From contig NZ_CP119566.1 in assembly GCF_029277445.1 (NCBI RefSeq), forward strand, positions 1,986,001 through 2,050,000: a stretch of 64,000 bases of DNA. The letters run 5' to 3'. Source of the DNA: Pararhizobium qamdonense (lineage in GTDB: Bacteria; Pseudomonadota; Alphaproteobacteria; Rhizobiales; Rhizobiaceae). The notes under the pieces are model-generated. The model was not told the origin of the DNA, did no database searches, and saw only the letters and a program-made list of their open reading frames with translations. Numbering within the stretch: position 1 is the stretch's first letter; the number at the start of each line of letters is the position of its first letter. Shown here piece by piece: positions 1 through 64,000 of the stretch. The translations under genes were made by a program, and so were the position numbers.

Positions 1-1033
1 CGACCGGAATATCGTCCGCGCCGAAATTATTAGTTTCCGACACGGATAGCGGTTTTTCGAGGCCCGGCACATCGACGATCAGGTGGGTGATCTCGCCAAA
101 GTAATGACGGTCCACCACATGGCCGGTCACCTCGCAATCGGCCTTGGCATCGTCCCACAGCACCCGCAGGCGTTCCGGGCGAATGCCGATGGTGGCCTCA
201 CCGTTCTCAGCGGTAAAACCCTTGGGCTTGGCGATGGTGACATTGCCGAAACGGGTGGTCTCGACGGAGAGGTTGAGAGCGCTTTCACCGGTGATCTTCG
301 CCCGCATGAAATTCATGCCGCCGAGAAAATCCGCGACCTGCCGGGTGAGGGGACGCTGGTAGATTTCCTTGGGCGTCGCCACCTGGGCAATCTTGCCGCC
401 GAACATCACGGCGATCCGGTCCGACATGGCGAGCGCTTCGTATTGATCATGGGTGACCAGAACGAAGGTGATGCCCACGGCTTTTTGCAAGGTGCGCAGC
501 TCGACCTGCATTTCCTCGCGCAGCTTCTTGTCGAGCGCCGACAGCGGCTCGTCGAGCAAAAGCACCTTCGGCCGCATCACCAGCGCCCGTGCAAGCGCGA
601 CGCGCTGGCGCTGGCCGCCGGACAGTTCATGGGCTTTGCGTTTGCCAAGATGCGAAAGCCGCACCTGTTCCAGTGCATTGCCGACACGCTGGCGTTCGTC
701 GCTTGCGTTCAGTTTCAGGCGCTTGAGGCCGTAGCCGACATTATCCTCGACATTCAGATGCGGGAAGATCGCATAGTTCTGGAAGACCATGTTGGTCGGC
801 CGCTTGTTGGGCGGCAGGTCGATGGCCGAATGGCCGTCGATGCGGATGTCTCCTGATGTCGGCGTGTCGAAGCCGGCGATCGAGCGCAAAAGGGTGGTCT
901 TGCCGCAGCCGGATGGTCCCAGCAGGGAGAAGAATTCGCCGGCGGCAATGTCGAGGCTGACATTGTCGAGCGCGCGATAGATGCCGTAATAGCGGCTGAC
1001 GTCATCGATCTCGATCATGGGTGTATCAGCCAT
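1..1033 (-). CDS. ABC transporter ATPase, spermidine/putrescine type (PotA-like), 3' end cut by window
   Basis: Reading the minus strand from an ATG at 1033 gives an open frame that runs off the left edge. It has a Walker A motif GPSGCGKTT near residue 40, the signature LSGGQRQRVALARAL, Walker B VLLLDEP and a switch-loop VTHD. After the nucleotide-binding domain comes a C-terminal TOBE-like region (IGIRPERLRVLW), typical of the PotA/CysA subfamily. It would power uptake through the two permeases just upstream. The start overlaps the end of the adjoining permease gene by 8 bases, so the genes are translationally coupled. A second in-frame ATG at 1018 is possible. The binding-protein gene is not in the window and may lie further left. 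The exact substrate is unknown; polyamine-like or quaternary amine is the best inference. Confidence 0.9.
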   Translation of the reverse strand, partial: MADTPMIEIDDVSRYYGIYRALDNVSLDIAAGEFFSLLGPSGCGKTTLLRSIAGFDTPTSGDIRIDGHSAIDLPPNKRPTNMVFQNYAIFPHLNVEDNVGYGLKRLKLNASDERQRVGNALEQVRLSHLGKRKAHELSGGQRQRVALARALVMRPKVLLLDEPLSALDKKLREEMQVELRTLQKAVGITFVLVTHDQYEALAMSDRIAVMFGGKIAQVATPKEIYQRPLTRQVADFLGGMNFMRAKITGESALNLSVETTRFGNVTIAKPKGFTAENGEATIGIRPERLRVLWDDAKADCEVTGHVVDRHYFGEITHLIVDVPGLEKPLSVSETNNFGADDIPV

Positions 1034-1850
1034 GGGCGGCGGCTCCAGCTTTGAGGCGGTTTTCCGCGCGGCGGCGCAGGATTTCGGCGGTGGCGACCAG
1101 GAGGATCGACAGGGCGATCATCAGGCTTCCGAGCGCCAGCACGCTTGGCAGCTTGGCGGCAAAGCGCAGCTGTCCCCAGATATAGACCGGCAGCGTCGGC
1201 TCCGTGCCCGACAGGAAGAAGGCGAGGATGAACTCGTCGAGCGAAATGGTGAAGGAGACGAGCAGGCTGGAGATGATGGCCGGCGCCACCACCGGCAGCG
1301 TCACCCGGCGGAAGGTGCCGATGGCGGTTTCCCCGAGGTCGAGCGAGGCTTCCTCCAGCGAACGGTCGAAGCCATCAAAGCCGGAAATCAGCACCGACAG
1401 CGCATAGGGCAGGCAAAACACCGTCTGGCCGAGAATGACCGTGACCAGCGACAGTTCCAGGCCGAGCTGCAGCACGATCATCAGCAGCGATACGGCCACG
1501 ATGATCTCGGGCAGAAACAGCGGCGCCATCAACAGGCCTGTCGCTGCGCGCTGGCCGCGGAACTTGTAGCGGGTGACGGCGCGGGCGGCGCAGATGGCAA
1601 GACCGGTTGACAGGATTGAGACGCAGATGCCGACGATCAGGCTGTTGCGCGCGGCCGCCAGCATCGCCGCATTGCCCCAGAGCGAGGCGTACCATTTGGT
1701 GGTGAAGCCGGCGAGCGGGAAGGTGGTGGAGGCCGCATTGTTGAACGAGAAGATCGGCAAAAGCAGGATCGGCAGATAGAGAAAGACAAGGTAAGCCGAC
1801 ACATAGACCGGCAGCCAGCGGGATTTTCGAATGCCGTGACGGCCGCTCAT
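1026..1850 (-). CDS. ABC transporter permease, PotC/YdcV-like
   Basis: A 274-residue inner-membrane protein with about six hydrophobic segments, the first just after the N-terminus (LPVYVSAYLVFLYLPILLL). It carries the EAA-type cytoplasmic loop with EASLDLGETAIGTFRRVTLP, which docks onto the ATPase. Length and topology match the second permease of spermidine/putrescine transporters. It overlaps the preceding permease by 4 bases (ATGA) and the following ATPase start by 8 bases, so the three form one transcription unit read leftwards. Nothing in the sequence fixes the substrate. The divergent neighbours, a class III aminotransferase and a Rieske oxygenase, suggest an amine or betaine that is then deaminated or demethylated. 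Confidence 0.9.
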   Translation of the reverse strand: MSGRHGIRKSRWLPVYVSAYLVFLYLPILLLPIFSFNNAASTTFPLAGFTTKWYASLWGNAAMLAAARNSLIVGICVSILSTGLAICAARAVTRYKFRGQRAATGLLMAPLFLPEIIVAVSLLMIVLQLGLELSLVTVILGQTVFCLPYALSVLISGFDGFDRSLEEASLDLGETAIGTFRRVTLPVVAPAIISSLLVSFTISLDEFILAFFLSGTEPTLPVYIWGQLRFAAKLPSVLALGSLMIALSILLVATAEILRRRAENRLKAGAAAHG

Positions 1851-2767
1851 TTGATCCGCCTCACGAATAGCTTCAGCGCCAGCACCATGCAGCCGGCCAT
1901 GGCCGAAACGATCACCATCGTTGTGACAGAAAGGGCTGCGCCAAGCGGCCAGTTGGCCCCCTTGCCGAACTGCGCCTGGATGGCGGTGGCGATCATCACG
2001 CCGTCCTTGCCGCCAACCAGCTTGGGCGTCACGTAATCGCCGACGGTCGGGATCATCACGATCAGGAAGGCGGAAATGACGCCCGGCAGCGACAGCGGCA
2101 GCGTGACGCGCAGAAAGCTCCAGACCTTGTTGTCGCCGAGATCATGCGCCGCCTCGATCAGCGAGCGGTCGATCTTTTCCAGGGAGACATAGATCGGCAG
2201 GATGGCAAAGGCCGCCCAGCTATGGACGAGCGTGATGATCACGGCGTTGGAATTGTAGAGCAATGTGGTCACCGGCTGATCGATCAGTCCGGTGGACATC
2301 AAGCCGGTATTCAGCACGCCCTGATAGCCGAGGATGACCTTCCAGGACATGACGCGCAGGAGGTAGCTGGTCCAGCAGGGCACGGTGATCAGGAACAGCC
2401 AGAGGTTCTTGTGAACGCCGCCATGGAAGGAGATGAACCAGGCGACCGGATAGGAAAAGGTGACGGTGATGAGGCTGACGGCGAGCGAGATGGTGAGCGA
2501 GCGCCAGAGCAGGTCGCGGTAGATCGGTTCTGTCAGGGCGACGCGATAATTCTCAAGCGTGAAGCTGCGGTCGATGGTCAGGTAATCCTGGGACCAGAAG
2601 CTGTAGGCGATGACGATGAGGACCGGCAGGAAGAGCAGCGCCAGCGCGTAAAGCAGGGTCGGCGAGATCAGCGTCAGGCCTTTTGCCTCGTCGCTTGCCG
2701 CCCAGCGGCGGCTGCCGGCAAGAGGCGGTTTGCTCTCCACGCCGATTGCGCCCGGCAACGCCACCAT
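1847..2767 (-). CDS. ABC transporter permease, PotB/YdcU-like
   Basis: First permease of the leftward transporter operon. The open frame extends upstream to 2941, but the residues before the ATG at 2767 look like untranslated leader (no hydrophobicity, many Arg). The product from 2767 has 306 residues, close to the family norm. It has a hydrophobic start (LLYALALLFLPVLIVIAYSF), a large periplasmic loop and the EAA loop EAAHDLGDNKVWSFLRVTLP. No strong ribosome-binding site precedes 2767, so the start is uncertain. It partners the PotC-like permease and the PotA-like ATPase to form the inner-membrane complex. Family assignment is firm, substrate is not. Confidence 0.85.
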   Translation of the reverse strand: MVALPGAIGVESKPPLAGSRRWAASDEAKGLTLISPTLLYALALLFLPVLIVIAYSFWSQDYLTIDRSFTLENYRVALTEPIYRDLLWRSLTISLAVSLITVTFSYPVAWFISFHGGVHKNLWLFLITVPCWTSYLLRVMSWKVILGYQGVLNTGLMSTGLIDQPVTTLLYNSNAVIITLVHSWAAFAILPIYVSLEKIDRSLIEAAHDLGDNKVWSFLRVTLPLSLPGVISAFLIVMIPTVGDYVTPKLVGGKDGVMIATAIQAQFGKGANWPLGAALSVTTMVIVSAMAGCMVLALKLFVRRIK

Positions 2768-3017
2768 CAGCGCCACCCGTGCGGCGCGGTGCCGTGACAA
2801 CAGTGAAAATGCAGGGATCGTATCATGCCGTCCGTCCCGGGCGGTTTTCCGCCATTCTTTGGTTCCCGCAGAGAGAATGAGCGCAAAACGGGATTGAACG
2901 CAAGTGTTTTTTCTGCCAATATTGATTGAACGGACATTCAAAATAGAAGTAATTGATGTTTTATATCAGTTATTTGATTTGAAATAATGTCCATAAATTA
3001 TCTGTGGAGGCGAAAAA
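2768..3017. promoter_or_regulatory. Divergent intergenic region between transporter and aminotransferase
   Basis: About 250 bases separate the leftward permease operon from the rightward aminotransferase. The stretch nearest the aminotransferase (about 2930-3005) is strikingly AT-rich for this window, and ends in a good ribosome-binding site (GGAGG at 3005-3009, 8 bases before the ATG). Promoters for both directions should lie here. I cannot define -35/-10 boxes or an operator with confidence. Confidence 0.4.
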
Positions 3018-4430
3018 ATGGCGGCCAAACGTGAAGACGCGATCAGCTCTTTGGAGGCTTCAGACAGCATGGTGGCTCTGGCCAGAGATCATCTCGTCCA
3101 GCCCTGGCCGACGGCGGGCGAGATCGGCGCGGAGGCGCGCGGCGGTATCGTCAGCGGTGACGGTATCTATGTGATCGACGGCGAGGGGCGAAAGCTGATC
3201 GATGGCCCCGCCGGCATGTGGTGCGTCAATGCCGGGCATCGGCGAAAGGAGCTCGCCGACGTGCTCTATGATCAGGCCATGGACCTCTCCTACAATTCGC
3301 CCTGGTACACGATGAACGCGCCGTCGGTGACGCTGTCCGCCCGGCTTGCCGGTCATGCGCCGGGCGATCTCAATCATGTCTTCTACACGACCGGCGGCTC
3401 CTCTGCGGTCGAGACCGCACTGCGCTTCATGCAGTTTTCCAACAATGTGAAGGGGCGCCCGGACAAGAAGCTGATGGTGTCGCGGCAAGGCGGCTATCAC
3501 GGCTCGACCTATCTGTCGGCCTCGCTGAACGGCCGTCCGCGCGATCACGACTGGATGGACAGTGCCGGCGAGCAGGTGGTGAAACTCTCCTGTCCCAATC
3601 CGTTCCGGCGGCCGGAAGGGATGAGCGAGGCTGCGTTCTGCGATGGGCTCGTCGCGGAATTCCGCGCGGTCATCGAGGCGCGGGGGGCCGACCGCATCGG
3701 TGCCTTCATTGCCGAGCCGGTGATGGCGTCCGGCGGGGTCATCGTGCCGCCGGACGGTTATCTCAGCCGGATGCGGCAGCTTTGCACCGACAACGACATC
3801 CTGTTCATCGCCGACGAGGTGGTGACGGCCTTCGGGCGGCTGGGGCATGTCTTTGCCTCCAGCGATGTCTTCGGCATCGAGCCTGATATGATCACCTTCG
3901 CCAAGGGTGTGACCTCCGGTTACTTTCCGCTTGGCGGCGTGATGATTTCGTCGCGCCTGTTTGAGGAATTGCGCCGCTCCAACCATCCCGATGCGATGTT
4001 TGCCCATGGGCTAACCTATTCCAGCCACCCGATCGGCTGCGCCGTGGCGCTGAAAAACCTCGATATCCTGGAAGAGGGTCTGCTTGAGCATACGCGCGCC
4101 ATTTCCGGCCATTTCCAGGCGAGCCTGAAGACGCTTGAAGACCTGCCGCTGGTCGGCGAAGTGCGCGGGGTCGGGCTGATGGCCTGCGTCGAATGTGTCG
4201 CCGACCGCGTGCACAACAATCCGCTGACGCTTGATCTCGACGTCGGCAAGCGCATCGACAGGCATTGCCAGGACCTCGGTCTCCTGGTGCGGCCGCTGAT
4301 CAACATGTGCGTGATGTCACCACCGCTGACGATCACCCTGCCGCAGATCGACGAGATGACCACGATCCTGCGCACCAGCATCCGCCGGACGATGGATGAA
4401 CTGGTGCGCGAAGGGTTGTGGCACGGCTGA
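3018..4430 (+). CDS. Class III PLP-dependent aminotransferase (omega-amino acid/polyamine type)
   Basis: A 470-residue fold-type I aminotransferase. Visible motifs are the PLP-binding TTGGSSAVETALR near residue 130, the aspartate that contacts the pyridine nitrogen in FIADEVVTAFGR, and the Schiff-base lysine at about residue 296 in FAKGVTSGYFPLGG. This pattern is that of omega-amino acid:pyruvate and polyamine aminotransferases, which move a terminal amino group to pyruvate or 2-oxoglutarate. It is read divergently from the polyamine-type transporter and convergently with a Rieske oxygenase, so it probably acts on the imported amine or on its demethylated product. The start is supported by a GGAGG site. 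The substrate is not determinable from sequence. Confidence 0.9.
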   Translation: MAAKREDAISSLEASDSMVALARDHLVQPWPTAGEIGAEARGGIVSGDGIYVIDGEGRKLIDGPAGMWCVNAGHRRKELADVLYDQAMDLSYNSPWYTMNAPSVTLSARLAGHAPGDLNHVFYTTGGSSAVETALRFMQFSNNVKGRPDKKLMVSRQGGYHGSTYLSASLNGRPRDHDWMDSAGEQVVKLSCPNPFRRPEGMSEAAFCDGLVAEFRAVIEARGADRIGAFIAEPVMASGGVIVPPDGYLSRMRQLCTDNDILFIADEVVTAFGRLGHVFASSDVFGIEPDMITFAKGVTSGYFPLGGVMISSRLFEELRRSNHPDAMFAHGLTYSSHPIGCAVALKNLDILEEGLLEHTRAISGHFQASLKTLEDLPLVGEVRGVGLMACVECVADRVHNNPLTLDLDVGKRIDRHCQDLGLLVRPLINMCVMSPPLTITLPQIDEMTTILRTSIRRTMDELVREGLWHG

Positions 4431-4475
4431 GTTTTGTCTTGGGCATGGCATCCATTCCCCGCCATGCTCATTTTT

Positions 4476-4500
4476 AAAGGGCCGGTTTTCCCGGCCCTTT
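4476..4500. terminator. Bidirectional Rho-independent terminator
   Basis: A perfect 10-bp stem (AAAGGGCCGG pairing with CCGGCCCTTT) around a 5-base loop, followed by T-rich sequence on the plus strand and preceded by a T run at 4471-4475, which gives A's on one side and T's on the other in both directions. It sits between the convergent aminotransferase and Rieske genes. Confidence 0.85.
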
Positions 4501-4512
4501 CTTTATGGCTTG

Positions 4513-5715
4513 TCAGACTGCGGCAAAACGCAGCCGGCTGTTCATGCCGGCCATTTCCCGCTCGTCCGGGGCGGCGGGCAGGGTCATGACCGGCAGGATG
4601 GCGCGAAGGTGGTCGTGGTGGGTGCGCACGCCATATTCGAGATCGGACAGGTAGAACCCGCTGAAGGCCTTGGAGGTCATCGATTCGTTGGACCAGATGG
4701 TCAGTTGCACGTCCTCGGACTGCGTATCGCGGTCGATGCGCTGGGCAAGGTAGCGGGCGGCGCGTTCCCGGCGGCTTTCGTCGCGATGGCGGTAGACGCC
4801 GCCGCGCAGCATGGTTTGGCCGGTGGAAAGCGGAAATTCCTGATAGAACTGCACGGCTTCCGGCGTCACGGCGATCACCGCATTGGCGAAGATGCCGTAA
4901 TAGATCCAGGCCTTGCGCAGGTGCTGTGGCAGGTGGGTGGCTTCCGGGGCGATTCTGACATAATTGCGCACGCTCCAGCGTCGGCCGGCATGCGGATTAT
5001 AGGTGGCGAACGAGCGGCAGAGTCCGTTGACGAAGGGTTCGTCATAATAGGTCGAGCCATAGAGGTCCTGCAGCGCCGGATGGGCCATCGCCACGTGGTA
5101 ACCCTCGTTGTCGACATCGCGGACGGATTTCCAGTTGACCGGCGAGGTCTGCGTCCAGAGATTGCCGGCGGCAACCATGTCCTGCGTTTTGTATTCGCTG
5201 AGTTCGGCCGCGAAGGGCTGCATCAGTTCGGCAACGGACGGCTGGGGCCCGGGTGCAAAACGGATGAAGACGAAGCCCATCCAGACTTCGAGATCCAGTG
5301 CGATCAGCCCGAATTCCTGCTTGTCGAGCGGCGGGAAGGAGCGGGGGCGGGCGGCGCCCCGCAACGTTCCGTCGAGATTATAGACCCAGCCGTGGAACGG
5401 ACAGACCAGCGCATTGCGGCAGGTTCCCTTGTCATCGGCCACGACGCGCGAGCCGCGGTGGCGGCAGATATTGTGGAAGCCGCGCACGGTGCCGTCCTGG
5501 TCGCGCAGGATCAGCGCGCGCTCGCCGACGACATCCATCGTGATGTAATTGCCGGGCTCCGGCACATCGGAAACATGGCAGGCGATCTGCCAGTGCTCGC
5601 GGAAGACATGCTGTTTTTCAAGCTCCAGCAGCGCGTCGCTGTGATAGCACCAGCCGGGCAAGCCGCTGCGGTCCCAGTCGTTGGGAACGTTGATGTTTCG
5701 GGTCATTTCGTTCAT
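4513..5715 (-). CDS. Rieske non-heme iron oxygenase, large subunit (quaternary ammonium type)
   Basis: About 400 residues. The N-terminal Rieske centre has CRHRG (Cys84, His86 counted from the chosen start) and CPFHGW (Cys105, His108), which bind the 2Fe-2S cluster. The catalytic iron site follows in DNEGYHVAMAH, giving a His-x4-His pair. A glutamate, not the usual aspartate, sits three residues before the first His; this is a feature I associate with oxygenases acting on betaines such as CntA. The start at 5715 is chosen because GGGGAAATTC lies directly before it; an in-frame ATG at 5745 lacks a well-placed site. No reductase gene is adjacent, so electrons must come from elsewhere. Likely N-demethylation of an imported betaine. 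Confidence 0.85.
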   Translation of the reverse strand: MNEMTRNINVPNDWDRSGLPGWCYHSDALLELEKQHVFREHWQIACHVSDVPEPGNYITMDVVGERALILRDQDGTVRGFHNICRHRGSRVVADDKGTCRNALVCPFHGWVYNLDGTLRGAARPRSFPPLDKQEFGLIALDLEVWMGFVFIRFAPGPQPSVAELMQPFAAELSEYKTQDMVAAGNLWTQTSPVNWKSVRDVDNEGYHVAMAHPALQDLYGSTYYDEPFVNGLCRSFATYNPHAGRRWSVRNYVRIAPEATHLPQHLRKAWIYYGIFANAVIAVTPEAVQFYQEFPLSTGQTMLRGGVYRHRDESRRERAARYLAQRIDRDTQSEDVQLTIWSNESMTSKAFSGFYLSDLEYGVRTHHDHLRAILPVMTLPAAPDEREMAGMNSRLRFAAV

Positions 5716-5920
5716 GAATTTCCCCATATCTTGCTGAACGTTCATTCAATATAATCACATTTCTCCATGAATAGGAATAGGTTGAGGGATTGGTGCCTCT
5801 ACGAAATTTTTTGGAATTTTCGGATTTGCACGGAAATTGCGGCCGCCGCCGTCCGGTCCTTCGGCATTTGCCAGGGGACGGGAGTATGTTGCGTCAAAGG
5901 AACCGCAGTCGTGTCCGGGC

Positions 5921-6712
5921 CTATCTTTCCAGTTCCGGGTAGACCCGGTCGAGAAAACCCGGCCGAAGTTTTTCGCCCATCAGGCAATCGGTGGGCGGTT
6001 TGATCTGAACGGGAATGGCCGGCAGTCGCGCCTGGCTGACCTCAAGGACCAGCTTCTGGCGGATGGCGACGGCAAAATCTTCCGGCTGATGCACCGGCAG
6101 CACGAAGGAGCCGGGGCCGCCGATGACGCAATCGGCATAGTAGCGGTCAAGCGAAACCGGCCCGCCGGAGGGGCGGATGAGAATGGCAAGGCCATTGATG
6201 ATGATGCCGCTTTCAATGGCGGCATCGCGGGCAGGATCGACCGGAGGGCCCAGATTGTTCGGCCCGTCGCCGGAAATATCGACCACCCGGCGCATGGCAT
6301 CATAAGGGCTTGCCGCCATCAGTTTCGATGCAAAGGTGATGGCATTGGAAATGGAGGTGCCGCGGCGGGTGAAGACCGGCCGTGAGGCGAGATGTTCAGC
6401 GAGGCTAGCGGCGTCCTGCGCGTCGTCAATCACCTGCCAGCCGATGACGGAGGTTTCGTTGACGCTGCCCGCCCATTCGAAATAGCTGATGGCGATGCGG
6501 CCATTCAGGCCTGCGGTCACCGCGTTGATGAAGTCGGGATGACGCAGCGCCTCGACATAGCCCATGCGCTGAACCTGCGCCTCTTCGATATCCATCGAGC
6601 CCGACATATCGACCGCGAGCACCAGCGCTACATCGACCGGAACGGAATCTGCCACCGGCGTCGCCACTGGCGTGGCTGCAATCGTCAGAAACATCGCAAG
6701 TGCTGAAAACAT
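5921..6712 (-). CDS. DUF1194 family secreted VWA-like protein
   Basis: About 263 residues from an ATG at 6712 that opens with a clear signal peptide (FSALAMFLTIAATPVATPVA). The open frame extends to 6763, but that would bury the signal. The mature part begins with a von Willebrand A-like MIDAS motif (AVDMSGSM) and continues with RRGTSISNAI and VVDISGDGPNN, which complete a metal-binding Rossmann-like site. This matches DUF1194, a family common in Rhizobiales with no established function. It is read alone, divergent from the GH144-like gene. A periplasmic, metal-dependent adhesion or chaperone role is only a guess. Confidence 0.85.
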   Translation of the reverse strand: MFSALAMFLTIAATPVATPVADSVPVDVALVLAVDMSGSMDIEEAQVQRMGYVEALRHPDFINAVTAGLNGRIAISYFEWAGSVNETSVIGWQVIDDAQDAASLAEHLASRPVFTRRGTSISNAITFASKLMAASPYDAMRRVVDISGDGPNNLGPPVDPARDAAIESGIIINGLAILIRPSGGPVSLDRYYADCVIGGPGSFVLPVHQPEDFAVAIRQKLVLEVSQARLPAIPVQIKPPTDCLMGEKLRPGFLDRVYPELER

Positions 6713-6863
6713 CAGGTCATCCAATCGGCGCTCAGGATCGTATGAAACTAAAATGTAACACAAATCGTTGGTTAGGCGACCGTCCGGGAAGCCGGCGGCT
6801 TCAACAATCAGTGATTTGTACCTGCGGTCACTTTTTCGACCGATCGACTGGAGTTAGCCTGTA

Positions 6864-8153
6864 ATGCTTCTGAAAAACGAAACCGACACGGTTATTCTCG
6901 ACCGTTTGCAGCGAGCGGCGTTCAGCTACTTTCTCGATTTCGTCAATCCGGAAAATGGTTTGATTGCCGACACGTCACTCCCTGGCGCGCCTTCGAGCAT
7001 CGCTGCGACCGGCTTTGCCCTGTCCGCCTATCCCACCGGCGTCGAGAGAGGCTGGATGAGCCGGGAGGAGGCTGCGGCGATCACGCTGACCACCTTGCGC
7101 TTCTTCGCCAAAAGTCCGCAAAGCCGCAGCAAGGATGCCACCGGTTACAAGGGGCTCTATTATCATTTCCTGGACATGAAGACCGGGCTTAGAACGTGGC
7201 GCAGCGAATTGTCCCTGATTGACAGCGCGCTTCTGATCGCCGGCATGATCACGTCAGCTGCGTATTTCAACCGGGATGACGAAGTCGAAAAGGAAATCCG
7301 CTCTCACGTCGATATGCTCTATGCAAGGGCAAACTGGGCCTGGGCGCTGGACGGTGACGGCGCTCTGTGGCTCGGATGGAAACCGCGCAGCGGCTTTCTG
7401 CCCTATCACTGGGAATCCTATAGCGAGGCGATCATCCTCTATACGCTGGCGCTCGCTTCGCCCTCCTATCCGATCGGCAAGGACAGCTATGATGCGTTTG
7501 CCGCGAAATTCGACTGGATGACGGTGAAGGGCAAGCCGTTCCTCTATGCCGGTCCCTTGTTCATCCACCTGTTCTCGCATGCCTGGATCGATTTTCGCGG
7601 AATCCGCGATGAGGCCGTGGCGGCCCATGATACGGATTATTTCGAAAATACCCGGCGCGCGATTGCCGTTCAGCGTGATTATGCGACGGCCAATCCGGGT
7701 GGCTTCACGGGCTATGGTGCCGATACATGGGGGCTGACCTCATGCGATGGCCCGCAGCGTCCGCGCCGCCTGCAGGATGGACGGCGCCAGCAATTTGCCG
7801 GTTATGCCGCGCGCGGCGCGCCAAATGGCCCCGACGACGGCACGCTTGCGCCCTGGGCGCCCCTGGCATGCTTGCCATTCGAGCCTCAGGCCGCCATATC
7901 AGGCACACGCCATATCCTGTCGAGCTATCCGGATGTCATGGCGGATGGGCGGTTTATCGGCAGTTTCAATCCGAGCGTTCCGGGCAAGACGGCGGAAGGG
8001 TGGCTCAACAATCGCAGCGTCGGCCTTGACCAGGGATTGCTGGTCATGATGATCGAAAACCACCGCACTGGGCTCTATTGGTCCATGCTGCGCGAAACGG
8101 TGGTGATACGGCGCGGCCTGAGACGGGCGGGTTTTTCCGGCGGCTGGCTTTGA
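6864..8153 (+). CDS. Glucoamylase-like (PF10091) / GH144 family protein, probable beta-1,2-glucan hydrolase
   Basis: A 429-residue all-alpha protein with the family's marks: a start region RAAFSYFLDFVNPENGLIADTS, then YHWESYSEAIILYTLA, then the signature YAGPLFIHLFSHAWIDFRGIRD, and near the end NPGGFTGYGADTWGLTSCDGP. These fit the (alpha/alpha)6 barrel of GH144, whose characterised members cut beta-1,2-glucans. Rhizobiales make cyclic beta-1,2-glucan, so turnover of that polymer is a reasonable role. No signal peptide is visible at the ATG, so the product looks cytoplasmic unless the true start differs. The gene stands alone; the next gene downstream is an unrelated FhuF-like reductase. Confidence 0.8.
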   Translation: MLLKNETDTVILDRLQRAAFSYFLDFVNPENGLIADTSLPGAPSSIAATGFALSAYPTGVERGWMSREEAAAITLTTLRFFAKSPQSRSKDATGYKGLYYHFLDMKTGLRTWRSELSLIDSALLIAGMITSAAYFNRDDEVEKEIRSHVDMLYARANWAWALDGDGALWLGWKPRSGFLPYHWESYSEAIILYTLALASPSYPIGKDSYDAFAAKFDWMTVKGKPFLYAGPLFIHLFSHAWIDFRGIRDEAVAAHDTDYFENTRRAIAVQRDYATANPGGFTGYGADTWGLTSCDGPQRPRRLQDGRRQQFAGYAARGAPNGPDDGTLAPWAPLACLPFEPQAAISGTRHILSSYPDVMADGRFIGSFNPSVPGKTAEGWLNNRSVGLDQGLLVMMIENHRTGLYWSMLRETVVIRRGLRRAGFSGGWL

Positions 8154-8235
8154 GATCAGGGATCGTGCTTTTGGGGTCCTATCATCAGTCTCCATCATGA
8201 GGTAAACGGACCGTCAGAACATTTGAGGCGGCCCC

Positions 8236-9087
8236 TTGGACGACAATAGGGATCACGGCAGGTTTCGAGACGGTGATGCAGGGCAGGTGGCTGATGCCAT
8301 CGTCTGGCAGGCACAGTATTTTCCACATGTCGCGATGTCGCAAGGTTTGCCAAGTGGCGACTTTGTTTCCGTCGATCGGGCGTGGCGCCGTGACGGGGAG
8401 ATGATCGAACGCCTGCTCGCCTATCAGAACCGTTTCGCGTCCGGAATGGATGATCGCGTCAGGGGCGCTCATCTCGTGTCCTTTTACAGCCATCACCTCA
8501 GTGTTGCGGTGGCGGCAGTCTATCTGCGCGCGGGACTGGTCCCCGGCAAGGATCGCCTGGCATTCCGGTTTGAACCTGCCGTTCCCAACGACTGCGGTTC
8601 AGTCAATGCCCCCCAGCCAGCCGATGCCTGCCGCTTTCATTTTCGCGTCGAGAATTTTGCGCGCGGGCATGATTGGGCGACGTTGTTGCATGATGGTTTC
8701 GTCGAAAATTTCACGCCCATGATCGATGCGCTGCAGGCGCGCACCGGCCTTTCGCCCGTTGCGCAATGGCGGCTGGTGGCCGATGGTATTGCAGGGGCGT
8801 TTCTGGAGGCCGGTCTGGCGCTGGGCGAGGCGGAACGGGCGATGGCTGCGGCACTTGCTGTCATCAACGGAGCCGGCTCGCCGCTGTCTTTTGATGCGAT
8901 GCGCTATCAGCGGATCAGCGCCGTCTGCAATGGGGTTGCCGTCGAGCGCTTATTCCGCTTGCGAAGCGGCTGCTGTCTCTACTACCGGACGCAGGGCGGT
9001 GATTTTTGCGATGTCTGCGTTCTCCTGGATGACGAGAGCAAAAAAAGCCGCCTGCGCGCCCATGTCGAGCGCACCGGCGGCCTCTGA
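8236..9087 (+). CDS. FhuF-like siderophore-iron reductase family protein
   Basis: A 283-residue protein whose C-terminus carries the FhuF-type 2Fe-2S signature: a Cys-Cys pair in SGCCLYYRT, followed about ten residues later by CDVC. In FhuF this cluster reduces ferric hydroxamate siderophores in the cytoplasm after uptake. The middle of the protein (SFYSHHLSVAVAAVYLRAGL) fits the family's helical domain. The frame starts at a TTG with GAGGCG about 10 bases upstream; the first good ATG would remove 33 residues. Unlike the second copy at 22601-23365, it is not next to a receptor or binding protein, so its partner siderophore is unknown. Confidence 0.75.
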   Translation: MDDNRDHGRFRDGDAGQVADAIVWQAQYFPHVAMSQGLPSGDFVSVDRAWRRDGEMIERLLAYQNRFASGMDDRVRGAHLVSFYSHHLSVAVAAVYLRAGLVPGKDRLAFRFEPAVPNDCGSVNAPQPADACRFHFRVENFARGHDWATLLHDGFVENFTPMIDALQARTGLSPVAQWRLVADGIAGAFLEAGLALGEAERAMAAALAVINGAGSPLSFDAMRYQRISAVCNGVAVERLFRLRSGCCLYYRTQGGDFCDVCVLLDDESKKSRLRAHVERTGGL

Positions 9088-9092
9088 TCACG

Positions 9093-9122
9093 GTTGCCGC
9101 ACGGACAAAACCCCGCGGCAAC
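9093..9122. terminator. Hairpin between convergent fhuF-like and cbtA genes
   Basis: GTTGCCGC pairs with GCGGCAAC around a 14-base loop, followed by TTTAT on the plus strand. It lies between two convergent stop codons. The loop is long and the T run short, so it is a moderate terminator candidate. Confidence 0.5.
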
Positions 9123-9130
9123 TTTATGGC

Positions 9131-9907
9131 TCAGGCCGATTTCAAAAACCGTTCGTTCAGATAGCCCGAGATGACGCCGAGCACGAGCCAGAAGGCCAGC
9201 GTCGTGGCCAAGGCGGCAACGGCGAATTCGGCGCCAAGCACGGCAGGAACCGGGCTCGACAAATCCGACGGCTGTGGCGCGCCATAGGCATGCGGCGCAG
9301 CGATCAGGACAAGACCGGCGATCTTGGCGACGATCTCGCCACGCAGCACGATGAGATAAAGTCCGGCCACAGAGAGAACGATCGCCGCGAGCCACCAGAT
9401 TTTGCGGTCTTGCAGATCGGCTGCAGGAAAGCCCGGAAGTTCCGGCGGCAGGCCGACGGCCGGCAGGAGATGCACCGCAAGCCAGCCGCAAATGCCCCAG
9501 ATCGCGCCGTTGCGCAACGTAATCGGCTGGTTGAACACCAGGCTTGCTCCGGCAAGCAGCAGGCCGAAACCGGCACCGGCCACCAGATTGGCAAGCAGCG
9601 TGCCGGAGAAACGGCTCATGCCGAACATGATGCCGCCTTCTTCCTCATGCTCGCCCTCATGGGCATAGGCCGGCGTGACCGGCGAGAGTGCGGACAACAT
9701 CTCGCCAATGACCGAGGACCGGTTGAGCGAGGACTGTTGCTGCTGCTGACCTTCGGTCGTGGCAGGCGGCTCGGCTGCGGGTTCCTTGACTTCGAATTCC
9801 TCGGCATGAAGGATGAGCGGGACAACCCGCAATTCCTGTGCCGCCGTCATGAAGACGCCCGCGATCAACCCAGCCACCAATGCGGCCAGAAGTGTTTTGA
9901 CAATCAT
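9131..9907 (-). CDS. cbtA: CbtA family cobalt transporter subunit
   Basis: 258 residues from the ATG at 9907 (GGGGGTATCAC precedes it; the open frame to 10015 is extra leader). It begins with a transmembrane segment (LLAALVAGLIAGVFMTAA), has a loop with HEGEHEEE that could bind metal, and then four or five more membrane segments ending in LGVISGYLNERFLKSA. This is the CbtA family, predicted by comparative genomics to import cobalt. It is preceded by cbtB and a cobalamin riboswitch on the same strand, which is the classical context. A poly-Gln run lies near residue 65. Confidence 0.9.
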   Translation of the reverse strand: MIVKTLLAALVAGLIAGVFMTAAQELRVVPLILHAEEFEVKEPAAEPPATTEGQQQQQSSLNRSSVIGEMLSALSPVTPAYAHEGEHEEEGGIMFGMSRFSGTLLANLVAGAGFGLLLAGASLVFNQPITLRNGAIWGICGWLAVHLLPAVGLPPELPGFPAADLQDRKIWWLAAIVLSVAGLYLIVLRGEIVAKIAGLVLIAAPHAYGAPQPSDLSSPVPAVLGAEFAVAALATTLAFWLVLGVISGYLNERFLKSA

Positions 9908-10099
9908 GTGATACCCCCAAAAATCAAGCGGAACTGATCGATCTGTCGTGCTCAACGCTTGCTGTGTTTCAATTCCCCACGGCAAAAACCGCCCGATGCA
10001 AAAGCATGGGCGCAATCCAGGGCCGCGCGATGTCCTGTCGGAAATCGGCGATCCCTCTCATCGATCAGGTGCGGAAAGCGCAAAGCCTTCCACCGTTCA

Positions 10100-10276
10100 T
10101 CAATGGCAAGGGAAGCCGTAGGAGTGGCGGACGTCGTGGGCGGTGTCGTGCAGCACTGCAGAATTGGCAAGGCCTGCACCGAAGACCAGGAAACCACCGA
10201 TCAACAGGGCGAGAACGGCCGTCGTGATGCGGTCGCTGAGAGAAAGCGGAATGCTTGAAACTGTAGTCGTAGCCAT
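10100..10276 (-). CDS. cbtB: CbtB family cobalt transporter small subunit
   Basis: A 58-residue protein from the ATG at 10276, with a strong GGAGG site 5 bases upstream. It has one transmembrane helix (ITTAVLALLIGGFLVFGAG) and a C-terminal His-rich tail (HDTAHDVRHSYGFPCH), the CbtB hallmark, likely to bind cobalt. It lies between the cobalamin riboswitch and cbtA, with 192 bases before cbtA, so both are expected to be shut off when B12 is abundant. Confidence 0.9.
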   Translation of the reverse strand: MATTTVSSIPLSLSDRITTAVLALLIGGFLVFGAGLANSAVLHDTAHDVRHSYGFPCH

Positions 10277-10337
10277 GACAACCTCCGTGATGGCGCGTGG
10301 AATATATCCCACTCAATTGGGCACCATGCCCTTCATC

Positions 10338-10490
10338 AACCGGCAGGTTTCCTGGCTCGCGGCGTCAGGCGCTTTCGCGCCAAGGAGCCTGTCTCACCTT
10401 CCCGGGGCAGGGCTTGAAATCCCGTCGCCCTAGTGGCTTTTACCGGCTGAACAAACCGGCATGACAAACTCTGACCGCTCTACAGTCGCG
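10338..10490 (-). promoter_or_regulatory. Cobalamin (B12) riboswitch upstream of cbtBA
   Basis: On the minus strand the core motifs occur in order: GCCGGT and AAAGCCACTAGGG, then CGGGAAGGTGAGACAGGC, a hairpin GGCGCGAAAGCGCC, and the conserved box AGCCAGGAAACCTGCC near 10340-10357. This is the standard cobalamin element. It ends about 60 bases before the cbtB start, where it can control translation or termination. The 5' boundary is approximate. Family knowledge predicts repression of cobalt uptake by adenosylcobalamin. Confidence 0.9.
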
Positions 10491-10859
10491 GGGTCGGCCG
10501 TGATGAAGATGCCCAGAATGGGTCCACCCGTCACGTTCCCATTTACTCCCCGAAAGCGCCTCGCCCCCAGGGAACCAATTGATCCCGCAATGATTATGCC
10601 GTCGTATCATGCATGTCAATTCGGCGCTGCGACCTCCAATGACGTATTGCAGCTCTTGATTTTTCCCCGCAATGTCTAAATTGGATATGTAGTACAACCT
10701 GGTATGCGCTCAAGTTGCAACCCGGTTTTTTCAAGAAACACTCAATGGTTGTTTGAATTGAAAGATACTCTTCTTATTCACCGGAACAATAGTTCTTTAG
10801 CAATCTTGGTGTAGAATGCGGCGGCGCTGACACGCGAAGCATCACCCACAGAGAAGACC
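10491..10859. other. Intergenic region between riboswitch and GGDEF/EAL gene
   Basis: No coding region, repeat or RNA gene is apparent. It must carry the promoter for cbtBA (leftward) and one for the GGDEF/EAL gene (rightward). The part from about 10680 to 10830 is AT-rich, as expected for promoters, but I cannot assign boxes. AGAGAAGACC just before 10860 is a weak ribosome-binding site. Confidence 0.4.
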
Positions 10860-12626
10860 ATGAAAGCGGCGAGGTCCGAACAGGAATTTCAGAATATTCT
10901 TCGCCGCTTGGGAATTGCGCTCGACGCTTCTCAGATCGGGGTGTGGGAGCACGATACGCAGAAGGACGAAGTCGTCTGGGACCTGCAAATGCATCGGCTC
11001 TACGCAACGGGCAAGACACAGAAGCGCGTCAAGGCGGCGGTGTGGATGAATGCGATTCATCCCGATGATTTTGTGCAAGCGCAAGCGGATTTCGATCTCG
11101 CGATTGCAACAGGCGACGTTTATTCGTCGGAATACCGGATCATCCTGCCGGACGGCGAAACCCGCCATCTGCGCTCGCGTGCCTATTGTTTCGAGGAAGA
11201 CGGCCACATCACCTTCATCGGTGCCGAGTGGGACGTGACGGCGGATGTGCTGCTCAATCGCGAATTGCGGCGGCAGAAGGCGATTGCCGAAGCGCGCGCC
11301 GTTGCGCTGGAAGTGAGCTCCGAGCGGATACAGCATGCCGCCGAGCACGATTCCCTGACAGGGCTTCCAAACCGCCGCTTTTTCGACCGTCGGCTGGCGG
11401 AGCTTGCCGAGGGGGAGGGCCCGGAGAAGCTGGCGATCCTGCATATTGGTCTCGACCGGTTCAAACAGATCAACGACGCGGCCGGCCATGCGGCGGGCGA
11501 CGATGTCCTGCGGTCCTGCGCGCGGCGTATTGAGGCCGGCGTTCCGAAAAACTCGTTCATCGCCCGCGTCAGCGGTGATGAATTTGCCGTTCTGATCGCA
11601 AACTTCGTCTCCCTGGAAGACCTCAAAGCCCGGGCCGAGCGGCTGACACAGGGGCTGAAGCAGTCGGTCTGGCACAATGACGAGGTCCTGCACACCGGCG
11701 GCTCCATCGGCGTCGCCGCAGCCAGCGGACGCAATATTGCAAGCCTTCTGGCGCAGTCCGACATTGCGCTCAACCGGGCGAAAAAGCTCGGCAGGGGACG
11801 TGTCGAAGTCTATTCCGCACAGCTGAAAGCGCAGCTCAACGCCGAGCAGCGGATCGGCCGTCAGTTTTCGCATGGTCTGGAGAAAGGCGAGTTCGTTCCC
11901 TTCTATCAGGCGCAGGTCGATGCACGGACCCGGCGCGTCGTCGGGATGGAAGTTCTGGCGCGCTGGCGCCATCCCAAGCGTGGATTGATCATGCCGGGGG
12001 AATTCATCAAGGTTGCGGCGGGTCTTGGCCGGCTGGACGATCTTGATGCCGCCATCCTTAAAGCGGCGCTCAGGGATCGCGAGGCCTGGACGCGCCGGGG
12101 CGTGGATGTTCCGCGCATCTCCGTCAATGTGTCGGCCGCCCGCCTGTCGGATCCATTGTTGATCGACGAACTCAAGCGTCTCGGCGTTCAGCCGGACATG
12201 CTGTCCTTCGAATTGCTGGAAACCATTTTCCTCGACGACAGCGAGGATGATGTGTTTGCCAATGTTGCCGGGCTGAAGGCCATGGGCATCGATATCGAGA
12301 TCGATGATTTCGGCTCCGGCCACGCGTCGATTATCGGGCTGGTCAAGCTGAAACCACGGCGGATGAAGATCGACCGGCAGCTGGTCTTGCCGATCACCAC
12401 ATCGCGTGAGCAGAAACGGCTGCTGCGCTCGATCATCGATATTGCCAAGGCGCTGAATATCGAAGTGATTGCCGAAGGGGTGGAGACACAGGAACACGCC
12501 AAGCTGTTGACGCGGCTTGGCTGCGATATCCTGCAGGGCTATGCTATAGCCTATCCGGCCCCGGCCGCCGACATGCTGGCCCGGCTGACGGAGGATGACC
12601 CGCAAGCCCTTGCCGTCCAGCACTGA
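10860..12626 (+). CDS. PAS-GGDEF-EAL cyclic-di-GMP signalling protein
   Basis: 588 residues in three parts. Residues about 15-130 form a PAS/PAC sensor (ASQIGVWEHDTQKDEVVWD, then YSSEYRIILPDGE). Residues about 155-320 form a GGDEF domain, with HDSLTGLPNRRFF and an active-site loop SGDEF in place of GGDEF. The remainder is an EAL domain with EVLARW for EAL, SVNVSA, DDFGSG, KIDRQL and AEGVET, so the metal- and substrate-binding residues appear intact. Phosphodiesterase activity is likely; cyclase activity is possible, since SGDEF variants can function. No transmembrane segment is seen, so it is a cytoplasmic sensor. It stands alone, and the signal sensed by the PAS domain is unknown. Confidence 0.9.
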   Translation: MKAARSEQEFQNILRRLGIALDASQIGVWEHDTQKDEVVWDLQMHRLYATGKTQKRVKAAVWMNAIHPDDFVQAQADFDLAIATGDVYSSEYRIILPDGETRHLRSRAYCFEEDGHITFIGAEWDVTADVLLNRELRRQKAIAEARAVALEVSSERIQHAAEHDSLTGLPNRRFFDRRLAELAEGEGPEKLAILHIGLDRFKQINDAAGHAAGDDVLRSCARRIEAGVPKNSFIARVSGDEFAVLIANFVSLEDLKARAERLTQGLKQSVWHNDEVLHTGGSIGVAAASGRNIASLLAQSDIALNRAKKLGRGRVEVYSAQLKAQLNAEQRIGRQFSHGLEKGEFVPFYQAQVDARTRRVVGMEVLARWRHPKRGLIMPGEFIKVAAGLGRLDDLDAAILKAALRDREAWTRRGVDVPRISVNVSAARLSDPLLIDELKRLGVQPDMLSFELLETIFLDDSEDDVFANVAGLKAMGIDIEIDDFGSGHASIIGLVKLKPRRMKIDRQLVLPITTSREQKRLLRSIIDIAKALNIEVIAEGVETQEHAKLLTRLGCDILQGYAIAYPAPAADMLARLTEDDPQALAVQH

Positions 12627-12641
12627 CGGCGTTTCCCGTCC

Positions 12642-13496
12642 TTATTCCTGCTTTCCCAACAGATCCTGCATGACGGCGATGATGCGCCGGTGCTGGTGGG
12701 CGTGGCGTGTGCGGATGCTGGTCGCCGCATAGATCGCCTGCTGGATGAGGGGTGCATCCTCAATCGGAAAGGCGGTGCCTTCATCCGCAAGCTTCATTGC
12801 GGTGGCGCGCGTCACATAGGCTGCGCCGGCAAGCGTTTTCAACAGGCCGGTGATGGCGATGTTCTGTCCTGACGCCAGCGGTGCGGAGGACAGTTGCGGC
12901 AGGGCGAGGCGGTGCGCACGGTCGAATGCCGGGGAATAGACGGCCTGGATATAGGTCTCCGGCTGCAATTCGGCGACCGTTTTCACTGTTGTGGCGACCA
13001 GCGTATAGGTCATGTCGCCGATGCGCTCGTAGTGCAGGTCGGGCAGGTAGTGCGGCGTATAGAGGATGGCGAGATCGAGATCGCCGGCGGCCAGATCGCG
13101 GTTCATCTGGTTGGAATAATCGGCTTCCATATAGATCGAGGTGGTCGGCAGATCAGTGCGGACGGCGGACAGCCATTTCCCGGCAAAGGCTTCGGCCAGA
13201 TCATGCTGGATGCCCAGCCGCATGGAGCGCTCATAGGTTCCGGCATTTTCGACCGCCCGCGTCGCCTCGTGCCATTGATGCTGCAGCGCCTTGGCATGGT
13301 CGAGGAACCGCAGGCCGGATGCCGTCGGCGCAGTGCCGCCCTTGTTGCGGGTAAAGAGCTTGCGGTTGAACTGTGCCTCCAATGCCTTGACGCGGTGGGA
13401 GACGGTCGATTGCGTGATGTTCAGCCGCTCGGCCGTACGGTTGAAGCTACGGGTTTCCATCAGGTCGAGGAAGGTTTCGATGAGGTCGATCTGCAT
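12642..13496 (-). CDS. LysR family transcriptional regulator
   Basis: 284 residues from the ATG at 13496; the open frame to 13544 runs back into repeat DNA. The N-terminal winged helix-turn-helix is clear (IETFLDLMETRSFNRTAERL, then TQSTVSHRVKALE), followed by a type-2 periplasmic-binding-like effector domain. It is read divergently from the FAD-GcvT genes that start at 13764, with a palindromic repeat in between. LysR regulators usually control the divergent neighbour, so regulation of the demethylation genes, perhaps by betaine or dimethylglycine, is the natural inference. The effector is unknown. Confidence 0.85.
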   Translation of the reverse strand: MQIDLIETFLDLMETRSFNRTAERLNITQSTVSHRVKALEAQFNRKLFTRNKGGTAPTASGLRFLDHAKALQHQWHEATRAVENAGTYERSMRLGIQHDLAEAFAGKWLSAVRTDLPTTSIYMEADYSNQMNRDLAAGDLDLAILYTPHYLPDLHYERIGDMTYTLVATTVKTVAELQPETYIQAVYSPAFDRAHRLALPQLSSAPLASGQNIAITGLLKTLAGAAYVTRATAMKLADEGTAFPIEDAPLIQQAIYAATSIRTRHAHQHRRIIAVMQDLLGKQE

Positions 13497-13520
13497 GGGG
13501 TGTCCGGTGTGTTGTGGTAC

Positions 13521-13656
13521 AAACCCCTCCCCAACCCTCCCCACAAGGGGGAGGGGGTTTACGGGGGATGTCGTTCGCCCTTTGCAGAGCAGCCACAGCG
13601 GCGAGGCATACTCTGTATACTCCCTCCCCCTTGTGGGGAGGGTCGGGGAGGGGTTT
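13521..13656. repeat. Palindromic intergenic repeat (long imperfect inverted repeat)
   Basis: Two 35-base arms, 13521-13555 and 13622-13656, are reverse complements with a single mismatch and are separated by about 66 bases. The arms contain CCCTCCCC and CAAGGGGGAGG blocks. This is one of several families of G/C-rich palindromic repeats scattered through the window, of the type known from rhizobial genomes. It lies in the divergent region between the LysR gene and the FAD-GcvT operon. Confidence 0.85.
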
Positions 13657-13763
13657 TCTTCATCTCCAATCTAATCGAATTCTTCGATCAATAAAGCGAA
13701 TTCTGGCCGCTTGATGCGGGAGTGCTTCGTTGCGAAAACTTGTCCCAAAACAAGGGAACAGAC

Positions 13764-16211
13764 ATGTCGAATTTGCCGTCTCATGCACGCGTCGTGATCA
13801 TCGGGGGAGGTGCTGTCGGCGCGTCCTGTCTCTACCATCTGGCCAAGGCCGGCTGGACCGACTGCGTGCTTCTGGAAAAGAACGAGCTGACGGCCGGATC
13901 GACATGGCATGCGGCGGGCAATGTGCCGACATTCTCCTCGTCCTGGTCGATCATGAACATGCAGCGCTATTCGGCGTCGCTTTACCGCGAACTTGGCGAT
14001 CTCGTCGATTATCCGATGAACTATCATGTCACCGGCTCGATCCGGCTCGGCCATTCGAAGGAACGGCTGCAGGAATTCAAGCGCGTCGTCGGCATGGGCC
14101 GCTATCAGGGCATGGACCTCGACATTCTGTCGCCCGATCAGATCAAGTCGAAATATCCGTTTTTGGAAACCCACGACCTGACCGGCGCGCTCTACGATCC
14201 CTATGACGGCGATATCGATCCGGCGCAGCTGACGCAGGCTCTTGCGAAGGGTGCCCGCGACCTGGGTGCGAAGATCTTCCGCTTCTGTCCCGCCACCGGC
14301 GCCCGCCGGGACAACGACGAATGGATCATTTCGACGCCGCAGGGCGACATCCGGTGCGATTATGTCGTCAATGCCGCCGGTTATTATGCCCGCGAGGTCG
14401 GCAAATGGTTCGGCCGCGATGTGCCGATGATGGTGATGAGCCATCAATATATGCTGTTTGAGGAAATTCCGGAGCTGGCGGCCTGGTCGAAGGAAGCCGG
14501 GCACAAATTGCCGCTTCTGCGCGATGTCGATAGTTCCTATTACCTGCGCCAGGAAAAGTCCGGGATGAATCTCGGGCCTTACGAGAAAAACTGCAAGGCG
14601 CACTGGATCACGCCCGATGATCCCATGCCGGAGGATTTCTCGTTCCAGCTGTTCCCCGATGATCTCGAGCGGCTGGAATGGTATCTGAACGACGCCGTCG
14701 AGCGCGTGCCCATCCTCGGCACTGCCGGACTGTCGCGGATGATCAATGGACCGATCCCCTATGCGCCGGACGGCAATCCGCTGATCGGGCCGATGCCGGG
14801 CGTTCCCAATGCATTCGAGGCCTGTGTCTTTACCTTCGGCATCTGCCAGGCGGGTGGTGCGGGCAAGGTTTTGGCCGAATGGGTGACCGAGGGGCAGACG
14901 GAATGGGACATGTGGTCCTGCGATCCGCGCCGCTTTACCAGCTACACGGATCAGGATTACTGCATCGCCAAGGGCATGGAAATTTATGGCCATGAATATG
15001 CCATGCATTTTCCGAAACACGCCTGGCCGGCCGGACGCAACAAGAAGCTATCGCCGATCCACGACCGGATTGCAGCGCTGGGCGCGCAGTTCAAGCCCTA
15101 TAATGGCTGGGAGCGCGCCAACTGGTACGCCAAGCCGGGCGACGATCTTTCCGAGGCGGCGACCCAGACCTGGAACCGGGCGGGCCCCTGGCAGAAGCGC
15201 ATCGAGGAGGAATGCCTTGCGGTGCGCGATGCTGCCGGCATTCTCGATCTGCCCGGATTTTCCCGTTTCCGCCTGAAGGGCGAGGGTGCGCGCGACTGGC
15301 TGCTGGGTCTGACCACCGGCAAGGTGCCAAAGCCCGGCCGCATCGGTCTGGCCTATTTCTCCGACGACAAGGGCCGCATCGTCACTGAAATGTCGGTCAT
15401 GGCGCTGGAGGAGGATTTCTTCTTCCTGATCACGGCGGCGACCGCGCAATGGCATGATTTCGAGTGGCTGCAAAAGCATCTGCCGAAGGACGCGGCGTTT
15501 ACGCTGGATGATGTCACTGAAAGCTTCACCTGCCAGATTCTGTCCGGTCCGAAGTCGCGGGATATTCTGGCCGAGGTTTCCGGCGCCGATCTTACCAAAG
15601 GCTGGCTGACGCATCAGCCGGTGCAGATCGCCGGACTGTGGTGCCAGCTGGTGCGCGTGTCCTTTGCCGGTGAACTCGGCTGGGAAATCCACACCAAGAT
15701 CGAGGATACCGCTGCAATCTTCGATGCCGTCTGGGCGGCCGGTCAAAAGCATGGGTTAAAGCCTTTCGGCATGGAGGCGCTGGACAGCCTGCGTATCGAG
15801 AAAGGATACCGTGCGTGGAAGGGCGATCTTTCGACCGACTACACCATTCTGCAGGGTGGCCTTGAGCGCTTCGTCGATTGGGCCAAGCCCGACTTCAAGG
15901 GCAAGGCGGCGCTGGAGCGCGAGAAGCAGCAGGGCGTGACGAAGCGCTTCGTGACGCTGGTGGTGGACGCTGCAGATTGCGACGCGCCCTATATGTCGAC
16001 GCTCTGGCATGGCGGAAAAGTGGTCGGCGAAACGACGTCCGGCAACTGGGGTTACCGGATCGGCAAATCGGTGGCGCTCGGCATGCTGCGTGCCGATCTG
16101 GCCGAGCCCGGAACCGAGGTCGAGGTCGAGATTTACGGCGACCGCTTCAAGGCGGTGGTGCAAGCGGACGAGCCGCTGTTTGATCCCAAGAATGAGAGAC
16201 TGCGCGCATGA
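13764..16211 (+). CDS. FAD-dependent oxidoreductase-GcvT fusion, dimethylglycine/sarcosine dehydrogenase-like (copy 1)
   Basis: 815 residues from the ATG at 13764, with AAGGGAA upstream. The N-terminal DAO domain starts with the FAD-binding VVIIGGGAVGASCLYHLAK. It continues with GSTWHAAGN, where the His is the covalent FAD attachment site in dimethylglycine dehydrogenase. The C-terminal half (from about residue 430) is a GcvT aminomethyltransferase domain, which passes the removed methyl group to tetrahydrofolate; FAGELGWEIH and the final GcvT_C barrel are visible. It oxidatively N-demethylates a glycine derivative or related amine. Its stop overlaps the next start by 4 bases. It differs from copy 2 after the FAD site (GNVPTFSSSW versus GLIGQLRAS), suggesting a different substrate. 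Confidence 0.88.
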   Translation: MSNLPSHARVVIIGGGAVGASCLYHLAKAGWTDCVLLEKNELTAGSTWHAAGNVPTFSSSWSIMNMQRYSASLYRELGDLVDYPMNYHVTGSIRLGHSKERLQEFKRVVGMGRYQGMDLDILSPDQIKSKYPFLETHDLTGALYDPYDGDIDPAQLTQALAKGARDLGAKIFRFCPATGARRDNDEWIISTPQGDIRCDYVVNAAGYYAREVGKWFGRDVPMMVMSHQYMLFEEIPELAAWSKEAGHKLPLLRDVDSSYYLRQEKSGMNLGPYEKNCKAHWITPDDPMPEDFSFQLFPDDLERLEWYLNDAVERVPILGTAGLSRMINGPIPYAPDGNPLIGPMPGVPNAFEACVFTFGICQAGGAGKVLAEWVTEGQTEWDMWSCDPRRFTSYTDQDYCIAKGMEIYGHEYAMHFPKHAWPAGRNKKLSPIHDRIAALGAQFKPYNGWERANWYAKPGDDLSEAATQTWNRAGPWQKRIEEECLAVRDAAGILDLPGFSRFRLKGEGARDWLLGLTTGKVPKPGRIGLAYFSDDKGRIVTEMSVMALEEDFFFLITAATAQWHDFEWLQKHLPKDAAFTLDDVTESFTCQILSGPKSRDILAEVSGADLTKGWLTHQPVQIAGLWCQLVRVSFAGELGWEIHTKIEDTAAIFDAVWAAGQKHGLKPFGMEALDSLRIEKGYRAWKGDLSTDYTILQGGLERFVDWAKPDFKGKAALEREKQQGVTKRFVTLVVDAADCDAPYMSTLWHGGKVVGETTSGNWGYRIGKSVALGMLRADLAEPGTEVEVEIYGDRFKAVVQADEPLFDPKNERLRA

Positions 16212-18655
16212 GCAAGCCCATCCCCAAAAAGGCCCGCGCGGTCATAATCGGCGGCGGCGTCTCCGGCTGTTCGGTCGCCTATCATCTGGCGAAGCTCGGC
16301 TGGACGGACGTGGTCCTGCTGGAGCGCAAGCAGCTGACATCGGGCACGACCTGGCATGCGGCAGGCCTGATCGGGCAGTTGCGCGCCTCGCAGAACATGA
16401 CGCGTCTCGCCAAATATTCGGCCGATCTCTACACCAGGCTGGAGGCCGAAACCGGCATCGGCACAGGCATGCGCCAATGCGGTTCGATCACCGTTGCACT
16501 CACCGAAGAGCGCAAGCAGGAAATCTACCGGCAGGCCTCGCTTGCCCGCGCCTTCGATGTCGATGTGCGCGAAATTTCCCCCGATGAAGTGAAGGCGATG
16601 TATCCGCATCTGAACGTTTCGGATGTGGTTGCCGCCGTGCATCTGCCGCTCGACGGACAGTGCGATCCCGCCAATATTGCGATGGCGCTTGCCAAGGGTG
16701 CCCGCCAGAACGGCGCGACGATCCTGGAAGGCGTCAAGGTCACGGCGGTTCACAAGAAGGACGGCCGGGTGTCCGGCGTCACCTGCGAGCAAAATGGCGA
16801 GATGTTTACGATCGAGACCGAGAACGTCGTCAATGCCGCCGGCATGTGGGGCAGGGAGCTTGCCAACATGTCGGGGGTCACCGTGCCGCTGCATGCCTGC
16901 GAGCACTTCTATATCGTCACCGAGCCGGTCGCCGGATTGCAGCGTCTGCCGGTGCTGCGCGTGCCGGACGAGTGCACCTATTACAAGGAGGATGCCGGCA
17001 AGATGCTGGTCGGTGCCTTCGAGCTGAAGGCCAAGCCCTGGGGCATGGATGGGATCAGCGAGGATTTCTGCTTCGACCAGCTGCCGGAGGATTTCGACCA
17101 TTTCGCGCCGATCCTCGAAAAGGCGGTCGGCCGCATGCCGATGCTGGAAACGGCGGGGATCCACACGTTCTTCAACGGCCCGGAAAGCTTTACGCCCGAC
17201 GACCGCTACTATCTGGGCGAAGCGCCGGAGCTGAAGGGATATTGGGTCGCGGCCGGGTACAATTCGATCGGCATCGTCTCCTCCGGCGGCGCCGGCATGG
17301 CGCTGGCGCAATGGATGAATGACGGCGAGCCGCCGTTTGATCTCTGGGAAGTGGATATCCGCCGGGCGCAGCCGTTTCAGAAGAACCGCACCTATCTCAA
17401 GGAACGGGTCACCGAAACGCTTGGCCTTCTCTATGCCGACCATTTCCCCTATCGCCAGATGGCGACGGCACGCGGCGTGCGGCGCACGCCTTTGCATGAA
17501 CATCTGAAGGCACGCGGTGCCGTGTTCGGCGAAGTGGCGGGCTGGGAGCGGGCCAACTGGTTTGCCAGGGACGGCCAGGAGCGGGAATATAAATATAGCT
17601 GGAAACGGCAGAACTGGTTCGACAACCAGCGCGATGAACATCTGGCGATCCGCAATGGCGCCGGTTTGATCGACATGACCTCGTTCGGCAAGATCCGTGT
17701 CGAGGGCCGCGATGCTTTGGCCTTCCTGCAAAAGCTCTGTGCCAACCAGCTGGATGTCGCCACAAACCGCATCGTTTATACCCAGATGCTGAATGCCCGT
17801 GGCGGCATCGAGAGCGACCTGACGGTCACGCGCCTTTCGGAAACCGCTTTCCTGCTGGTCGTTCCCGGCGCCACGCTGCAGCGCGACCTTGCCTGGCTGC
17901 GCAAGCATCTGGCCGATGAATTCGCTGTCGTCACCGACGTGACTGCGGCGGAATCGGTGCTTTGCGTCATGGGGCCGAAGGCGCGTGATCTCATGCAAAA
18001 AGTCAGCCCCAACGATTTTTCCAATGCCGCGCATCCGTTCGGGTCGGCACGGGAGATCGAGATCGGCATGGGGCTGGCACGCGCGCACCGCGTCACCTAT
18101 GTCGGCGAACTCGGCTGGGAGCTTTATGTCTCCAGCGATCAGACGGCGCATGTGTTCGAGACGCTCGAAGCAGCGGGAGCGGAGATCGGCCTGAAACTCT
18201 GCGGCATCCATACGCTCGACAGTTGCCGGATCGAAAAGGCCTTCCGCCATTTTGGCCATGATATCACCGACGAGGATCATGTGCTGGAGGCCGGGCTTGG
18301 GTTTGCGGTAAAGGCAGGAAAGGGCGATTTCATCGGCCGTGACGCGGTGTTGAAGAAGCAGGATGAAGGGCTGTCGCGCCGGCTGGTGCAGTTCCGGCTG
18401 ACCGACCCGGAGCCGCTTCTGTTCCACAACGAGGCGGTGGTGCGCGACGGCAAAATCGTCGGCACGATCACCTCTGGCAATTACGGCCACCATCTCGGCG
18501 GTGCGATCGGGCTCGGCTACGTGCCGTGCAAGGGCGAGAGCGAGGCGGATGTGCTGGGTTCGGCCTACGAGATCGAGATTGCCGGGACGCGGGTGAAGGC
18601 GGATGTGTCGCTTGCGCCGATGTATGATCCGAAGTCGGAGCGGGTGAGGGTTTAG
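16208..18655 (+). CDS. FAD-dependent oxidoreductase-GcvT fusion, dimethylglycine/sarcosine dehydrogenase-like (copy 2)
   Basis: 815 residues, the same length and domain order as the preceding gene, but clearly diverged. AVIIGGGVSGCSVAYHLAK binds FAD, and TTWHAAGLIGQLRASQN contains the covalent-FAD histidine and looks closer to classical dimethylglycine/sarcosine dehydrogenases. The GcvT part includes VGELGWELYVSSD and, near the end, IVGTITSGNYGHHLGGAIGLGY. The ATG overlaps the upstream stop (ATGA), so the pair is translationally coupled. Two sequential demethylations (dimethylglycine to sarcosine to glycine) would need two such enzymes. Which copy does which step cannot be told from sequence. 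Confidence 0.88.
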   Translation: MSKPIPKKARAVIIGGGVSGCSVAYHLAKLGWTDVVLLERKQLTSGTTWHAAGLIGQLRASQNMTRLAKYSADLYTRLEAETGIGTGMRQCGSITVALTEERKQEIYRQASLARAFDVDVREISPDEVKAMYPHLNVSDVVAAVHLPLDGQCDPANIAMALAKGARQNGATILEGVKVTAVHKKDGRVSGVTCEQNGEMFTIETENVVNAAGMWGRELANMSGVTVPLHACEHFYIVTEPVAGLQRLPVLRVPDECTYYKEDAGKMLVGAFELKAKPWGMDGISEDFCFDQLPEDFDHFAPILEKAVGRMPMLETAGIHTFFNGPESFTPDDRYYLGEAPELKGYWVAAGYNSIGIVSSGGAGMALAQWMNDGEPPFDLWEVDIRRAQPFQKNRTYLKERVTETLGLLYADHFPYRQMATARGVRRTPLHEHLKARGAVFGEVAGWERANWFARDGQEREYKYSWKRQNWFDNQRDEHLAIRNGAGLIDMTSFGKIRVEGRDALAFLQKLCANQLDVATNRIVYTQMLNARGGIESDLTVTRLSETAFLLVVPGATLQRDLAWLRKHLADEFAVVTDVTAAESVLCVMGPKARDLMQKVSPNDFSNAAHPFGSAREIEIGMGLARAHRVTYVGELGWELYVSSDQTAHVFETLEAAGAEIGLKLCGIHTLDSCRIEKAFRHFGHDITDEDHVLEAGLGFAVKAGKGDFIGRDAVLKKQDEGLSRRLVQFRLTDPEPLLFHNEAVVRDGKIVGTITSGNYGHHLGGAIGLGYVPCKGESEADVLGSAYEIEIAGTRVKADVSLAPMYDPKSERVRV

Positions 18656-18659
18656 CCCT

Positions 18660-18945
18660 TCTCACTCTCTGGTCTCAAACCAGAGGCGCCCCTCATCCGC
18701 CCTGTCGGGCACCTTCTCCCCGTAAACGGGGGAGAAGCGATATGCGGCAGCCTCCGTCGTTCCCTCTCCCCGTTTGCGGGGAGAGGGTTGGGGTGAGGGG
18801 CGGTTTCTCTTCTCCCCAGCGGGGAGAAGTGCCGAGTGAAACGAGGCGATGAGGGGGCGGTTCGGCAGATGTCGGATTTGTGGCTCCCCCTCATCCGGCC
18901 CTTCGGGCCACCTTCTCCCCGTTGGGGAGAAGAGGGAGCCATACG
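18660..18945. repeat. Compound palindromic repeat inside the demethylation operon
   Basis: About 285 bases made of several hairpin modules: CTCTGGTCTCAAACCAGAG, then CTTCTCCCCGTAAACGGGGGAG, then CCTCTCCCCGTTTGCGGGGAGAGG. Next come CTTCTCCCCAGCGGGGAGAAG and, in the opposite sense, CTCATCCGGCCCTTCGGGCC with CTTCTCCCCGTTGGGGAGAAG. It separates the second FAD-GcvT gene from the Rieske gene on the same strand. It could lower or stabilise distal transcript levels, but that is inference. Confidence 0.85.
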
Positions 18946-19013
18946 GCTCCGCCAGAATTGAGTGCGCGCGCCGGAACGCGATTTTTCCGGATGTTTTCAA
19001 GGAGATGAAAGCC

Positions 19014-20243
19014 ATGCTCGCGCCAGACACAAAGACGATCGAGAAGCCCGCCGACCGCATCGACCAGCTCGTCGCTGCCCACAAGCCCGGCCATGGTCTC
19101 GCCCGGCCGTTCTACCGCGACGAGGATATCTATGAGCGGGATCTGGAGCGTGTCTTCCGCCGCCATTGGCATTGCGTCGCGCATGAGAGCGTCATCCCGA
19201 AACCGAACGATTTCGAGGTGTTTCGCATGGCGTCCGAGCAGGTGATCCTGACGCGGCATGCGGATGGGACGGTTCATGCCATCCTCAATGTCTGCCGCCA
19301 TCGTGGCGCCGAGGTCTGTACCAAGGACAAGGGCAATGCCCGTGTTTTCGTCTGTCCCTATCATGCCTGGACCTATGGCAATGACGGGGCGCTCAAGGCC
19401 GCCCGGCTGATGCCGAAGGATTTCAAGCGGGAAGATCATGGACTGAAGAAGCTGCATGTGCGCGTCGTCGAAGGCCTCGTCTTCATTTCCTTTGCGGAAA
19501 ATCCGCTGGATTTCACCGAGGTCGAAAACCTGCTGCACGCCACCTGCGGCCAATATGGCTGGGGACAGGCCAAGGTCGCCCACCGGCAGAGCTATCCGGT
19601 CGATGCCAACTGGAAACTGGCGGTCGAAAATTATGTCGAGTGCTATCATTGCGGCCCGGCGCATCCGGAATATTCGCAGACCCATGCGCTGGAACAGCCG
19701 CTGCACATGATCGAGGCGCTGAATGCGGCGATGGAGGAGCGGACCTGCGCGCTCGGCATCCAGGTTGGTTCCGGCGATCACTGGCAGACCTCCGAAAACG
19801 GCAAGGAAACCATTCATGCCTTCCGCTACGCCCTGTATGACGGCGTCAAGACCGGCAGCCAGGACGGTTCGCCGCTTGCGCCATTGATGGGCCGGTTTAC
19901 CGAATTCGATGGCGGCGTCACCTCCGTCCATCTCGGCGGCACATCATTCCTTGTCTGCTATCCCGACCACGGCATGATCTACCGCTTCATTCCGAAGGGG
20001 CCGGAAGCCTGCGAGATGGAGCTGATCTGGCTGGTCAATGGCGCGGCGGAAGAGGGCGTCGATTACGACCTCGAAAAGCTGAAATGGCTCTGGACGGTGA
20101 CCACCGACGAGGACAAGTCGATCATCGAGCATACGTCGCGCGGCGTGCGCTCGCACTATTTCGTGCCCGGCCCCATCGCCCCGATGGAGCAGAACGAGTT
20201 GCGCTATATCAACTGGTATCTCGACGAGATCAGCCGGGCCTGA
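19014..20243 (+). CDS. Rieske non-heme iron oxygenase, glycine betaine demethylase (GbcA)-like
   Basis: 409 residues from the ATG at 19014; AAGGAG lies 9 bases upstream, and the longer open frame runs back into the repeat. The Rieske cluster ligands are Cys94/His96 (CRHRG) and Cys114/His117 (CPYHAW). The mononuclear iron motif NYVECYHCGPAHPEY supplies His212 and His217, with Glu209 at the bridging position normally held by Asp. That Glu and the NYxECYHC motif are typical of betaine-type oxygenases (GbcA, stachydrine demethylase, CntA). Position after two dimethylglycine/sarcosine dehydrogenase-like genes supports glycine betaine to dimethylglycine plus formaldehyde. The reductase partner (GbcB) is not adjacent. 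Confidence 0.85.
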   Translation: MLAPDTKTIEKPADRIDQLVAAHKPGHGLARPFYRDEDIYERDLERVFRRHWHCVAHESVIPKPNDFEVFRMASEQVILTRHADGTVHAILNVCRHRGAEVCTKDKGNARVFVCPYHAWTYGNDGALKAARLMPKDFKREDHGLKKLHVRVVEGLVFISFAENPLDFTEVENLLHATCGQYGWGQAKVAHRQSYPVDANWKLAVENYVECYHCGPAHPEYSQTHALEQPLHMIEALNAAMEERTCALGIQVGSGDHWQTSENGKETIHAFRYALYDGVKTGSQDGSPLAPLMGRFTEFDGGVTSVHLGGTSFLVCYPDHGMIYRFIPKGPEACEMELIWLVNGAAEEGVDYDLEKLKWLWTVTTDEDKSIIEHTSRGVRSHYFVPGPIAPMEQNELRYINWYLDEISRA

Positions 20244-20260
20244 CAAAACGGCGGCGCAGT

Positions 20261-20788
20261 TTACTGCGCTGCCACGCCACGGATATTGGAGATCTGCGTC
20301 GTCCATTTCGGCGCTGCGGGTTCGACACCGAAGCGGGCGGGGAAGGTGAAGAAGGTTTCGAACGTCTGCTCCCGCCCGGCGGGAACGCGGGCAAGGATCA
20401 GCGCCGTGTCTTCGCCGACCGTCGTGCAGACGTTGCCGGGGCAATCCTGAAGCGTGACGGTCAGGTTGAAATTGGTGAGATTGGCAGCGCTCCTGTTGAC
20501 GATCGTGCCGGTGACCCGGTAGCTCGTATCCGGGCGGTTGCGGGTGAATGTCAGCCCTTCCAAGACGAGCTCTTCCGGTGTGATGGCCGGACGGCTCTGG
20601 GTAAACGGCGGTGGGTCGGTCTCATTGCTGTCGCCGCTGCCATCTTTCATCCAGACCACGAAGGCCGAAACAAGCCCCAAAGCGACGAGTATGCTCAGCA
20701 CCGGTTCGGCAAAACGCCGGAAGCGCGATGAGCGCATGGCGAAATATACGATCAGCAGGCCTGCAATCGCAGGAAATATCCAAATCAT
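20261..20788 (-). CDS. Membrane-anchored hypothetical protein
   Basis: 175 residues from the ATG at 20788, which has a perfect GGAGG site 6 bases upstream. Two N-terminal transmembrane helices (IWIFPAIAGLLIVYFAM and VLSILVALGLVSAFVVWM) are followed by a soluble beta-rich domain with YRVTGTIVNRSAANLTNFNLT. That pattern resembles Ig-like FxLYD-type domains in other envelope proteins. Two cysteines in QDCPGNVC could form a disulfide in the periplasm. I do not recognise a named family, and the neighbours give no clue. Confidence 0.7.
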   Translation of the reverse strand: MIWIFPAIAGLLIVYFAMRSSRFRRFAEPVLSILVALGLVSAFVVWMKDGSGDSNETDPPPFTQSRPAITPEELVLEGLTFTRNRPDTSYRVTGTIVNRSAANLTNFNLTVTLQDCPGNVCTTVGEDTALILARVPAGREQTFETFFTFPARFGVEPAAPKWTTQISNIRGVAAQ

Positions 20789-20940
20789 CAAAGTCCTCCA
20801 GTCCCCTATATAGACAGGGCATTGACGGGATGGAAGCGCGCCGGGGACGATCCGGCCGAGGTTGCGGAACAAACACATCACCAACCCGTTACCTGCTCGT
20901 CACCCCCGACATGTTCCAATTGCGGAAAAGGAAGAAACCA

Positions 20941-21441
20941 ATGGCCGAGAAAGCCCTGCAAGACCTGTTCTATGATATGCTCAAGGACGTCTATTATGCT
21001 GAGCGCAAGATCCTGAAAACCTTGCCGAAAATGGCCAAGGGCGCGCAGAGCCCGCAGCTGAAGGCAGCATTCGAAAAGCACCGCGATGAAACTGAAGGCC
21101 AGATCGAGCGCCTGCAGCAGGTGTTTGAAATTTTCGGCAAGCGCGCAGTCGGCAAGACCTGCCCGGCGATCGACGGCATTGTCGAGGAAGGCGAGGAAAT
21201 CCTCGAAGAATTCAAGGGTTCGCCAGCGCTTGATGCCGGCCTTCTGGCTACGGCGCAGGCTGTTGAACACTATGAAATGGCCCGTTACGGCACGCTGAAG
21301 ACCTGGGCGGGCATGCTTGGCCTGAACGATGCGGTCAAGCTGCTCGACGAGACCCTGCAGCAGGAAGGCGCCACAGACCACGCGCTGACGGCACTGGCAG
21401 AGGCCTCGGTCAATGCTTCGGCGATGAAAAAAGCCGCCTAA
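20941..21441 (+). CDS. DUF892 ferritin-like stress protein (YciE/YciF family)
   Basis: A 166-residue all-helical protein. DLFYDMLKDVYYAERKILKTL opens the family, and HRDETEGQIERL with AVEHYEMARYGTL provides the Glu/His pattern of a four-helix ferritin-like bundle that can bind a di-metal centre. Length matches YciE/YciF. Members are induced in stress or stationary phase in enterobacteria, but no biochemical role is settled. The start has AAAGGAAG upstream. It is monocistronic, ending at a strong hairpin shared with the convergent siderophore operon. Confidence 0.88.
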   Translation: MAEKALQDLFYDMLKDVYYAERKILKTLPKMAKGAQSPQLKAAFEKHRDETEGQIERLQQVFEIFGKRAVGKTCPAIDGIVEEGEEILEEFKGSPALDAGLLATAQAVEHYEMARYGTLKTWAGMLGLNDAVKLLDETLQQEGATDHALTALAEASVNASAMKKAA

Positions 21442-21462
21442 CACCATTGTTTCATGATCACA

Positions 21463-21489
21463 TTGGCCGGAGACCGTGTCTCCGGCCAA
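21463..21489. terminator. Bidirectional terminator between DUF892 gene and siderophore operon
   Basis: A perfect 12-bp stem, TTGGCCGGAGAC with GTCTCCGGCCAA, around a 3-base loop, followed by TTCTATTT. It lies 22 bases after the DUF892 stop and 3 bases from the stop of the convergent binding-protein gene. Confidence 0.8.
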
Positions 21490-21491
21490 TT

Positions 21492-22604
21492 CTATTTCAG
21501 GCTGATCCAGTAGGAGCCCCGGAATGGAACGGCCGCAAAGCGCGCGTTGATTTCCTTCAAAGATTGATCCGGGTCGATATCGGCAAAGATGTCCGGCCGT
21601 AGCCAGTGGGCAAAGGCCTCCGCTGCCAGAATATTCAGCGGTACGGCATTGAAGAAATTCCAGACGCCGTGCACCCGTCCGTTCTGGACGCCCGACAGGT
21701 TGGCGAGAACCGGATTTTTAACGGCTTCGCCCAATGTTCGGCGGGCCTCGTCTGTGGGAACTCCGGGGCCGATGGAAAAGACGCTGTAGGTACCGCCCGG
21801 CGAGGCGGTGGCAATATAGACCTCCGGATCGGCCTCGATCAGATATTCGCTGCTGACAATGCCGCCCTGGCGCGGCAGGTTTTTGTCCGCGATATTGCGG
21901 CTGCCGGTGATGCCGATGAATTCGCCAAGGCCTCCTGTGCCATAGGCAAAGCAGCAGCGGTCCGGATTGGGGAACGCGTCCATCAGCACGGTCGGGCCGG
22001 GCTGCGGATTGGCGGCGACGCGATCGGTGATGCGCTTGAGGTGTTCTATATAGAAATCGGCAAAGGCGTTTGCCTGTTCTTCCCGCTCCAGGATCTTGCC
22101 GAGCAGGCGCATGTTGTCCGGCGTGTTCTTCAAGGGATCGCTGTTGAAATCGACGACGAAGACCGGAACGCCGGTGCTCTCGAGATAGTCGATCGCGCGC
22201 TTGCCGAGATCGGTATCGGCCTGCCAGTTGGCCATGATGGCCAGATCGGCTTTCAGCGACAGAATGGTTTCGAAGGACAGGCCGTCGCCGGTGCCATTGC
22301 CGATGATCGGCACATGCGCAAGGCTTGGAAACTTTCCGACGAAATCCTTGTAGATTTCCGGGTTGTCGCCCTTGAGGTCTCCCGACCAGCCGGCCAGCAG
22401 GCTGACGGGATCGGGGTGAATAAGCGATAGCGCCACCAGGTTGAAGCCGCTGCCAAGCAGGATGGCCTTGGGCTTTGCCTTGATCGTCACCTGCCGGCCG
22501 ATCGCGTCGGTCAACGTCAGCGGCCAGCGTTCCTGCGCGTTCGAGATAGCGGTGCAGGCCAGAAACAGACAGAGGGTCAAGAGAAGAAGGCGTTTCACGA
22601 TCAT
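21492..22604 (-). CDS. Iron-siderophore ABC transporter substrate-binding protein
   Basis: 370 residues from the ATG at 22604, whose start overlaps the stop of the upstream FhuF gene (ATGA). It has a signal peptide (RLLLLTLCLFLACTAISNAQ) and then a type-III periplasmic binding fold. Typical blocks are LTDAIGRQVTIKAKPKAILL, the central LKADLAIMANWQ, and a C-lobe ending near VWNFFNAVPLNILAAEAFAHWL. It would bind ferric siderophore (or haem) in the periplasm and deliver it to an ABC permease. No permease or ATPase gene is in this operon, so it must use components coded elsewhere. Confidence 0.85.
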   Translation of the reverse strand: MIVKRLLLLTLCLFLACTAISNAQERWPLTLTDAIGRQVTIKAKPKAILLGSGFNLVALSLIHPDPVSLLAGWSGDLKGDNPEIYKDFVGKFPSLAHVPIIGNGTGDGLSFETILSLKADLAIMANWQADTDLGKRAIDYLESTGVPVFVVDFNSDPLKNTPDNMRLLGKILEREEQANAFADFYIEHLKRITDRVAANPQPGPTVLMDAFPNPDRCCFAYGTGGLGEFIGITGSRNIADKNLPRQGGIVSSEYLIEADPEVYIATASPGGTYSVFSIGPGVPTDEARRTLGEAVKNPVLANLSGVQNGRVHGVWNFFNAVPLNILAAEAFAHWLRPDIFADIDPDQSLKEINARFAAVPFRGSYWISLK

Positions 22605-23365
22605 TGCTTTCTTTGGGCGGGCAGGGCGCAGAGTTCGCCGCAGCTGGGAATACCCGGCAAGAGGTAGCGCAGGCAACAGACCTTGCGGCGGCAGACGGTT
22701 TCCTCGCCTTCGACGTCGTGGCGCAGGCAGCCGAGAAAGGGGTTGGCGCTTCCATCCGGCAGGTGGCTTTGCGAAAAAAGCGCGCGTGAGGCCCAGGCAT
22801 CGCCATCTGCCGGGCGCTCCCGTTCGGTCGCGTTGAAGGCATAGTCGAGATAGACGGCCGCGTTGTTCCAGGCGAGTTTTGGCGCGATGCCGCCGAGCGC
22901 CTTCAGTTGCGCAACGATTTCGGTGAGGTGCTGGCTGATAAGCGGCATGACGAAAGACAGGAGATCGGCCTGCCCGCCCTCGCTCCAGTCGCCTTCGCGG
23001 GCCAGACCGAGGGCGCGCGGCAGCCCGTCCTCGGCAAGGGCGATCGTCATCTCGGCGGGAACAACCGGCAAAACATGATCGGCCCTTCGCGCAACGATAT
23101 AGGGGATGGTCAGCATCGAGAAATAATAGAGCGACCACATGGAAGCGACGGCGCGCCGGTCGGTGCCGCCGTGGGTGCGCGCGTAGGTATCAAGGGCTGC
23201 GGAAAAACCGCCGGAGCCGAAGAACTCCGAAAGCGGAATGCCGTCTTCCAGCTCCGAAGACAGCATCATCTTTTCGCCGCACCAGGCATGCTCACCGGCA
23301 AACACCGCCTTCAGCCCAGATGGCCGGAAGGCGGTGTTCGTGTCGTGGGTGGTGGAGAGGCTCAA
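22601..23365 (-). CDS. fhuF: Ferric siderophore reductase FhuF
   Basis: 254 residues with the FhuF 2Fe-2S signature at the C-terminus: the Cys-Cys of KVCCLRYLLPG and the Cys-x2-Cys of CGELC. The TTG start lies 4 bases after the stop of the receptor gene; no ATG is better placed. It would reduce Fe(III) bound to imported hydroxamate siderophore and release Fe(II) in the cytoplasm. Operon order receptor, reductase, binding protein strongly supports this. A second FhuF-like protein is coded at 8236-9087. Confidence 0.85.
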   Translation of the reverse strand: MSLSTTHDTNTAFRPSGLKAVFAGEHAWCGEKMMLSSELEDGIPLSEFFGSGGFSAALDTYARTHGGTDRRAVASMWSLYYFSMLTIPYIVARRADHVLPVVPAEMTIALAEDGLPRALGLAREGDWSEGGQADLLSFVMPLISQHLTEIVAQLKALGGIAPKLAWNNAAVYLDYAFNATERERPADGDAWASRALFSQSHLPDGSANPFLGCLRHDVEGEETVCRRKVCCLRYLLPGIPSCGELCALPAQRKQ

Positions 23366-23369
23366 CGGA

Positions 23370-25553
23370 TCACCAGCTGTATTTCAGCGAGCCGATGACG
23401 GCGCGGCCCTGGTCGCGGTAGCAGAAGCCGGCCGAGCATACGGTGTCGCGCTTGTCGAAGACGTTGGTGGCGTTGACCTGCAGCCGCAGGCCCTCGTATT
23501 TCTTGTCGATGGCTGCAAAGTCGTAGTGCGCGGCGGCATCGAAGAGGATGCGGGCGCCGTTCCGCGTCGTGTTCTGGTCGTTGCCGTAGCTTGAGCCCAA
23601 GAACCGGGCGCCGGCGCCAAAACCGAGGCCGGCCGCAGGACCGTCCTCCGGCATCGTATAGTCTGCCCAGAGCGATGCCATGTGACGCGGCACGGAAGAG
23701 ACATAGTTGCCGACCGTATCGGCGGGGCCCTCGGTGATCTTGATGTCGGTATAGGTATAGGACGCGATCAGCGAAAGACCGTTGTCGAGGCTGGTATTGG
23801 CCTCCAGCTCGAAGCCGCGCGACCGCACCTTGCCACGCTGGACCTGGATGTTTTCCGGGCCTGTCGGCAGATCGACGACCTCGTAATAAAGGCTGTTCTT
23901 CTGGTCGATATTGAAGAGGGCGGCCGTGATCATCGTATTGCTGCTTGGCAGCAGATATTTGATGCCGATCTCTTCCTGCTGGCTTTCGGTCGGCTTGAAC
24001 GGCTGGTTTGTTTCCTTGTTGAAGCCGGCATTGGGCGAGAACGCGGTGGAATAGCTGATATAGGGCGCCAGGCCGAAATCGGTCTCGTAGGTCAGGCCGA
24101 TGCGGCCGGAAAAGGCCTTGTCCTTCTGCGCGATCGGGTCCGTCAAACCGGTGGTCAGATCGGTATTGTCCGTGTCGGTCGAAACCCAGTCATAGCGGGC
24201 GCCGGCGGTCAGCGTCCAGGCATCGTAGCGGATCTGGTCCTGGAGATAGGTGCCGAGCTGCCATTGGTCCTGGACGACGCGCTCGCTGAAGGGAATGGGG
24301 TCCGTGGGGCGGCCCTGCGTCGGATTGTTGGTGTCGAGCGGCGGAGTAAAGCCGGTGCCAGCCAGGGACTTGAACCGCAATTTCGTATAATCGACGCCTG
24401 CGAGCAGGGTGTGATCGAGCGCGCCGGTATCGAACTTCGCCTCCATCTGGTTGTCGATGACGATGGCGCTCAGGCGCTCGTCGAATGTTCCTGCGCTGCT
24501 GTCGAGCAAGGTTGGATCGATAGCGTTCGGCGCATAGGCAAAGGCCCAGTCGGCATCGACGTTGAGCGTCGAGACGCGCAGGTTCTGCCGGAAGGTGAAG
24601 ACGTCGTTGAGGCGGTGCTCGAATTCGTAGCCGACGCGGGCCTGTGTCTGGACCGAATCGTTGAAGTCGGGATTGCCGGCGAAAATGTCGGTGACCTTGC
24701 CGGTCGGGTCATTGTAATAGGCTGCCGAGCCGCCGGTCTTGGTGCGGGAATATTCACCAAGGATGGTAAGCTTGGTGTCTTCGTCCGGCTTCCAGGTAAA
24801 GGCGGGCGCGATATAGGCGCGGTCGTCGGGAACGCTGACCTGCTCGGTATCGGCGCTGCGCAAAAGGCCGGTCATGCGGTAGTACAACGGATCGGTCTCG
24901 TTGATCGGGCCGGAGAAATCGAACTGGCCCTGGTAGCGGTTATTCGTGCCGTATTGCAGCTGAAGCTCGCGCAGCGGTTCTTCGGTCGGGCGCTTGGTGA
25001 TCAGGTTGAACAGGCCGCCGGCACCCGATGCACCATAGAGCGCCGAGGAGGGGCCGCGCAGGATCGAGACGCCTTCCAGGCCATAGGGTTCGTTCTTGAA
25101 CAGCGAGGAGCTGGCGCCGGGCTGGCGCAGGTTATCGCGGAACATGCCGTTATAGGTCACGTCGAAACCGCGCACCGTGAAGGAATCAAACCGCGGATCG
25201 AAACCGTAGGCGCCGACGCGCGAGCCCGGTGTGTACGCGAGCGTTTCGAGCAGCGTCTGCGGATTGCGATCCTTCAGCTGCTGTTCCGTAACCGACGAAA
25301 TCGATTGCGGTGTCTGCAGGAACGGTGTGTCGACCTTGGCGCCGGTGGCGCTGCTGGTGCCGACATAGCCGTCTGCGGTGATGACGCCGCCGCTGCCGCC
25401 GGTGACGGTCAGGGTCTCAAGCTCGGTCGCGCCGTCCGTGCCCGTCGTGATTGGCGCTGCGTCCTGGGCAAAAGCCGTCAGCGACAGCGCGAGCAGCGAG
25501 GTGCCGGCAAGGGCAAGGCGAGTGGTGAACCGGGCGTGGCGAAGCAGAGGCAT
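23370..25553 (-). CDS. TonB-dependent siderophore receptor (FhuA/FoxA type)
   Basis: About 727 residues from the ATG at 25553 (a GTG at 25562 would add three residues). A signal peptide (LALAGTSLLALSLTAFAQ) is followed by a TonB-box region (ELETLTVTG). Next come the plug domain (TPQSISSVTEQQLKDRNPQT, SFTVRGFD, LRGPSSALYG, GGLFNLITKRP) and a 22-strand barrel that ends in the outer-membrane signature SLKYSW. The plug and barrel look like hydroxamate (ferrichrome/ferrioxamine) receptors, consistent with the FhuF next to it. Two Cys near the end (VCSAGFC) may form a loop disulfide. It is the first gene of the operon. Confidence 0.92.
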   Translation of the reverse strand: MPLLRHARFTTRLALAGTSLLALSLTAFAQDAAPITTGTDGATELETLTVTGGSGGVITADGYVGTSSATGAKVDTPFLQTPQSISSVTEQQLKDRNPQTLLETLAYTPGSRVGAYGFDPRFDSFTVRGFDVTYNGMFRDNLRQPGASSSLFKNEPYGLEGVSILRGPSSALYGASGAGGLFNLITKRPTEEPLRELQLQYGTNNRYQGQFDFSGPINETDPLYYRMTGLLRSADTEQVSVPDDRAYIAPAFTWKPDEDTKLTILGEYSRTKTGGSAAYYNDPTGKVTDIFAGNPDFNDSVQTQARVGYEFEHRLNDVFTFRQNLRVSTLNVDADWAFAYAPNAIDPTLLDSSAGTFDERLSAIVIDNQMEAKFDTGALDHTLLAGVDYTKLRFKSLAGTGFTPPLDTNNPTQGRPTDPIPFSERVVQDQWQLGTYLQDQIRYDAWTLTAGARYDWVSTDTDNTDLTTGLTDPIAQKDKAFSGRIGLTYETDFGLAPYISYSTAFSPNAGFNKETNQPFKPTESQQEEIGIKYLLPSSNTMITAALFNIDQKNSLYYEVVDLPTGPENIQVQRGKVRSRGFELEANTSLDNGLSLIASYTYTDIKITEGPADTVGNYVSSVPRHMASLWADYTMPEDGPAAGLGFGAGARFLGSSYGNDQNTTRNGARILFDAAAHYDFAAIDKKYEGLRLQVNATNVFDKRDTVCSAGFCYRDQGRAVIGSLKYSW

Positions 25554-25641
25554 GTCATGCACTTTCTGGTAGACTGGCTGGATAGGCGGACGATAAGATG
25601 ACCCGTTCTATCAAGATTATGTCGCCGGAAAAGCGGAATCT

Positions 25642-25658
25642 ATGAGCAAAATACTCAT
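25642..25658. promoter_or_regulatory. Candidate iron-responsive operator (RirA IRO-box)
   Basis: The sequence ATGAGCAAAATACTCAT is a palindrome with 5-base arms and contains TGA-N9-TCA, the consensus IRO-box bound by RirA in Rhizobium. It lies about 90 bases upstream of the TonB receptor start. This predicts repression of the siderophore uptake operon when iron is sufficient. Confidence 0.65.
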
Positions 25659-25736
25659 GTTTTAAATGGTGTGGGATTTGTGCAACGTTTTCCGGCGGAA
25701 TATCGAATTCTTTCCGCTGGTTAGCGCATAAATTGC

Positions 25737-25765
25737 AAAAGGCCGCGTTATGAACGCGACCTTTT
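25737..25765 (-). terminator. Rho-independent terminator after patD
   Basis: Read on the minus strand, AAAAGGTCGCGTT and AACGCGGCCTTTT form a stem with one mismatch and a 3-base loop, ending in TTTT. It follows the patD stop codon by about 30 bases. Confidence 0.75.
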
Positions 25766-25795
25766 ATTGTGCCTCGCCTATCCCGCAGAAGGTGC

Positions 25796-27223
25796 TTATC
25801 CGTGATTGATCATCACGTGGCGCACGGCCGTGTAGTCCTCCAGGGCGTAGATCGACATATCCTTGCCATAGCCGGACTGCTTGACGCCGCCATGCGGCAT
25901 CTCGTTGGTCAGCATGAAGTGGGTGTTGATCCAGGTACAGCCATATTGCAGGCGCGACGCCGCCTTCATCGCCTTGGAAATATCCTTGGTCCAGACGGAG
26001 GAGGCAAGGCCGTAATCGCTGTCATTGGCCCAGGTGACCGCCTGGTCGTTTTCGGTGAAGCGGGTGACGGAGACGACCGGGCCGAAGACTTCGCGGCGGA
26101 CGATCTCGTCTTCCTGGGTGGCGCCGGCAACGACGGTCGGCTGGAAGAAGAAGCCGTCCTTGCTGCCGGGATTACCGCCTGTGGTGATCTCGATATGTTT
26201 CTGCTCGGTGGCGCGCTCGACGAAGCTTGCCACCCGGTCGCGCTGGCGCTTGGAGATCAGCGGGCCGATTTCGTTTTCCGTGTCATCAGCCAAATTGTAC
26301 TTGATGGTCGAGACAGCGGAGGTGAGGTCGGCGACCAGCTTTTCATAGATGCCGTCCTGCGCGTAGATGCGGCAGGCGGCGGTGCAGTCCTGGCCGGCAT
26401 TGTAATAGCCGAAGGTGCGGATGCCGTTGACGACGGCTTCGAGGTCGGCGTCGTCGTAGACGATGACCGGGGCCTTGCCGCCGAGTTCCAGATGGGTGCG
26501 CTTGACGGTTTTTGCAGCCGCCTGCAGCACCTTCTTGCCGGTGGCGATATCGCCGGTGATCGAGACCATGCCGATCTTCGGATGGTTGATCAGCGTGTTG
26601 CCGACCGTGTCGCCGCGCCCAAGGACGACGTTGACGACGCCTTCCGGCAGGATATCGGCGAGCAGGCGGGCCATCTTCAACGCTGTCAGCGGCGTCTGTT
26701 CCGACGGCTTGAAGACGACGGTATTGCCCCCGGCAATCGCCGGTGCCAGCTTCCAGGCCATCATCATCAGCGGATAGTTCCATGGCGCGATCGAACCGAT
26801 AATGCCAACGGGATCGCGGCGGATCATCGAGGTATGGCCGGGCAGATATTCGCCGGCGACCGTCGCATGCAAGTTGCGGATCGCGCCGGCAAAGAAGCGC
26901 CAGCAATCGACGATGGCCGGCAGTTCGTCATTGCGCACCGCATTGATCGGCTTGCCACAGTTCAAGGCTTCCAGCGCCGCAAAGGCATCGGCATCCTTCT
27001 CGATCGCATCGGCGATTTTCAGGAGATAGCCGGAGCGCTCGCCGGGTGTCGTCATCGACCAGGTGACAAACGCCTTTTCGGCGGCATCGACGGCGCGCTC
27101 GATCTGCGATTGCGAGGCTTCGGCAAGATCGATGATCCGGGCGCCGGTACGCGGATTGAGGATCAGCTCCTCGGCCTCCGTTCCGGCCTCGAATGTCGAT
27201 CCGATCAGCAATTGGGTGTCCAT
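25796..27223 (-). CDS. patD: Gamma-aminobutyraldehyde dehydrogenase (PatD/YdcW type)
   Basis: 475 residues, matching E. coli YdcW/PatD almost end to end in length and motifs. [20 protein letters not shown] forms the NAD-binding start, [15 protein letters not shown] contains the catalytic Glu, and [16 protein letters not shown] holds the nucleophilic Cys. The C-terminal [15 protein letters not shown] is also shared. It oxidises 4-aminobutanal (from putrescine) to GABA with NAD. Homologues can also take trimethylaminobutyraldehyde, which would give gamma-butyrobetaine, the substrate of the cluster at 46-54 kb; that link is inference. It is upstream of, but on the same strand as, none of its usual partners except the adjoining polyamine-type ABC genes. 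Confidence 0.92.
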
Positions 27224-27245
27224 TTTTTGTTCTCCGGTTTTGGAT

Positions 27246-27412
27246 CGAAGTGGTGAGTAGCGATTAGCGAATAGTGAGTAGCGAATAGTGAGTAGTGATT
27301 AGGCAGTAGGCAGTAGGCAGTAGGCATTAGGAAAAAGTGCAGTGAAGCTGCTTTGTTCACTACCGACTACCGACTACCGACTACCGACTATTCGCTACCC
27401 CCTAATCACTCC
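27246..27412. repeat. Heptamer tandem repeats forming a large fold-back
   Basis: Between patD and the permease gene lies low-complexity DNA. GGCAGTA repeats three to four times at about 27302-27329, and CGACTAC repeats three to four times at about 27364-27391. Outer blocks such as AGTGATTAGG (27294-27303) and CCTAATCACT (27401-27410) are exact reverse complements, and GTAGCGAATAG pairs with CTATTCGCTAC. The whole element can fold into one long hairpin. It is unrelated to the G/C-rich palindromes elsewhere in the window. Confidence 0.8.
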
Positions 27413-27413
27413 T

Positions 27414-28229
27414 TCATTTCCCCCCTCCCGCAATCTGATCCCCGTCGCGCGTCAGGTAATAGGCGGCGAGGATGGGCAGGAAGGTGACGAGCATGACCAC
27501 CATGGCGACGACGTTGGTGACGGGTCTTTGGCGCGGGCGGATGAGTTCTTCGAGCATCCAGATCGGCAGTGTCGATTGCTGGCCGCCGGTGAAGGTGGTG
27601 ACGATGACTTCATCGAAAGAGAGCGCGAAGGCGAGCATGCCGCCGGCGAGAAGCGCGGTGCCGATATTCGGCAGGATGATATGGCGGAAGGTCTGGAAGC
27701 CGTCGGCGCCGAGATCCATCGACGCCTCGATCAGCGAACCGGACACGCGCCGGAAGCGGGCAACGGCATTGTTGTAGACGACGACGATGCAGAAAGTGGC
27801 GTGGCCGAGCACGATCGTCCAGAACGAGAAGGGAATATCGGCCATCGAAAAGGCCGAGCGTAGCGCAATGCCGGTGATGATGCCGGGAAGGGCGATCGGC
27901 AGGATGACCAGCAGCGAAATGGTCTCGCGGCCGAAGAAGCGGGTCTGGCTGACGGCGGCGGCACAGAGCGTGCCAAGGACAAGCGCTATCGCCGTGGCGA
28001 TGGTTGCGACCTTGACCGACAGGGTGAGAGCGGCCCAGACATCCGGCCGGTTCCAGGTGACGGCGAACCATTGCAGCGTCAGGCCGGGCGGCGGGAACTG
28101 ATAGCTCTTTTCTTCCGTCGTGAAGGCATAGAGGAAGATCAGCAGGATCGGGATATGCAGGAAGGCGAGGCCGCCGATGGCGGCGATCTTCAAGGGCAGC
28201 GGCGCGGAGGTGGAGCGGTCAGAGCGCAT
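27414..28229 (-). CDS. ABC transporter permease, PotC/PotI-like
   Basis: 271 residues from the ATG at 28229, which overlaps the end of the upstream permease gene by 11 bases. It has about six membrane segments (first [24 protein letters not shown]) and the EAA loop [20 protein letters not shown]. It is the second permease of a spermidine/putrescine-type system, with PotH-like permease, ATPase and binding protein upstream on the same strand. Adjacent patD supports putrescine or a related aminoaldehyde precursor as substrate. Confidence 0.9.
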
Positions 28230-29172
28230 CGAAGGCTCCCATACGTTTGGCCATGAAGAGATAGAGGCCCATGATGACGATCGGCACGACGGTGAAGGCG
28301 GCGGCGAGCGGGATATTGCCGGCGGTGCCCTGCTGTGCATAGACGGCCTGGCCGATGAACAGCCGCGACGAGCCGACGATCTGCGGGATGATGTAGTCGC
28401 CCAGCGTCAGCGAAAAGGTGAAGATCGAGCCGGCGACGATGCCGGGAAGCGCCAGCGGAAACAGCACGTGGCGGAAGGTCTGCTGCGGCGTGCCTCCCAG
28501 GTCGGAGGAAGCCTCGATCAGGTTGCCGGGCACGCGCTCGAGTGCCGCCTGGATCGGCAGGATCATGAAGGGCATCCAGACATAGACGAAGACCAGGAAG
28601 GTGCCGGTATAGCTCACCGAAAGCGAATTGCCGCCGATGATGGGAAGCGACAGCCAGCCGTCGAGCAGCCAGAGCAGGTGAAGCTTGGTGAAGGCCCAGG
28701 TGAGGATGCCTTCCTTGGCGAGGATCAGCTTCCAGGCGTAGATCTTGACCAGATAGCTCGACCAGAGCGGCAGCATGATGCCGAGATAAAAGACGGCCTT
28801 CCATTTTCCCTTGGCATAGCGGGCCGCATAATAGGCGATCGGGAAGGCGATCAGCGCCGAGAAAATCGTGACCACGGCCGCCATCGTCACGGTGCGGACG
28901 ATGATGTCGAAATTGGCGTCCGACAGCAGCTGCCTGTAGGTGGCGAACGTGAACTCGTAATTGATCAGGCCGGAGAAATCATCGATCGAGAAAAAGCTCT
29001 GCAGCAGAAGGGCAAACAGCGAGCCGAGATAGATGATGCCGAGCCAGAGTACCGGGGGGCCGAGCAGGATGGCGAGAAGCACCTGCGGGTGCTTCCACAG
29101 GAAGTCCGACAGCCGTCCCATCAGGCCGGGCCTGTTCGGCAAAATGGTTTCGGTTGTGACGAGCGCGCTCAT
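28219..29172 (-). CDS. ABC transporter permease, PotB/PotH-like
   Basis: 317 residues with an N-terminal cytoplasmic tail and about six transmembrane helices ([20 protein letters not shown] first). A long periplasmic stretch [20 protein letters not shown] is typical of PotB/PotH. The ATPase-docking loop is [20 protein letters not shown]. It overlaps the ATPase gene by 4 bases upstream and the next permease by 11 bases downstream, so translation is coupled. It forms the membrane channel with the PotI-like subunit. Confidence 0.9.
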
Positions 29173-30167
29173 GCGTCCTCCATCAGGTGAAGGTCATTGC
29201 GCGAAAAGCCGAGCTGCACATCGGTGCCGATCTCGGGAACCGGCAGGGCGGCGGGGCTGGCGACGATGATTTTTTCGCCGCTGCAATCGACACTGACACG
29301 GTTGGTCGCGCCCAAAAAACTGCGGGCGGTGACGGTGCCGGGCAGGGTCAGCTGTCCAGCAGACGCGGTGCCGATAACGATGGCTTCCGGGCGCAGGCTG
29401 GCGGCTTTCGCCGGAAGCCCGAGCCGCGCGCAGAGCGCGCTGGAGAGCACATTGGACGAGCCGACGAAATCGGCGACGAAACGGGTCTGCGGCCGCTTGT
29501 AGATATCTTCCGGGGTGCCGAGCTGCTGGATCCGGCCGTCGTTGAAGACGGCGATCCGGTCGGCCATCGAGAGTGCCTCGCCCTGATCGTGGGTGACGAA
29601 AACGAAGGTGATGCCGAGCGATTTCTGCAGGGTTTTCAGCTCCTCCTGCATCTGCTCGCGCAGTTTGAGGTCAAGCGCGCCGAGCGGCTCGTCCAGCAGA
29701 AGCACCTTGGGCTTGTTGACCAGCGCGCGGGCGAGCGCAACACGCTGGCGCTGGCCGCCGGAGAGCTGGCCCGGGCGGCGCTGGCCATAACCGGGCAGCT
29801 TGACCATGGCAAGCGCGTCTTCGGCTGCCTTGCGGCGTTCCGCCTTGCCGACGCCCTTGACCATCAGGCCATAGGCGACATTGTCGAGGATGGAGAGATG
29901 CGGGAAGAGGGCATAGTCCTGGAACACCGTGTTGACGCTGCGCCGGTAGGGCGGCACGCCTTCGGCGGTTTCTCCAAAAATCTCGATATGGCCGCCGGTC
30001 GGCTGCTCGAACCCGGCCATCAGGCGCAGGCAGGTGGTCTTGCCGGAGCCGGACGGCCCTAGCATCGCAAAGAACTCGCCGGCCGCGATTTCAAGATCGA
30101 CCGCATCGACCGCTTTGACGGCACCGAAATGGCGCGAGACGTTTTGGAACAGGACGGCGGCGGTCAT
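29169..30167 (-). CDS. ABC transporter ATPase, spermidine/putrescine type (PotA/PotG-like)
   Basis: 332 residues from the ATG at 30167 (GGAG 8 bases upstream; the frame beyond it is repeat DNA). Motifs in order: GPSGSGKTT (Walker A), Q-loop VFQDYALFPH, signature LSGGQRQRVALARAL, Walker B VLLLDEPLGALD, and VTHDQGEAL. A C-terminal TOBE-like domain (ASLRPEAIVIG) follows. It energises the two permeases downstream. A palindromic repeat separates it from the binding-protein gene. Confidence 0.92.
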   Translation of the reverse strand: MTAAVLFQNVSRHFGAVKAVDAVDLEIAAGEFFAMLGPSGSGKTTCLRLMAGFEQPTGGHIEIFGETAEGVPPYRRSVNTVFQDYALFPHLSILDNVAYGLMVKGVGKAERRKAAEDALAMVKLPGYGQRRPGQLSGGQRQRVALARALVNKPKVLLLDEPLGALDLKLREQMQEELKTLQKSLGITFVFVTHDQGEALSMADRIAVFNDGRIQQLGTPEDIYKRPQTRFVADFVGSSNVLSSALCARLGLPAKAASLRPEAIVIGTASAGQLTLPGTVTARSFLGATNRVSVDCSGEKIIVASPAALPVPEIGTDVQLGFSRNDLHLMEDA

Positions 30168-30215
30168 GGGGGACTCCGGAAATTGGCGTGTGGCGAACCG
30201 GGCATGGCGGTTCAA

Positions 30216-30334
30216 TACCCTCCCCTTGAGGGGGAGGGTCGGAGCGTAGCTCCGGGGTGGGGTGATCCCTTGTGGATGCGGTGGGTCACCCCACCCGCGC
30301 ATTCGCGCGACCTCCCCCCTCAAGGGGGAGGTGG
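30216..30334. repeat. Palindromic repeat between binding-protein and ATPase genes
   Basis: The outer arms are ACCCTCCCCTTGAGGGGGAGGGT at the left and CCTCCCCCCTCAAGGGGGAGG at the right, each itself a hairpin. Between them are GGAGCGTAGCTCC and the complementary pair GGGGTGGGGTGATCC / GGTCACCCCACCC. It is intra-operonic, in the gap between the potF-like and potG-like genes. Confidence 0.85.
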
Positions 30335-30337
30335 AAA

Positions 30338-31498
30338 TCAACGTCCGCCGATGACGCCGATATAGTCGGAGACCCAGCGGTGATAGGGGACGCACTCGCT
30401 CTCACTGGCGCATTTCGAGGTTGGGGTCTTCCAGAACTTCACCTTGGCGAAATCGTCATAGCCGTTGGCCTTGCAGCCGCCATCGGTCAAAAGCTCGTTG
30501 CCCTTGCAGGCGGCAGCGACAGACGGGTTGGCGCCGAACCAGGCGGAGACATCGCCTTGCACCTTCGGCGACAGCGAATGTTCCATCCACATATAGGCGC
30601 AGTTCGGATGGGCGCTTTCGGCATGCAGCATGGTCGTATCGGCCCAGCCGGTGACGCCTTCCTCGGGGATGGTCGAGGCGATCGGCAGCTTTTCCGATTG
30701 CAGCAGGTTGACCTGGAACGGCCAGGAGCCCGACGCAACGACGCCTTCGTTCTTGAAATCGTCAATCTGGATCATCGCATCGTGCCAATAGCGGCTGGCA
30801 AGCGTGCGCTGGGTGCGCAGCACGTCGAGCGCTGCTTTGTACTGATCTTCGTTGAGCTCGTAGGGGTCCTTGATGGCGAGTTCCTTGTTGTGGAACATCA
30901 GGTAGTTGGCAGCGTCGGCCACATGGATCGGCCCGTCATAGGCCTGGACGCGGCCCTTGTTGGACTTGCCGTCCGGCAGGGTCATTTCCTTGAACACGAC
31001 GTCCCAGCTCTTCGGCGCCTCGCCCTTGAAGGCTTCGGTATTGTACATCAGCACGTTCGGGCCCCAGACATAGGGCACGCCGTAATGCACGCCGTTGACG
31101 GTGTACCAGGGCGACGACTGCATGCGCTCATCGACCGTCTTGAAGCTCGGGATCAGGTCGGTGTTGATCGGCTGGACGCGCTTGCCGGCCACCAGCCGCA
31201 GCGAGGCGTCGCCGGATGCGGTGACGAGGTCGAAACCGCCTTCGTTCATCAGCGCGACCATTTCATCGGATGTCGCCGCCGTCTTGACGCTGACCTTGCA
31301 ACCGGTCTGTTTTTCAAAGCCGGTGACCCAGTCATAGGCCTTGTCGGTCTCGCCGCGCTCGATATAGCCGGCCCAGGCGACGATCGACAGTTCGCCTTCG
31401 CCCTTGCCGAGTTCCTTCAGAGGTTCCTGCGCGAAAGCGTGGGTGGCGAAAGCGAGGACAAGGGTGAGCGCGGTGCAGGATTTCAGAATCTGCTTCAT
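30338..31498 (-). CDS. Spermidine/putrescine-type ABC transporter substrate-binding protein
   Basis: 386 residues from the ATG at 31498 (GGGAGACTGAAG before it). Signal peptide KSCTALTLVLAFATHAFAQ, then a type-II periplasmic binding domain of the PotD/PotF class. ELSIVAWAGYIERGETDKAY opens the N-lobe, and VPYVWGPNVLMYNTEAF, the ligand-cleft strand of this family, follows. It has paired cysteines (KGNELLTDGGCKANG and SKCASESEC). It is the first gene of the transporter operon. The cleft residues cannot be matched to a substrate by eye, so polyamine, betaine or related amine remain open. Confidence 0.88.
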   Translation of the reverse strand: MKQILKSCTALTLVLAFATHAFAQEPLKELGKGEGELSIVAWAGYIERGETDKAYDWVTGFEKQTGCKVSVKTAATSDEMVALMNEGGFDLVTASGDASLRLVAGKRVQPINTDLIPSFKTVDERMQSSPWYTVNGVHYGVPYVWGPNVLMYNTEAFKGEAPKSWDVVFKEMTLPDGKSNKGRVQAYDGPIHVADAANYLMFHNKELAIKDPYELNEDQYKAALDVLRTQRTLASRYWHDAMIQIDDFKNEGVVASGSWPFQVNLLQSEKLPIASTIPEEGVTGWADTTMLHAESAHPNCAYMWMEHSLSPKVQGDVSAWFGANPSVAAACKGNELLTDGGCKANGYDDFAKVKFWKTPTSKCASESECVPYHRWVSDYIGVIGGR

Positions 31499-31628
31499 CT
31501 TCAGTCTCCCGGTTTGGTATCCGAATTTTTCGGTTGTGTTCCCGGAAGGAAAGGTGCCTCGATTTCGCCGCTTTCGCAAATTCATTAATCAGAATGTCGC
31601 TATCGGTTTTTCCGATATCATGCGATGG

Positions 31629-32540
31629 TCACCGCGAACGGCCGCTGCGAAGGGCCTCTGCGACCCCGATGAAATCCTTGGCCGATTGCGGCAGGCCGGA
31701 ACCCTTGCGCCAGACCATGCCGACCTGGACGACGGGCAGGGCGCCGGAGACGTCGCGGCTTTCAATGCGGTCGCCTTCCAGCGACCAGGGCCGGTAGACC
31801 AGATCGGGCAAAAGCGCGATGCCGGCACCGGTGGCGACCAGGCTGCGCACCGCTTCCACCGACCGTGTGCGGAAGGCGACATGCGGACGGGCGCCCAGTG
31901 CCGTCAGAAGCTTGCCGGTATTTTCCTCGATTTCATCCACTGTCAGCATGATCAGCGGTTCCTTGGCGATATCGGCCACAGAGATGATATCGGCCGACAC
32001 CAGTGGGTGGCCGAGCGGCAGCCAGAGCCGGTAGGGCGAGGTCTCGATGATCTCCGCCTGCAGCGCCATGCGGTCGCGCAGATTGGAAATGACCATGACG
32101 GCGACATCCAGTTCGCCGCCGACCAGAAGATGTTCGAGATAGGAGCCGTTGTCCTCGATGGCGCTGACCTCGACGCCGGGGCAGGCGCGGCGGTAGCGGG
32201 CGAGGAGATCGGAGAGAACATAACCCGCAACCAGCGAGGTAACGCCGAGATTGAGCTTGCCGCCGGTGCGCTCCTCCCGCTCCTGCGAAAACGAGCGGCG
32301 GGCATCGGAGACACCGGCGAGGATTTTGGTTGCGTGGCGCAGGAACTGATGGCCGTTATGGGTGATGTGCAGCCCGCGCGGATGGCGCTCGAACAGTTCC
32401 ACGCCCAGATCGGTTTCCAGCTCCTTGACCGCTTCGGTGATCGACGATTGCGAAATCGACAGGTTCTGCGCCGCCCGGGTGACGGACCCCTGCTCGGCGA
32501 CGGCGATGAAATACTGGAGCTGACGGAGGGTGAAGGCCAT
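31629..32540 (-). CDS. LysR family transcriptional regulator
   Basis: 303 residues. A standard N-terminal winged HTH (LRQLQYFIAVAEQGSVTRAA, then SQSSITEAVKELE) is followed by a co-inducer domain with DVAVMVISNLRD and GAGIALLPDLVYRPW. It is encoded just upstream of the polyamine-type transporter operon, on the same strand, with 130 bases between. It probably regulates that transporter and patD, or is autoregulated with it. The effector is unknown. Confidence 0.88.
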   Translation of the reverse strand: MAFTLRQLQYFIAVAEQGSVTRAAQNLSISQSSITEAVKELETDLGVELFERHPRGLHITHNGHQFLRHATKILAGVSDARRSFSQEREERTGGKLNLGVTSLVAGYVLSDLLARYRRACPGVEVSAIEDNGSYLEHLLVGGELDVAVMVISNLRDRMALQAEIIETSPYRLWLPLGHPLVSADIISVADIAKEPLIMLTVDEIEENTGKLLTALGARPHVAFRTRSVEAVRSLVATGAGIALLPDLVYRPWSLEGDRIESRDVSGALPVVQVGMVWRKGSGLPQSAKDFIGVAEALRSGRSR

Positions 32541-32590
32541 GGCTGCCAGTCAAACGCAATCTCAACGGGTCACGCAAGGGCCTGACGATA

Positions 32591-33319
32591 TCAATTTATC
32601 CAGCCACTTCGATTTGGGTCGTCGTCGTTGGTAAAAACGAGCGATGCTTTCGCATAGATGTTTTCTTCCGGTACGAAGCCCACATCATATCGGCTGTCCG
32701 CACTATTGTCCCTGTTATCTCCCATCATAAAATAGTGTTTTGGCGGAACCAAGAACTCGTCAGTGTTATCAGATGCTTCGTCATCAGACACTTCCGTGAT
32801 CGGATGCGTTTTTCCGCCCGGAAGCGTTTCCAAATACTCGATAAGATTTTGGCCGCTATCTCCTAACGCCGGGTTGATGCCGCGTTTTTCCCGGGGTACG
32901 ATTTCGTCATTAATGTAAAGGCGTCCTGCCAATAGCCGGATGCGATCCCCTGGTTCACCGATGATGCGTTTGACATAGTCGATCGCCGGATCTGGCGGGT
33001 AACGAAAAATGACAACGTCTCCCCTTTTGGGCTGAACGCCGAAGGTCCGAAACTCCGGCCCTGTATCGAACGGATAGGAAAACCTTTTATATCCGTAGGC
33101 GAATTTGTTCGCGAGCAGACGGTCGCCTTTTTCAAGCGTTGGAAACATCGAGCTTCCAGGTATGGCGAATGGCTGAACAATGAATGTTCTGATCGTTCCT
33201 GCGAGAACCACGGGGGTCGCCGCGATAGTCGCTATTCCAATGACGAAAAGAGGAGGCGTAAGGAGGATGATCAGAAGTACGGTTGCGATGTATCTGATTT
33301 TTCTTAACTCTGGATACAT
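32591..33319 (-). CDS. lepB: Type I signal peptidase paralogue (S26 family)
   Basis: 242 residues with a transmembrane anchor (TVLLIILLTPPLFVIGIATIAATPVVLAG). The catalytic serine lies in IPGSSMFPTLEKGDRL and the general-base lysine in DYVKRIIGEPGDRI. The family box MMGDNRDNSADSR is present. It cleaves signal peptides at the outer face of the inner membrane. The gene is visibly AT-richer than its neighbours in base and codon use, so it may be a second, recently acquired signal peptidase and not the housekeeping LepB, which normally lies beside rnc and era. Confidence 0.88.
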   Translation of the reverse strand: MYPELRKIRYIATVLLIILLTPPLFVIGIATIAATPVVLAGTIRTFIVQPFAIPGSSMFPTLEKGDRLLANKFAYGYKRFSYPFDTGPEFRTFGVQPKRGDVVIFRYPPDPAIDYVKRIIGEPGDRIRLLAGRLYINDEIVPREKRGINPALGDSGQNLIEYLETLPGGKTHPITEVSDDEASDNTDEFLVPPKHYFMMGDNRDNSADSRYDVGFVPEENIYAKASLVFTNDDDPNRSGWIN

Positions 33320-33388
33320 AGGAAACCTAGTGGGTCAGCTTGCGTCATTTCGCTCCCAAATAACAAACTGTTTTATGGTTGTATAGTG

Positions 33389-34306
33389 ATGGGCACGAAC
33401 AACCAAATTCCCACCGAACGCGGTATCCTCGCCTTCCACCACCGTTGCGAGGCCTTCTATCCCGCCGATGCGGTCGATGCGCCGATCGAGCAGCAGCGTG
33501 CCTGGTATGATGCGCTCTGCGCCGAGTTCGATGCGCCATCGCCGGATAAACTGACGCGGCAGGACGAGGCGGTTGGCGGGCGTATTCCGGTGCGCCGGTA
33601 CCGGCCCGCCGCTATCGCCACGCAAACGCGGATTTTCTACATTCATGGCGGCGGTTTTGTCGTTGGATCGCTGGAAAGCCATGATGCGATCTGCGCCGAG
33701 ATTGCGCATGCGGCAAAGGCCGAGCTGGTGTCGATCGACTACCGGCTGGCGCCGGAGCATGTCTGGCCGGCGGCGTTCGACGACTGTTTTAAGGTGCTGC
33801 AATGGCTTCTGGCCGATGGGAGGCCGCTGGTCGTTGCGGGTGACAGTGCCGGGGGTAACCTGGCTGCGGGCATGGCGCTGAAAGCAAGGGCTGAGGACAT
33901 CACGGGCATTGCCGGGCAAGTGCTGATCTATCCGGGGCTGGGCGGCGATCTCGTGTCCGGCTCCTATATTGAGATGGCCGAGGCACCGGGCCTGACGACG
34001 GCTGATGTCGCCTATTACCGGGACGTGCTGAAGGCGCCTGCGGAAAACGTGTTTGCGCATCCCTTGAAGGCCGGCGATTTTTCCGGCCTGCCGCCTGCCT
34101 ATATCACATCGGCGCATTTTGATCCGCTGCGCGATGATGCCGCTCTCTATGCGCAGCGGCTGATCGCTGCCGGTGTTAACGTTACCTATCGCGACGAGCC
34201 GCAGATGATCCATGCATGGTTGCGCGCCCGTCAGATGAGTGAGGGCGCGCGCGACGGTTTCGTGCGGTTGTGCCGCGCTGTCAGCGATCTTGTCGGAACG
34301 CTCTGA
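33389..34306 (+). CDS. Alpha/beta hydrolase, hormone-sensitive lipase family esterase
   Basis: 305 residues from the ATG at 33389 (a GTG at 33386 is in frame). The oxyanion motif IHGGGF, the nucleophile elbow GDSAGGN (Ser), and the downstream acid and His (SAHFDPLRDD, MIHAW) define the HSL/Aes family of carboxylesterases acting on short acyl esters. Its stop codon is immediately next to the stop of the convergent msrA gene, with no bases between. No operon partner; substrate unknown. Confidence 0.88.
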   Translation: MGTNNQIPTERGILAFHHRCEAFYPADAVDAPIEQQRAWYDALCAEFDAPSPDKLTRQDEAVGGRIPVRRYRPAAIATQTRIFYIHGGGFVVGSLESHDAICAEIAHAAKAELVSIDYRLAPEHVWPAAFDDCFKVLQWLLADGRPLVVAGDSAGGNLAAGMALKARAEDITGIAGQVLIYPGLGGDLVSGSYIEMAEAPGLTTADVAYYRDVLKAPAENVFAHPLKAGDFSGLPPAYITSAHFDPLRDDAALYAQRLIAAGVNVTYRDEPQMIHAWLRARQMSEGARDGFVRLCRAVSDLVGTL

Positions 34307-35050
34307 TCAGCTCTTGGCCTTGAGGACGAGGACCGGCTTGGCGCTGAACTCCGTCGGGAACAGCGCCTTGAGGTTCTCGATCTTCGGCATGTCGTTGTAG
34401 ACGATATAGGGATAGGTCGGGTTGAGCGTCAGGAAATCCTGGTGGTATTCCTCGGCAGGGTAGAAGGCGCTGATATCGGACACTTTGGTCACGACGGGCT
34501 CGCCGTAGACCTTCGCCTTGTCGAGCTGGGCGATATAGCTCTGAGCGATCTTCTTCTGCTCGCTGTTGGTCGCAAAGATTTCCGAGCGGTATTGCGTGCC
34601 GTGGTCGGGGCCCTGATAGTTCAGCTGCGTCGGGTTATGCGCCACCGAGAAATAGATCTGTAGCAGCTGGCCATAGGTGACCATCTTCGGATTATACGTG
34701 ACTTCGACGGCCTCGGCGTGGCCCGTATCGCCGCCGCTGACGGTTTCGTAGATGGCGGTATCCTTGGCGCCGCCGGAATAGCCGGAGACGGCGTTCTTGA
34801 CACCCTTCACATGCTGGAACACGCCTTGCACGCCCCAGAAGCAGCCGCCCGCAAACACGGCTTTTTCGGTAGTGGTGGCCGCTGTCTCATCGATGGCCGG
34901 AGGCGGAATGACCACGGCTTCTTCGGCTGCATTGCTAAATGTCGAGGACATGGCAAACAGGCCGGCGGCAATGGCCGTCACGCCGGCAAGCCCGAAAATG
35001 AACGGCCGTCTGGCCGTGTTCGAAATCCTGTCTTTTTCAGGCTGCGGCAT
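34307..35050 (-). CDS. msrA: Peptide methionine sulfoxide reductase MsrA, exported form
   Basis: 247 residues. The MsrA domain begins near residue 60 with AVFAGGCFWGVQGVFQ, where the Cys is the nucleophile. GYSGG, HAEAVEVTYNP and the later QYRSEIF and EYHQDF blocks follow. It reduces the S-epimer of methionine sulfoxide. About 45 extra N-terminal residues form an export signal with a twin Arg and a hydrophobic stretch (ARRPFIFGLAGVTAIAAGLF), so the enzyme should act in the periplasm, repairing oxidised envelope proteins; Tat export is possible but the motif is not perfect. Only the first of the usual resolving cysteines is evident. Confidence 0.9.
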   Translation of the reverse strand: MPQPEKDRISNTARRPFIFGLAGVTAIAAGLFAMSSTFSNAAEEAVVIPPPAIDETAATTTEKAVFAGGCFWGVQGVFQHVKGVKNAVSGYSGGAKDTAIYETVSGGDTGHAEAVEVTYNPKMVTYGQLLQIYFSVAHNPTQLNYQGPDHGTQYRSEIFATNSEQKKIAQSYIAQLDKAKVYGEPVVTKVSDISAFYPAEEYHQDFLTLNPTYPYIVYNDMPKIENLKALFPTEFSAKPVLVLKAKS

Positions 35051-35246
35051 GGTAATCCTCCATCGATGCTTTGGTCACAGACATCCGCTGCCGATCGCAG
35101 CGATATGCGCCCTTGCTTTATGAGCAAACTGTGACCAACAGACACGGGCTGGTCAAATCGCAAATGCGTGCGTAACGCCAATGTGACAGGCTTTGCGGCG
35201 GGATACACGGGCTTGTGATCCGATGGAATTGAGGTGGGAGTTGGGG

Positions 35247-35651
35247 ATGAGCGGTATTACCGATCTGGAAACGCTGTTGCGCGAGATGCGTCCGGATTTG
35301 CGTGCGGGCGAATATGTCTATTGCAGCGTACCGGCGGATGCGCCCGGGTGGCTTTCGCTGAAGCCGCTTGGCTTCTTTCGCGAGGATGAAGGGCTGACGC
35401 TGATTGTCGAAAAGACGGAAGCCGACAAGGCCGGGCTCAGCTATGGCCCGGTGATGCGCTGCATCACGCTGACGGTCCATTCCGCGCTTGAGGCCGTCGG
35501 GCTGACGGCGGCGGTTGCGGTGGCGCTGACGCGGCATGGCATCAGCGCCAATGTGGTCGCGGCCTATCACCACGACCACATTTTCGTGCCTGCAGACGAT
35601 GCGGAACGGGCCTTGGCAGCCCTGGCAGAGGCTGCCCCCGTTCTCACATGA
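35247..35651 (+). CDS. ACT domain protein (DUF2241 family)
   Basis: 134 residues from the ATG at 35247; an ATG at 35223 is in frame but the GGGAG-type site sits between them. The sequence shows two ACT-like halves: YVYCSVPADAPGWLSLKPLGF with EGLTLIVEKTEAD, and MRCITLTVHSALEAVGLTAAV with SANVVAAYHHDHIFVP. These match the small ACT_3/ACT_7 proteins of Proteobacteria, thought to bind amino acids but without a known task. Its stop overlaps the stop region of the convergent CocE gene by 8 bases. Confidence 0.8.
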   Translation: MSGITDLETLLREMRPDLRAGEYVYCSVPADAPGWLSLKPLGFFREDEGLTLIVEKTEADKAGLSYGPVMRCITLTVHSALEAVGLTAAVAVALTRHGISANVVAAYHHDHIFVPADDAERALAALAEAAPVLT

Positions 35652-37665
35652 AGTCGCGTGGCACGCGCGTTTCTTCGAAGGTCTTTTCGAAGATCTGCGT
35701 CTCCCCTTCGAAGGCTGTCACCGACGCCGAGGTCAGCCATTCGGTTGCCGTACAGGCGATCCGCGAGACCGACACGGTCTTCACCGACCAGTTTTCGCGT
35801 TTGGCGATGCAGGTCCAGGTCGAGATGCCCGTCATCGACAGCGGATCGTCCGCAGCGATCGTCCAGGTTTCGTCGCGGATGTCCTGCGTGGCAAGACCGC
35901 TATCGGGATGTTCGGTCAGGCCACCATCCTCGTAGATATGGTAGTGCGTCTGGCCGGTCGTCATATCGCGCTCGACCCGGCGGCTGGTGCTGCCGGACGT
36001 GTGCTCGATATATTTCGGCAGCGGATCGGGATTGGCAGGCTCCGGCATGGTAATGCGCTTGTGGTCGCCAAGCTTGGGCAAGGCGAGCCCCAGCGAGGCA
36101 AGATCGAGCGTCAGGCCCGGATCTGACGGAGCGGGCAGGATCATCGGCCAGTAGGCGGTCGAGAGCGACAGCCGGATGCGATGACCGGCGCCGAAACGGT
36201 AACCGCAGGCGTCGAGCACCAGTTCGACCGTGGTCTTCTTGCCCTTTTCCATCGGCTTCGGCTCGGCATTGCCGTCGCGATGGGCAAGATTCAAAACACC
36301 GAAGGTCACGCGGGTGGCGCTGCCATCCGGATGGATATCGACAAGGCGGACGGCAAGATTGGCCCAATCGGCATCGCAGGCGAGTTCGACCGTCAGCACC
36401 GGCTGGCCGAGATAATCGAGGGCCTGCGTCAGCGGCGCGGTTTCGAATGTCAGCGAACCGGCATCGTCGATGCGCTGGTCGCCGGCCATTTCGGCGTCGG
36501 GCTTCAACGTAAACCATTCGCCGGACGCCGTTCCCGTGTCGAGCGGCGATTTCAGATAGGCGTTATGGTCATGGGCGCCGGCGATCGGCATGCCCTCGTT
36601 GAGGCTGCCGAACTGGTCGATATAGAAGGTCTGCATGTCCGGCTGCGACCACGTATCCTTCGCCACCCAGAAACCGGGATCGGCATTGCGGCGCAACGCT
36701 GGCTTCGGACCGTCGAGGATGAAGGCGCGCATCTGCGGCAGGGCCTCGGCGCCGGTTTCTTCGCCGCGCAGCCAATGGTTCCACCAGGCAATCGCCTCGC
36801 CATGGAAATCGGCGCGCGGTTTCGGCCAGGCGAAATGCGGATATTTGTGCACCCAGGGGCCGATCAAGGCCTTGACCTTGCCGCCCAGACCTTCGGATGC
36901 CTTCATCGGCGTGTTGCGGTACCCGTCGGCCCAGCCGGCGATGACCATGGCCGGAACCGGAAAGCCTTCGAAATCCTCGCAGATCGAGCCATGTTCCCAA
37001 AAGGCGTCACGGCGCTGGTGCTCAAGCCATTCCTCCATGAAATAGGGCTCGTTTTCCAGCCGCTCCAGCCACATGTCCTTCCATCTGTCGCCGACCAGCG
37101 CCGGGTCGGGGGAGCGCGACTGATAGGCAAGCATGGTTGCAGCCCAGGAGAGCTGCGCGGACAGATGCGTGCCGTTCTTGTAGTGGATGTCGTCATTGTA
37201 GCGATCGACGGTGGAGGCAATCGAGATCACCGCTTTCAGCGCCGGGGGCTTCAGGGCTGCGACCTGCAGGCAGTTGAAGCCGCCCCAGGAAATGCCCATC
37301 ATGCCGACATTGCCGTTCGACCAGGGCTGGGCGGCAATCCAGGCGATCAGCTCGCAACCGTCGCTCAGTTCACGCGGCGTGTACTCGCCATCGATGACGC
37401 CATCGCTTTCGCCGGAGCCACGGATATCGACACGCACGCCGGCAATTCCGGCGGCCGCAAAGACCGGGTAAGTGGATTCGTCGCGGGCATTGGTGCCGCC
37501 GCGCTTGCGATAGGGCAGGTATTCGAGAACTGCGGGGACCGGGTTTGCCTCAGCGCCATCCGGCATCCAGATGCGGGCGGAAAGCCGGGTGCCATCGGAC
37601 AGAGTGATCCACTCGTTCTCGATCAGGGTAAAGCTGCGTTTCGACATGCTATCCATTTTCGTCAT
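35644..37665 (-). CDS. CocE/NonD family hydrolase (X-Pro dipeptidyl-peptidase S15-like)
   Basis: 673 residues. An N-terminal alpha/beta-hydrolase domain has the nucleophile elbow GISWGG (Ser126) after VRVDIRGSGESDG, typical of CocE and peptidase S15. A C-terminal jelly-roll begins near residue 400 (LGQPVLTVELACDADWANL), again as in CocE. Such enzymes cleave esters or amides. The gene starts 8 bases after the stop of a peptide-type binding-protein gene on the same strand, so the two form an operon, and the imported molecule is probably its substrate. No signal peptide, so it acts in the cytoplasm. Substrate unknown. Confidence 0.88.
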   Translation of the reverse strand: MTKMDSMSKRSFTLIENEWITLSDGTRLSARIWMPDGAEANPVPAVLEYLPYRKRGGTNARDESTYPVFAAAGIAGVRVDIRGSGESDGVIDGEYTPRELSDGCELIAWIAAQPWSNGNVGMMGISWGGFNCLQVAALKPPALKAVISIASTVDRYNDDIHYKNGTHLSAQLSWAATMLAYQSRSPDPALVGDRWKDMWLERLENEPYFMEEWLEHQRRDAFWEHGSICEDFEGFPVPAMVIAGWADGYRNTPMKASEGLGGKVKALIGPWVHKYPHFAWPKPRADFHGEAIAWWNHWLRGEETGAEALPQMRAFILDGPKPALRRNADPGFWVAKDTWSQPDMQTFYIDQFGSLNEGMPIAGAHDHNAYLKSPLDTGTASGEWFTLKPDAEMAGDQRIDDAGSLTFETAPLTQALDYLGQPVLTVELACDADWANLAVRLVDIHPDGSATRVTFGVLNLAHRDGNAEPKPMEKGKKTTVELVLDACGYRFGAGHRIRLSLSTAYWPMILPAPSDPGLTLDLASLGLALPKLGDHKRITMPEPANPDPLPKYIEHTSGSTSRRVERDMTTGQTHYHIYEDGGLTEHPDSGLATQDIRDETWTIAADDPLSMTGISTWTCIAKRENWSVKTVSVSRIACTATEWLTSASVTAFEGETQIFEKTFEETRVPRDFM

Positions 37666-37673
37666 TCCGCTTT

Positions 37674-39263
37674 TTAATTGTCGAACCAGACGCGGCTTGC
37701 CACATAGCCGTTCGAAAGGTCGTTGCCGATATCATGGACGAAACCCTTCACCGATGTGGAGGCGGCGTTCACATAATCGTTGAAGACCGGCAGGATCAGG
37801 CCGCCTTCGTCCCGGACCGTCAGCGCCATGGTGTGGTAAAGGTCCTTGCGCTTGGTTTCGTCGAGCTCGGAGCGTGCCTGCAGCAGAAGCTTGTCGAAAT
37901 CCTCGCGCTTGAAACGGGTATCGTTCCATTCGGCCGTCGAGAGGTAGGAGGTCGAGTAGCGCGAATCCTGCGTCGGACGGCCGCCCCAGTAGGAGGCGCA
38001 GAACGGCTGGATGTTCCAGACATTCGTCCAGTAACCGTCTTCCGGCTCGCGCTGGACCTCGATCTGGATACCGGCTTTGCGGGCACTTTCCTGAAACAGC
38101 ACGGCGGCATCGACGGCGCCGGCAAAGGCGGCGTCGGAGGTGCGCAGCGGGATCGGGCGGTCATGGCCGGATTTCTTGTAGTGGAAGGCTGCCTTGTCCG
38201 GATCGTAAGCGCGCTGTTCGATCCCCTCGGGGGCCAGCGCATAGTTCTCGTTGACCGGATAGTCGTTGCCGATCTTGCCGTAGCCGCCGAGGATGCGGTC
38301 GAGAATGGCCTGGCGGTCGATCGCGTATTTCAGCGCCAGACGCAGGTCGTTATTGTCGAAGGGCGCGGTGTCGCAATGCATCAGGAAGCTGTAGAAACCC
38401 TTGCCTGCGGTCTTGAGGATCTCGACTTTGGGCGCGCGCTTCAGCATCGGCACAGTTTTCGGATCGATATTGTTGATGAAATGCACCTGGCCGGAGGCGA
38501 GTGCCGCGACGCGCGCGGTGTTGTCGTTCATCACGATGATCTCGACACTATCGACGAAACCACGATCGGAGCGCCAGTCGGCAGCGTTCTTTTCGAATGT
38601 GGCGCGCAGGCCGGCTTCATAGCTGGTCAGCTTGTAGGGGCCGGTGCCGACCGTGGAAGTTGGATCGCTGACGCCGCCGCCCGGCTGGATGATCAGGTGG
38701 TAGTCGGTCAAGATCAGCGGCAGGTCGGCATTGCCCTCGGTCAGCGTCAGCACGAGTTCGTCGCCCTTGTCCTCGATCGTCTTGATCGAGCGCATCAGGC
38801 CGAGTGCACCGGATTTCGAGCCTTCGTCGGCATGGCGCTTCAGGGTGGCGATGACATCGGCCATGGTCAGCGGGCTGCCATCATGGAAGGTGACGCCGCT
38901 GCGCAGCTTGAACGTCCACACCGACGCATCGGGAGATGGCGTCCAGGATTCGGCAAGGGAGGGAAGTGCAGCACCCGTCTTCGGATCAGACTCCACCAGC
39001 GTATCGCCCCAGAGATGGCCGATGGTGAACAGGACGGAGCCGCTATAGGTGGCCGGATCAAGAGAATCGGTGGTGGCGCCGCCCTTGAGGCCAAGCTTGA
39101 GGTGGCCGCCGCGTTTAGGCTCCTCAGCCCGCGCCTTGCCTGCGATCAGCGTGCCGGAGAAACCGGCCGCAAGGCCCAGTGCCACGGTGCCGCCGAGGAA
39201 GGTCCGGCGGTTGACCTCGTTGCTGCCGATCAGGCTGTCGGGCTTCTTGGTGACGTCGCGCAT
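37674..39263 (-). CDS. Peptide/nickel-type (SBP_5) ABC substrate-binding protein
   Basis: 529 residues from the ATG at 39263 with AAAGGGAA upstream; the longer frame is antisense to the XRE gene. A Tat-type signal (NRRTFLGGTVALGLAAGF) precedes an SBP_5 domain (EEPKRGGHLKLGLKGG, VTFHDGSPLTMADVIATLKR, VGTGPYKLTSYEAG). By eye it shares most of its residues with the binding protein at 44222-45811, so both are copies of one ancestor with the same length. It has no permease genes of its own, and may share the transporter at 40650-44222. It is followed by the CocE hydrolase and preceded by a divergent XRE regulator. Confidence 0.9.
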   Translation of the reverse strand: MRDVTKKPDSLIGSNEVNRRTFLGGTVALGLAAGFSGTLIAGKARAEEPKRGGHLKLGLKGGATTDSLDPATYSGSVLFTIGHLWGDTLVESDPKTGAALPSLAESWTPSPDASVWTFKLRSGVTFHDGSPLTMADVIATLKRHADEGSKSGALGLMRSIKTIEDKGDELVLTLTEGNADLPLILTDYHLIIQPGGGVSDPTSTVGTGPYKLTSYEAGLRATFEKNAADWRSDRGFVDSVEIIVMNDNTARVAALASGQVHFINNIDPKTVPMLKRAPKVEILKTAGKGFYSFLMHCDTAPFDNNDLRLALKYAIDRQAILDRILGGYGKIGNDYPVNENYALAPEGIEQRAYDPDKAAFHYKKSGHDRPIPLRTSDAAFAGAVDAAVLFQESARKAGIQIEVQREPEDGYWTNVWNIQPFCASYWGGRPTQDSRYSTSYLSTAEWNDTRFKREDFDKLLLQARSELDETKRKDLYHTMALTVRDEGGLILPVFNDYVNAASTSVKGFVHDIGNDLSNGYVASRVWFDN

Positions 39264-39328
39264 TTGCTGTTCCCTTTGAGGCTGGTTTTCGTCCGGAAGC
39301 GTAGCGCGAATGGCGGACTGTACAATTT

Positions 39329-39362
39329 CGCGACTTGACGCTGGTTGACGCGACTTTACGCT
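39329..39362. promoter_or_regulatory. Candidate operator: 14-bp direct repeat in the SBP/XRE divergent region
   Basis: CGCGACTTGACGCT (39329-39342) and CGCGACTTTACGCT (39349-39362) match at 13 of 14 positions and start exactly 20 bases apart, about two helical turns. They lie in the 126-base gap between the binding-protein gene and the XRE regulator gene, which is where a regulator would bind to control both. Confidence 0.55.
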
Positions 39363-39389
39363 AGGGTGACTTGCTAATGGAGCTGTCCC

Positions 39390-40184
39390 TTGCCCGAGAT
39401 CGATGCCTTTACCGAAAATCTGCGCTTTGCCTGCGCCACGCGGCCATCGATTTCGCAGATCTGCCGGAAGATCGGCATCAACCGCCAGCAGTTCAACCGC
39501 TATATTTCCGGCGAGGCGCGGCCATCGGCGCACAATCTTTCCCGCATCGCCGCCTTCTTCGGCGTCGGTTCGCAGGACTTCTTTCTGGCCGCGGCCGCCT
39601 TCCAGACACGCATGACGCGCCCGGATCAGCGCAGGGTCGATGGCGGACTGTTGCTGGAAGGGCTTCCTGGCGATCTGCCGTCGCTTCGAAGGCATCTGGG
39701 TTATTATCAGACCTACCATCTTTCGCCTTCCTGGCCTGGGCTGGTCGTCTGTTCCTGTGCAAGGCTGATGGAAGACAACGGTTCGGTTCAGGTCAAATCG
39801 ATCGAGCGCATCCGCGACGCGGCCCATGAAATCCGGCAGTATTCGAAATATATCGGGCTGGCGGCCTATCTGCGAAACCGCATCTTCATCACCGAGCGCA
39901 GCGTCAGCCGGCAGCCGATGATGTCGCAGACCATCCTGGTGCCGTTCGAAGTGCACCAGCGGGTCTATCTGCGCGGGGTGACGATGGGGGTTTCGTGGCG
40001 CAAGGAAAACCTGCCTTATGCTTCGCGTGTCATCTGGCGCTACCTGGGGACCAATCCCGACAAGCGGCAGGTCTTGTCCCGCTGCGGCGTGCTGCCGGAA
40101 CATTCACGGCAATTGCCGGCAACCGTGCGCGGCTATCTCGAAGCACCGCCGTTTAGCATCCTGTCGGTCCCGGAGAATTTCTAA
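39390..40184 (+). CDS. XRE/HTH-type transcriptional regulator
   Basis: 264 residues starting at a TTG (GGAG 8 bases upstream; no in-frame ATG nearby precedes the HTH). The first 65 residues form a lambda-repressor-like HTH (ATRPSISQICRKIGINRQQF, then GEARPSAHNLSRIAAFFGV). The remaining 200 residues form a domain I do not recognise, with RHLGYYQTYHLSPSW and VPFEVHQRVYLRGVTMGVSW, perhaps a ligand sensor. Divergent from the binding-protein/CocE operon and next to a direct-repeat operator, so it is probably the local regulator. Confidence 0.8.
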   Translation: MPEIDAFTENLRFACATRPSISQICRKIGINRQQFNRYISGEARPSAHNLSRIAAFFGVGSQDFFLAAAAFQTRMTRPDQRRVDGGLLLEGLPGDLPSLRRHLGYYQTYHLSPSWPGLVVCSCARLMEDNGSVQVKSIERIRDAAHEIRQYSKYIGLAAYLRNRIFITERSVSRQPMMSQTILVPFEVHQRVYLRGVTMGVSWRKENLPYASRVIWRYLGTNPDKRQVLSRCGVLPEHSRQLPATVRGYLEAPPFSILSVPENF

Positions 40185-40247
40185 GCCTTCGCATTGGCGT
40201 GCGTTTCAGCATAGAGTTTGGGCGATCGAAGTGGAGAGGAGATCAGG

Positions 40248-40589
40248 ATGTCGAGGGCCGTTATTGCCGGATGGGTGCTGCTTGGCTTTTCCGCTGTGCC
40301 GGGTCTTGCCGAAGATGCACCACCTTCGCCGCTGGCCGGTTGCGCGCTATCGGGGGCGTCCAGCGTCTTCATCGGCGGTGCGCCGGCTTTGAGGTTGTCG
40401 GACGTGGTCAATTGCCCGGCTGATCTCTACGAAGTCGTTCCAGGTATTATGATCGAGGGGCAACCGCTTGTCCGCGTTCGTTCGGGATCGTCTGAAAAAG
40501 CCGATTGCGCCGCCAAGGGCGAGATGACGGTAACGGCGAACGGCCAGCCGATGCAGCGGCTCGGCGATGTCAGGTGCACCACGAAATGA
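40248..40589 (+). CDS. Small secreted protein with PAAR-like motif
   Basis: 113 residues from the ATG at 40248, with AGGAGATCAGG ahead of it. A Sec signal peptide (VIAGWVLLGFSAVPGLAEDA) precedes about 90 residues with SVFIGGAPALRLSDVVNC and then TVTANGQPMQRLGDVRC. The GG.PA.RL.D...C pattern resembles PAAR proteins, which cap type VI secretion spikes. Four cysteines could form two disulfides. PAAR tips are not normally Sec-exported and no T6SS genes are near, so a different periplasmic or extracellular role is likely. Confidence 0.65.
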   Translation: MSRAVIAGWVLLGFSAVPGLAEDAPPSPLAGCALSGASSVFIGGAPALRLSDVVNCPADLYEVVPGIMIEGQPLVRVRSGSSEKADCAAKGEMTVTANGQPMQRLGDVRCTTK

Positions 40590-40600
40590 CCGGCTGATCG

Positions 40601-40642
40601 CCGTTTCTTCCCTTCGCGGATGCGCGAAGGGAAGGCGGTTTT
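40601..40642. terminator. Bidirectional hairpin between PAAR-like gene and ABC operon
   Basis: CTTCCCTTCGCG (40607-40618) pairs perfectly with CGCGAAGGGAAG (40623-40634) around a 4-base loop, followed by GCGGTTTTCG. It ends the convergent small-protein gene and the leftward ABC transporter operon. Confidence 0.75.
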
Positions 40643-40649
40643 CGTTTCG

Positions 40650-42299
40650 TCAGTTGCCGGCGCTTGCCATCCGGCGGGTGGTCAGGACTTTTTCCAACCA
40701 GCCGATTTCCATCTCCGGAACCGATTTCAACAACAGGTCGGTATAGTCGTCGAATGGTGGCGAGAGCACTTTCGACTTCGGACCGAAGCGCACGAGCTTG
40801 CCGCGATGCATGACGGCGACGGAGTCTGCAATCGCCCGGACGATGGCGATGTCATGGGTGATAAAGACATAGGAAACAGCGGTTTCCTCCTGAAGCCTCA
40901 GAAGCAGATTCAAGATGCCTTCAGCCACCAGCGGGTCGAGCGCGGAGGTCGGCTCGTCGCACAGGATCAGTTCCGGCTTTGCCGCCAGCGCCCTTGCGAT
41001 CGCCACGCGCTGCTTCTGGCCACCCGACAGTTCGGCCGGATAGCGGTCGAGGAAACGGTCGCCCATTTCGATCTGGTCGAGCAGCTGTTTCACCCGCTCC
41101 GTCTTCTTCGCCCCATGCAGGCCATAGTAGAAGGAGATCGGACGGCCGATGATGTCGCGCACCGTCTGGCGCGGGTTCATCGCGGTGTCGGCCATCTGGT
41201 AGATCATCTGCACCCGGCGCAGCTCTTCCTTGGTGCGGCTTCTCAGCGCCTTTGGAAGCTCCTTGCCATCGAAGGTGATTGTGCCCTCTGAAGGCGGCAG
41301 GAGGCCGGTGATGACGCGCGCCAGCGTCGACTTGCCGGAGCCGCTTTCCCCGACGATCGCCAGCGTCTGGCCCTTGGGCAGATGCATGGACACGTCGTGC
41401 AGCACCTTGAAGCCATTGGCGTAACCGGCGCTTATATGCTCGATCTTCAAAAGCGTGTTGGTCTGGTCACGGGCCTCCTCGCGCTTGGTCTGGCGGACAC
41501 TGACGAGTGCGCGGGTATAGTCCTCGTTGGGGGCCTCGATGATCTGCTTGGTCGTGCCGTATTCGATGGTCTTGCCGTGGCGCAGCACCATGATGTCGTC
41601 GGAAATCTGGGCGACGACGGCAAGGTCATGGGTGATGTAAAGAGCCGCCGTATGCGTCTCCTCGATCGCGTGCTTGATGGCGGCCAGCACATCGATCTGG
41701 GTGGTGACGTCAAGTGCCGTGGTCGGCTCGTCGAAGACGATCAGTTCCGGGTTGGGGCAGAGCGCCATGGCGGTCATGGCGCGTTGCAACTGGCCACCGG
41801 AGACCTGATGCGGATAGCGGTCGCCGAATGTTTCGGGATTGGGCAGGCCGAGCACCTGGAACAGATAAAGCGCCCGCTTTTCCGCTTCCGGCCGGGTCAT
41901 GATCTTGTGGCGCAGGGCCGCCTCGATCACCTGTTCGCCAAGCTTGTGGGCCGGATTGAAGGCGGCTGCCGCCGATTGCGCGACATAGCAGACCTTGCAG
42001 CCGCGGATGGTGCGCACGCCGTCGCGGCCAAGCGTCAGGATGTCCTTGCCGTTGATCAGCACCTGACCGCCGGTAATGGCGGCACCGCCGCGGCCATAGG
42101 CGAGCGCAGACAGGCCGATGGTGGACTTGCCTGCACCGCTTTCGCCGATCAGGCCGAGCACCTTGCCCTTCTCAACATCGAAGGAGACGTTTTCGACCAG
42201 GGTCACGGTTTTGGGCGGCTCGCCCGGCGGATAGCTGGTTGCTTCGATCTTGAGATTCTTGACAGACAGCAGACCGTTATTGGGCAAAGATTCAGGCAT
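40650..42299 (-). CDS. Peptide-type ABC transporter ATPase with two fused NBDs (DppD-DppF-like)
   Basis: 549 residues with two complete nucleotide-binding domains. The first has LIGESGAGKSTIG, VSGGQLQRAMTAMAL and LIVFDEPTTALD; the second has IVGESGSGKSTLA, LSGGQKQRVAIARAL and LILCDEPTSALD. Usual dipeptide/nickel transporters keep these on two proteins (DppD, DppF); fused forms occur in Proteobacteria. It overlaps the upstream permease by 8 bases. It would drive import via the two permeases and the binding protein at 44222-45811. Position downstream of the carnitine genes suggests a betaine or carnitine-derived cargo, but this is inference. Confidence 0.92.
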   Translation of the reverse strand: MPESLPNNGLLSVKNLKIEATSYPPGEPPKTVTLVENVSFDVEKGKVLGLIGESGAGKSTIGLSALAYGRGGAAITGGQVLINGKDILTLGRDGVRTIRGCKVCYVAQSAAAAFNPAHKLGEQVIEAALRHKIMTRPEAEKRALYLFQVLGLPNPETFGDRYPHQVSGGQLQRAMTAMALCPNPELIVFDEPTTALDVTTQIDVLAAIKHAIEETHTAALYITHDLAVVAQISDDIMVLRHGKTIEYGTTKQIIEAPNEDYTRALVSVRQTKREEARDQTNTLLKIEHISAGYANGFKVLHDVSMHLPKGQTLAIVGESGSGKSTLARVITGLLPPSEGTITFDGKELPKALRSRTKEELRRVQMIYQMADTAMNPRQTVRDIIGRPISFYYGLHGAKKTERVKQLLDQIEMGDRFLDRYPAELSGGQKQRVAIARALAAKPELILCDEPTSALDPLVAEGILNLLLRLQEETAVSYVFITHDIAIVRAIADSVAVMHRGKLVRFGPKSKVLSPPFDDYTDLLLKSVPEMEIGWLEKVLTTRRMASAGN

Positions 42300-43119
42300 C
42301 GCCGCGCCCTCCCTTGAGGCTCGAGGTACGCTTCATCAGCCAATCGACGACAAGATTGACGCAGATGGCAAGACCGGCGATGGCGCCGCCCGGCACAAGG
42401 GCTGCCGAGATGCCGAAGATGATGCCGTCCTTGTTGTCCTTGACCATGCCGCCCCAGTCGGCGGCCGGCGGCTGGATGCCGAGGCCGAGGAAGGAGAGGG
42501 TGGAGAGAAACAGGATGGAAAAGGCAAAGCGCAGGCCGAATTCGGCCAGAAGCGGCGAGAGCGTATTGGGCAGGATTTCCCGGAAGATGATCCAGCGCGT
42601 GCCTTCGCCGCGAAGCCGCGCCGCCTCGACGAATTCCATGACCGCCACATCCAGCGCCACGGCCCGGCCGATGCGGAAGACGCGGGTACTGTCGAGGATG
42701 GCCATGACGAGGATCAGGATCCACAGCTGCTGCGGCAGCACGGCGAGCACGACCAGCGCAAAGATCAGCGTTGGGATTGCCATCATCAGGTCGTTGAAGC
42801 GCGAGAATATCTGGTCGACAAGGCCGCCGGTGACGGCTGCCGTGAACGACAGGAGCATGCCGAGCGAAAACGAGATGACGGTGGCCGCAAGGGCGACAAA
42901 GATCGTGGTTCGCGCGCCAAAAATCAGGCGGGACAAAAGGTCCCGGCCGAGATTGTCGGTGCCGAGCAGGAAGTCGCCGCCCATTGGAAGCCAGATATCG
43001 CCGACGACATCGCGTTCGCCGAACGGCGCGATCCAGGGCGCGAAAATGGCGCAGAACAGGGCCACGGCAATGCCGATCAGCCCGACCCAGGCGCTGAGGG
43101 GAATGGAGCTCAATCTCAT
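42292..43119 (-). CDS. Peptide-type ABC transporter permease (DppC-like)
   Basis: 275 residues with about five or six membrane helices. The N-terminal periplasmic segment LGTDNLGRDLLSRLIFGAR is a signature of DppC/OppC proteins, and the docking loop is EAARLRGEGTRWIIFREILP. It overlaps the upstream DppB-like gene by 4 bases and the ATPase by 8 bases. Confidence 0.92.
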   Translation of the reverse strand: MRLSSIPLSAWVGLIGIAVALFCAIFAPWIAPFGERDVVGDIWLPMGGDFLLGTDNLGRDLLSRLIFGARTTIFVALAATVISFSLGMLLSFTAAVTGGLVDQIFSRFNDLMMAIPTLIFALVVLAVLPQQLWILILVMAILDSTRVFRIGRAVALDVAVMEFVEAARLRGEGTRWIIFREILPNTLSPLLAEFGLRFAFSILFLSTLSFLGLGIQPPAADWGGMVKDNKDGIIFGISAALVPGGAIAGLAICVNLVVDWLMKRTSSLKGGRGDA

Positions 43120-44222
43120 CGTGGATGCCTCAATCTCGGATTGGCGAGGATGGCGAGAATATCCGCAGCCATGTTGAGGAAAATGTAGAAGGCGGCGAAG
43201 ATCAGGCCGCAGGCCTGCACCACCGGCATGTCGCGCACCGTGACCGCATCGACCATGTACTGGCCCATGCCCGGATAGACGAACACCACTTCCACCACGA
43301 CGACACCGACCACGAGATAGGCAAGGTTGAGTGCAATGACATTGATGACGGGAGCGACGGCGTTGGGAGCGGCGTGCCTGGCAATGATGCGGAAGGCGCT
43401 GAGCCCCTTCAGTTCCGCCGTCTCGACATAGGCGGATGCCATGACGTTGAGGATGGCGGCGCGGGTCATGCGCATCATATGGGCGAGAACGACCAGCACC
43501 AGCGTTGCCACCGGCAGCGCGATGGCCGAGAGCCGCTCGGCGAAGGTCATGCCGTCATAGACGGTGGCAGGGAAGGTTGCGACCCCCATCTGCACCGCAA
43601 AGAACAGGATCAGCAGATAGCCGACAAAGAATTCGGGCAACGAGATCGCCGCGAGCGAGATCACGTTGATGATCTTGTCAGGCAGCCGGTTTCGATATTG
43701 CACGGCGAGCATGCCAAGCCCGACCGCCAGCGGAACCGAGATGATCGCGGCGAAGAAGGCGAGAAACAGCGAGTTGCCAAGCCGGTTGCCGATCTGCTCG
43801 CTGACGGAATTGCGGCTTGCCCAGGATTTCCCGAAATCGCCCTGCAACGCGTTGCCCAGCCAACTGACATAGCGTTCCGTCACCGGACGGTCGAGGCCGA
43901 GATCCTTGCGGATGTTTTCCACGGCCTGCGGCGTTGCCGACTGACCGAGATAGGTCGTGGCAAAGTCACCGGGCAGCGCTTCGACGCCGCCGAAGATCAT
44001 CAGCGACACGGCAAAAAGGAGACCAACGCTGAGACCCAGCCGTTGGAGGATGAGCGCCGCCAAAGGGCGGCGAAAGGTGAAACGGCGCCAGAACGTGCCG
44101 GTGACGGCCCCGGTTGGGGGCGTCACCATGGTTCCGGAAACGGATGCCTGCTGCGAGAGGCCTTCGCCTCCCGCAGCAGGTCCCGTTGTGTGCGCCGGAC
44201 CCGTGACCGGTCCGCCCGCCAT
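43116..44222 (-). CDS. Peptide-type ABC transporter permease (DppB-like)
   Basis: 368 residues. Its first 55 residues are unusually long, Gly/Thr/Pro-rich and unlike DppB (AGGPVTGPAHTTGPAAGGEG), before the first helix LILQRLGLSVGLLFAVSLMIF. After it come the conserved GLDRPVTERYVSWLGNALQG and the docking loop ETAELKGLSAFRIIARHAAP. The ATG overlaps the stop of the binding-protein gene. A later start might exist, but the overlap favours this one. Confidence 0.9.
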   Translation of the reverse strand: MAGGPVTGPAHTTGPAAGGEGLSQQASVSGTMVTPPTGAVTGTFWRRFTFRRPLAALILQRLGLSVGLLFAVSLMIFGGVEALPGDFATTYLGQSATPQAVENIRKDLGLDRPVTERYVSWLGNALQGDFGKSWASRNSVSEQIGNRLGNSLFLAFFAAIISVPLAVGLGMLAVQYRNRLPDKIINVISLAAISLPEFFVGYLLILFFAVQMGVATFPATVYDGMTFAERLSAIALPVATLVLVVLAHMMRMTRAAILNVMASAYVETAELKGLSAFRIIARHAAPNAVAPVINVIALNLAYLVVGVVVVEVVFVYPGMGQYMVDAVTVRDMPVVQACGLIFAAFYIFLNMAADILAILANPRLRHPR

Positions 44223-45811
44223 CAGGCGTCGAGCCAGACGCGAGTTGCAACGTAGCCGTTCGACATGTCGTTGCCGATATCGTGGACGTAGCCCTTCACC
44301 TTCTTGGAGGAGGCATTCACGAAATCGTTGAACATCGGCAGGATCAGGCCGCCTTCGTCGCGAACCATCATGGCCATGGAGCGGTACATTTCCTTGCGCT
44401 TGGCCTCATCCAGTTCGGAGCGGGCTTCGAGCAGAACCTTGTCGAAGTCGGGACGCAGGAAGCGTGTGTCGTTCCAGTCGGCGCTTGAAAGGTAAGCCGT
44501 CGAGTACATCTGGTCCTGGGTCGGCCGGCCGCCCCAATAGGAGGTCGAGAACGGCTGGACATTCCAGACATTCGACCAATAGCCGTCGCCTGGTTCACGC
44601 TTCACCTCGATGCCGATACCGGCCTTCTTGGCGCTTTCCTGATAAAGCACTGCCGCATCGACGGCGCCCGGGAAGGCGACATCCGACGTGCGCAGCAGAA
44701 CCTGACCGCTATGGCCGGACTTCTTGTAATGGAAGGCGGCCTTGTCAGGGTCATAGGCGCGCTGCTCGATGCCTTCGGGGAAGAGGGCGTAAGTCGAGTT
44801 GATCGGGAAGTCGTTGCCGACCTTGCCGAAGCCGCCCAGCACCTTTTCCAGCATCGCTTCGCGGTCCATCGCATATTTCAAGGCGAGCCGCAGGTCGTTA
44901 TTGTCGAACGGTGCGGTGTTGCAATGCATGATGAAGACGTAGTGACCGCGTCCCGACGTCGAGAGAATATCGACGGTCGGCGCCCGCTTCAGGAGATCGA
45001 CCGTCTTCGGGCTGACGCGGTTGATGTAATGCACCTGGCCGGAGGAGAGGGCGGCGATACGCGCTGTCGCGTCGTTCATCGCAATCATCTCGACGGAATC
45101 AACGTAGCCACGGTCCTGGCGCCAGTCATCCTTGTTGCGCTCGAAGGTGGCGCGCACGCCGGCCTCGAAGCTCGCGACCTTGAAGGGGCCGGTGCCGATC
45201 ATTGCGTTTGGATCGTCGAGGCCGCCATTCGGCTGGATGACGAGATGGTAGTCGGTGAGGAGCAGCGGCAGGTCGGCATTGCCTTCCGTCAGCACCAGCA
45301 CCAGCTTGTCGCCGTCAGCCTTGATTTCCTTGATCGATTTCATGACGCCGAGAGCGCCCGATTCCGATTTCTCGTCGGTATGACGCTGCAGGGTCTTGAT
45401 GACATCCTCGACGGTCAGTTCCTTGCCGTCGTGGAATTTCACGCCCTTGCGGATCGTGAACGTCCAGGTGGACGCATCTGCCGACGGCTCCCAGGATTCG
45501 GCGAGTGCTGCAACGGGCTGGCCGGTCAGCGGATCGGATTCGACGAGCATGTCGCCCCAGTTGCGGCCGACGACGAACATGAACTGCGAGAGCGCCTTGG
45601 CCGGATCCTTCGAATCGGTGGCGGCTGCGCCTTCGAGACCAAGCTTGAGATGGCCGCCGCGCTTGGGCTCCTGCGCCGCAGCGCTTGAGGCAAACAAGGT
45701 GCTGGCGCTGGAGAGCGCGACACCGGCGGCCACAGTGCGGCCGATGAATTCACGCCGGTTCATCTTGCCCATCATGACCTGATTGGCGAGGTAGTTCTTG
45801 TAATCACTCAT
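44222..45811 (-). CDS. Peptide/nickel-type (SBP_5) ABC substrate-binding protein
   Basis: 529 residues from the ATG at 45811 (AGGGGA directly upstream). A Tat-type signal (MNRREFIGRTVAAGVALSSA) leads into an SBP_5 domain (EEPKRGGHLKLGLEGA, VKFHDGKELTVEDVIKTLQR, IGTGPFKVASFEAG). It is a close paralogue of the protein at 37674-39263. It is the first gene of its own ABC operon, which lies directly downstream of the carnitine operon. SBP_5 proteins can bind peptides, metals and quaternary or amino compounds, so carnitine/butyrobetaine or a conjugate is possible but unproven. Confidence 0.9.
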   Translation of the reverse strand: MSDYKNYLANQVMMGKMNRREFIGRTVAAGVALSSASTLFASSAAAQEPKRGGHLKLGLEGAAATDSKDPAKALSQFMFVVGRNWGDMLVESDPLTGQPVAALAESWEPSADASTWTFTIRKGVKFHDGKELTVEDVIKTLQRHTDEKSESGALGVMKSIKEIKADGDKLVLVLTEGNADLPLLLTDYHLVIQPNGGLDDPNAMIGTGPFKVASFEAGVRATFERNKDDWRQDRGYVDSVEMIAMNDATARIAALSSGQVHYINRVSPKTVDLLKRAPTVDILSTSGRGHYVFIMHCNTAPFDNNDLRLALKYAMDREAMLEKVLGGFGKVGNDFPINSTYALFPEGIEQRAYDPDKAAFHYKKSGHSGQVLLRTSDVAFPGAVDAAVLYQESAKKAGIGIEVKREPGDGYWSNVWNVQPFSTSYWGGRPTQDQMYSTAYLSSADWNDTRFLRPDFDKVLLEARSELDEAKRKEMYRSMAMMVRDEGGLILPMFNDFVNASSKKVKGYVHDIGNDMSNGYVATRVWLDA

Positions 45812-46124
45812 TCCCCTGTTCCTTTTTGTTGAATGGCTTTGCGCCGTTTTCTTTATTGTTTTCAATCGTTGCCGATCGTGTGTTCCTAGAATGCATGCCT
45901 GAAGGCAGGTAGGCCATCACTTATGCGGCGTGGTTTGCCGCGATCGCGCCTTTCGTAAAATGGGTGTTTCTGATGCCGAAAACCCTGTTAAAATTAATGG
46001 TATCTCGTGAGAGAGGGTCTGTATTCATCTAAAAAATGCTCAGTTTTCATAAGTCTGGCTTATGATGGGAGCCGAACGACCTTGTCTTCCGGCTCTCCCT
46101 TTGCCTTTGCGCGGTGCCCAGCCG
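45812..46124. promoter_or_regulatory. Leader region between caiD-like gene and binding-protein gene
   Basis: 313 non-coding bases separate the last carnitine gene from the transporter operon, both leftward. GGGAGAGCCG and CGGCTCCC near 46067-46107 could form an imperfect hairpin ending the carnitine transcript. The middle (45950-46060) is AT-rich and probably holds a promoter for the transporter. No repeat or open frame is convincing. Confidence 0.4.
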
Positions 46125-46916
46125 TTATTTTCCCTTCCAGACCGGGTCGCGCTTTTCCGAAAAGGCCCGTGCGCCCTCCAGCTGGTCGTCGCTCGAATAG
46201 AGGATGTCGACCGTCTTGAATTGGCGCTTGGTGATCTTGTTCATCGTCGTCTGGAAATCTTCGCCTTCGGCCGCGCGCACCACTTCCTTGATGGCAGCAT
46301 AGACCAGCGGCGGGCCGCTTTCGAGCAGACGGGCGAGCTCCCAGGCGCGCTCCATCAATGTGTCAGCGGCGATGATCTCGTTGACGAAGCCCCAGCGATG
46401 GGCTTCCGCCGCATCCAGCCAGCGGCCGGTAAAGAGCATGTCCATGGCGATATGATAGGGGATACGCTTGGGCAATTTGATCGAGGCAGCGTCGGCAACG
46501 GTGCCCGAGCGGATTTCCGGCAGCGCAAAACTCGCGTGCTCGGCAGCCAGGATCATGTCGGCGGACAGCGCGATTTCCAGCCCGCCGCCGCAGCAGATGC
46601 CGTTGATCGCTGCAATCACCGGCTTGTTGAGATCGCGCAGTTCCTGCAGGCCGCCAAAGCCGCCAATGCCATAGTCGCCATCGACAGCGTCGCCGCCGGC
46701 AGCCGCCTTCAGATCCCATCCCGGACAGAAGAATTTTTCACCCGCGCCGGTGATGATGGCGACGCGCAACGTGTCGTCGTCGCGAAAACCGGCAAAGATT
46801 TCGCCCATGATGCGGCTCGTCACCAGATCGATCGCGTTGGCCTTCGGCCGGTCGATGGTGACTTCGAGAATGCCGCCTTCGCGGCGCGTTCGGATAGGTC
46901 CGGTCATAGGCGTCAT
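46125..46916 (-). CDS. caiD: Crotonobetainyl-CoA hydratase (CaiD-like enoyl-CoA hydratase)
   Basis: 263 residues. DRPKANAID, LRVAIITGAGEKFF and GWDLKAA in the N-terminal half, and AFSEKRDPVWKGK at the end, match E. coli CaiD closely. In CaiD, crotonobetainyl-CoA is hydrated to L-carnitinyl-CoA. The oxyanion-hole segment INGICCGGGLEIALSADMI and the acid region FALPEIRSGT are present. Its ATG overlaps the stop of the NDP-forming synthetase (ATGA). In the cluster it would follow activation and dehydrogenation of gamma-butyrobetaine and make carnitinyl-CoA. Confidence 0.88.
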   Translation of the reverse strand: MTPMTGPIRTRREGGILEVTIDRPKANAIDLVTSRIMGEIFAGFRDDDTLRVAIITGAGEKFFCPGWDLKAAAGGDAVDGDYGIGGFGGLQELRDLNKPVIAAINGICCGGGLEIALSADMILAAEHASFALPEIRSGTVADAASIKLPKRIPYHIAMDMLFTGRWLDAAEAHRWGFVNEIIAADTLMERAWELARLLESGPPLVYAAIKEVVRAAEGEDFQTTMNKITKRQFKTVDILYSSDDQLEGARAFSEKRDPVWKGK

Positions 46917-48967
46917 TTCCTCCGACGGATCAGGGCATCGGCCGCAACGGTTCCAGACCCTTGCGGCAAGACCATGATAGGATTGATATCGAGTTCTTCG
47001 AGTATTGTAGCGTTTGCTGCGACATAGGATGCGACGGCAGCGACAGAGGCCGTCAACGCGTCAATGTCGCCCTTCGGCCCGCCACGATAGCCATCGAGCA
47101 GTTTCTTGATTTTCAGGCCGGAAATCGCCCCGGTAATGGCTTCGGGCGTCGTCGGAAGGGTCAAAATCGCCGAATCTTCGAGCAATTCCACCAGAATACC
47201 ACCGGCGCCGATGGTCAGCACCAGGCCGGCCACGGGATCGCGCAGCGCCCCGACGATGATTTCCGCAACGGGTTTTGCAATCATTTTTTCGACGAGATAG
47301 CCCGATGCGACGTCTTTCATGGCGTCTGCCGCATCGAGAACCGCCTGCCGGTCGCCCAGATTGAGCCTGACGGCACCGGCCTCGGTCTTGTGAGCGACGC
47401 CGAGGCCCTTGAGAACCACCGGAAATCCCAGCGTCTCGGCTGCATCGGCGGCCTCCTGCGCAGTTTGCGCTGTCTTGCCCATGGGCACCACGAGGCCGAA
47501 TTTCGCCAGTTCGGCCTTCGCCTCGTTCTCCGTGATGGTCAGGATTTCGCCGTCTTTCACCTGTGCGGACAACAAAGGCGCCGGAATGGGTTTTGCCCAG
47601 ATGGCGCCGATGCCGGCCGAAATCTCGGCTGCCGCCAGCGCCTCGTCGATGCCGGAAAAGGCAACGACACCGGCTGACATCAGCGACAGCGCCGTTTCCT
47701 CCGGCATGTTTTCACCGAGGCTTGCGACGATGCCGGCAACGGCGCCGGTCGCGTTGGCGGATGCGATGACGGCCTCGCAGGTGCTGTTCCAGTCGGTGGC
47801 ATCGCACCGGTCCTGGCGGGGGAAGTCGAGAACGATGAGGTTGAGCGCATAATCGCCCTTCATCATTGCCGTAAATGCCGTCGTCTGCTTTTCCAGATTG
47901 CCCCAGACGAAGGTGTGGTAATCAAGCGGATTGGCAATGGTGACCATGTCGCCGAGGCTTTCGCGCAAGGGCTGGCGCTGTTCGTCCTTCAGCGCCCGGA
48001 ACACCGTCTTCCGCTTCACTCCGGCATCCGCCATCAACGAGGCCTCGCCGCCGGAGCAGCTCATCGAGGAGATGTCATAGTTTTTCAGCGGCGGATGCAG
48101 GTGGAGTAGTTTCAGCGTCTCCAACAGTTCCGGCAGCGTATCGACCCGGCCGATGCCGAGGCGCTCGAGGAGGGCACCGGACACGGCGTCGTTGCCGGCC
48201 AGCGATGCCGTATGCGACACGGTCGCCAGCTGGGCGGCTTCGGATTTGCCGACCTTGAGGGTGACAACCGGTTTTTTCAGTTCGCGTGCCCGCGTTGCCA
48301 GGCGTTGCAGCGCTTCGATACTGTCGAAGCCTTCGATATGCAGGCCGACGGCGGTGACGCGCGGGTCTTCGAGCGCGGCGATGGCCAGTTCGGACAAGCC
48401 CGTCTGCGCCTGATTTCCCGCCGTCATGATATAGGCAAGCGGCAGGCCACGCATCTGCATGGAAATATTGCAGGCAATGTTGGAGGACTGGGTGAGGACG
48501 GCGACGCCGCGTTCGACACGCTGCATGCCATGCTGGTCGGGCCAGAGCAGGGCGCCGTCGAGCGCGTTGATGAAGCCGTAGCAATTGGGGCCGACGATCG
48601 GCATGTCACCGGCGGCTGCAACCAGCGCATCCTGCAGGTCGTTGCCATCGGCCAGTTCGCTGACGGCCTCGCGGAACCCGGAGGCATAGCAGATGGCGCC
48701 GCCTGCACCGCGGGCGGACAGGCCGCGGATGATCTCGACGGTGAGCTGGCGGTTGACGCCGACAAAGGATGCGTCCGGTGCTTGCGGCAGTTCGGCCACC
48801 GAGCGGTAGCAGCGGCGGCCAAGGATGTCGTCCTGCTTGGGATGCACCGGCCAGATATCGCCGGTGAAGCCCATCTTGTCGCATTGTTCGATCACCCGGC
48901 GCGCTTCCTTGCCGCCGAAAACGGCGATGGATTGCGGCCGGATCAGGCGGTCAAGGCTGCGGGTCAT
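46913..48967 (-). CDS. NDP-forming acyl-CoA synthetase (alpha-beta fused), probable betainyl-type CoA ligase
   Basis: 684 residues. The alpha part has a CoA-binding Rossmann fold (SIAVFGGKEARRVIEQCDKM), GPNCYGFINALDGA and a phospho-acceptor His in TVSHTASLAGND. The beta part is an ATP-grasp domain from about residue 470 (ENEAKAELAKFGLVVP, FPVVLKGLGVAHKTEAGAVRL). The enzyme makes acyl-CoA from acid, CoA and ATP, releasing ADP and Pi. The neighbours are CaiD-like and acyl-CoA dehydrogenase genes, and gamma-butyrobetaine degradation in Agrobacterium-like strains runs through CoA esters, so gamma-butyrobetaine, crotonobetaine or carnitine is the expected acid. Specificity is not readable from sequence. 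Confidence 0.85.
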   Translation of the reverse strand: MTRSLDRLIRPQSIAVFGGKEARRVIEQCDKMGFTGDIWPVHPKQDDILGRRCYRSVAELPQAPDASFVGVNRQLTVEIIRGLSARGAGGAICYASGFREAVSELADGNDLQDALVAAAGDMPIVGPNCYGFINALDGALLWPDQHGMQRVERGVAVLTQSSNIACNISMQMRGLPLAYIMTAGNQAQTGLSELAIAALEDPRVTAVGLHIEGFDSIEALQRLATRARELKKPVVTLKVGKSEAAQLATVSHTASLAGNDAVSGALLERLGIGRVDTLPELLETLKLLHLHPPLKNYDISSMSCSGGEASLMADAGVKRKTVFRALKDEQRQPLRESLGDMVTIANPLDYHTFVWGNLEKQTTAFTAMMKGDYALNLIVLDFPRQDRCDATDWNSTCEAVIASANATGAVAGIVASLGENMPEETALSLMSAGVVAFSGIDEALAAAEISAGIGAIWAKPIPAPLLSAQVKDGEILTITENEAKAELAKFGLVVPMGKTAQTAQEAADAAETLGFPVVLKGLGVAHKTEAGAVRLNLGDRQAVLDAADAMKDVASGYLVEKMIAKPVAEIIVGALRDPVAGLVLTIGAGGILVELLEDSAILTLPTTPEAITGAISGLKIKKLLDGYRGGPKGDIDALTASVAAVASYVAANATILEELDINPIMVLPQGSGTVAADALIRRRK

Positions 48968-48990
48968 GATCTTGCTCCGAACATGCCGTT

Positions 48991-49165
48991 CCTCTTCTCC
49001 CCAGCGGGGAGAAAGTGGCCCGAGAGGGCCGGATGAGGGGAGCGCATAGCGCAGAAATCGGGGGATTGAGCCTGGGAGTTATAATTCCCGGCAAAGGGCG
49101 ATGGCTTCGCCCCCCTCATCCGGCGCGTTGCGCCACCTTCTCCCCGCTGGGGAGAAGAGGGAGGC
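48991..49165. repeat. Palindromic repeat in carnitine operon (synthetase/dehydrogenase gap)
   Basis: The left half has CTTCTCCCCAGCGGGGAGAA followed by GGCCCGAGAGGGCC and GGATGAGGGG. The right half is the mirror image, CCCCTCATCCGGCGCG then CACCTTCTCCCCGCTGGGG. The two halves form a large inverted repeat with about 60 bases between. Confidence 0.85.
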
Positions 49166-49208
49166 TGCCGCGTCGTCTGAAACGGAGACATGGAAAATAT
49201 GATCATCC

Positions 49209-50369
49209 TCATGCCCCCAGCGGCCGCAGGAGGTCGCGGCTGATGATGTGCCGCTGGATTTCCGAGGTGCCGTCCCAGATGCGCTCGACGCGGGCATCGC
49301 GCCAGAAGCGGGCAAGCGGCAGGTCGTCCATCAATCCCATGCCGCCATAGATCTGGATTGCCTGGTCGGTGACACGGGCGAGCATTTCGGAGGCGTAGAG
49401 CTTGGCGGAGGCAATCTCGCGGTTGGCCGGAAGCTTCTGGTCGAGCCGCCAGGCGGCTGCGAGCGTCAGATAATCGGCGGCGTCGATCTCGGTGATCATG
49501 TCGGCGAGCTTGAAGGAAACGCCCTGGTTGGCGCCGATCGGCTTGCCGAACTGTTTGCGCTCGGCGGCATAGGGCAGGGCATAGTCGAACACCCGGCGGG
49601 CGCGGCCGACGCAGGTTGCGGCAACGGTGATGCGGGTGGCGTAGAGCCAGTCATTGGCAATGTCGAAACCCTTGTGCACTTCGCCGAGAATGGCGGACGA
49701 GGGCAGGCGGCAATCGTCGAACGAGAGGATGCAGTTCTTGTAGCCGCGATGGGAAACCGAATCGTAGCCGTTGCGGATTTCAAAACCCGGCGTGCCGCGA
49801 TCGACGAGGAAGCAGGTGATCTTCTTCTTCGGGCCGCGCGGCGTTTCCTCCTCGCCGGTAGCGATGAAGACGATGACGAAATCGGCGATATTGGCATGCG
49901 AAATGAAATGCTTGGTGCCGTTGACGATCCAGTCGTCGCCATCGGGCTTGGCAAAACATTTCATGCCGCGCACGTCGGAACCGGCATCCGGCTCGGTCAT
50001 GGCAAGCGCATCGAATTTCTCGCCCTTGACGGCCGGGATCAGGTATTTCTCGCGCTGCTCATCGTTGCAGGCCATGAGAATGCCGGAGGGACGGCCGAAA
50101 AACACGGTGAGGCCCATCGAGCCCCGGCCAAGCTCGCGCTCGACCAGCGTAAAGGTCTGGTGATCGAGCCCGGCGCCACCCACTTCCTCCGGCATGTTGC
50201 AGGCGAAGAAGCCGAGATCCTTGCACTTTTGCGCAATCTCCTGGCCGAGTTCCTGCGGCACGATGCCGGTGCGCTCCACCTCGTTCTCATGCGGATAGAT
50301 CTCGGTCTCGACGAAGCCGCGAACGGTATCGACGATCATTTGCTGTTCTTCGGTCAGTGCGAAATTCAT
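49209..50369 (-). CDS. Acyl-CoA dehydrogenase, probable gamma-butyrobetainyl-CoA dehydrogenase
   Basis: 386 residues from the ATG at 50369 (GGGAAC upstream; the extra frame is repeat DNA). FAD- and substrate-binding blocks are FDALAMTEPDAGSDVRGMKC and SHANIADFVIVFIA, and the C-terminal helical domain has ERKQFGKPIGANQGV and QIYGGMGLMDD. In the usual catalytic loop the sequence is IWDGTSEIQR, so Asp replaces the Glu base of MCAD-type enzymes. It would convert gamma-butyrobetainyl-CoA to crotonobetainyl-CoA, with electrons passing to ETF (coded elsewhere). It lies between the synthetase and carnitine dehydrogenase genes. Confidence 0.87.
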   Translation of the reverse strand: MNFALTEEQQMIVDTVRGFVETEIYPHENEVERTGIVPQELGQEIAQKCKDLGFFACNMPEEVGGAGLDHQTFTLVERELGRGSMGLTVFFGRPSGILMACNDEQREKYLIPAVKGEKFDALAMTEPDAGSDVRGMKCFAKPDGDDWIVNGTKHFISHANIADFVIVFIATGEEETPRGPKKKITCFLVDRGTPGFEIRNGYDSVSHRGYKNCILSFDDCRLPSSAILGEVHKGFDIANDWLYATRITVAATCVGRARRVFDYALPYAAERKQFGKPIGANQGVSFKLADMITEIDAADYLTLAAAWRLDQKLPANREIASAKLYASEMLARVTDQAIQIYGGMGLMDDLPLARFWRDARVERIWDGTSEIQRHIISRDLLRPLGA

Positions 50370-50407
50370 GATGTGTTCCCTCTTATTCTTGTTCTGGGGT
50401 ATCCGCC

Positions 50408-50532
50408 TCTTCTCCCCAGCGGGGAGAAGGTGGCCCGGAGGGCCGGATGAGGGGGAGCCACGCCCTGAGAGTTTGTGGCACCACCCCCTCATCGCCTCGC
50501 TTTGTTCGGCACTTCTCCCCGCTGGGGAGAAG
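50408..50532. repeat. Palindromic repeat in carnitine operon (dehydrogenase gap)
   Basis: CTTCTCCCCAGCGGGGAGAAG, GGCCCGGAGGGCC and GGATGAGGGGG on the left face CCCCTCATCGCCTCG and CTTCTCCCCGCTGGGGAGAAG on the right. Same family as 48991-49165 and 18660-18945. It ends 8 bases before the cdhA stop codon. Confidence 0.85.
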
Positions 50533-50539
50533 AGTAAGG

Positions 50540-52030
50540 TTACCGCTTCTGCCCCACGGCGCGCCCGGTACCGTCCGGCTTCGCCAGTCCCGCATGCGCC
50601 TGCGCAATCGCCTTCACCCGGTCGAGCACGGCAGCCGGGGCGGGCACGGCCTTGCTCTCCTTGGAGGAGACATGCAGCATCATCTGTTCGGCTGTCGCCA
50701 CTGCCTCGTTGGTGGCGGCGTTGTAGATGGTCGAGAAGATGTGCAGGCGCTTCTCGTCATAGGAGAGGATCTGGCAGGTCGAGTACAAGGCATCGCCCAG
50801 CTTGGCTTCGCCGAGATTGCGGATGTGGGTCTCGACCGTGTAGTAGCTGTGGCCGTTCTTGACATAGTCCAGATCGACGCCGATCAGGCGCAGGATGCCG
50901 TCGGACGTGTCGCCGAACACCTGCAGGTAGCGGTGCTCGGTCATGTGGCCGTTGTAATCGACCCAGGCGGCGTTGACCTTGGTATCGAGGATGCGGATCG
51001 GCTTGGCCTCGCCCAGATCGGTCTGCGGCTTTTCAGCGTTGGCCCAGAGGCTGTCTTCGAAATCGGCGAGCAGTTTGCCTGCACCCCAGCCCTTGCCGCC
51101 ATCGCCGCTTTTCAGCGCATGCATGATGCCGACGAGGTTTTCGTCGCGGATGCGCTCAAGATCGCGGATACCGCGGGCGCCGGATTGCGCGTCCGACTGG
51201 CCGGCAATCTTGTTGACCAGTTCGTCGTCGAGATCGACAACGTCCATCAGCTTGGTCCAGGGCCAGGAGAGGCAGGGGCCGAACTGGGCGAGGAAATGGC
51301 GCATACCGGCTTCGCCACCGGCAATGCGGTACGTTTCGAACATGCCCATCTGCGCCCAGCGCATGCCGAAGGAATAACGGATGACGTCGTCGAGCGTTTC
51401 GGTATCGCAGATATCGTCCTTGATCAGCCACAGACCTTCGCGCCAGACGGCTTCGAGAAGACGGTCGCCGACGAACGCCTCGATCTCTTTGTTGATGATG
51501 ACGCCCTTCATGCCGATCGGCGCAAGCTTGGCTTTTGCGTCCTGCAGCGTCGCCTTGCTGGTCTTTTCGCCGCCGACCAGTTCGGCGAGCGGCAACAGGT
51601 AGACCGGGTTATAGGGATGGGCGACGAACATGCGCTCGGGATGCTTCATGTCGCGCTGCAGGTCCGTCGGCATGATGCCCGACGTGGACGAGCCGATCAG
51701 GGCTGTTGGCGAGGCGGCGGCATCGATCTGGGTGATGACGTTGCGCTTCAGATCGACCCGCTCGGGCACGCTTTCCTGAATCCAGTCAGCACCTTCAACC
51801 GCTTCCTCAACGCTTTTGACGAAGGTGAGTTTTCCCTTTGCAGGCAGCGGCGCCATGGTCAGCATGGCATAGGCGCGCTCGGCATTGGCGAGCACTTCAC
51901 CGACGATGCGTTCGGCTTCCGGATGCGGATCGAACATATTGACGTCGATGCCGGCCAGAAGAAAGCGCGCCGCCCAGGCCCCGCCGATAACGCCGCCGCC
52001 GATACAGGCTGCCTTGGTGATTTTGGTCAT
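50540..52030 (-). CDS. cdhA: L-carnitine 3-dehydrogenase fused to betainyl-CoA thioesterase
   Basis: 496 residues from the ATG at 52030. The N-terminal part (1 to about 320) is a 3-hydroxyacyl-CoA dehydrogenase-like NAD enzyme: AACIGGGVIGGAWAARFL binds NAD, and STSGIMPTDLQRDM and FVAHPYNPVYLLPLAELV follow. The C-terminal part is a hot-dog thioesterase (AWVDYNGHMTEHRYLQVFGD). Rhizobial L-carnitine dehydrogenases are known as this exact fusion of about 495 residues; in Pseudomonas the two activities are separate (CdhA, CdhB). It oxidises L-carnitine to 3-dehydrocarnitine, and the thioesterase releases glycine betaine from betainyl-CoA made by the neighbouring BKACE enzyme. Confidence 0.93.
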   Translation of the reverse strand: MTKITKAACIGGGVIGGAWAARFLLAGIDVNMFDPHPEAERIVGEVLANAERAYAMLTMAPLPAKGKLTFVKSVEEAVEGADWIQESVPERVDLKRNVITQIDAAASPTALIGSSTSGIMPTDLQRDMKHPERMFVAHPYNPVYLLPLAELVGGEKTSKATLQDAKAKLAPIGMKGVIINKEIEAFVGDRLLEAVWREGLWLIKDDICDTETLDDVIRYSFGMRWAQMGMFETYRIAGGEAGMRHFLAQFGPCLSWPWTKLMDVVDLDDELVNKIAGQSDAQSGARGIRDLERIRDENLVGIMHALKSGDGGKGWGAGKLLADFEDSLWANAEKPQTDLGEAKPIRILDTKVNAAWVDYNGHMTEHRYLQVFGDTSDGILRLIGVDLDYVKNGHSYYTVETHIRNLGEAKLGDALYSTCQILSYDEKRLHIFSTIYNAATNEAVATAEQMMLHVSSKESKAVPAPAAVLDRVKAIAQAHAGLAKPDGTGRAVGQKR

Positions 52031-52082
52031 TGGTGTTCTACCCTCTTTCAAAATTCGGTCTGTCATTGGGCGGTGCGCGTGA

Positions 52083-52289
52083 TACCCCTCACCAAGTTCA
52101 TCCAGCCGATCGGCTGCGCCTCCCGGGGATGAACTATCCTCTCCCGCAAGGGGAGAGGAAACGTGCCGCAAGCTCCCGGTCCGCCGTAAAGCAAGGTGTT
52201 GCCGCGGTTCCTACCTCTCCCCTTGCGGGAGAGGATAGCAAGCCCGCACGAAGCGGAGCTGAGTGCCTGGGCGCGCTTGGTGAGGGGTA
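52083..52289. repeat. Palindromic repeat in carnitine operon (cdhA/BKACE gap)
   Basis: Outer arms TACCCCTCACCAAG (52083-52096) and CTTGGTGAGGGGTA (52276-52289) are exact reverse complements. Inside, CTATCCTCTCCCGCAAGGGG and CCCCTTGCGGGAGAGGATAG also pair. It is a different repeat family from the TTCTCCCC element, in the same operon. Confidence 0.85.
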
Positions 52290-52314
52290 AAACCCCACCC
52301 CCAAAACGCAATTC

Positions 52315-53217
52315 CTACCGCTTCGTCAGCTTCAGCTTTTCACGCACTTCGGCCGGGCCGATGATCTTTGCGCCCATGCCTTCGATGACGCCGACGGCTT
52401 TTTCGACGAGCTGGGCGTTGGTGGCGAGCTGGCCCTTGCCGACGTAGAGATTGTCTTCCAGGCCGACGCGGACATTGCCGCCGGCGAGAACGGCTGCGGC
52501 GGGATAGGCGAGGGCGTTGCGGCCGATCGAGAAGGCCGAGAAGGTCCAGTTTGATGGCACGTTGTTGACCATCGCCATGAAGGTGTTGAGGTCATCCGGC
52601 GCGCCCCACGGAATGCCCATGCAGAGCTGGATCAAAACCGGATCCTCGATCAGGCCTTCTTCAACGAGTTGCTTGGCAAACCATAGATGGCCGGTATCGA
52701 AGGCTTCGATTTCCGGGCGCACGCCGAGATCGGTCATCATCTTGGCCATGGCGCGCAGCATCGAGGGCGTGTTGGTCATGACGTAGTCGCCGAGCGAGAA
52801 GTTCATCGTGCCGCAATCGAGCGTGCAGATTTCCGGCAGGCATTCGGCGATGTGGGAAACGCGCTCCGTCGCGCCCGCCATGTCGGTGCCGTTGGGATTG
52901 AGCGGCAGCGGGCTTTCCACATTGCCGAAAATCATGTCGCCGCCCATGCCGGCCGTGAGGTTGAGCACCACATCGACATCGGCGGAGCGGATGAGGTCGG
53001 TCACTTCCTTGTAGAGGTCGTTGCGGCGGCTCGGTGCGCCGGTCTCGGGATCGCGCACGTGACAATGCACGATGGCGGCACCGGCCTTGGCCGCATCGAT
53101 GGCCGAGGCTGCGATCTGTTTCGGCGATCTTGGCACATGCGGCGACTTGCCGGCGGTATCGCCGGAGCCGGTGACTGCACAGGTGATGAAAACGTCGCGG
53201 TTCATGCTCAGTGGCAT
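52315..53217 (-). CDS. BKACE family beta-keto acid cleavage enzyme (dehydrocarnitine cleavage)
   Basis: 300 residues with a strong GGGGAGG site before the ATG at 53217. The metal-binding HxH is in AAIVHCHVRDPETG, with the conserved block DVVLNLTAGMGG and the substrate region VGLEDNLYVGKG, where a Glu completes the Zn site. DUF849/BKACE enzymes react a beta-keto acid with acetyl-CoA to give acetoacetate and a new acyl-CoA. For 3-dehydrocarnitine the products are betainyl-CoA and acetoacetate. The cdhA fusion thioesterase next to it, and the CdhR-type regulator 111 bases away, support this. It is the first gene of the leftward operon. Confidence 0.92.
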   Translation of the reverse strand: MPLSMNRDVFITCAVTGSGDTAGKSPHVPRSPKQIAASAIDAAKAGAAIVHCHVRDPETGAPSRRNDLYKEVTDLIRSADVDVVLNLTAGMGGDMIFGNVESPLPLNPNGTDMAGATERVSHIAECLPEICTLDCGTMNFSLGDYVMTNTPSMLRAMAKMMTDLGVRPEIEAFDTGHLWFAKQLVEEGLIEDPVLIQLCMGIPWGAPDDLNTFMAMVNNVPSNWTFSAFSIGRNALAYPAAAVLAGGNVRVGLEDNLYVGKGQLATNAQLVEKAVGVIEGMGAKIIGPAEVREKLKLTKR

Positions 53218-53328
53218 AAAAGCCTCCCCTTGTTATTGGTGGCCATTACGAGCCAAGAAGGACCGCTCTGCTTTCCTTTTGCGGATGTTTATTATACATT
53301 TTCGGAACCATAGGCCGGAGATCAACGA

Positions 53329-54300
53329 ATGCTCGCGCCAAGCGAAGGGACCCAGCATATCGATCTGCTGGTGTTGCCGGAGACCAATCTGATCCTCGTC
53401 GCCTCGGTGATCGAGCCGCTTCGCGCCGCAAACCGCATTGCCGGAAAAGCGCTCTACGACTGGGCGATCTTCAGCCCGGACGGCCAGGCGATCGAGACCA
53501 AAAGCGGCATCCCGATCCCGGTTGCCGGGCCGTTCCGGCCGCAAAACGAGACGGCGCCGCTGTTTGTGCTGTCGAGCTATAACTGGCGGGCTTACGCGAC
53601 GACGCAGCTGAAAATCCTCCTGTCTCGAACCGCCCGGCATCGCGAGGTCATGGCGGGCATCGAGGCCGGCAGCTGGTTTCTGGCGGAAACCAGTCTGCTC
53701 GACAATTTTTCAGCCACCAATCACTGGGAGGATTTCGAGGATTTTGCCGCCGCCTATCCGCAGATCAACATGGTGCGCGAGCGTTTCGTCATCGATGGCA
53801 AGCGGATGACCACCGGCGGGTCTTTGCCGACACTCGACCTGATGCTGGAGCTGATCCGCCGCCAGCACAGCTATTCTTTGGCGCTCGAAGTGTCGCGCCT
53901 GTTCATCTACGAGCAGGAGCGCACGCGCGGCGACCTTTTGCAGATGCCGGCCATCGGCAATATGCGGATCGTCGATGCCCGTGTCGGGGCGGCGGTGAAG
54001 CTGATGGAAGAGACCGTCGATGCGCCCCTCACGCTCAGCCGTCTTGCGCGCCGGGCGGGGGTCAGCGCCCGCCATCTGCAGGACCTGTTTCAGGAGACGA
54101 TGGGTGTGGCGCCGCATGCCCATTACCTGGCGCTCAGGCTGAATGCAGCCCGGCGCAACGTGATCGAGACCCGGGCCGATTTTGCCGATATTGCTGCGGC
54201 CACCGGCTTCAATTCGTCTTCCGCCTTCTCGCGCAGCTATCGCGCCCATTACCGCGAAAGCCCGAGCGAAACGCGCAGGCGGGTCAAGCTGAAAGGGTGA
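53329..54300 (+). CDS. cdhR: GATase1/DJ-1-AraC family regulator, CdhR-like
   Basis: 323 residues. A DJ-1/PfpI-like N-terminal domain (QHIDLLVLPETNLILVASVI) lacks the nucleophile Cys: where active members have Cys, it has GIEAGSWFLAE, so it serves as a ligand sensor. Two AraC HTH motifs follow (LTLSRLARRAGVSARHLQDL and FADIAAATGFNSSSAFSRSY). CdhR and GbdR of Pseudomonas, which sense carnitine and glycine betaine, have this architecture. Divergent from the carnitine operon with 111 bases between, it should activate that operon when carnitine is present. Confidence 0.88.
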   Translation: MLAPSEGTQHIDLLVLPETNLILVASVIEPLRAANRIAGKALYDWAIFSPDGQAIETKSGIPIPVAGPFRPQNETAPLFVLSSYNWRAYATTQLKILLSRTARHREVMAGIEAGSWFLAETSLLDNFSATNHWEDFEDFAAAYPQINMVRERFVIDGKRMTTGGSLPTLDLMLELIRRQHSYSLALEVSRLFIYEQERTRGDLLQMPAIGNMRIVDARVGAAVKLMEETVDAPLTLSRLARRAGVSARHLQDLFQETMGVAPHAHYLALRLNAARRNVIETRADFADIAAATGFNSSSAFSRSYRAHYRESPSETRRRVKLKG

Positions 54301-54383
54301 GGCGCAAGTTCATGTGCTGATTCAACGGGTGGTGGATTTGCGAGTCCGGTCAAGGATTTGGCGTTCGCCGTGCACAAAGTGAT

Positions 54384-55754
54384 TCAATCGCGCGGATCGG
54401 TGCTGCCGGATATCTCATCTGCAAGCATCATGCCGAGCATCGCTTCCGCCACCTGCCGGGAAAGCGCGTTCTTCTGCCATGCCAGCGACAGGCTCTGCAT
54501 ATAGCTGTCCCCCAGCCGGCGCATGGCAGGGGGATTTCGCACGCGGGCGGCGGAGCTCTCCGGCAAGACCGAAAGATAACCGTGGTCCATCACCAGATTG
54601 AGGATGACCGGGATCGAATCGACTTCCGTCAATGTCAGCCGGTTGCGCTCCTGTTCGGTGAGCGTCGCCTCGATGAAATGCGCTGCCTGCTGGCGCAGGC
54701 CGCTTTTCAGGCTGGGCACGGCAATCGGATGCGATTGCAGCAATGCGGCGATGTCGTTGCCGTGTTTGGCAAAGAGCGCGGGATGACCGGCTAGCGCCAG
54801 CGGCGTGCGTGAGATCAGGCTGCCTTCGAACTCGGACGGGAAGGTTTCAAGATCGAGCAGCACCACGTCGAAGCGGCGGTTTTTCAGCCCGGCGATCAGT
54901 TCGTCGGCGGTGGTGCTGGACACGAACAGCGGCTGGCGCGGGCGGGCGCGATGCCACTTGGCGGTCAGCGCCGCCAGCATGCGGGCGATCTCGCTTTCGG
55001 GCCCGAGCGGCATGACCGAGCCGAACCGCCAGGTGGCGGCCGCGCGGCGGAACCGGTCGCCGGATGCGCGCGACAGCCTGCGCCAGATCTCCAGCAGGTT
55101 TTCGACGGTGGGGATCGCCGCCAGTCCTTCCGCCGTGCAGGTGATGCCGGATGGCGAACGGGCAAGCAGCGTGTATCCGAGGTCGCGTTCCAGGTCGTTC
55201 ATCTGCCGCGTCAGTTGGGGTTGGCCGGTCGCCGATGCCTTGGCGGCGGCGCGAATGCTGCCGCTGCGGGCGACAGCGATGAAGCGTTCGAGTGCGATGA
55301 GGCTGATCGAGGGACAGGGAGTCTGAGCGTTGGCGATGGGCTCCGTCTTCTCCACGACAGGAAGAAGTGCCGGGCGAATGCGAGGCGATGAGGGGGGTGT
55401 TCCGGCGCGTTCGGAGTTTGCCGTCCCCCTTATCCGGCCCTGCGGGCCACCTTCTCCCCGCTGGGGAGAAGAGGGAGCCTGCCGATGGGCCTCGGGCCAC
55501 AATGGGGTTCTGGGCTGTAAGAGGGATTGGATCGCCTCGGTCGCCGCCGCAAGGTCGGCCATCCGGCTTTGCGCTTCCAGCGTCGGCACGAGATTGCCGC
55601 GTTCGCGCCGCACGAGCGGGACGGCGATGGCGGCTTCGAAGCGTTTCAGTGCCGCGCTGACGCTGGCGGGCGGCCTGCCGCTTGCCTTTGCGGCGCGCCG
55701 GATTCCGCGCTCTGCAAGGATCGCGTGGACAAGGGCAAGGGTGGCAATGTCCAT
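54384..55754 (-). CDS. LysR-family regulator with two HTH domains and a repeat-derived insert
   Basis: 456 residues from the ATG at 55754, well above the LysR norm of about 300. Residues 1-80 form one LysR-type winged HTH (IRRAAKASGRPPASVSAALK). Residues about 92-137 are the in-frame translation of a palindromic repeat (SSPQRGEGG, PPSSPRIRP). Residues about 150-210 form a second LysR HTH (GSIRAAAKASATGQPQLTRQ), and the rest is the effector domain. It is read divergently from the predicted ergothioneine genes, so it probably regulates them. The upstream extension of the open frame beyond 55754 is antisense to the lyase gene and not real. Confidence 0.8.
   Translation of the reverse strand: MDIATLALVHAILAERGIRRAAKASGRPPASVSAALKRFEAAIAVPLVRRERGNLVPTLEAQSRMADLAAATEAIQSLLQPRTPLWPEAHRQAPSSPQRGEGGPQGRIRGTANSERAGTPPSSPRIRPALLPVVEKTEPIANAQTPCPSISLIALERFIAVARSGSIRAAAKASATGQPQLTRQMNDLERDLGYTLLARSPSGITCTAEGLAAIPTVENLLEIWRRLSRASGDRFRRAAATWRFGSVMPLGPESEIARMLAALTAKWHRARPRQPLFVSSTTADELIAGLKNRRFDVVLLDLETFPSEFEGSLISRTPLALAGHPALFAKHGNDIAALLQSHPIAVPSLKSGLRQQAAHFIEATLTEQERNRLTLTEVDSIPVILNLVMDHGYLSVLPESSAARVRNPPAMRRLGDSYMQSLSLAWQKNALSRQVAEAMLGMMLADEISGSTDPRD
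55345..55480. repeat. Palindromic repeat element inserted in frame within the LysR gene
   Basis: The right part reads TTATCCGGCCCTGCGGGCC then CACCTTCTCCCCGCTGGGG, identical in pattern to the TTCTCCCC/GGGGAGAA intergenic repeats. The left part retains GCGAGGCGATGAGGGG and a degenerate TTCTCC...GGAAGAAG arm. Here it lies inside a continuous open frame. Confidence 0.8.
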
Positions 55755-55817
55755 GGGCGGTTTTGATCCCTGCAGGGGAAATGACGGCTGAGACCGCAAT
55801 GTACGGCTACCGGCATC

Positions 55818-55846
55818 TTGTGTTTCATTTTTGGGATATAACACAA
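55818..55846. promoter_or_regulatory. Candidate operator upstream of the ergothioneine genes
   Basis: TTGTGTT (55818-55824) and AACACAA (55840-55846) are perfect inverted 7-base arms with a 15-base AT-rich spacer. They lie 46 bases before the lyase ATG and 63 bases from the divergent LysR start, as expected for a LysR binding site shared by both promoters. Confidence 0.45.
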
Positions 55847-55892
55847 AGCTCGATATTGGGCATAGCATGGCGCCAACAAGGTGAGTCAAAGC

Positions 55893-57431
55893 ATGCATGC
55901 ATCGGTGAAAGCCATCGTCCTCAACGGCAATCCGCTGGATTTCTCCACATTGGAGAGAATCGGCTCCGGACTGTTCGTGCCCGCCGTTGCCGAGCAGTCG
56001 TTCGAACGGGTGGAGGTGGCGCATAAGGTGATTGCCGATCGCATCGCCATGGGCCTGCCGGTCTACGGCGCCAATACCGGCGTCGGCTCGATGAAGGACC
56101 GGCTGTGGACGGTGGATGATCTCGCAGAATTCAACACGGCGCTGGTCAAGGCCCATCATTTCGGCACCGGCCCGCTGTTTTCCAAGTCCATCGTGCGCAA
56201 GGCCATCGCCATCCGCATCAACACGGCGCTCGGCGGCCATACCGGCTGCAGCGTCGATCTTATCAAGGCGTTCCTGGCGCTTTTGGAGCGCGGCGTCGTG
56301 CCCGCCGTGCACCGGCATGGCTCGATCGGCTGCGCCGATATCGGGTTGATGGGGCAGGTTGCCTCGGTTTTGACGGGCACCGGCGAAGCCTTTTTCGAGG
56401 GCGAGCTGCTGAGCGCCGGCGAAGCTTTGCAACGTGCAGGGCTTCAACCCTTCGTCATGCTGCCGCGCGACGCGCTGGCGGCGCTGAGCGTCAACGCAAC
56501 GGCCTTTGCGGCGGCTGCCGACGTGCTGCGCGAAGCAGCCTCGGCCGTGCGCGTGCTGATGACCACCGGGCTGATGTCGTCGCTGGCGCTCGGGGCCTCG
56601 GCCGATCCGTGGCGGGTGGCGGCGACTTTGGGGACGCGCGGCGAGGCGCTGGTTGGGTCCTGGCTTTACGGCCAGTCCGATTGCGTCGACTGGCCGCTGC
56701 CGACGGCGATCCATGATCCGCTCAGCCTGCGCATGACCGCGCAGGTCTTCGGCGCCGCCGTCGATACGCTGCTGGTGGCGGCCGAACGGCTGGTCGATGC
56801 GACCTATCTGTCGGATGACAATCCGGTGGTGCTGGGCGGACAGGTACATGCGTCCGGCGCCTCGCTGCCCTTGACCACGACGCTCTATATCGAGACGGCG
56901 CAGATCGCCTTTTCGCATGTGGCGCGCAATGTCTTGAACCGTTGCATCCTGCTTTCCAATGGTGTGCGGCGAAACCTGCCGGTCAATCTGGTCGCGCCGG
57001 GCGAGATTGCCAGCGGGCTTGGGCCGCTGATGAAGCTGGTGGTGGAACTCTACATGCGCGTCCAGTCGCTGGCGGTGCCGCTTTCGGCGCAGTCGATCGT
57101 GGTTGCCGGCGGGCTGGAGGAGGAGGCGACCTTCCTGCCGCTGATCGTCGAGCGCATGGAAACGCAGGTGCGCGATCTCCGGCAGATGGCGGCGATCGAG
57201 GCGATGCTGTCGGCCCAGGCTGTCGATCTTCTGGGCGATACGCCGCAGGGCGTTACGCAGATTGCCTATGAGCGGGTGCGGGCCGTCAGCCCGATCTACC
57301 TGAAGGACCGGCCGCTTTCCAAGGAGATCGAGCATCTCCATCATGAATTTGCCTGCGGCCGCCTGCTGGAGGCGATCGTGGCGGCAGCACCCATGCCCGA
57401 ATTTGACGATTTCTTCGCGCTCGCAAAGTGA
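55893..57431 (+). CDS. HutH/PAL-superfamily lyase lacking the MIO triad; probable ergothionase (ergothioneine trimethylamine-lyase)
   Basis: 512 residues from the ATG at 55893 (AAGGTGA upstream; a GTG at 55881 is in frame). The fold is that of histidine ammonia-lyase: VYGANTGVGSM (Tyr58, as in HAL VYGINTGFG) and LSVNATAF (Asn). HAL has GSVGASGDLAPL; here the segment is GSIGCADIGLM, one residue shorter, so the Ala-Ser-Gly that cyclises to MIO is absent. The HAL Tyr in YSLR is Leu277. Ergothionases are HAL homologues that eliminate trimethylamine from ergothioneine without MIO, giving thiourocanate. The four following genes fit the rest of that pathway. Enzyme class is firm; substrate is inferred from context. 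Confidence 0.75.
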   Translation: MHASVKAIVLNGNPLDFSTLERIGSGLFVPAVAEQSFERVEVAHKVIADRIAMGLPVYGANTGVGSMKDRLWTVDDLAEFNTALVKAHHFGTGPLFSKSIVRKAIAIRINTALGGHTGCSVDLIKAFLALLERGVVPAVHRHGSIGCADIGLMGQVASVLTGTGEAFFEGELLSAGEALQRAGLQPFVMLPRDALAALSVNATAFAAAADVLREAASAVRVLMTTGLMSSLALGASADPWRVAATLGTRGEALVGSWLYGQSDCVDWPLPTAIHDPLSLRMTAQVFGAAVDTLLVAAERLVDATYLSDDNPVVLGGQVHASGASLPLTTTLYIETAQIAFSHVARNVLNRCILLSNGVRRNLPVNLVAPGEIASGLGPLMKLVVELYMRVQSLAVPLSAQSIVVAGGLEEEATFLPLIVERMETQVRDLRQMAAIEAMLSAQAVDLLGDTPQGVTQIAYERVRAVSPIYLKDRPLSKEIEHLHHEFACGRLLEAIVAAAPMPEFDDFFALAK

Positions 57432-57438
57432 GACACGG

Positions 57439-58818
57439 ATGTCCGACTTCGATCTGGTTTTGAAAGGCATGGTGGTTCTGGCCGACCGCGTCGTCGAAGG
57501 CGGATTTGTTGCCGTGCGCGAAGGCAAGGTGGCGTTCGTCGGGCAGGGCGCAATGCCTGAGGCACGCGAGCGCCATGATCTCGGCAGCGCTCTGATCCTG
57601 CCCGGCGCCATCGATGCGCAGGTGCATTCGCTGTCGCAAAAGGACCAGGAGGATTTCATCTGGTCGACGCGTTCGGCTGCGGCAGGCGGAGTCACCACCA
57701 TTGTCGATATGCCCTATGATGAAGGCGATCTGGTCTGCTCGGCCGATGCCGTCCGGCGCAAGATCGATCACGCCGGGAAACAGGCGCGCGTTGATTTCGC
57801 GCTCTACGGCACGATCGACCCGGAAGAAGGCCCGGCGCGGATCGGCGAAATGGTCGAGGCCGGCGTTGCCGCCTTCAAGTTTTCCACATTCGGAACGGAC
57901 CCGAAACGGTTTCCGCGCATTCCGGCCGGGCTCTTGGAAGATTGTTTTGCAGCGATCGCGCCGACCGGGCTGGCGGCCGGTGTGCACAATGAGGATGACG
58001 AGGCGGTGCGGGCTGCGATCGGCAAGGTGAAGGCTGCGGGTATCACCGATTACCGGGCCCATGGCCTGTCGCGTCCGCCGCTGACGGAGCTGCTTGCCAC
58101 CAACCAGATCTATGAGACGGGGGCGGCGACCGGCTGCCCGGCCCATGTCGTGCATTGCTCGGTCGGGCGCGGCTACGATATTGCCAGCGCCTACCGTGCC
58201 CAGGGTTTTCGCGCCACCATCGAATGCTGCATCCACTATCTCGTTCTCGACGAGGAAAACGACGTGAAGCGGCTGGGTGGCAAGGCCAAGATCAATCCGC
58301 CGATCCGGCCGCGCGCCGAGGTGGAAAAACTCTGGCGCCATGTGGCCGATGGCAAGGTGACCATGGTTTCCACCGATCACGTCAGCTGGTCGGAAAACCG
58401 CAAGACCAATCCCGATATGCTCGCCAATGCATCCGGTGTTCCGGGGCTGGAGGTGATGATCCCGCTGTTCGTCAAGGGGCTCCTCGAGCGCGGCATTTCC
58501 TTGACGCGTGCCGCCGAACTGATGTCGCTCAATCCCGCCCGCCATTTCCGCCTTGATCACCAGAAGGGCTCGCTGGAGGAAGGCAAGGATGCGGATATCA
58601 CCGTGCTGACGGCCGAACCCTATGACTACAACGCAGCTGATAGTGGCAACAATGTCGTCGGCTGGTCGCCCTATAACGGCATCCGTTTGCCCTTCCGGGT
58701 GGCGGCGACCTATAACCGGGGCGTGCAGGTTTTCGACGGTAGGGCGGTTCTGGCCGCGCCGGGCAGCGGTCAATTCATCCGGCCGCTTGCCAGCCTGCCG
58801 CTGCGCGAGGCCGTCTGA
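57439..58818 (+). CDS. Hydantoinase/dihydropyrimidinase-like amidohydrolase; probable hydantoin-5-propionate hydrolase
   Basis: 459 residues from the ATG at 57439, 7 bases after the lyase stop. It is an amidohydrolase-superfamily (beta/alpha)8 barrel: the carboxylated Lys in AAFKFSTFGT, His in GVHNED and VVHCSVG, and the catalytic Asp in VSTDHVSW are present. The first metal motif reads DAQVH, so the first His of the usual D-x-H-x-H is Gln61; only His63 remains. This occurs in some allantoinase- and dihydroorotase-like proteins. In the ergothioneine pathway it would open hydantoin-5-propionate to N-carbamoyl-glutamate. Its stop overlaps the next start by 1 base (TGATG). Confidence 0.75.
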   Translation: MSDFDLVLKGMVVLADRVVEGGFVAVREGKVAFVGQGAMPEARERHDLGSALILPGAIDAQVHSLSQKDQEDFIWSTRSAAAGGVTTIVDMPYDEGDLVCSADAVRRKIDHAGKQARVDFALYGTIDPEEGPARIGEMVEAGVAAFKFSTFGTDPKRFPRIPAGLLEDCFAAIAPTGLAAGVHNEDDEAVRAAIGKVKAAGITDYRAHGLSRPPLTELLATNQIYETGAATGCPAHVVHCSVGRGYDIASAYRAQGFRATIECCIHYLVLDEENDVKRLGGKAKINPPIRPRAEVEKLWRHVADGKVTMVSTDHVSWSENRKTNPDMLANASGVPGLEVMIPLFVKGLLERGISLTRAAELMSLNPARHFRLDHQKGSLEEGKDADITVLTAEPYDYNAADSGNNVVGWSPYNGIRLPFRVAATYNRGVQVFDGRAVLAAPGSGQFIRPLASLPLREAV

Positions 58819-60086
58819 TGGCTGTTGCCGATACCAACCTTCCCGTCGATCCCGTGCGCATCGCCGATATCGTCAAGGGCCTTGCCCGCATCACCGAGCC
58901 GGACAAGCCCTATACGCGGCGGGCGTTTACGCCGCTGTTTCTGAACGGCCGCGCGTTTCTGGAGCAGCGCCTCAGGGCTGCAGGGCTCGAAACCCGGATT
59001 GATGCTTCGGGAAACCTGATCGGCCGCCGCAAGGGGCGCAAGTCGGCGCTCGGGACGATCATGCTGGGATCGCATTCCGATACGGTGCCGGAAGGCGGCC
59101 GTTTCGACGGCATTGCCGGCGTTGCCGCAGCGCTTGAAGTTGCCCAGGCTTTGAACGATGCCGGTATCCGGCTCGATCACGATCTGGAGATCGTCGATTT
59201 CCTGGCCGAGGAAGTGTCGATTTTCGGCGTCTCCTGCGTCGGCAGCCGTGGCCTTGCGGGATTGCTCCCGGATGGGTGGCTGAGCCGGACGCACGAGGAG
59301 CTGACGCTACGGCAAGGGATTATCGATGCCGGTGGCGACCCCTCGCGGCTGGCGCGGCAAAAACGCTCGGATATCCGGGCTTTTCTGGAGCTGCATATCG
59401 AGCAGGGGCCAGTCCTTGAAACGGAGCGCTGCGATATCGGCATCGTCACGGCGATTGCCGGGATTACCCGCATCGAAATCCTCTTCGACGGCCAGGCCGA
59501 TCATGCCGGAACCACGCCGATGGGCCACAGGCGCGATGCGCTGGTGGCGGCGGCTCGTTTGGTTGGCGAGGTCGAGCGGCTCGCCACGGACTATGCGAAG
59601 GGCGAGGGGCATTTTACCGCGACGGTCGGGGAATTTTCCATCGAGCCGAATGCCGCCAATGTCGTGCCGTCACGCGCCCGCATCCTGATCGATGCGCGTG
59701 CCGAGCTGCGGCCGGACATGGAGCGGTTCATCGCCGGGATCGATCAGCTCGCCGTCGATATCCAGCGCGAGACCGGTGTGTCGATCGCGTCGCCGAAACT
59801 GATTTCTGATAATTTTCCAACACCCGCCGATCCGCTCGTCATGGCCAATCTGGAACAGGCATCCGACCGTGTGGGTGCAAGACGCCGCCGCATGGCGTCG
59901 GGTGCCGGGCATGACACCGCCTGGATGGCGCGGATTTCCAAGGCCGCGATGATCTTCATCGCCTGCCGCGACGGGCGTTCGCACACGCCGGACGAATGGG
60001 CTGAAAACGACGATATCGCGCTCGGTGCTGCGGTTCTGTTCGAGGCTGTGCGCAAACTCGATAGTGATCTACAGGGAGAGCAGTGA
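58818..60086 (+). CDS. M20-family carbamoylase/allantoate amidohydrolase-like; probable N-carbamoyl-L-glutamate hydrolase
   Basis: 422 residues. Metal-binding and dimer motifs of the HyuC/AllC family are in order: MLGSHSDTVPEGGRFDGIAG, LAEEVSIFGVSCVGSRGLAG, LELHIEQGPVLE, DHAGTTPMGHRRDA and SGAGHDTAWMARI. These enzymes remove the carbamoyl group as CO2 and NH3 using two divalent metals. Placed after a hydantoinase-like gene and before a thiohydantoin desulfurase-like gene, it most likely turns N-carbamoyl-L-glutamate into L-glutamate. It overlaps both neighbours by 1 base (TGATG), so the set is tightly coupled. Confidence 0.82.
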   Translation: MAVADTNLPVDPVRIADIVKGLARITEPDKPYTRRAFTPLFLNGRAFLEQRLRAAGLETRIDASGNLIGRRKGRKSALGTIMLGSHSDTVPEGGRFDGIAGVAAALEVAQALNDAGIRLDHDLEIVDFLAEEVSIFGVSCVGSRGLAGLLPDGWLSRTHEELTLRQGIIDAGGDPSRLARQKRSDIRAFLELHIEQGPVLETERCDIGIVTAIAGITRIEILFDGQADHAGTTPMGHRRDALVAAARLVGEVERLATDYAKGEGHFTATVGEFSIEPNAANVVPSRARILIDARAELRPDMERFIAGIDQLAVDIQRETGVSIASPKLISDNFPTPADPLVMANLEQASDRVGARRRRMASGAGHDTAWMARISKAAMIFIACRDGRSHTPDEWAENDDIALGAAVLFEAVRKLDSDLQGEQ

Positions 60087-61174
60087 TGGGCCGGATACTC
60101 ACGGAAAAGGACGTCGAAGCGGCCGTCAAGGGCGGCTCGGTCTATGCGGCCGGCGGCGGCGGCTGGGCCGATCATGGCCGCATGCTGGGTTATGCTGCGG
60201 TCTCGATCGGCAAGCCGGAACTGGTCTCGATCGATGAGCTTTCCGATGACGAATGGGTGGCGACGGCGGCCGCCATCGGTGCGCCGGCCTCGACGACGCC
60301 TTGGGAAATGCGCGGGGTCGATTATGTCAAGGCGGTGCAATTGCTGCAGGAGGCCTTGGGCGAAAAGGTTTCCGCGCTGATGGTCGGGCAGAACGGCAAG
60401 TCCTCGACGCTGAACGGCTGGCTGCCTTCGGCGATCCTCGGCACCAAGGTTCTCGATGCCGTCGGCGACATGCGGGCGCATCCGACCGGCGACATGGGAT
60501 CGATCGGCATGGCGGGGTCGCCCGAGCAGATGATCCAGACGGCAGCCGGCGGCAATCGCGACGAGAACCGCTATATCGAGCTTGTGGTGCGCGGCGCAAC
60601 CGCCAAGGTGTCGCCGATCCTGCGCACCGCGTCCGACATGTCCGGCGGCTTCATCGCATCGTGCCGCAATCCGCTGCGCGCGTCCTATGTCCGCAAGAAT
60701 GCAGCGCTCGGCGGCATTTCGCTGGCGCTTTTGCTCGGCGAGGCGATCATCGCTGCGGAAGGCAAGGGCGGCAGCGCCATCATCGACACGATCGCCAAAA
60801 CCACCAACGGCACGATCCTTTCGGAAGGCGTCATCACTGACAAATCCGTCGTCTATACCAGGGAAGCCTTCGACATCGGTACGGTGACGCTCGGCACGGG
60901 TGATGACGCAACGGTCCTTAACGTCATGAACGAGTACATGGCCGTCGAGGATGCCGCAGGCACACGGCTTGCGACCTTCCCGGACGTCATCACGACGCTG
61001 TCTGAAGACGGCGAGCCGCTGAGTGTGGGGCAGTTGCAGGTGGGGATGCGGATCTTCGTGCTGCATGTGCCGAAGTCGGTCATTCCGCTGGCATCGAGCG
61101 TGCTTGATCCGAGCGTCTATCCTCCGGTGGAGAAGGCGATGGGGATTGAATTGGCGCGGTATGCATTGGGCTGA
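60086..61174 (+). CDS. DUF917 / S-methyl-thiohydantoin desulfurase family; probable thiohydantoin-propionate desulfhydrase
   Basis: 362 residues from the ATG at 60086 (a GTG at 60083 is in frame). The family is recognised by YAAGGGGWADHGRMLGY at the start, VGQNGKSSTLNGWLPSAIL, VGDMRAHPTGDMGSIGM and the SDMSGGFIASCRNPL block. Pfam ties DUF917 to S-methyl-thiohydantoin desulfurase. In the ergothioneine pathway, 3-(5-oxo-2-thioxoimidazolidin-4-yl)propionate must lose H2S to give hydantoin-5-propionate, and this is the only gene in the cluster free for that step. Role is inferred from family and position. Confidence 0.75.
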   Translation: MGRILTEKDVEAAVKGGSVYAAGGGGWADHGRMLGYAAVSIGKPELVSIDELSDDEWVATAAAIGAPASTTPWEMRGVDYVKAVQLLQEALGEKVSALMVGQNGKSSTLNGWLPSAILGTKVLDAVGDMRAHPTGDMGSIGMAGSPEQMIQTAAGGNRDENRYIELVVRGATAKVSPILRTASDMSGGFIASCRNPLRASYVRKNAALGGISLALLLGEAIIAAEGKGGSAIIDTIAKTTNGTILSEGVITDKSVVYTREAFDIGTVTLGTGDDATVLNVMNEYMAVEDAAGTRLATFPDVITTLSEDGEPLSVGQLQVGMRIFVLHVPKSVIPLASSVLDPSVYPPVEKAMGIELARYALG

Positions 61175-61188
61175 GGCGCTTGGGGCAT

Positions 61189-61333
61189 CACCCCCCTCTT
61201 TCCCTCCGGGACATCTCCCCCTCAAGGGGGGAGATTGGCCGCATCGTCGGTGCCACCCTACAAACAGGAGTAGGGAAAAAGAATGATCTCCCCCTTGAGG
61301 GGGAGATGTCACGGAGTGACAGAGGGGGGTGAA
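61189..61333. repeat. Palindromic repeat between DUF917 and urocanase-like genes
   Basis: Outer arms CACCCCCCTCT and AGAGGGGGGTG are reverse complements. Inner ACATCTCCCCCTCAAGGGGG and CCCCCTTGAGGGGGAGATGT pair as well. It occupies most of the 194-base gap between two genes of one pathway on the same strand. Confidence 0.85.
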
Positions 61334-61368
61334 GCCTCCCCGGAAAAGTCTTTAAAGAGGACAACACC

Positions 61369-63030
61369 ATGCCCAAACCAAACCCTCGTCACCCCAATTT
61401 CCCCATCCCCGGCGGGCCGGAGCTGCGCGCCAAGGGGTGGCGGCAGGAGGCGTTGCTCAGGCTTTTGGAAAATGTGCTGTCGGTTGGCGAGGATCCGGAC
61501 AATCTGATCGTCTATGCGGCGCTCGGAAAGGCGGCGCGCAACTGGGCTTCCCACAGGGCAATCGTCAAGACATTGCTTGAGATGGACGAGGACCAGACGC
61601 TGGTGATCCAGTCCGGAAAGCCGGTCGGGCTGCTCAAGACCCATGCCAAGGCGCCGCTGGTGATCATGGCCAATTGCAATATCGTCGGCCAATGGGCAAA
61701 GGCCGAAGTGTTCTACGAGCTGGAAAAGCAGGGGCTGATCTGCTGGGGCGGGCTGACGGCGGGCGCGTGGCAATATATCGGCAGCCAAGGCGTCATCCAG
61801 GGCACCTATGAAATCTTCATGCGCATCGCCGAAAACCGGTTCGGCGGCGATCTTGCCGGACGGTTCATCCTGACGGCCGGGCTGGGCGGCATGGGCGGGG
61901 CGCAGCCGCTGGCCGGGCGCATGGCGGGGGCGGCGATCCTCTGCATCGATATCGACCCGGTACGCGCTGAAAAGCGCAGGGACATCGGCTATCTCGAACA
62001 TGTGGCACCAGATCTTGATACCGCGCTGGCGATGATCGACCAGGCCGTCAGGGAAAAGCGCGCCACCTCCATCGGCCTTGTCGGCAATGCGGCGGCCCTT
62101 TATCCGGAAATCGCCAGGCGCGGCATCGTGCCGGATATCGTCACCGACCAGACGTCTGCCCATGACCTCGTCTATGGCTATGTGCCGAAGGGCATGAGCA
62201 TCGAGGAGGTCAAGAGGCTGAGGGTCGACGGGCAGGGGCAACTGATGGCCGCCAGCCGCGCCTCTATCGTCGATCATGTCAAGGCGATGCTCGAATTCCA
62301 GGCCAAGGGCTCGGAAGTTTTCGACAATGGCAACCTGATCCGCACCCAGGCGCGCGAGGGCGGCGTCACCAATGCGTTCGACATCCGTATCTTTACCGAG
62401 GCCTATCTGCGGCCGCTGTTTGCGCGTGCCATCGGGCCCTTCCGCTGGATGGCGCTGTCGGGCGAGGAGAGCGATATCGCCCGCATCGACGATCTCTTGC
62501 TGGAGATGTTTCCCGATAACAGGATCGTCACCAACTGGATCAAGCTGGCGCGCGAAAACGTGCCGTTCGAAGGACTGCCCGCCCGTATTGCCTGGCTTGG
62601 CCATGGCGAGCGCACGCAGCTTGCGGTCGCCGTCAATGCGCTGGTCGCGTCCGGAGACCTCAAGGGGCCGATCGCGTTTTCCCGCGACCATCTCGATGCG
62701 GGCGCCATGGCGCATCCGAATATCATGACCGAGCGGATGAAGGACGGTTCCGACGCCATTGCCGACTGGCCGCTGCTCGACGCCATGCTGCTCTGCTCTT
62801 CCATGGCCGATCTCGTCGTCGTCCATTCCGGCGGCGGCGGCTATGCCGGTTACATGACCAGCTGCGGCGTCACCGTGATTGCCGACGGCACGGAAGGTGG
62901 GGCGGAACGGCTCAGCCATGCGCTGACCAACGACACATCGCTCGGTGTCATCCGCTATGCCGATGCCGGTTATGAGGAATCGGCCGATGAGATCGAGACG
63001 AAGGGGATCGGGTATATCGCGCTCGACTAG
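61369..63030 (+). CDS. Urocanase-family protein; probable thiourocanate hydratase
   Basis: 553 residues, the usual urocanase length. NAD-binding and family blocks are present: MANCNIVGQWAKAEVFYEL, YIGSQGVIQGTYE, TAGLGGMGGAQPLAGRMAGA, FSRDHLDAGAMAHPN and VVHSGGGGYAGY. The cysteine near 410 that is typical of urocanase (LPARICW) is Ala408 here (LPARIAW), and RDHLDSGSVASPN is altered. It therefore looks like a paralogue acting on a different ring, such as thiourocanate. It is on the same strand as the lyase and hydantoinase genes. Canonical urocanase activity cannot be excluded from sequence alone. Confidence 0.78.
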   Translation: MPKPNPRHPNFPIPGGPELRAKGWRQEALLRLLENVLSVGEDPDNLIVYAALGKAARNWASHRAIVKTLLEMDEDQTLVIQSGKPVGLLKTHAKAPLVIMANCNIVGQWAKAEVFYELEKQGLICWGGLTAGAWQYIGSQGVIQGTYEIFMRIAENRFGGDLAGRFILTAGLGGMGGAQPLAGRMAGAAILCIDIDPVRAEKRRDIGYLEHVAPDLDTALAMIDQAVREKRATSIGLVGNAAALYPEIARRGIVPDIVTDQTSAHDLVYGYVPKGMSIEEVKRLRVDGQGQLMAASRASIVDHVKAMLEFQAKGSEVFDNGNLIRTQAREGGVTNAFDIRIFTEAYLRPLFARAIGPFRWMALSGEESDIARIDDLLLEMFPDNRIVTNWIKLARENVPFEGLPARIAWLGHGERTQLAVAVNALVASGDLKGPIAFSRDHLDAGAMAHPNIMTERMKDGSDAIADWPLLDAMLLCSSMADLVVVHSGGGGYAGYMTSCGVTVIADGTEGGAERLSHALTNDTSLGVIRYADAGYEESADEIETKGIGYIALD

Positions 63031-63165
63031 CGACCGAGCCTTCTTCAGATCTGTATATTTTGTTTTTCTAAAATAAAGACCTATACTCCAGCTACGGCTG
63101 ACCGTTCTGTCCCTGGTTAGACAGGCTCATGATGCGGCCGGTTTGAGACTGCGAGGGAGGGTACG

Positions 63166-63543
63166 GTGAAGGCGACATTGGGCGGATGTATCGCACTTGC
63201 TCTGCTCTTGTCGCATGTTCCGGGGAGTTTGCCGGGTGACGCGGTCGCTCCTCACAAAGTGATCTTTGAGGACGATGCGCGGATGATCAGTGCGCGGCTT
63301 TACTCGGCCATTCTGATCAACGCCTGCAGGAGCGGATGGCGATATCCGTTGAGCCGGGTGAAACGTGGATTCAAGCGCCATTTCGACGAATTTAAGCTGC
63401 AGCTCGCAAGCAGTGGCTACACCATCGTTCCAGGCCGCGCATCCACCGGCGCCCGCAAGCAACAGCGGGCGTCTGCGGCTATCCGTAACGATCGCGTTGC
63501 GCGCCGATTCGGGTGTTCCCAGAAATATTGGCTGGATGAGTGA
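63166..63543 (+). CDS. Small secreted hypothetical protein
   Basis: 125 residues starting at GTG with GGGAGGG 6 bases upstream. A signal peptide (CIALALLLSHVPGSLPGDA) is followed by about 100 mostly basic residues with no family I recognise; LYSAILINACRSGWRYPLSR may be a helix, and only three cysteines occur. The AT-rich region before it (63040-63110) is a plausible promoter. It is convergent with ribH2. Confidence 0.55.
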   Translation: MKATLGGCIALALLLSHVPGSLPGDAVAPHKVIFEDDARMISARLYSAILINACRSGWRYPLSRVKRGFKRHFDEFKLQLASSGYTIVPGRASTGARKQQRASAAIRNDRVARRFGCSQKYWLDE

Positions 63544-63550
63544 CGGTCGC

Positions 63551-63576
63551 GGAAGGGCAGGATAGCCTGCCCTTCC
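63551..63576. terminator. Hairpin between secreted protein gene and ribH2
   Basis: GGAAGGGCAGG pairs perfectly with CCTGCCCTTCC around a 4-base loop. It lies in the 45-base convergent gap; no T run follows, so termination may be inefficient. Confidence 0.5.
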
Positions 63577-63588
63577 GAACAAGCCGGG

Positions 63589-64000
<412 letters not shown>

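Follow-up and report, generated by a model that had tools for sequence, protein, structure and literature searches.

A predicted ergothioneine-utilisation operon with a divergent, MIO-less lyase in Pararhizobium qamdonense

The window analysed here is a 64-kb stretch of DNA from Pararhizobium qamdonense (GCF_029277445.1, contig NZ_CP119566.1, positions 1,986,001 to 2,050,000, forward strand). Its open reading frames (ORFs) were compared with family models (PF and NCBIfam), and the NCBIfam equivalog cut-offs were used. Between 55893 and 63030, on the plus strand, lie five genes, each with an uninterrupted reading frame and complete in length relative to its family model, so that the five-gene set proposed in the initial annotation was recovered intact (Table 1). 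Of the four junctions, two, ErtD/ErtE and ErtE/desulfurase, show the start-stop overlaps claimed for these genes; the lyase and ErtD genes are 7 nt apart, and the hydratase gene follows a gap of 194 nt. Between desulfurase and hydratase, where the window has an inverted repeat, a TfoX_N-type gene is found in 33 of 48 close relatives. The longest ORF of the ErtD gene starts at 57343, with the family match fitting the ATG at 57439, and a second possible ATG start of the desulfurase gene lies at 60086. The desulfurase family is named DUF917 in some annotations.

Table 1. Features of the predicted operon and its upstream neighbourhood, in window coordinates.
Feature	Position	Strand	Basis
Carnitine 3-dehydrogenase	50540..52171	-	NF005716, 897 bits, cut-off 592; longest ORF, model starts at residue 48
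Keto-acid cleavage enzyme relative	52315..53217	-	NF052387, 234 bits, below cut-off 382
AraC-family regulator adjoining carnitine genes	53329..54300	+	GbdR model, 210 bits, below cut-off 480
LysR-type regulator, divergent	54384..55754	-	HTH_1 in 2 stretches and LysR_substrate
Predicted operator/promoter element	55830..55868	+	TTTGGGATATA at 55830-55840; GCATAGCAT at 55860-55868
Predicted ergothionase (ergothioneine trimethylamine-lyase), MIO-less	55893..57431	+	PF00221; 6s7j; signatures, tree, context
Hydantoin-5-propionate amidohydrolase (ErtD)	57439..58818	+	NF058538, 789 bits, cut-off 600
N-carbamoyl-L-glutamate amidohydrolase (ErtE)	58818..60086	+	NF058540, 603 bits, cut-off 520
Thiohydantoin desulfurase (S-Me-THD-like family)	60083..61174	+	NF058529, 601 bits, cut-off 440
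Inverted repeat	61184..61336	.	47-nt arms, 91% complementary; inside the 194-nt desulfurase-hydratase gap
Thiourocanate hydratase (urocanase family)	61369..63030	+	NF058530, 1043 bits, cut-off 930

Given that the lyase and the urocanase-like protein belong to the HutH/HutU superfamily, and that the hydratase also scores 681 bits against the broad hutU model (cut-off 375; nearest solved relative 7ned, 817 bits), the cluster could be regarded as a duplicated set for ordinary histidine utilisation. The two systems are alike in having a lyase followed by a hydratase and glutamate as the end product. However, the HutI, HutF and HutG steps are absent from the window cluster, its lyase lacks the MIO triad and reaches 206 bits with the HutH model TIGR01225 (cut-off 539), and a complete hut cluster (hutH, hutU, hutI, hutG, hutF and hutC, all above cut-off) is present elsewhere in the genome. 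To our knowledge, urocanate breakdown by the established hut pathway has no role for a desulfurase or a hydantoinase, which we also counted against a histidine function. A hut duplication was rejected on the model scores and the separate hut cluster, and we regard it as extremely improbable. The absence of hutI and hutG that had been noted initially is correct for the vicinity of the cluster but not for the genome, and its use as an argument against ordinary histidine use is weak because the complete set lies elsewhere.

The lyase has the aromatic amino acid lyase fold and, as initially annotated, no MIO triad: GSIG-CA-DIGLM is found where the HutH of the same genome has GSVG-ASG-DLAPL, the ASG being replaced by two residues (CA), one residue fewer. 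The pattern S[IM]G[CT]AD[IL]GLM, with CA or TA as the two residues, is present in all 120 homologues among the matches listed, the window lyase included. Alignment revealed further features in common with ergothionase-type lyases besides the shortened triad (GVGxxK[DE], SxN, D[PQ]LSxR and DDNP). D[PQ]LSxR alone is not diagnostic, as it also occurs in a GSVGYLTH-type Agrobacterium lyase. By sequence, the closest solved relative is the Treponema denticola ergothionase 6s7j (198.7 bits; the top-scoring histidine lyase reaches 144.3), while identity to other ergothionase-type lyases amounts to 25-31%. Phylogenetic placement had been set beforehand as a test, and in a tree of 24 rows, without tyrosine ammonia-lyases, the window lyase joined the T. 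denticola and Burkholderia-type ergothionases on long branches, split from HutH/HutH2 at 100/99. A fold comparison weakly agrees, favouring ergothionase over histidine lyase by 1.2 Z, a close ranking, given no weight here, obtained with a model whose active-site loops are of low confidence. The lyase gave no match to an ergothionase model in NCBIfam, and its named relatives carry the labels histidine ammonia-lyase or aromatic amino acid lyase. Concerning gene context, 13 of the genomes sampled from the family contain the lyase (E <= 1e-60), and each of the 13 also encodes, at a distance of 5.5-9.2 kb from it, a thiourocanate hydratase that scores above cut-off. Judged from its sequence, the protein is most likely an ergothionase of a divergent, little-recognised branch, here called the CADI type. 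The initial annotation had assigned one family-matched gene to each step from ergothioneine to glutamate, and this reading is supported by four proteins above their equivalog cut-offs (Table 1) and by a lyase that shows the ergothionase features tested and falls short as a HutH.

A related possibility is that the cluster degrades S-methyl-ergothioneine or ergothioneine sulfonate and not ergothioneine itself. Pathways for such S-substituted or oxidised substrates exist, with S-methyl models in NCBIfam, and an ergothioneine-sulfonate pathway, cited for Agrobacterium radiobacter, appears in the reference list of PMC13405746. For the S-methyl variant, the scores point the other way, since the S-methyl hydratase model NF058531 (742 bits, cut-off 880) and the S-methyl desulfurase model NF058532 (279 bits, cut-off 450) both remain below cut-off while the plain models are above it. 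The S-methyl cut-offs are exceeded by the cluster on the Agrobacterium tumefaciens plasmid pAt, which resembles the window cluster in its DUF917-family protein, urocanase-like hydratase, Zn hydrolase, amidohydrolase and lyase but differs in its GSVGYLTH-type lyase and in additional genes for a molybdopterin reductase and ABC transporters. The S-methyl pathway was rejected on the curated NCBIfam cut-offs, which bear only indirectly on the sulfonate variant, and we consider this pair of alternative substrates very unlikely.

The divergent regulator that had been noted beside the cluster is a LysR-type protein that has two LysR-type HTH domains in tandem, with a long linker between them, and a substrate-binding domain. 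Both its N- and C-terminal halves were present in 59 of 60 loci scanned, and nothing obvious on tandem-HTH LysR proteins was found among the literature matches listed. In the intergenic stretches, TTGGGATAT occurs in 49 of 50, and both predicted promoter elements at a spacing of 15-25 nt in 46 of 50; the element in front of the lyase gene is the sole match in the window at <=1 mismatch, where 0.2 would be expected. A survey of 151 family genomes, with up to 11 LysR candidates scored per genome, revealed a relative (E <= 1e-25) in 13, and it adjoins the lyase in 10 of these. A universal tie between regulator and pathway is weakened by two genomes in which the LysR relative lies on a different contig, one that has it without an above-cut-off hydratase, and four that have the hydratase without such a relative at this threshold.

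The upstream neighbourhood contains carnitine genes, as had been reported, and these lie beside the cluster in 47 of 49 close relatives. The keto-acid cleavage enzyme relative may, from its position, take part in carnitine breakdown, and the AraC-family regulator is here labelled CdhR. The same genome encodes a trimethylamine monooxygenase (NF058570, 852 bits, cut-off 675) and a TMAO demethylase (NF053776, 1256 bits, cut-off 1100), both about 70 kb from the cluster. Ergothioneine synthesis via EgtB was not detected in this genome (best score 64 bits, cut-off 360), and neither the cluster nor its surroundings yielded a dedicated ergothioneine importer. Past the window end lie a general solute-binding protein and ABC-transporter-like ORFs, the latter judged by eye, and further genes for an RpiR regulator, a relative of N-formylglutamate amidohydrolase and an amino acid permease. 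These transporter genes were rejected as an ergothioneine importer, having no tie to ergothioneine and lying in a downstream region that varies among relatives.

Ergothioneine is a mushroom antioxidant, produced by fungi and some bacteria, and a debated source of trimethylamine. We hold it very probable that the cluster is a complete operon for its utilisation, and from gene content, families and context we infer the following reactions, flux and inducer. The lyase would eliminate trimethylamine from ergothioneine to give thiourocanate, which the hydratase would convert to thiohydantoin propionate. The desulfurase would then exchange sulfur for oxygen, releasing sulfide and yielding hydantoin-5-propionate, whose ring would be opened by ErtD to N-carbamoyl-glutamate, and ErtE would finally form glutamate, CO2 and ammonia. 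The trimethylamine could be consumed by the distant monooxygenase and demethylase. The tandem-HTH LysR protein most likely turns the operon on via the TTTGGGATATA element, with thiourocanate or ergothioneine as its probable effector.

A five-step bacterial ergothioneine catabolism was reportedly described by Beliaeva, Leisinger and Seebeck in 2021 (ACS Chem Biol 16:397). The four downstream families of the window match equivalogs named for steps of that pathway. Its substrate-to-glutamate logic is probably that of the window cluster. The T. denticola ergothionase is said to have been described by Maurer in 2019 (PDB 6s7j/6s7q). It shares with the window lyase the fold, the loss of the triad with one residue fewer, GVGxxKD, SxN, DPLSxR and DDNP, but is only 30% identical, has EG at the triad in place of CA and occupies a separate tree branch. 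A plasmid cluster of Burkholderia arboris likewise combines all four downstream equivalogs above cut-off with an ergothionase-type lyase; however, that lyase is 30% identical to the window's and carries a signal-peptide-like N-terminus, which the window lyase lacks, and the gene order differs, with D and E on the opposite strand. According to PMC13405746, Burkholderia sp. HME13 also has an ergothionase. Earlier work named in PMC13405746 and PMC9732360 comprises Beliaeva 2021, Maurer 2019, Zhou 2025 and Yan 2022. The pathway itself is already published, and it is the divergent lyase branch that is little recognised. No rhizobial cluster of this kind was found among the literature matches listed, in a coverage outside which most subscription journals lie.

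PMC13405746, a 2026 paper, states that a search with the Burkholderia ergothionase gave similarities only to ammonia-lyases and warns of divergent ergothionase homologues that may have been missed. The CADI-type lyase represents a divergent branch of the kind this paper warns of, and the GSIG[CT]ADIGLM motif combined with gene context offers a simple means of recognising it.

The lyase also varies among such clusters. EADI-type lyases, predicted to be exported, occur in Burkholderia and one Paracoccus, and CADI-type lyases, predicted to be cytoplasmic, in rhizobia and their relatives. No lyase was present in the fetched stretch of 7 of 24 other clusters, 5 of the 24 having all four downstream genes there, and none was seen near the cluster in another Paracoccus, a Thalassospira, a Neorhizobium and further genomes. 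For Paracoccus aminophilus, one of the strains with a lyase-less cluster, the analysis covered a plasmid. For three of the seven lyase-less cases the whole genome was searched, and canonical ASG lyases alone were found. These clusters hint at scavenging of thiourocanate, and they would also fit an operon serving mainly thiourocanate from other organisms, with the lyase as an add-on of another or minor role. We regard the latter as very unlikely, given that in the window lineage the lyase gene heads the cluster in 49 of 49 close relatives, a sample itself retrieved via the lyase. For the wider family of clusters, it can be speculated, tentatively and at less than even chances, that a four-gene thiourocanate pathway is the conserved core, to which different lyases (CADI, EADI or none nearby) are attached, that lyase-less strains live on the thiourocanate of their neighbours, and that the tandem-HTH LysR protein, binding thiourocanate, is a common control in many of them. 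The lyase-less clusters make this cross-feeding hypothesis directly testable.

Five intact genes of the families named in the initial annotation lie on the same strand, as judged from ORFs, Pfam and NCBIfam. Four of the five exceed curated NCBIfam equivalog cut-offs, the lyase being the exception, and in the window the S-methyl models remain below cut-off for both desulfurase (279/450 bits) and hydratase (742/880). The ergothioneine-to-glutamate assignment made in that annotation is correct in substance as a sequence-based prediction. The pathway itself is already known, with its enzyme families curated; bacterial ergothioneine breakdown was reportedly published by Beliaeva in 2021. A separate S-methyl cluster on Agrobacterium tumefaciens pAt (L066) scores above the cut-offs of the S-methyl models for thiourocanate and thiohydantoin and also holds a molybdopterin reductase, a glutathione-transferase-family gene and a glycine-betaine-type ABC transporter.

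Features of the predicted ergothioneine cluster and of the loci compared with it (locations without a handle are window positions; scores are bits/cut-off)
Feature	Location	Strand	Pfam	NCBIfam equivalog
LysR regulator	54384-55754	-	two HTH_1 stretches and substrate-binding domain	
Lyase	55893-57431	+	Lyase_aromatic	
Amidohydrolase ErtD (hydantoin-5-propionate amidohydrolase)	57439-58818	+	Amidohydro_1	789/600
Carbamoylase ErtE (N-carbamyl-L-glutamate amidohydrolase)	58818-60086	+	Peptidase_M20	603/520
Thiohydantoin desulfurase (S-Me-THD/DUF917 family)	60083/60086-61174	+	S-Me-THD_N/C	601/440
Inverted repeat, 47-nt arms	61184-61336			
Thiourocanate hydratase (urocanase-like)	61369-63030	+	Urocanase	1043/930
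Second HutH-like gene, host genome	L056:5832-7325 (G000:C1 about 858831-860324)			
Trimethylamine gene set, host genome	L097:4638-13160 (G000:C1 about 1968637-1977159)			
S-methyl cluster, A. tumefaciens pAt	L066:5986-18709			
TfoX_N-type gene, close relative	L013:15308-15637		TfoX_N	
Cluster with ASG-type lyase	L083:6814-11591			

Given that no ergothionase model was among the NCBIfam matches of the lyase, this protein needed separate tests. Its closest solved relative by sequence is the ergothionase of T. denticola (198.7 bits vs 144.3 for the top histidine lyase), whose chain also ranks first against the predicted fold, with a lead of only 1.2 Z and with active-site loops of low confidence in the model. 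In the alignment, the lyase has G-C-A-D-I where histidine lyases have G-A-S-G-D-L, one residue fewer, a feature common to the ergothionase and to the EADI types, i.e., lyases located near the same downstream genes. These proteins also have GVGxxK[DE] in common, with SxN replacing NG, DDNP replacing TDNP and D[PQ]LSxR standing where canonical histidine lyases have DxYxxR. LSxR alone is not diagnostic, since it is also carried by the second HutH-like protein of the genome (DALSLR) and by the Agrobacterium lyase (DPLSLR). The CADI type, to which the window lyase belongs, is marked by S[IM]G[CT]AD[IL]GLM, present in all 120 matches listed out of 426 homologues, the window lyase included. In a 24-row tree, built with tyrosine and phenylalanine lyases left out and with long branches flagged by the program, CADI (15 rows) and EADI (four, including T. 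denticola) split from HutH/HutH2 at 100/99, and the lyase does not cluster with histidine lyases, in agreement with the initial reading. CADI rows form a single group at 100/100 and EADI rows one at 91/88, and the window lyase is 25-31% identical to EADI-type lyases. By a crude hydropathy test, hydrophobic, signal-peptide-like starts occur in all three fetched EADI proteins (Burkholderia, Paracoccus, whose protein start is not fixed, and genome G096) and are absent from the four CADI lyases examined and from the T. denticola lyase.

Lyase and hydratase are closely associated. Among 151 genomes of the family, the lyase (E <= 1e-60) was found in 13 and an above-cut-off hydratase in 16; all 13 lyase genomes carry the hydratase on the same contig, 5.5-9.2 kb away, an overlap with a random-assignment probability of 3e-16 when relatedness is ignored. 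The lyase match of G011 is split in two pieces, possibly reflecting a broken gene. Three genomes have the hydratase but lack a CADI lyase: one of them, G096, carries a lyase of the EADI type, and neither type was found in G049 and G068. At wider range the hydratase is scarcer (5/385 class-sample and 6/398 phylum-sample genomes, the window's own counted in each).

The surroundings of the cluster were compared in 49 loci with lyase identities of 68-100%, which are close relatives because short exact lyase peptides were used for retrieval; they span Rhizobium, Pararhizobium, Sinorhizobium/Ensifer, Shinella and other Rhizobiales. The nearest is Rhizobium sp. Root483D2, with a lyase 100% identical to that of the window. 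LysR and all five genes were matched in 48, the exception being L006, whose contig ends before the hydratase; the best single matches in L046, L048 and L051 span only parts of some genes, so these copies are possibly frameshifted. The carnitine genes noted beside the cluster belong to a conserved upstream set: carnitine dehydrogenase, a keto-acid cleavage enzyme and an AraC-type regulator are kept in 47/49, with L016 and L051 (at contig ends) as exceptions. Carnitine genes were not seen around the CADI-type clusters L073-L077. Both desulfurase and hydratase flanks are available in 48 loci; 33 of these have a TfoX_N-type gene (about 109 aa) between the two, and in the other 15 it was not found. 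In the window this position is taken by the inverted repeat.

Both halves of the tandem-HTH LysR protein were located in 59 of 60 loci (missing in L086), comprising the 49 close relatives and 11 of 24 other loci, ten of these 11 picked for their LysR hit and the weaker hits L070 and L074 left out. The halves lie in different frames in L046, and Pfam finds one HTH_1 stretch only in L076. The tie to the pathway is looser in the family sample, where a relative of this regulator adjoins the lyase in 10 of 16 hydratase genomes. HTH domain starts are about 255-280 nt apart in most of the 60 loci and 435-480 nt apart in the window and several relatives, the extra linker looking, by eye, like a rhizobial repeat translated in frame. 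Upstream of the first gene, TTGGGATAT occurs in 49/50 intergenic stretches, followed 15-25 nt later by GCATA[AG] in 46/50, and the element has a single occurrence in the window. Eight of 18 other loci examined (out of 24) carry the element within 200 nt of the first gene in any of three 9-base forms, four times within TGGGATATCCCA, one of the eight (L089) being itself closely related to the window cluster; in the remaining ten no such form was found within 200 nt. The element is a putative LysR operator.

Coupled hutI and hutG, initially noted as absent, are lacking only around the cluster: the 6.24-Mb genome holds a complete hut cluster, with hutH, hutU, hutI, hutG, hutF and hutC above cut-off. 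Adjoining these true hut genes is the second HutH-like protein, which lacks the ASG triad (its motif reads GSAGYLSH) and shares 54% identity with the lyase of the S-methyl cluster L066; its neighbours are an N-methyltryptophan-oxidase-like FAD enzyme, an agmatinase/HutG-like protein and, by eye, ABC-transporter-like ORFs. The operon is preceded, at a distance of about 70 kb, by genes for trimethylamine monooxygenase (852/675 bits) and TMAO demethylase (1256/1100) together with dimethylamine-oxidation genes, which encode a DmmA-family subunit and one resembling a haem-dependent N-demethylase. Across the 151 family genomes, this monooxygenase is found in 6/13 lyase genomes vs 17/138 others (Fisher p 0.0055, relatedness ignored).

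A census of 24 other loci with hydratase and desulfurase relatives (L065-L077, L079-L089) revealed a CADI-type lyase in 12 (L084 by BLAST only), an EADI type in three, a GSVGYLTH type in the S-methyl cluster L066 and a canonical ASG lyase in L083. In L083 the ASG-type relative directly adjoins desulfurase and hydratase in a stretch with no ErtD or ErtE match; it can be speculated that this is a 2-thiohistidine pathway. No lyase was found in the fetched stretches of the remaining seven (L067, L068, L069, L071, L072, L080, L086). All four downstream genes were matched in five of them; in the fetched stretch of L080 an ErtE match was not obtained, and the desulfurase of L086, matched in several pieces, may be broken. 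Whole-genome searches for L071, L072 and L080 (G049, G068 and G434) returned only canonical ASG lyases, and the other four were read as plasmid records only, so a lyase may lie elsewhere. Such lyase-less clusters, two of them (L067, L068) with TRAP transporter genes nearby, suggest that some bacteria use thiourocanate itself as a substrate. These clusters may be new, as may the divergent branch of lyases, the regulator with tandem HTH domains and its element, and the fixed carnitine neighbourhood.
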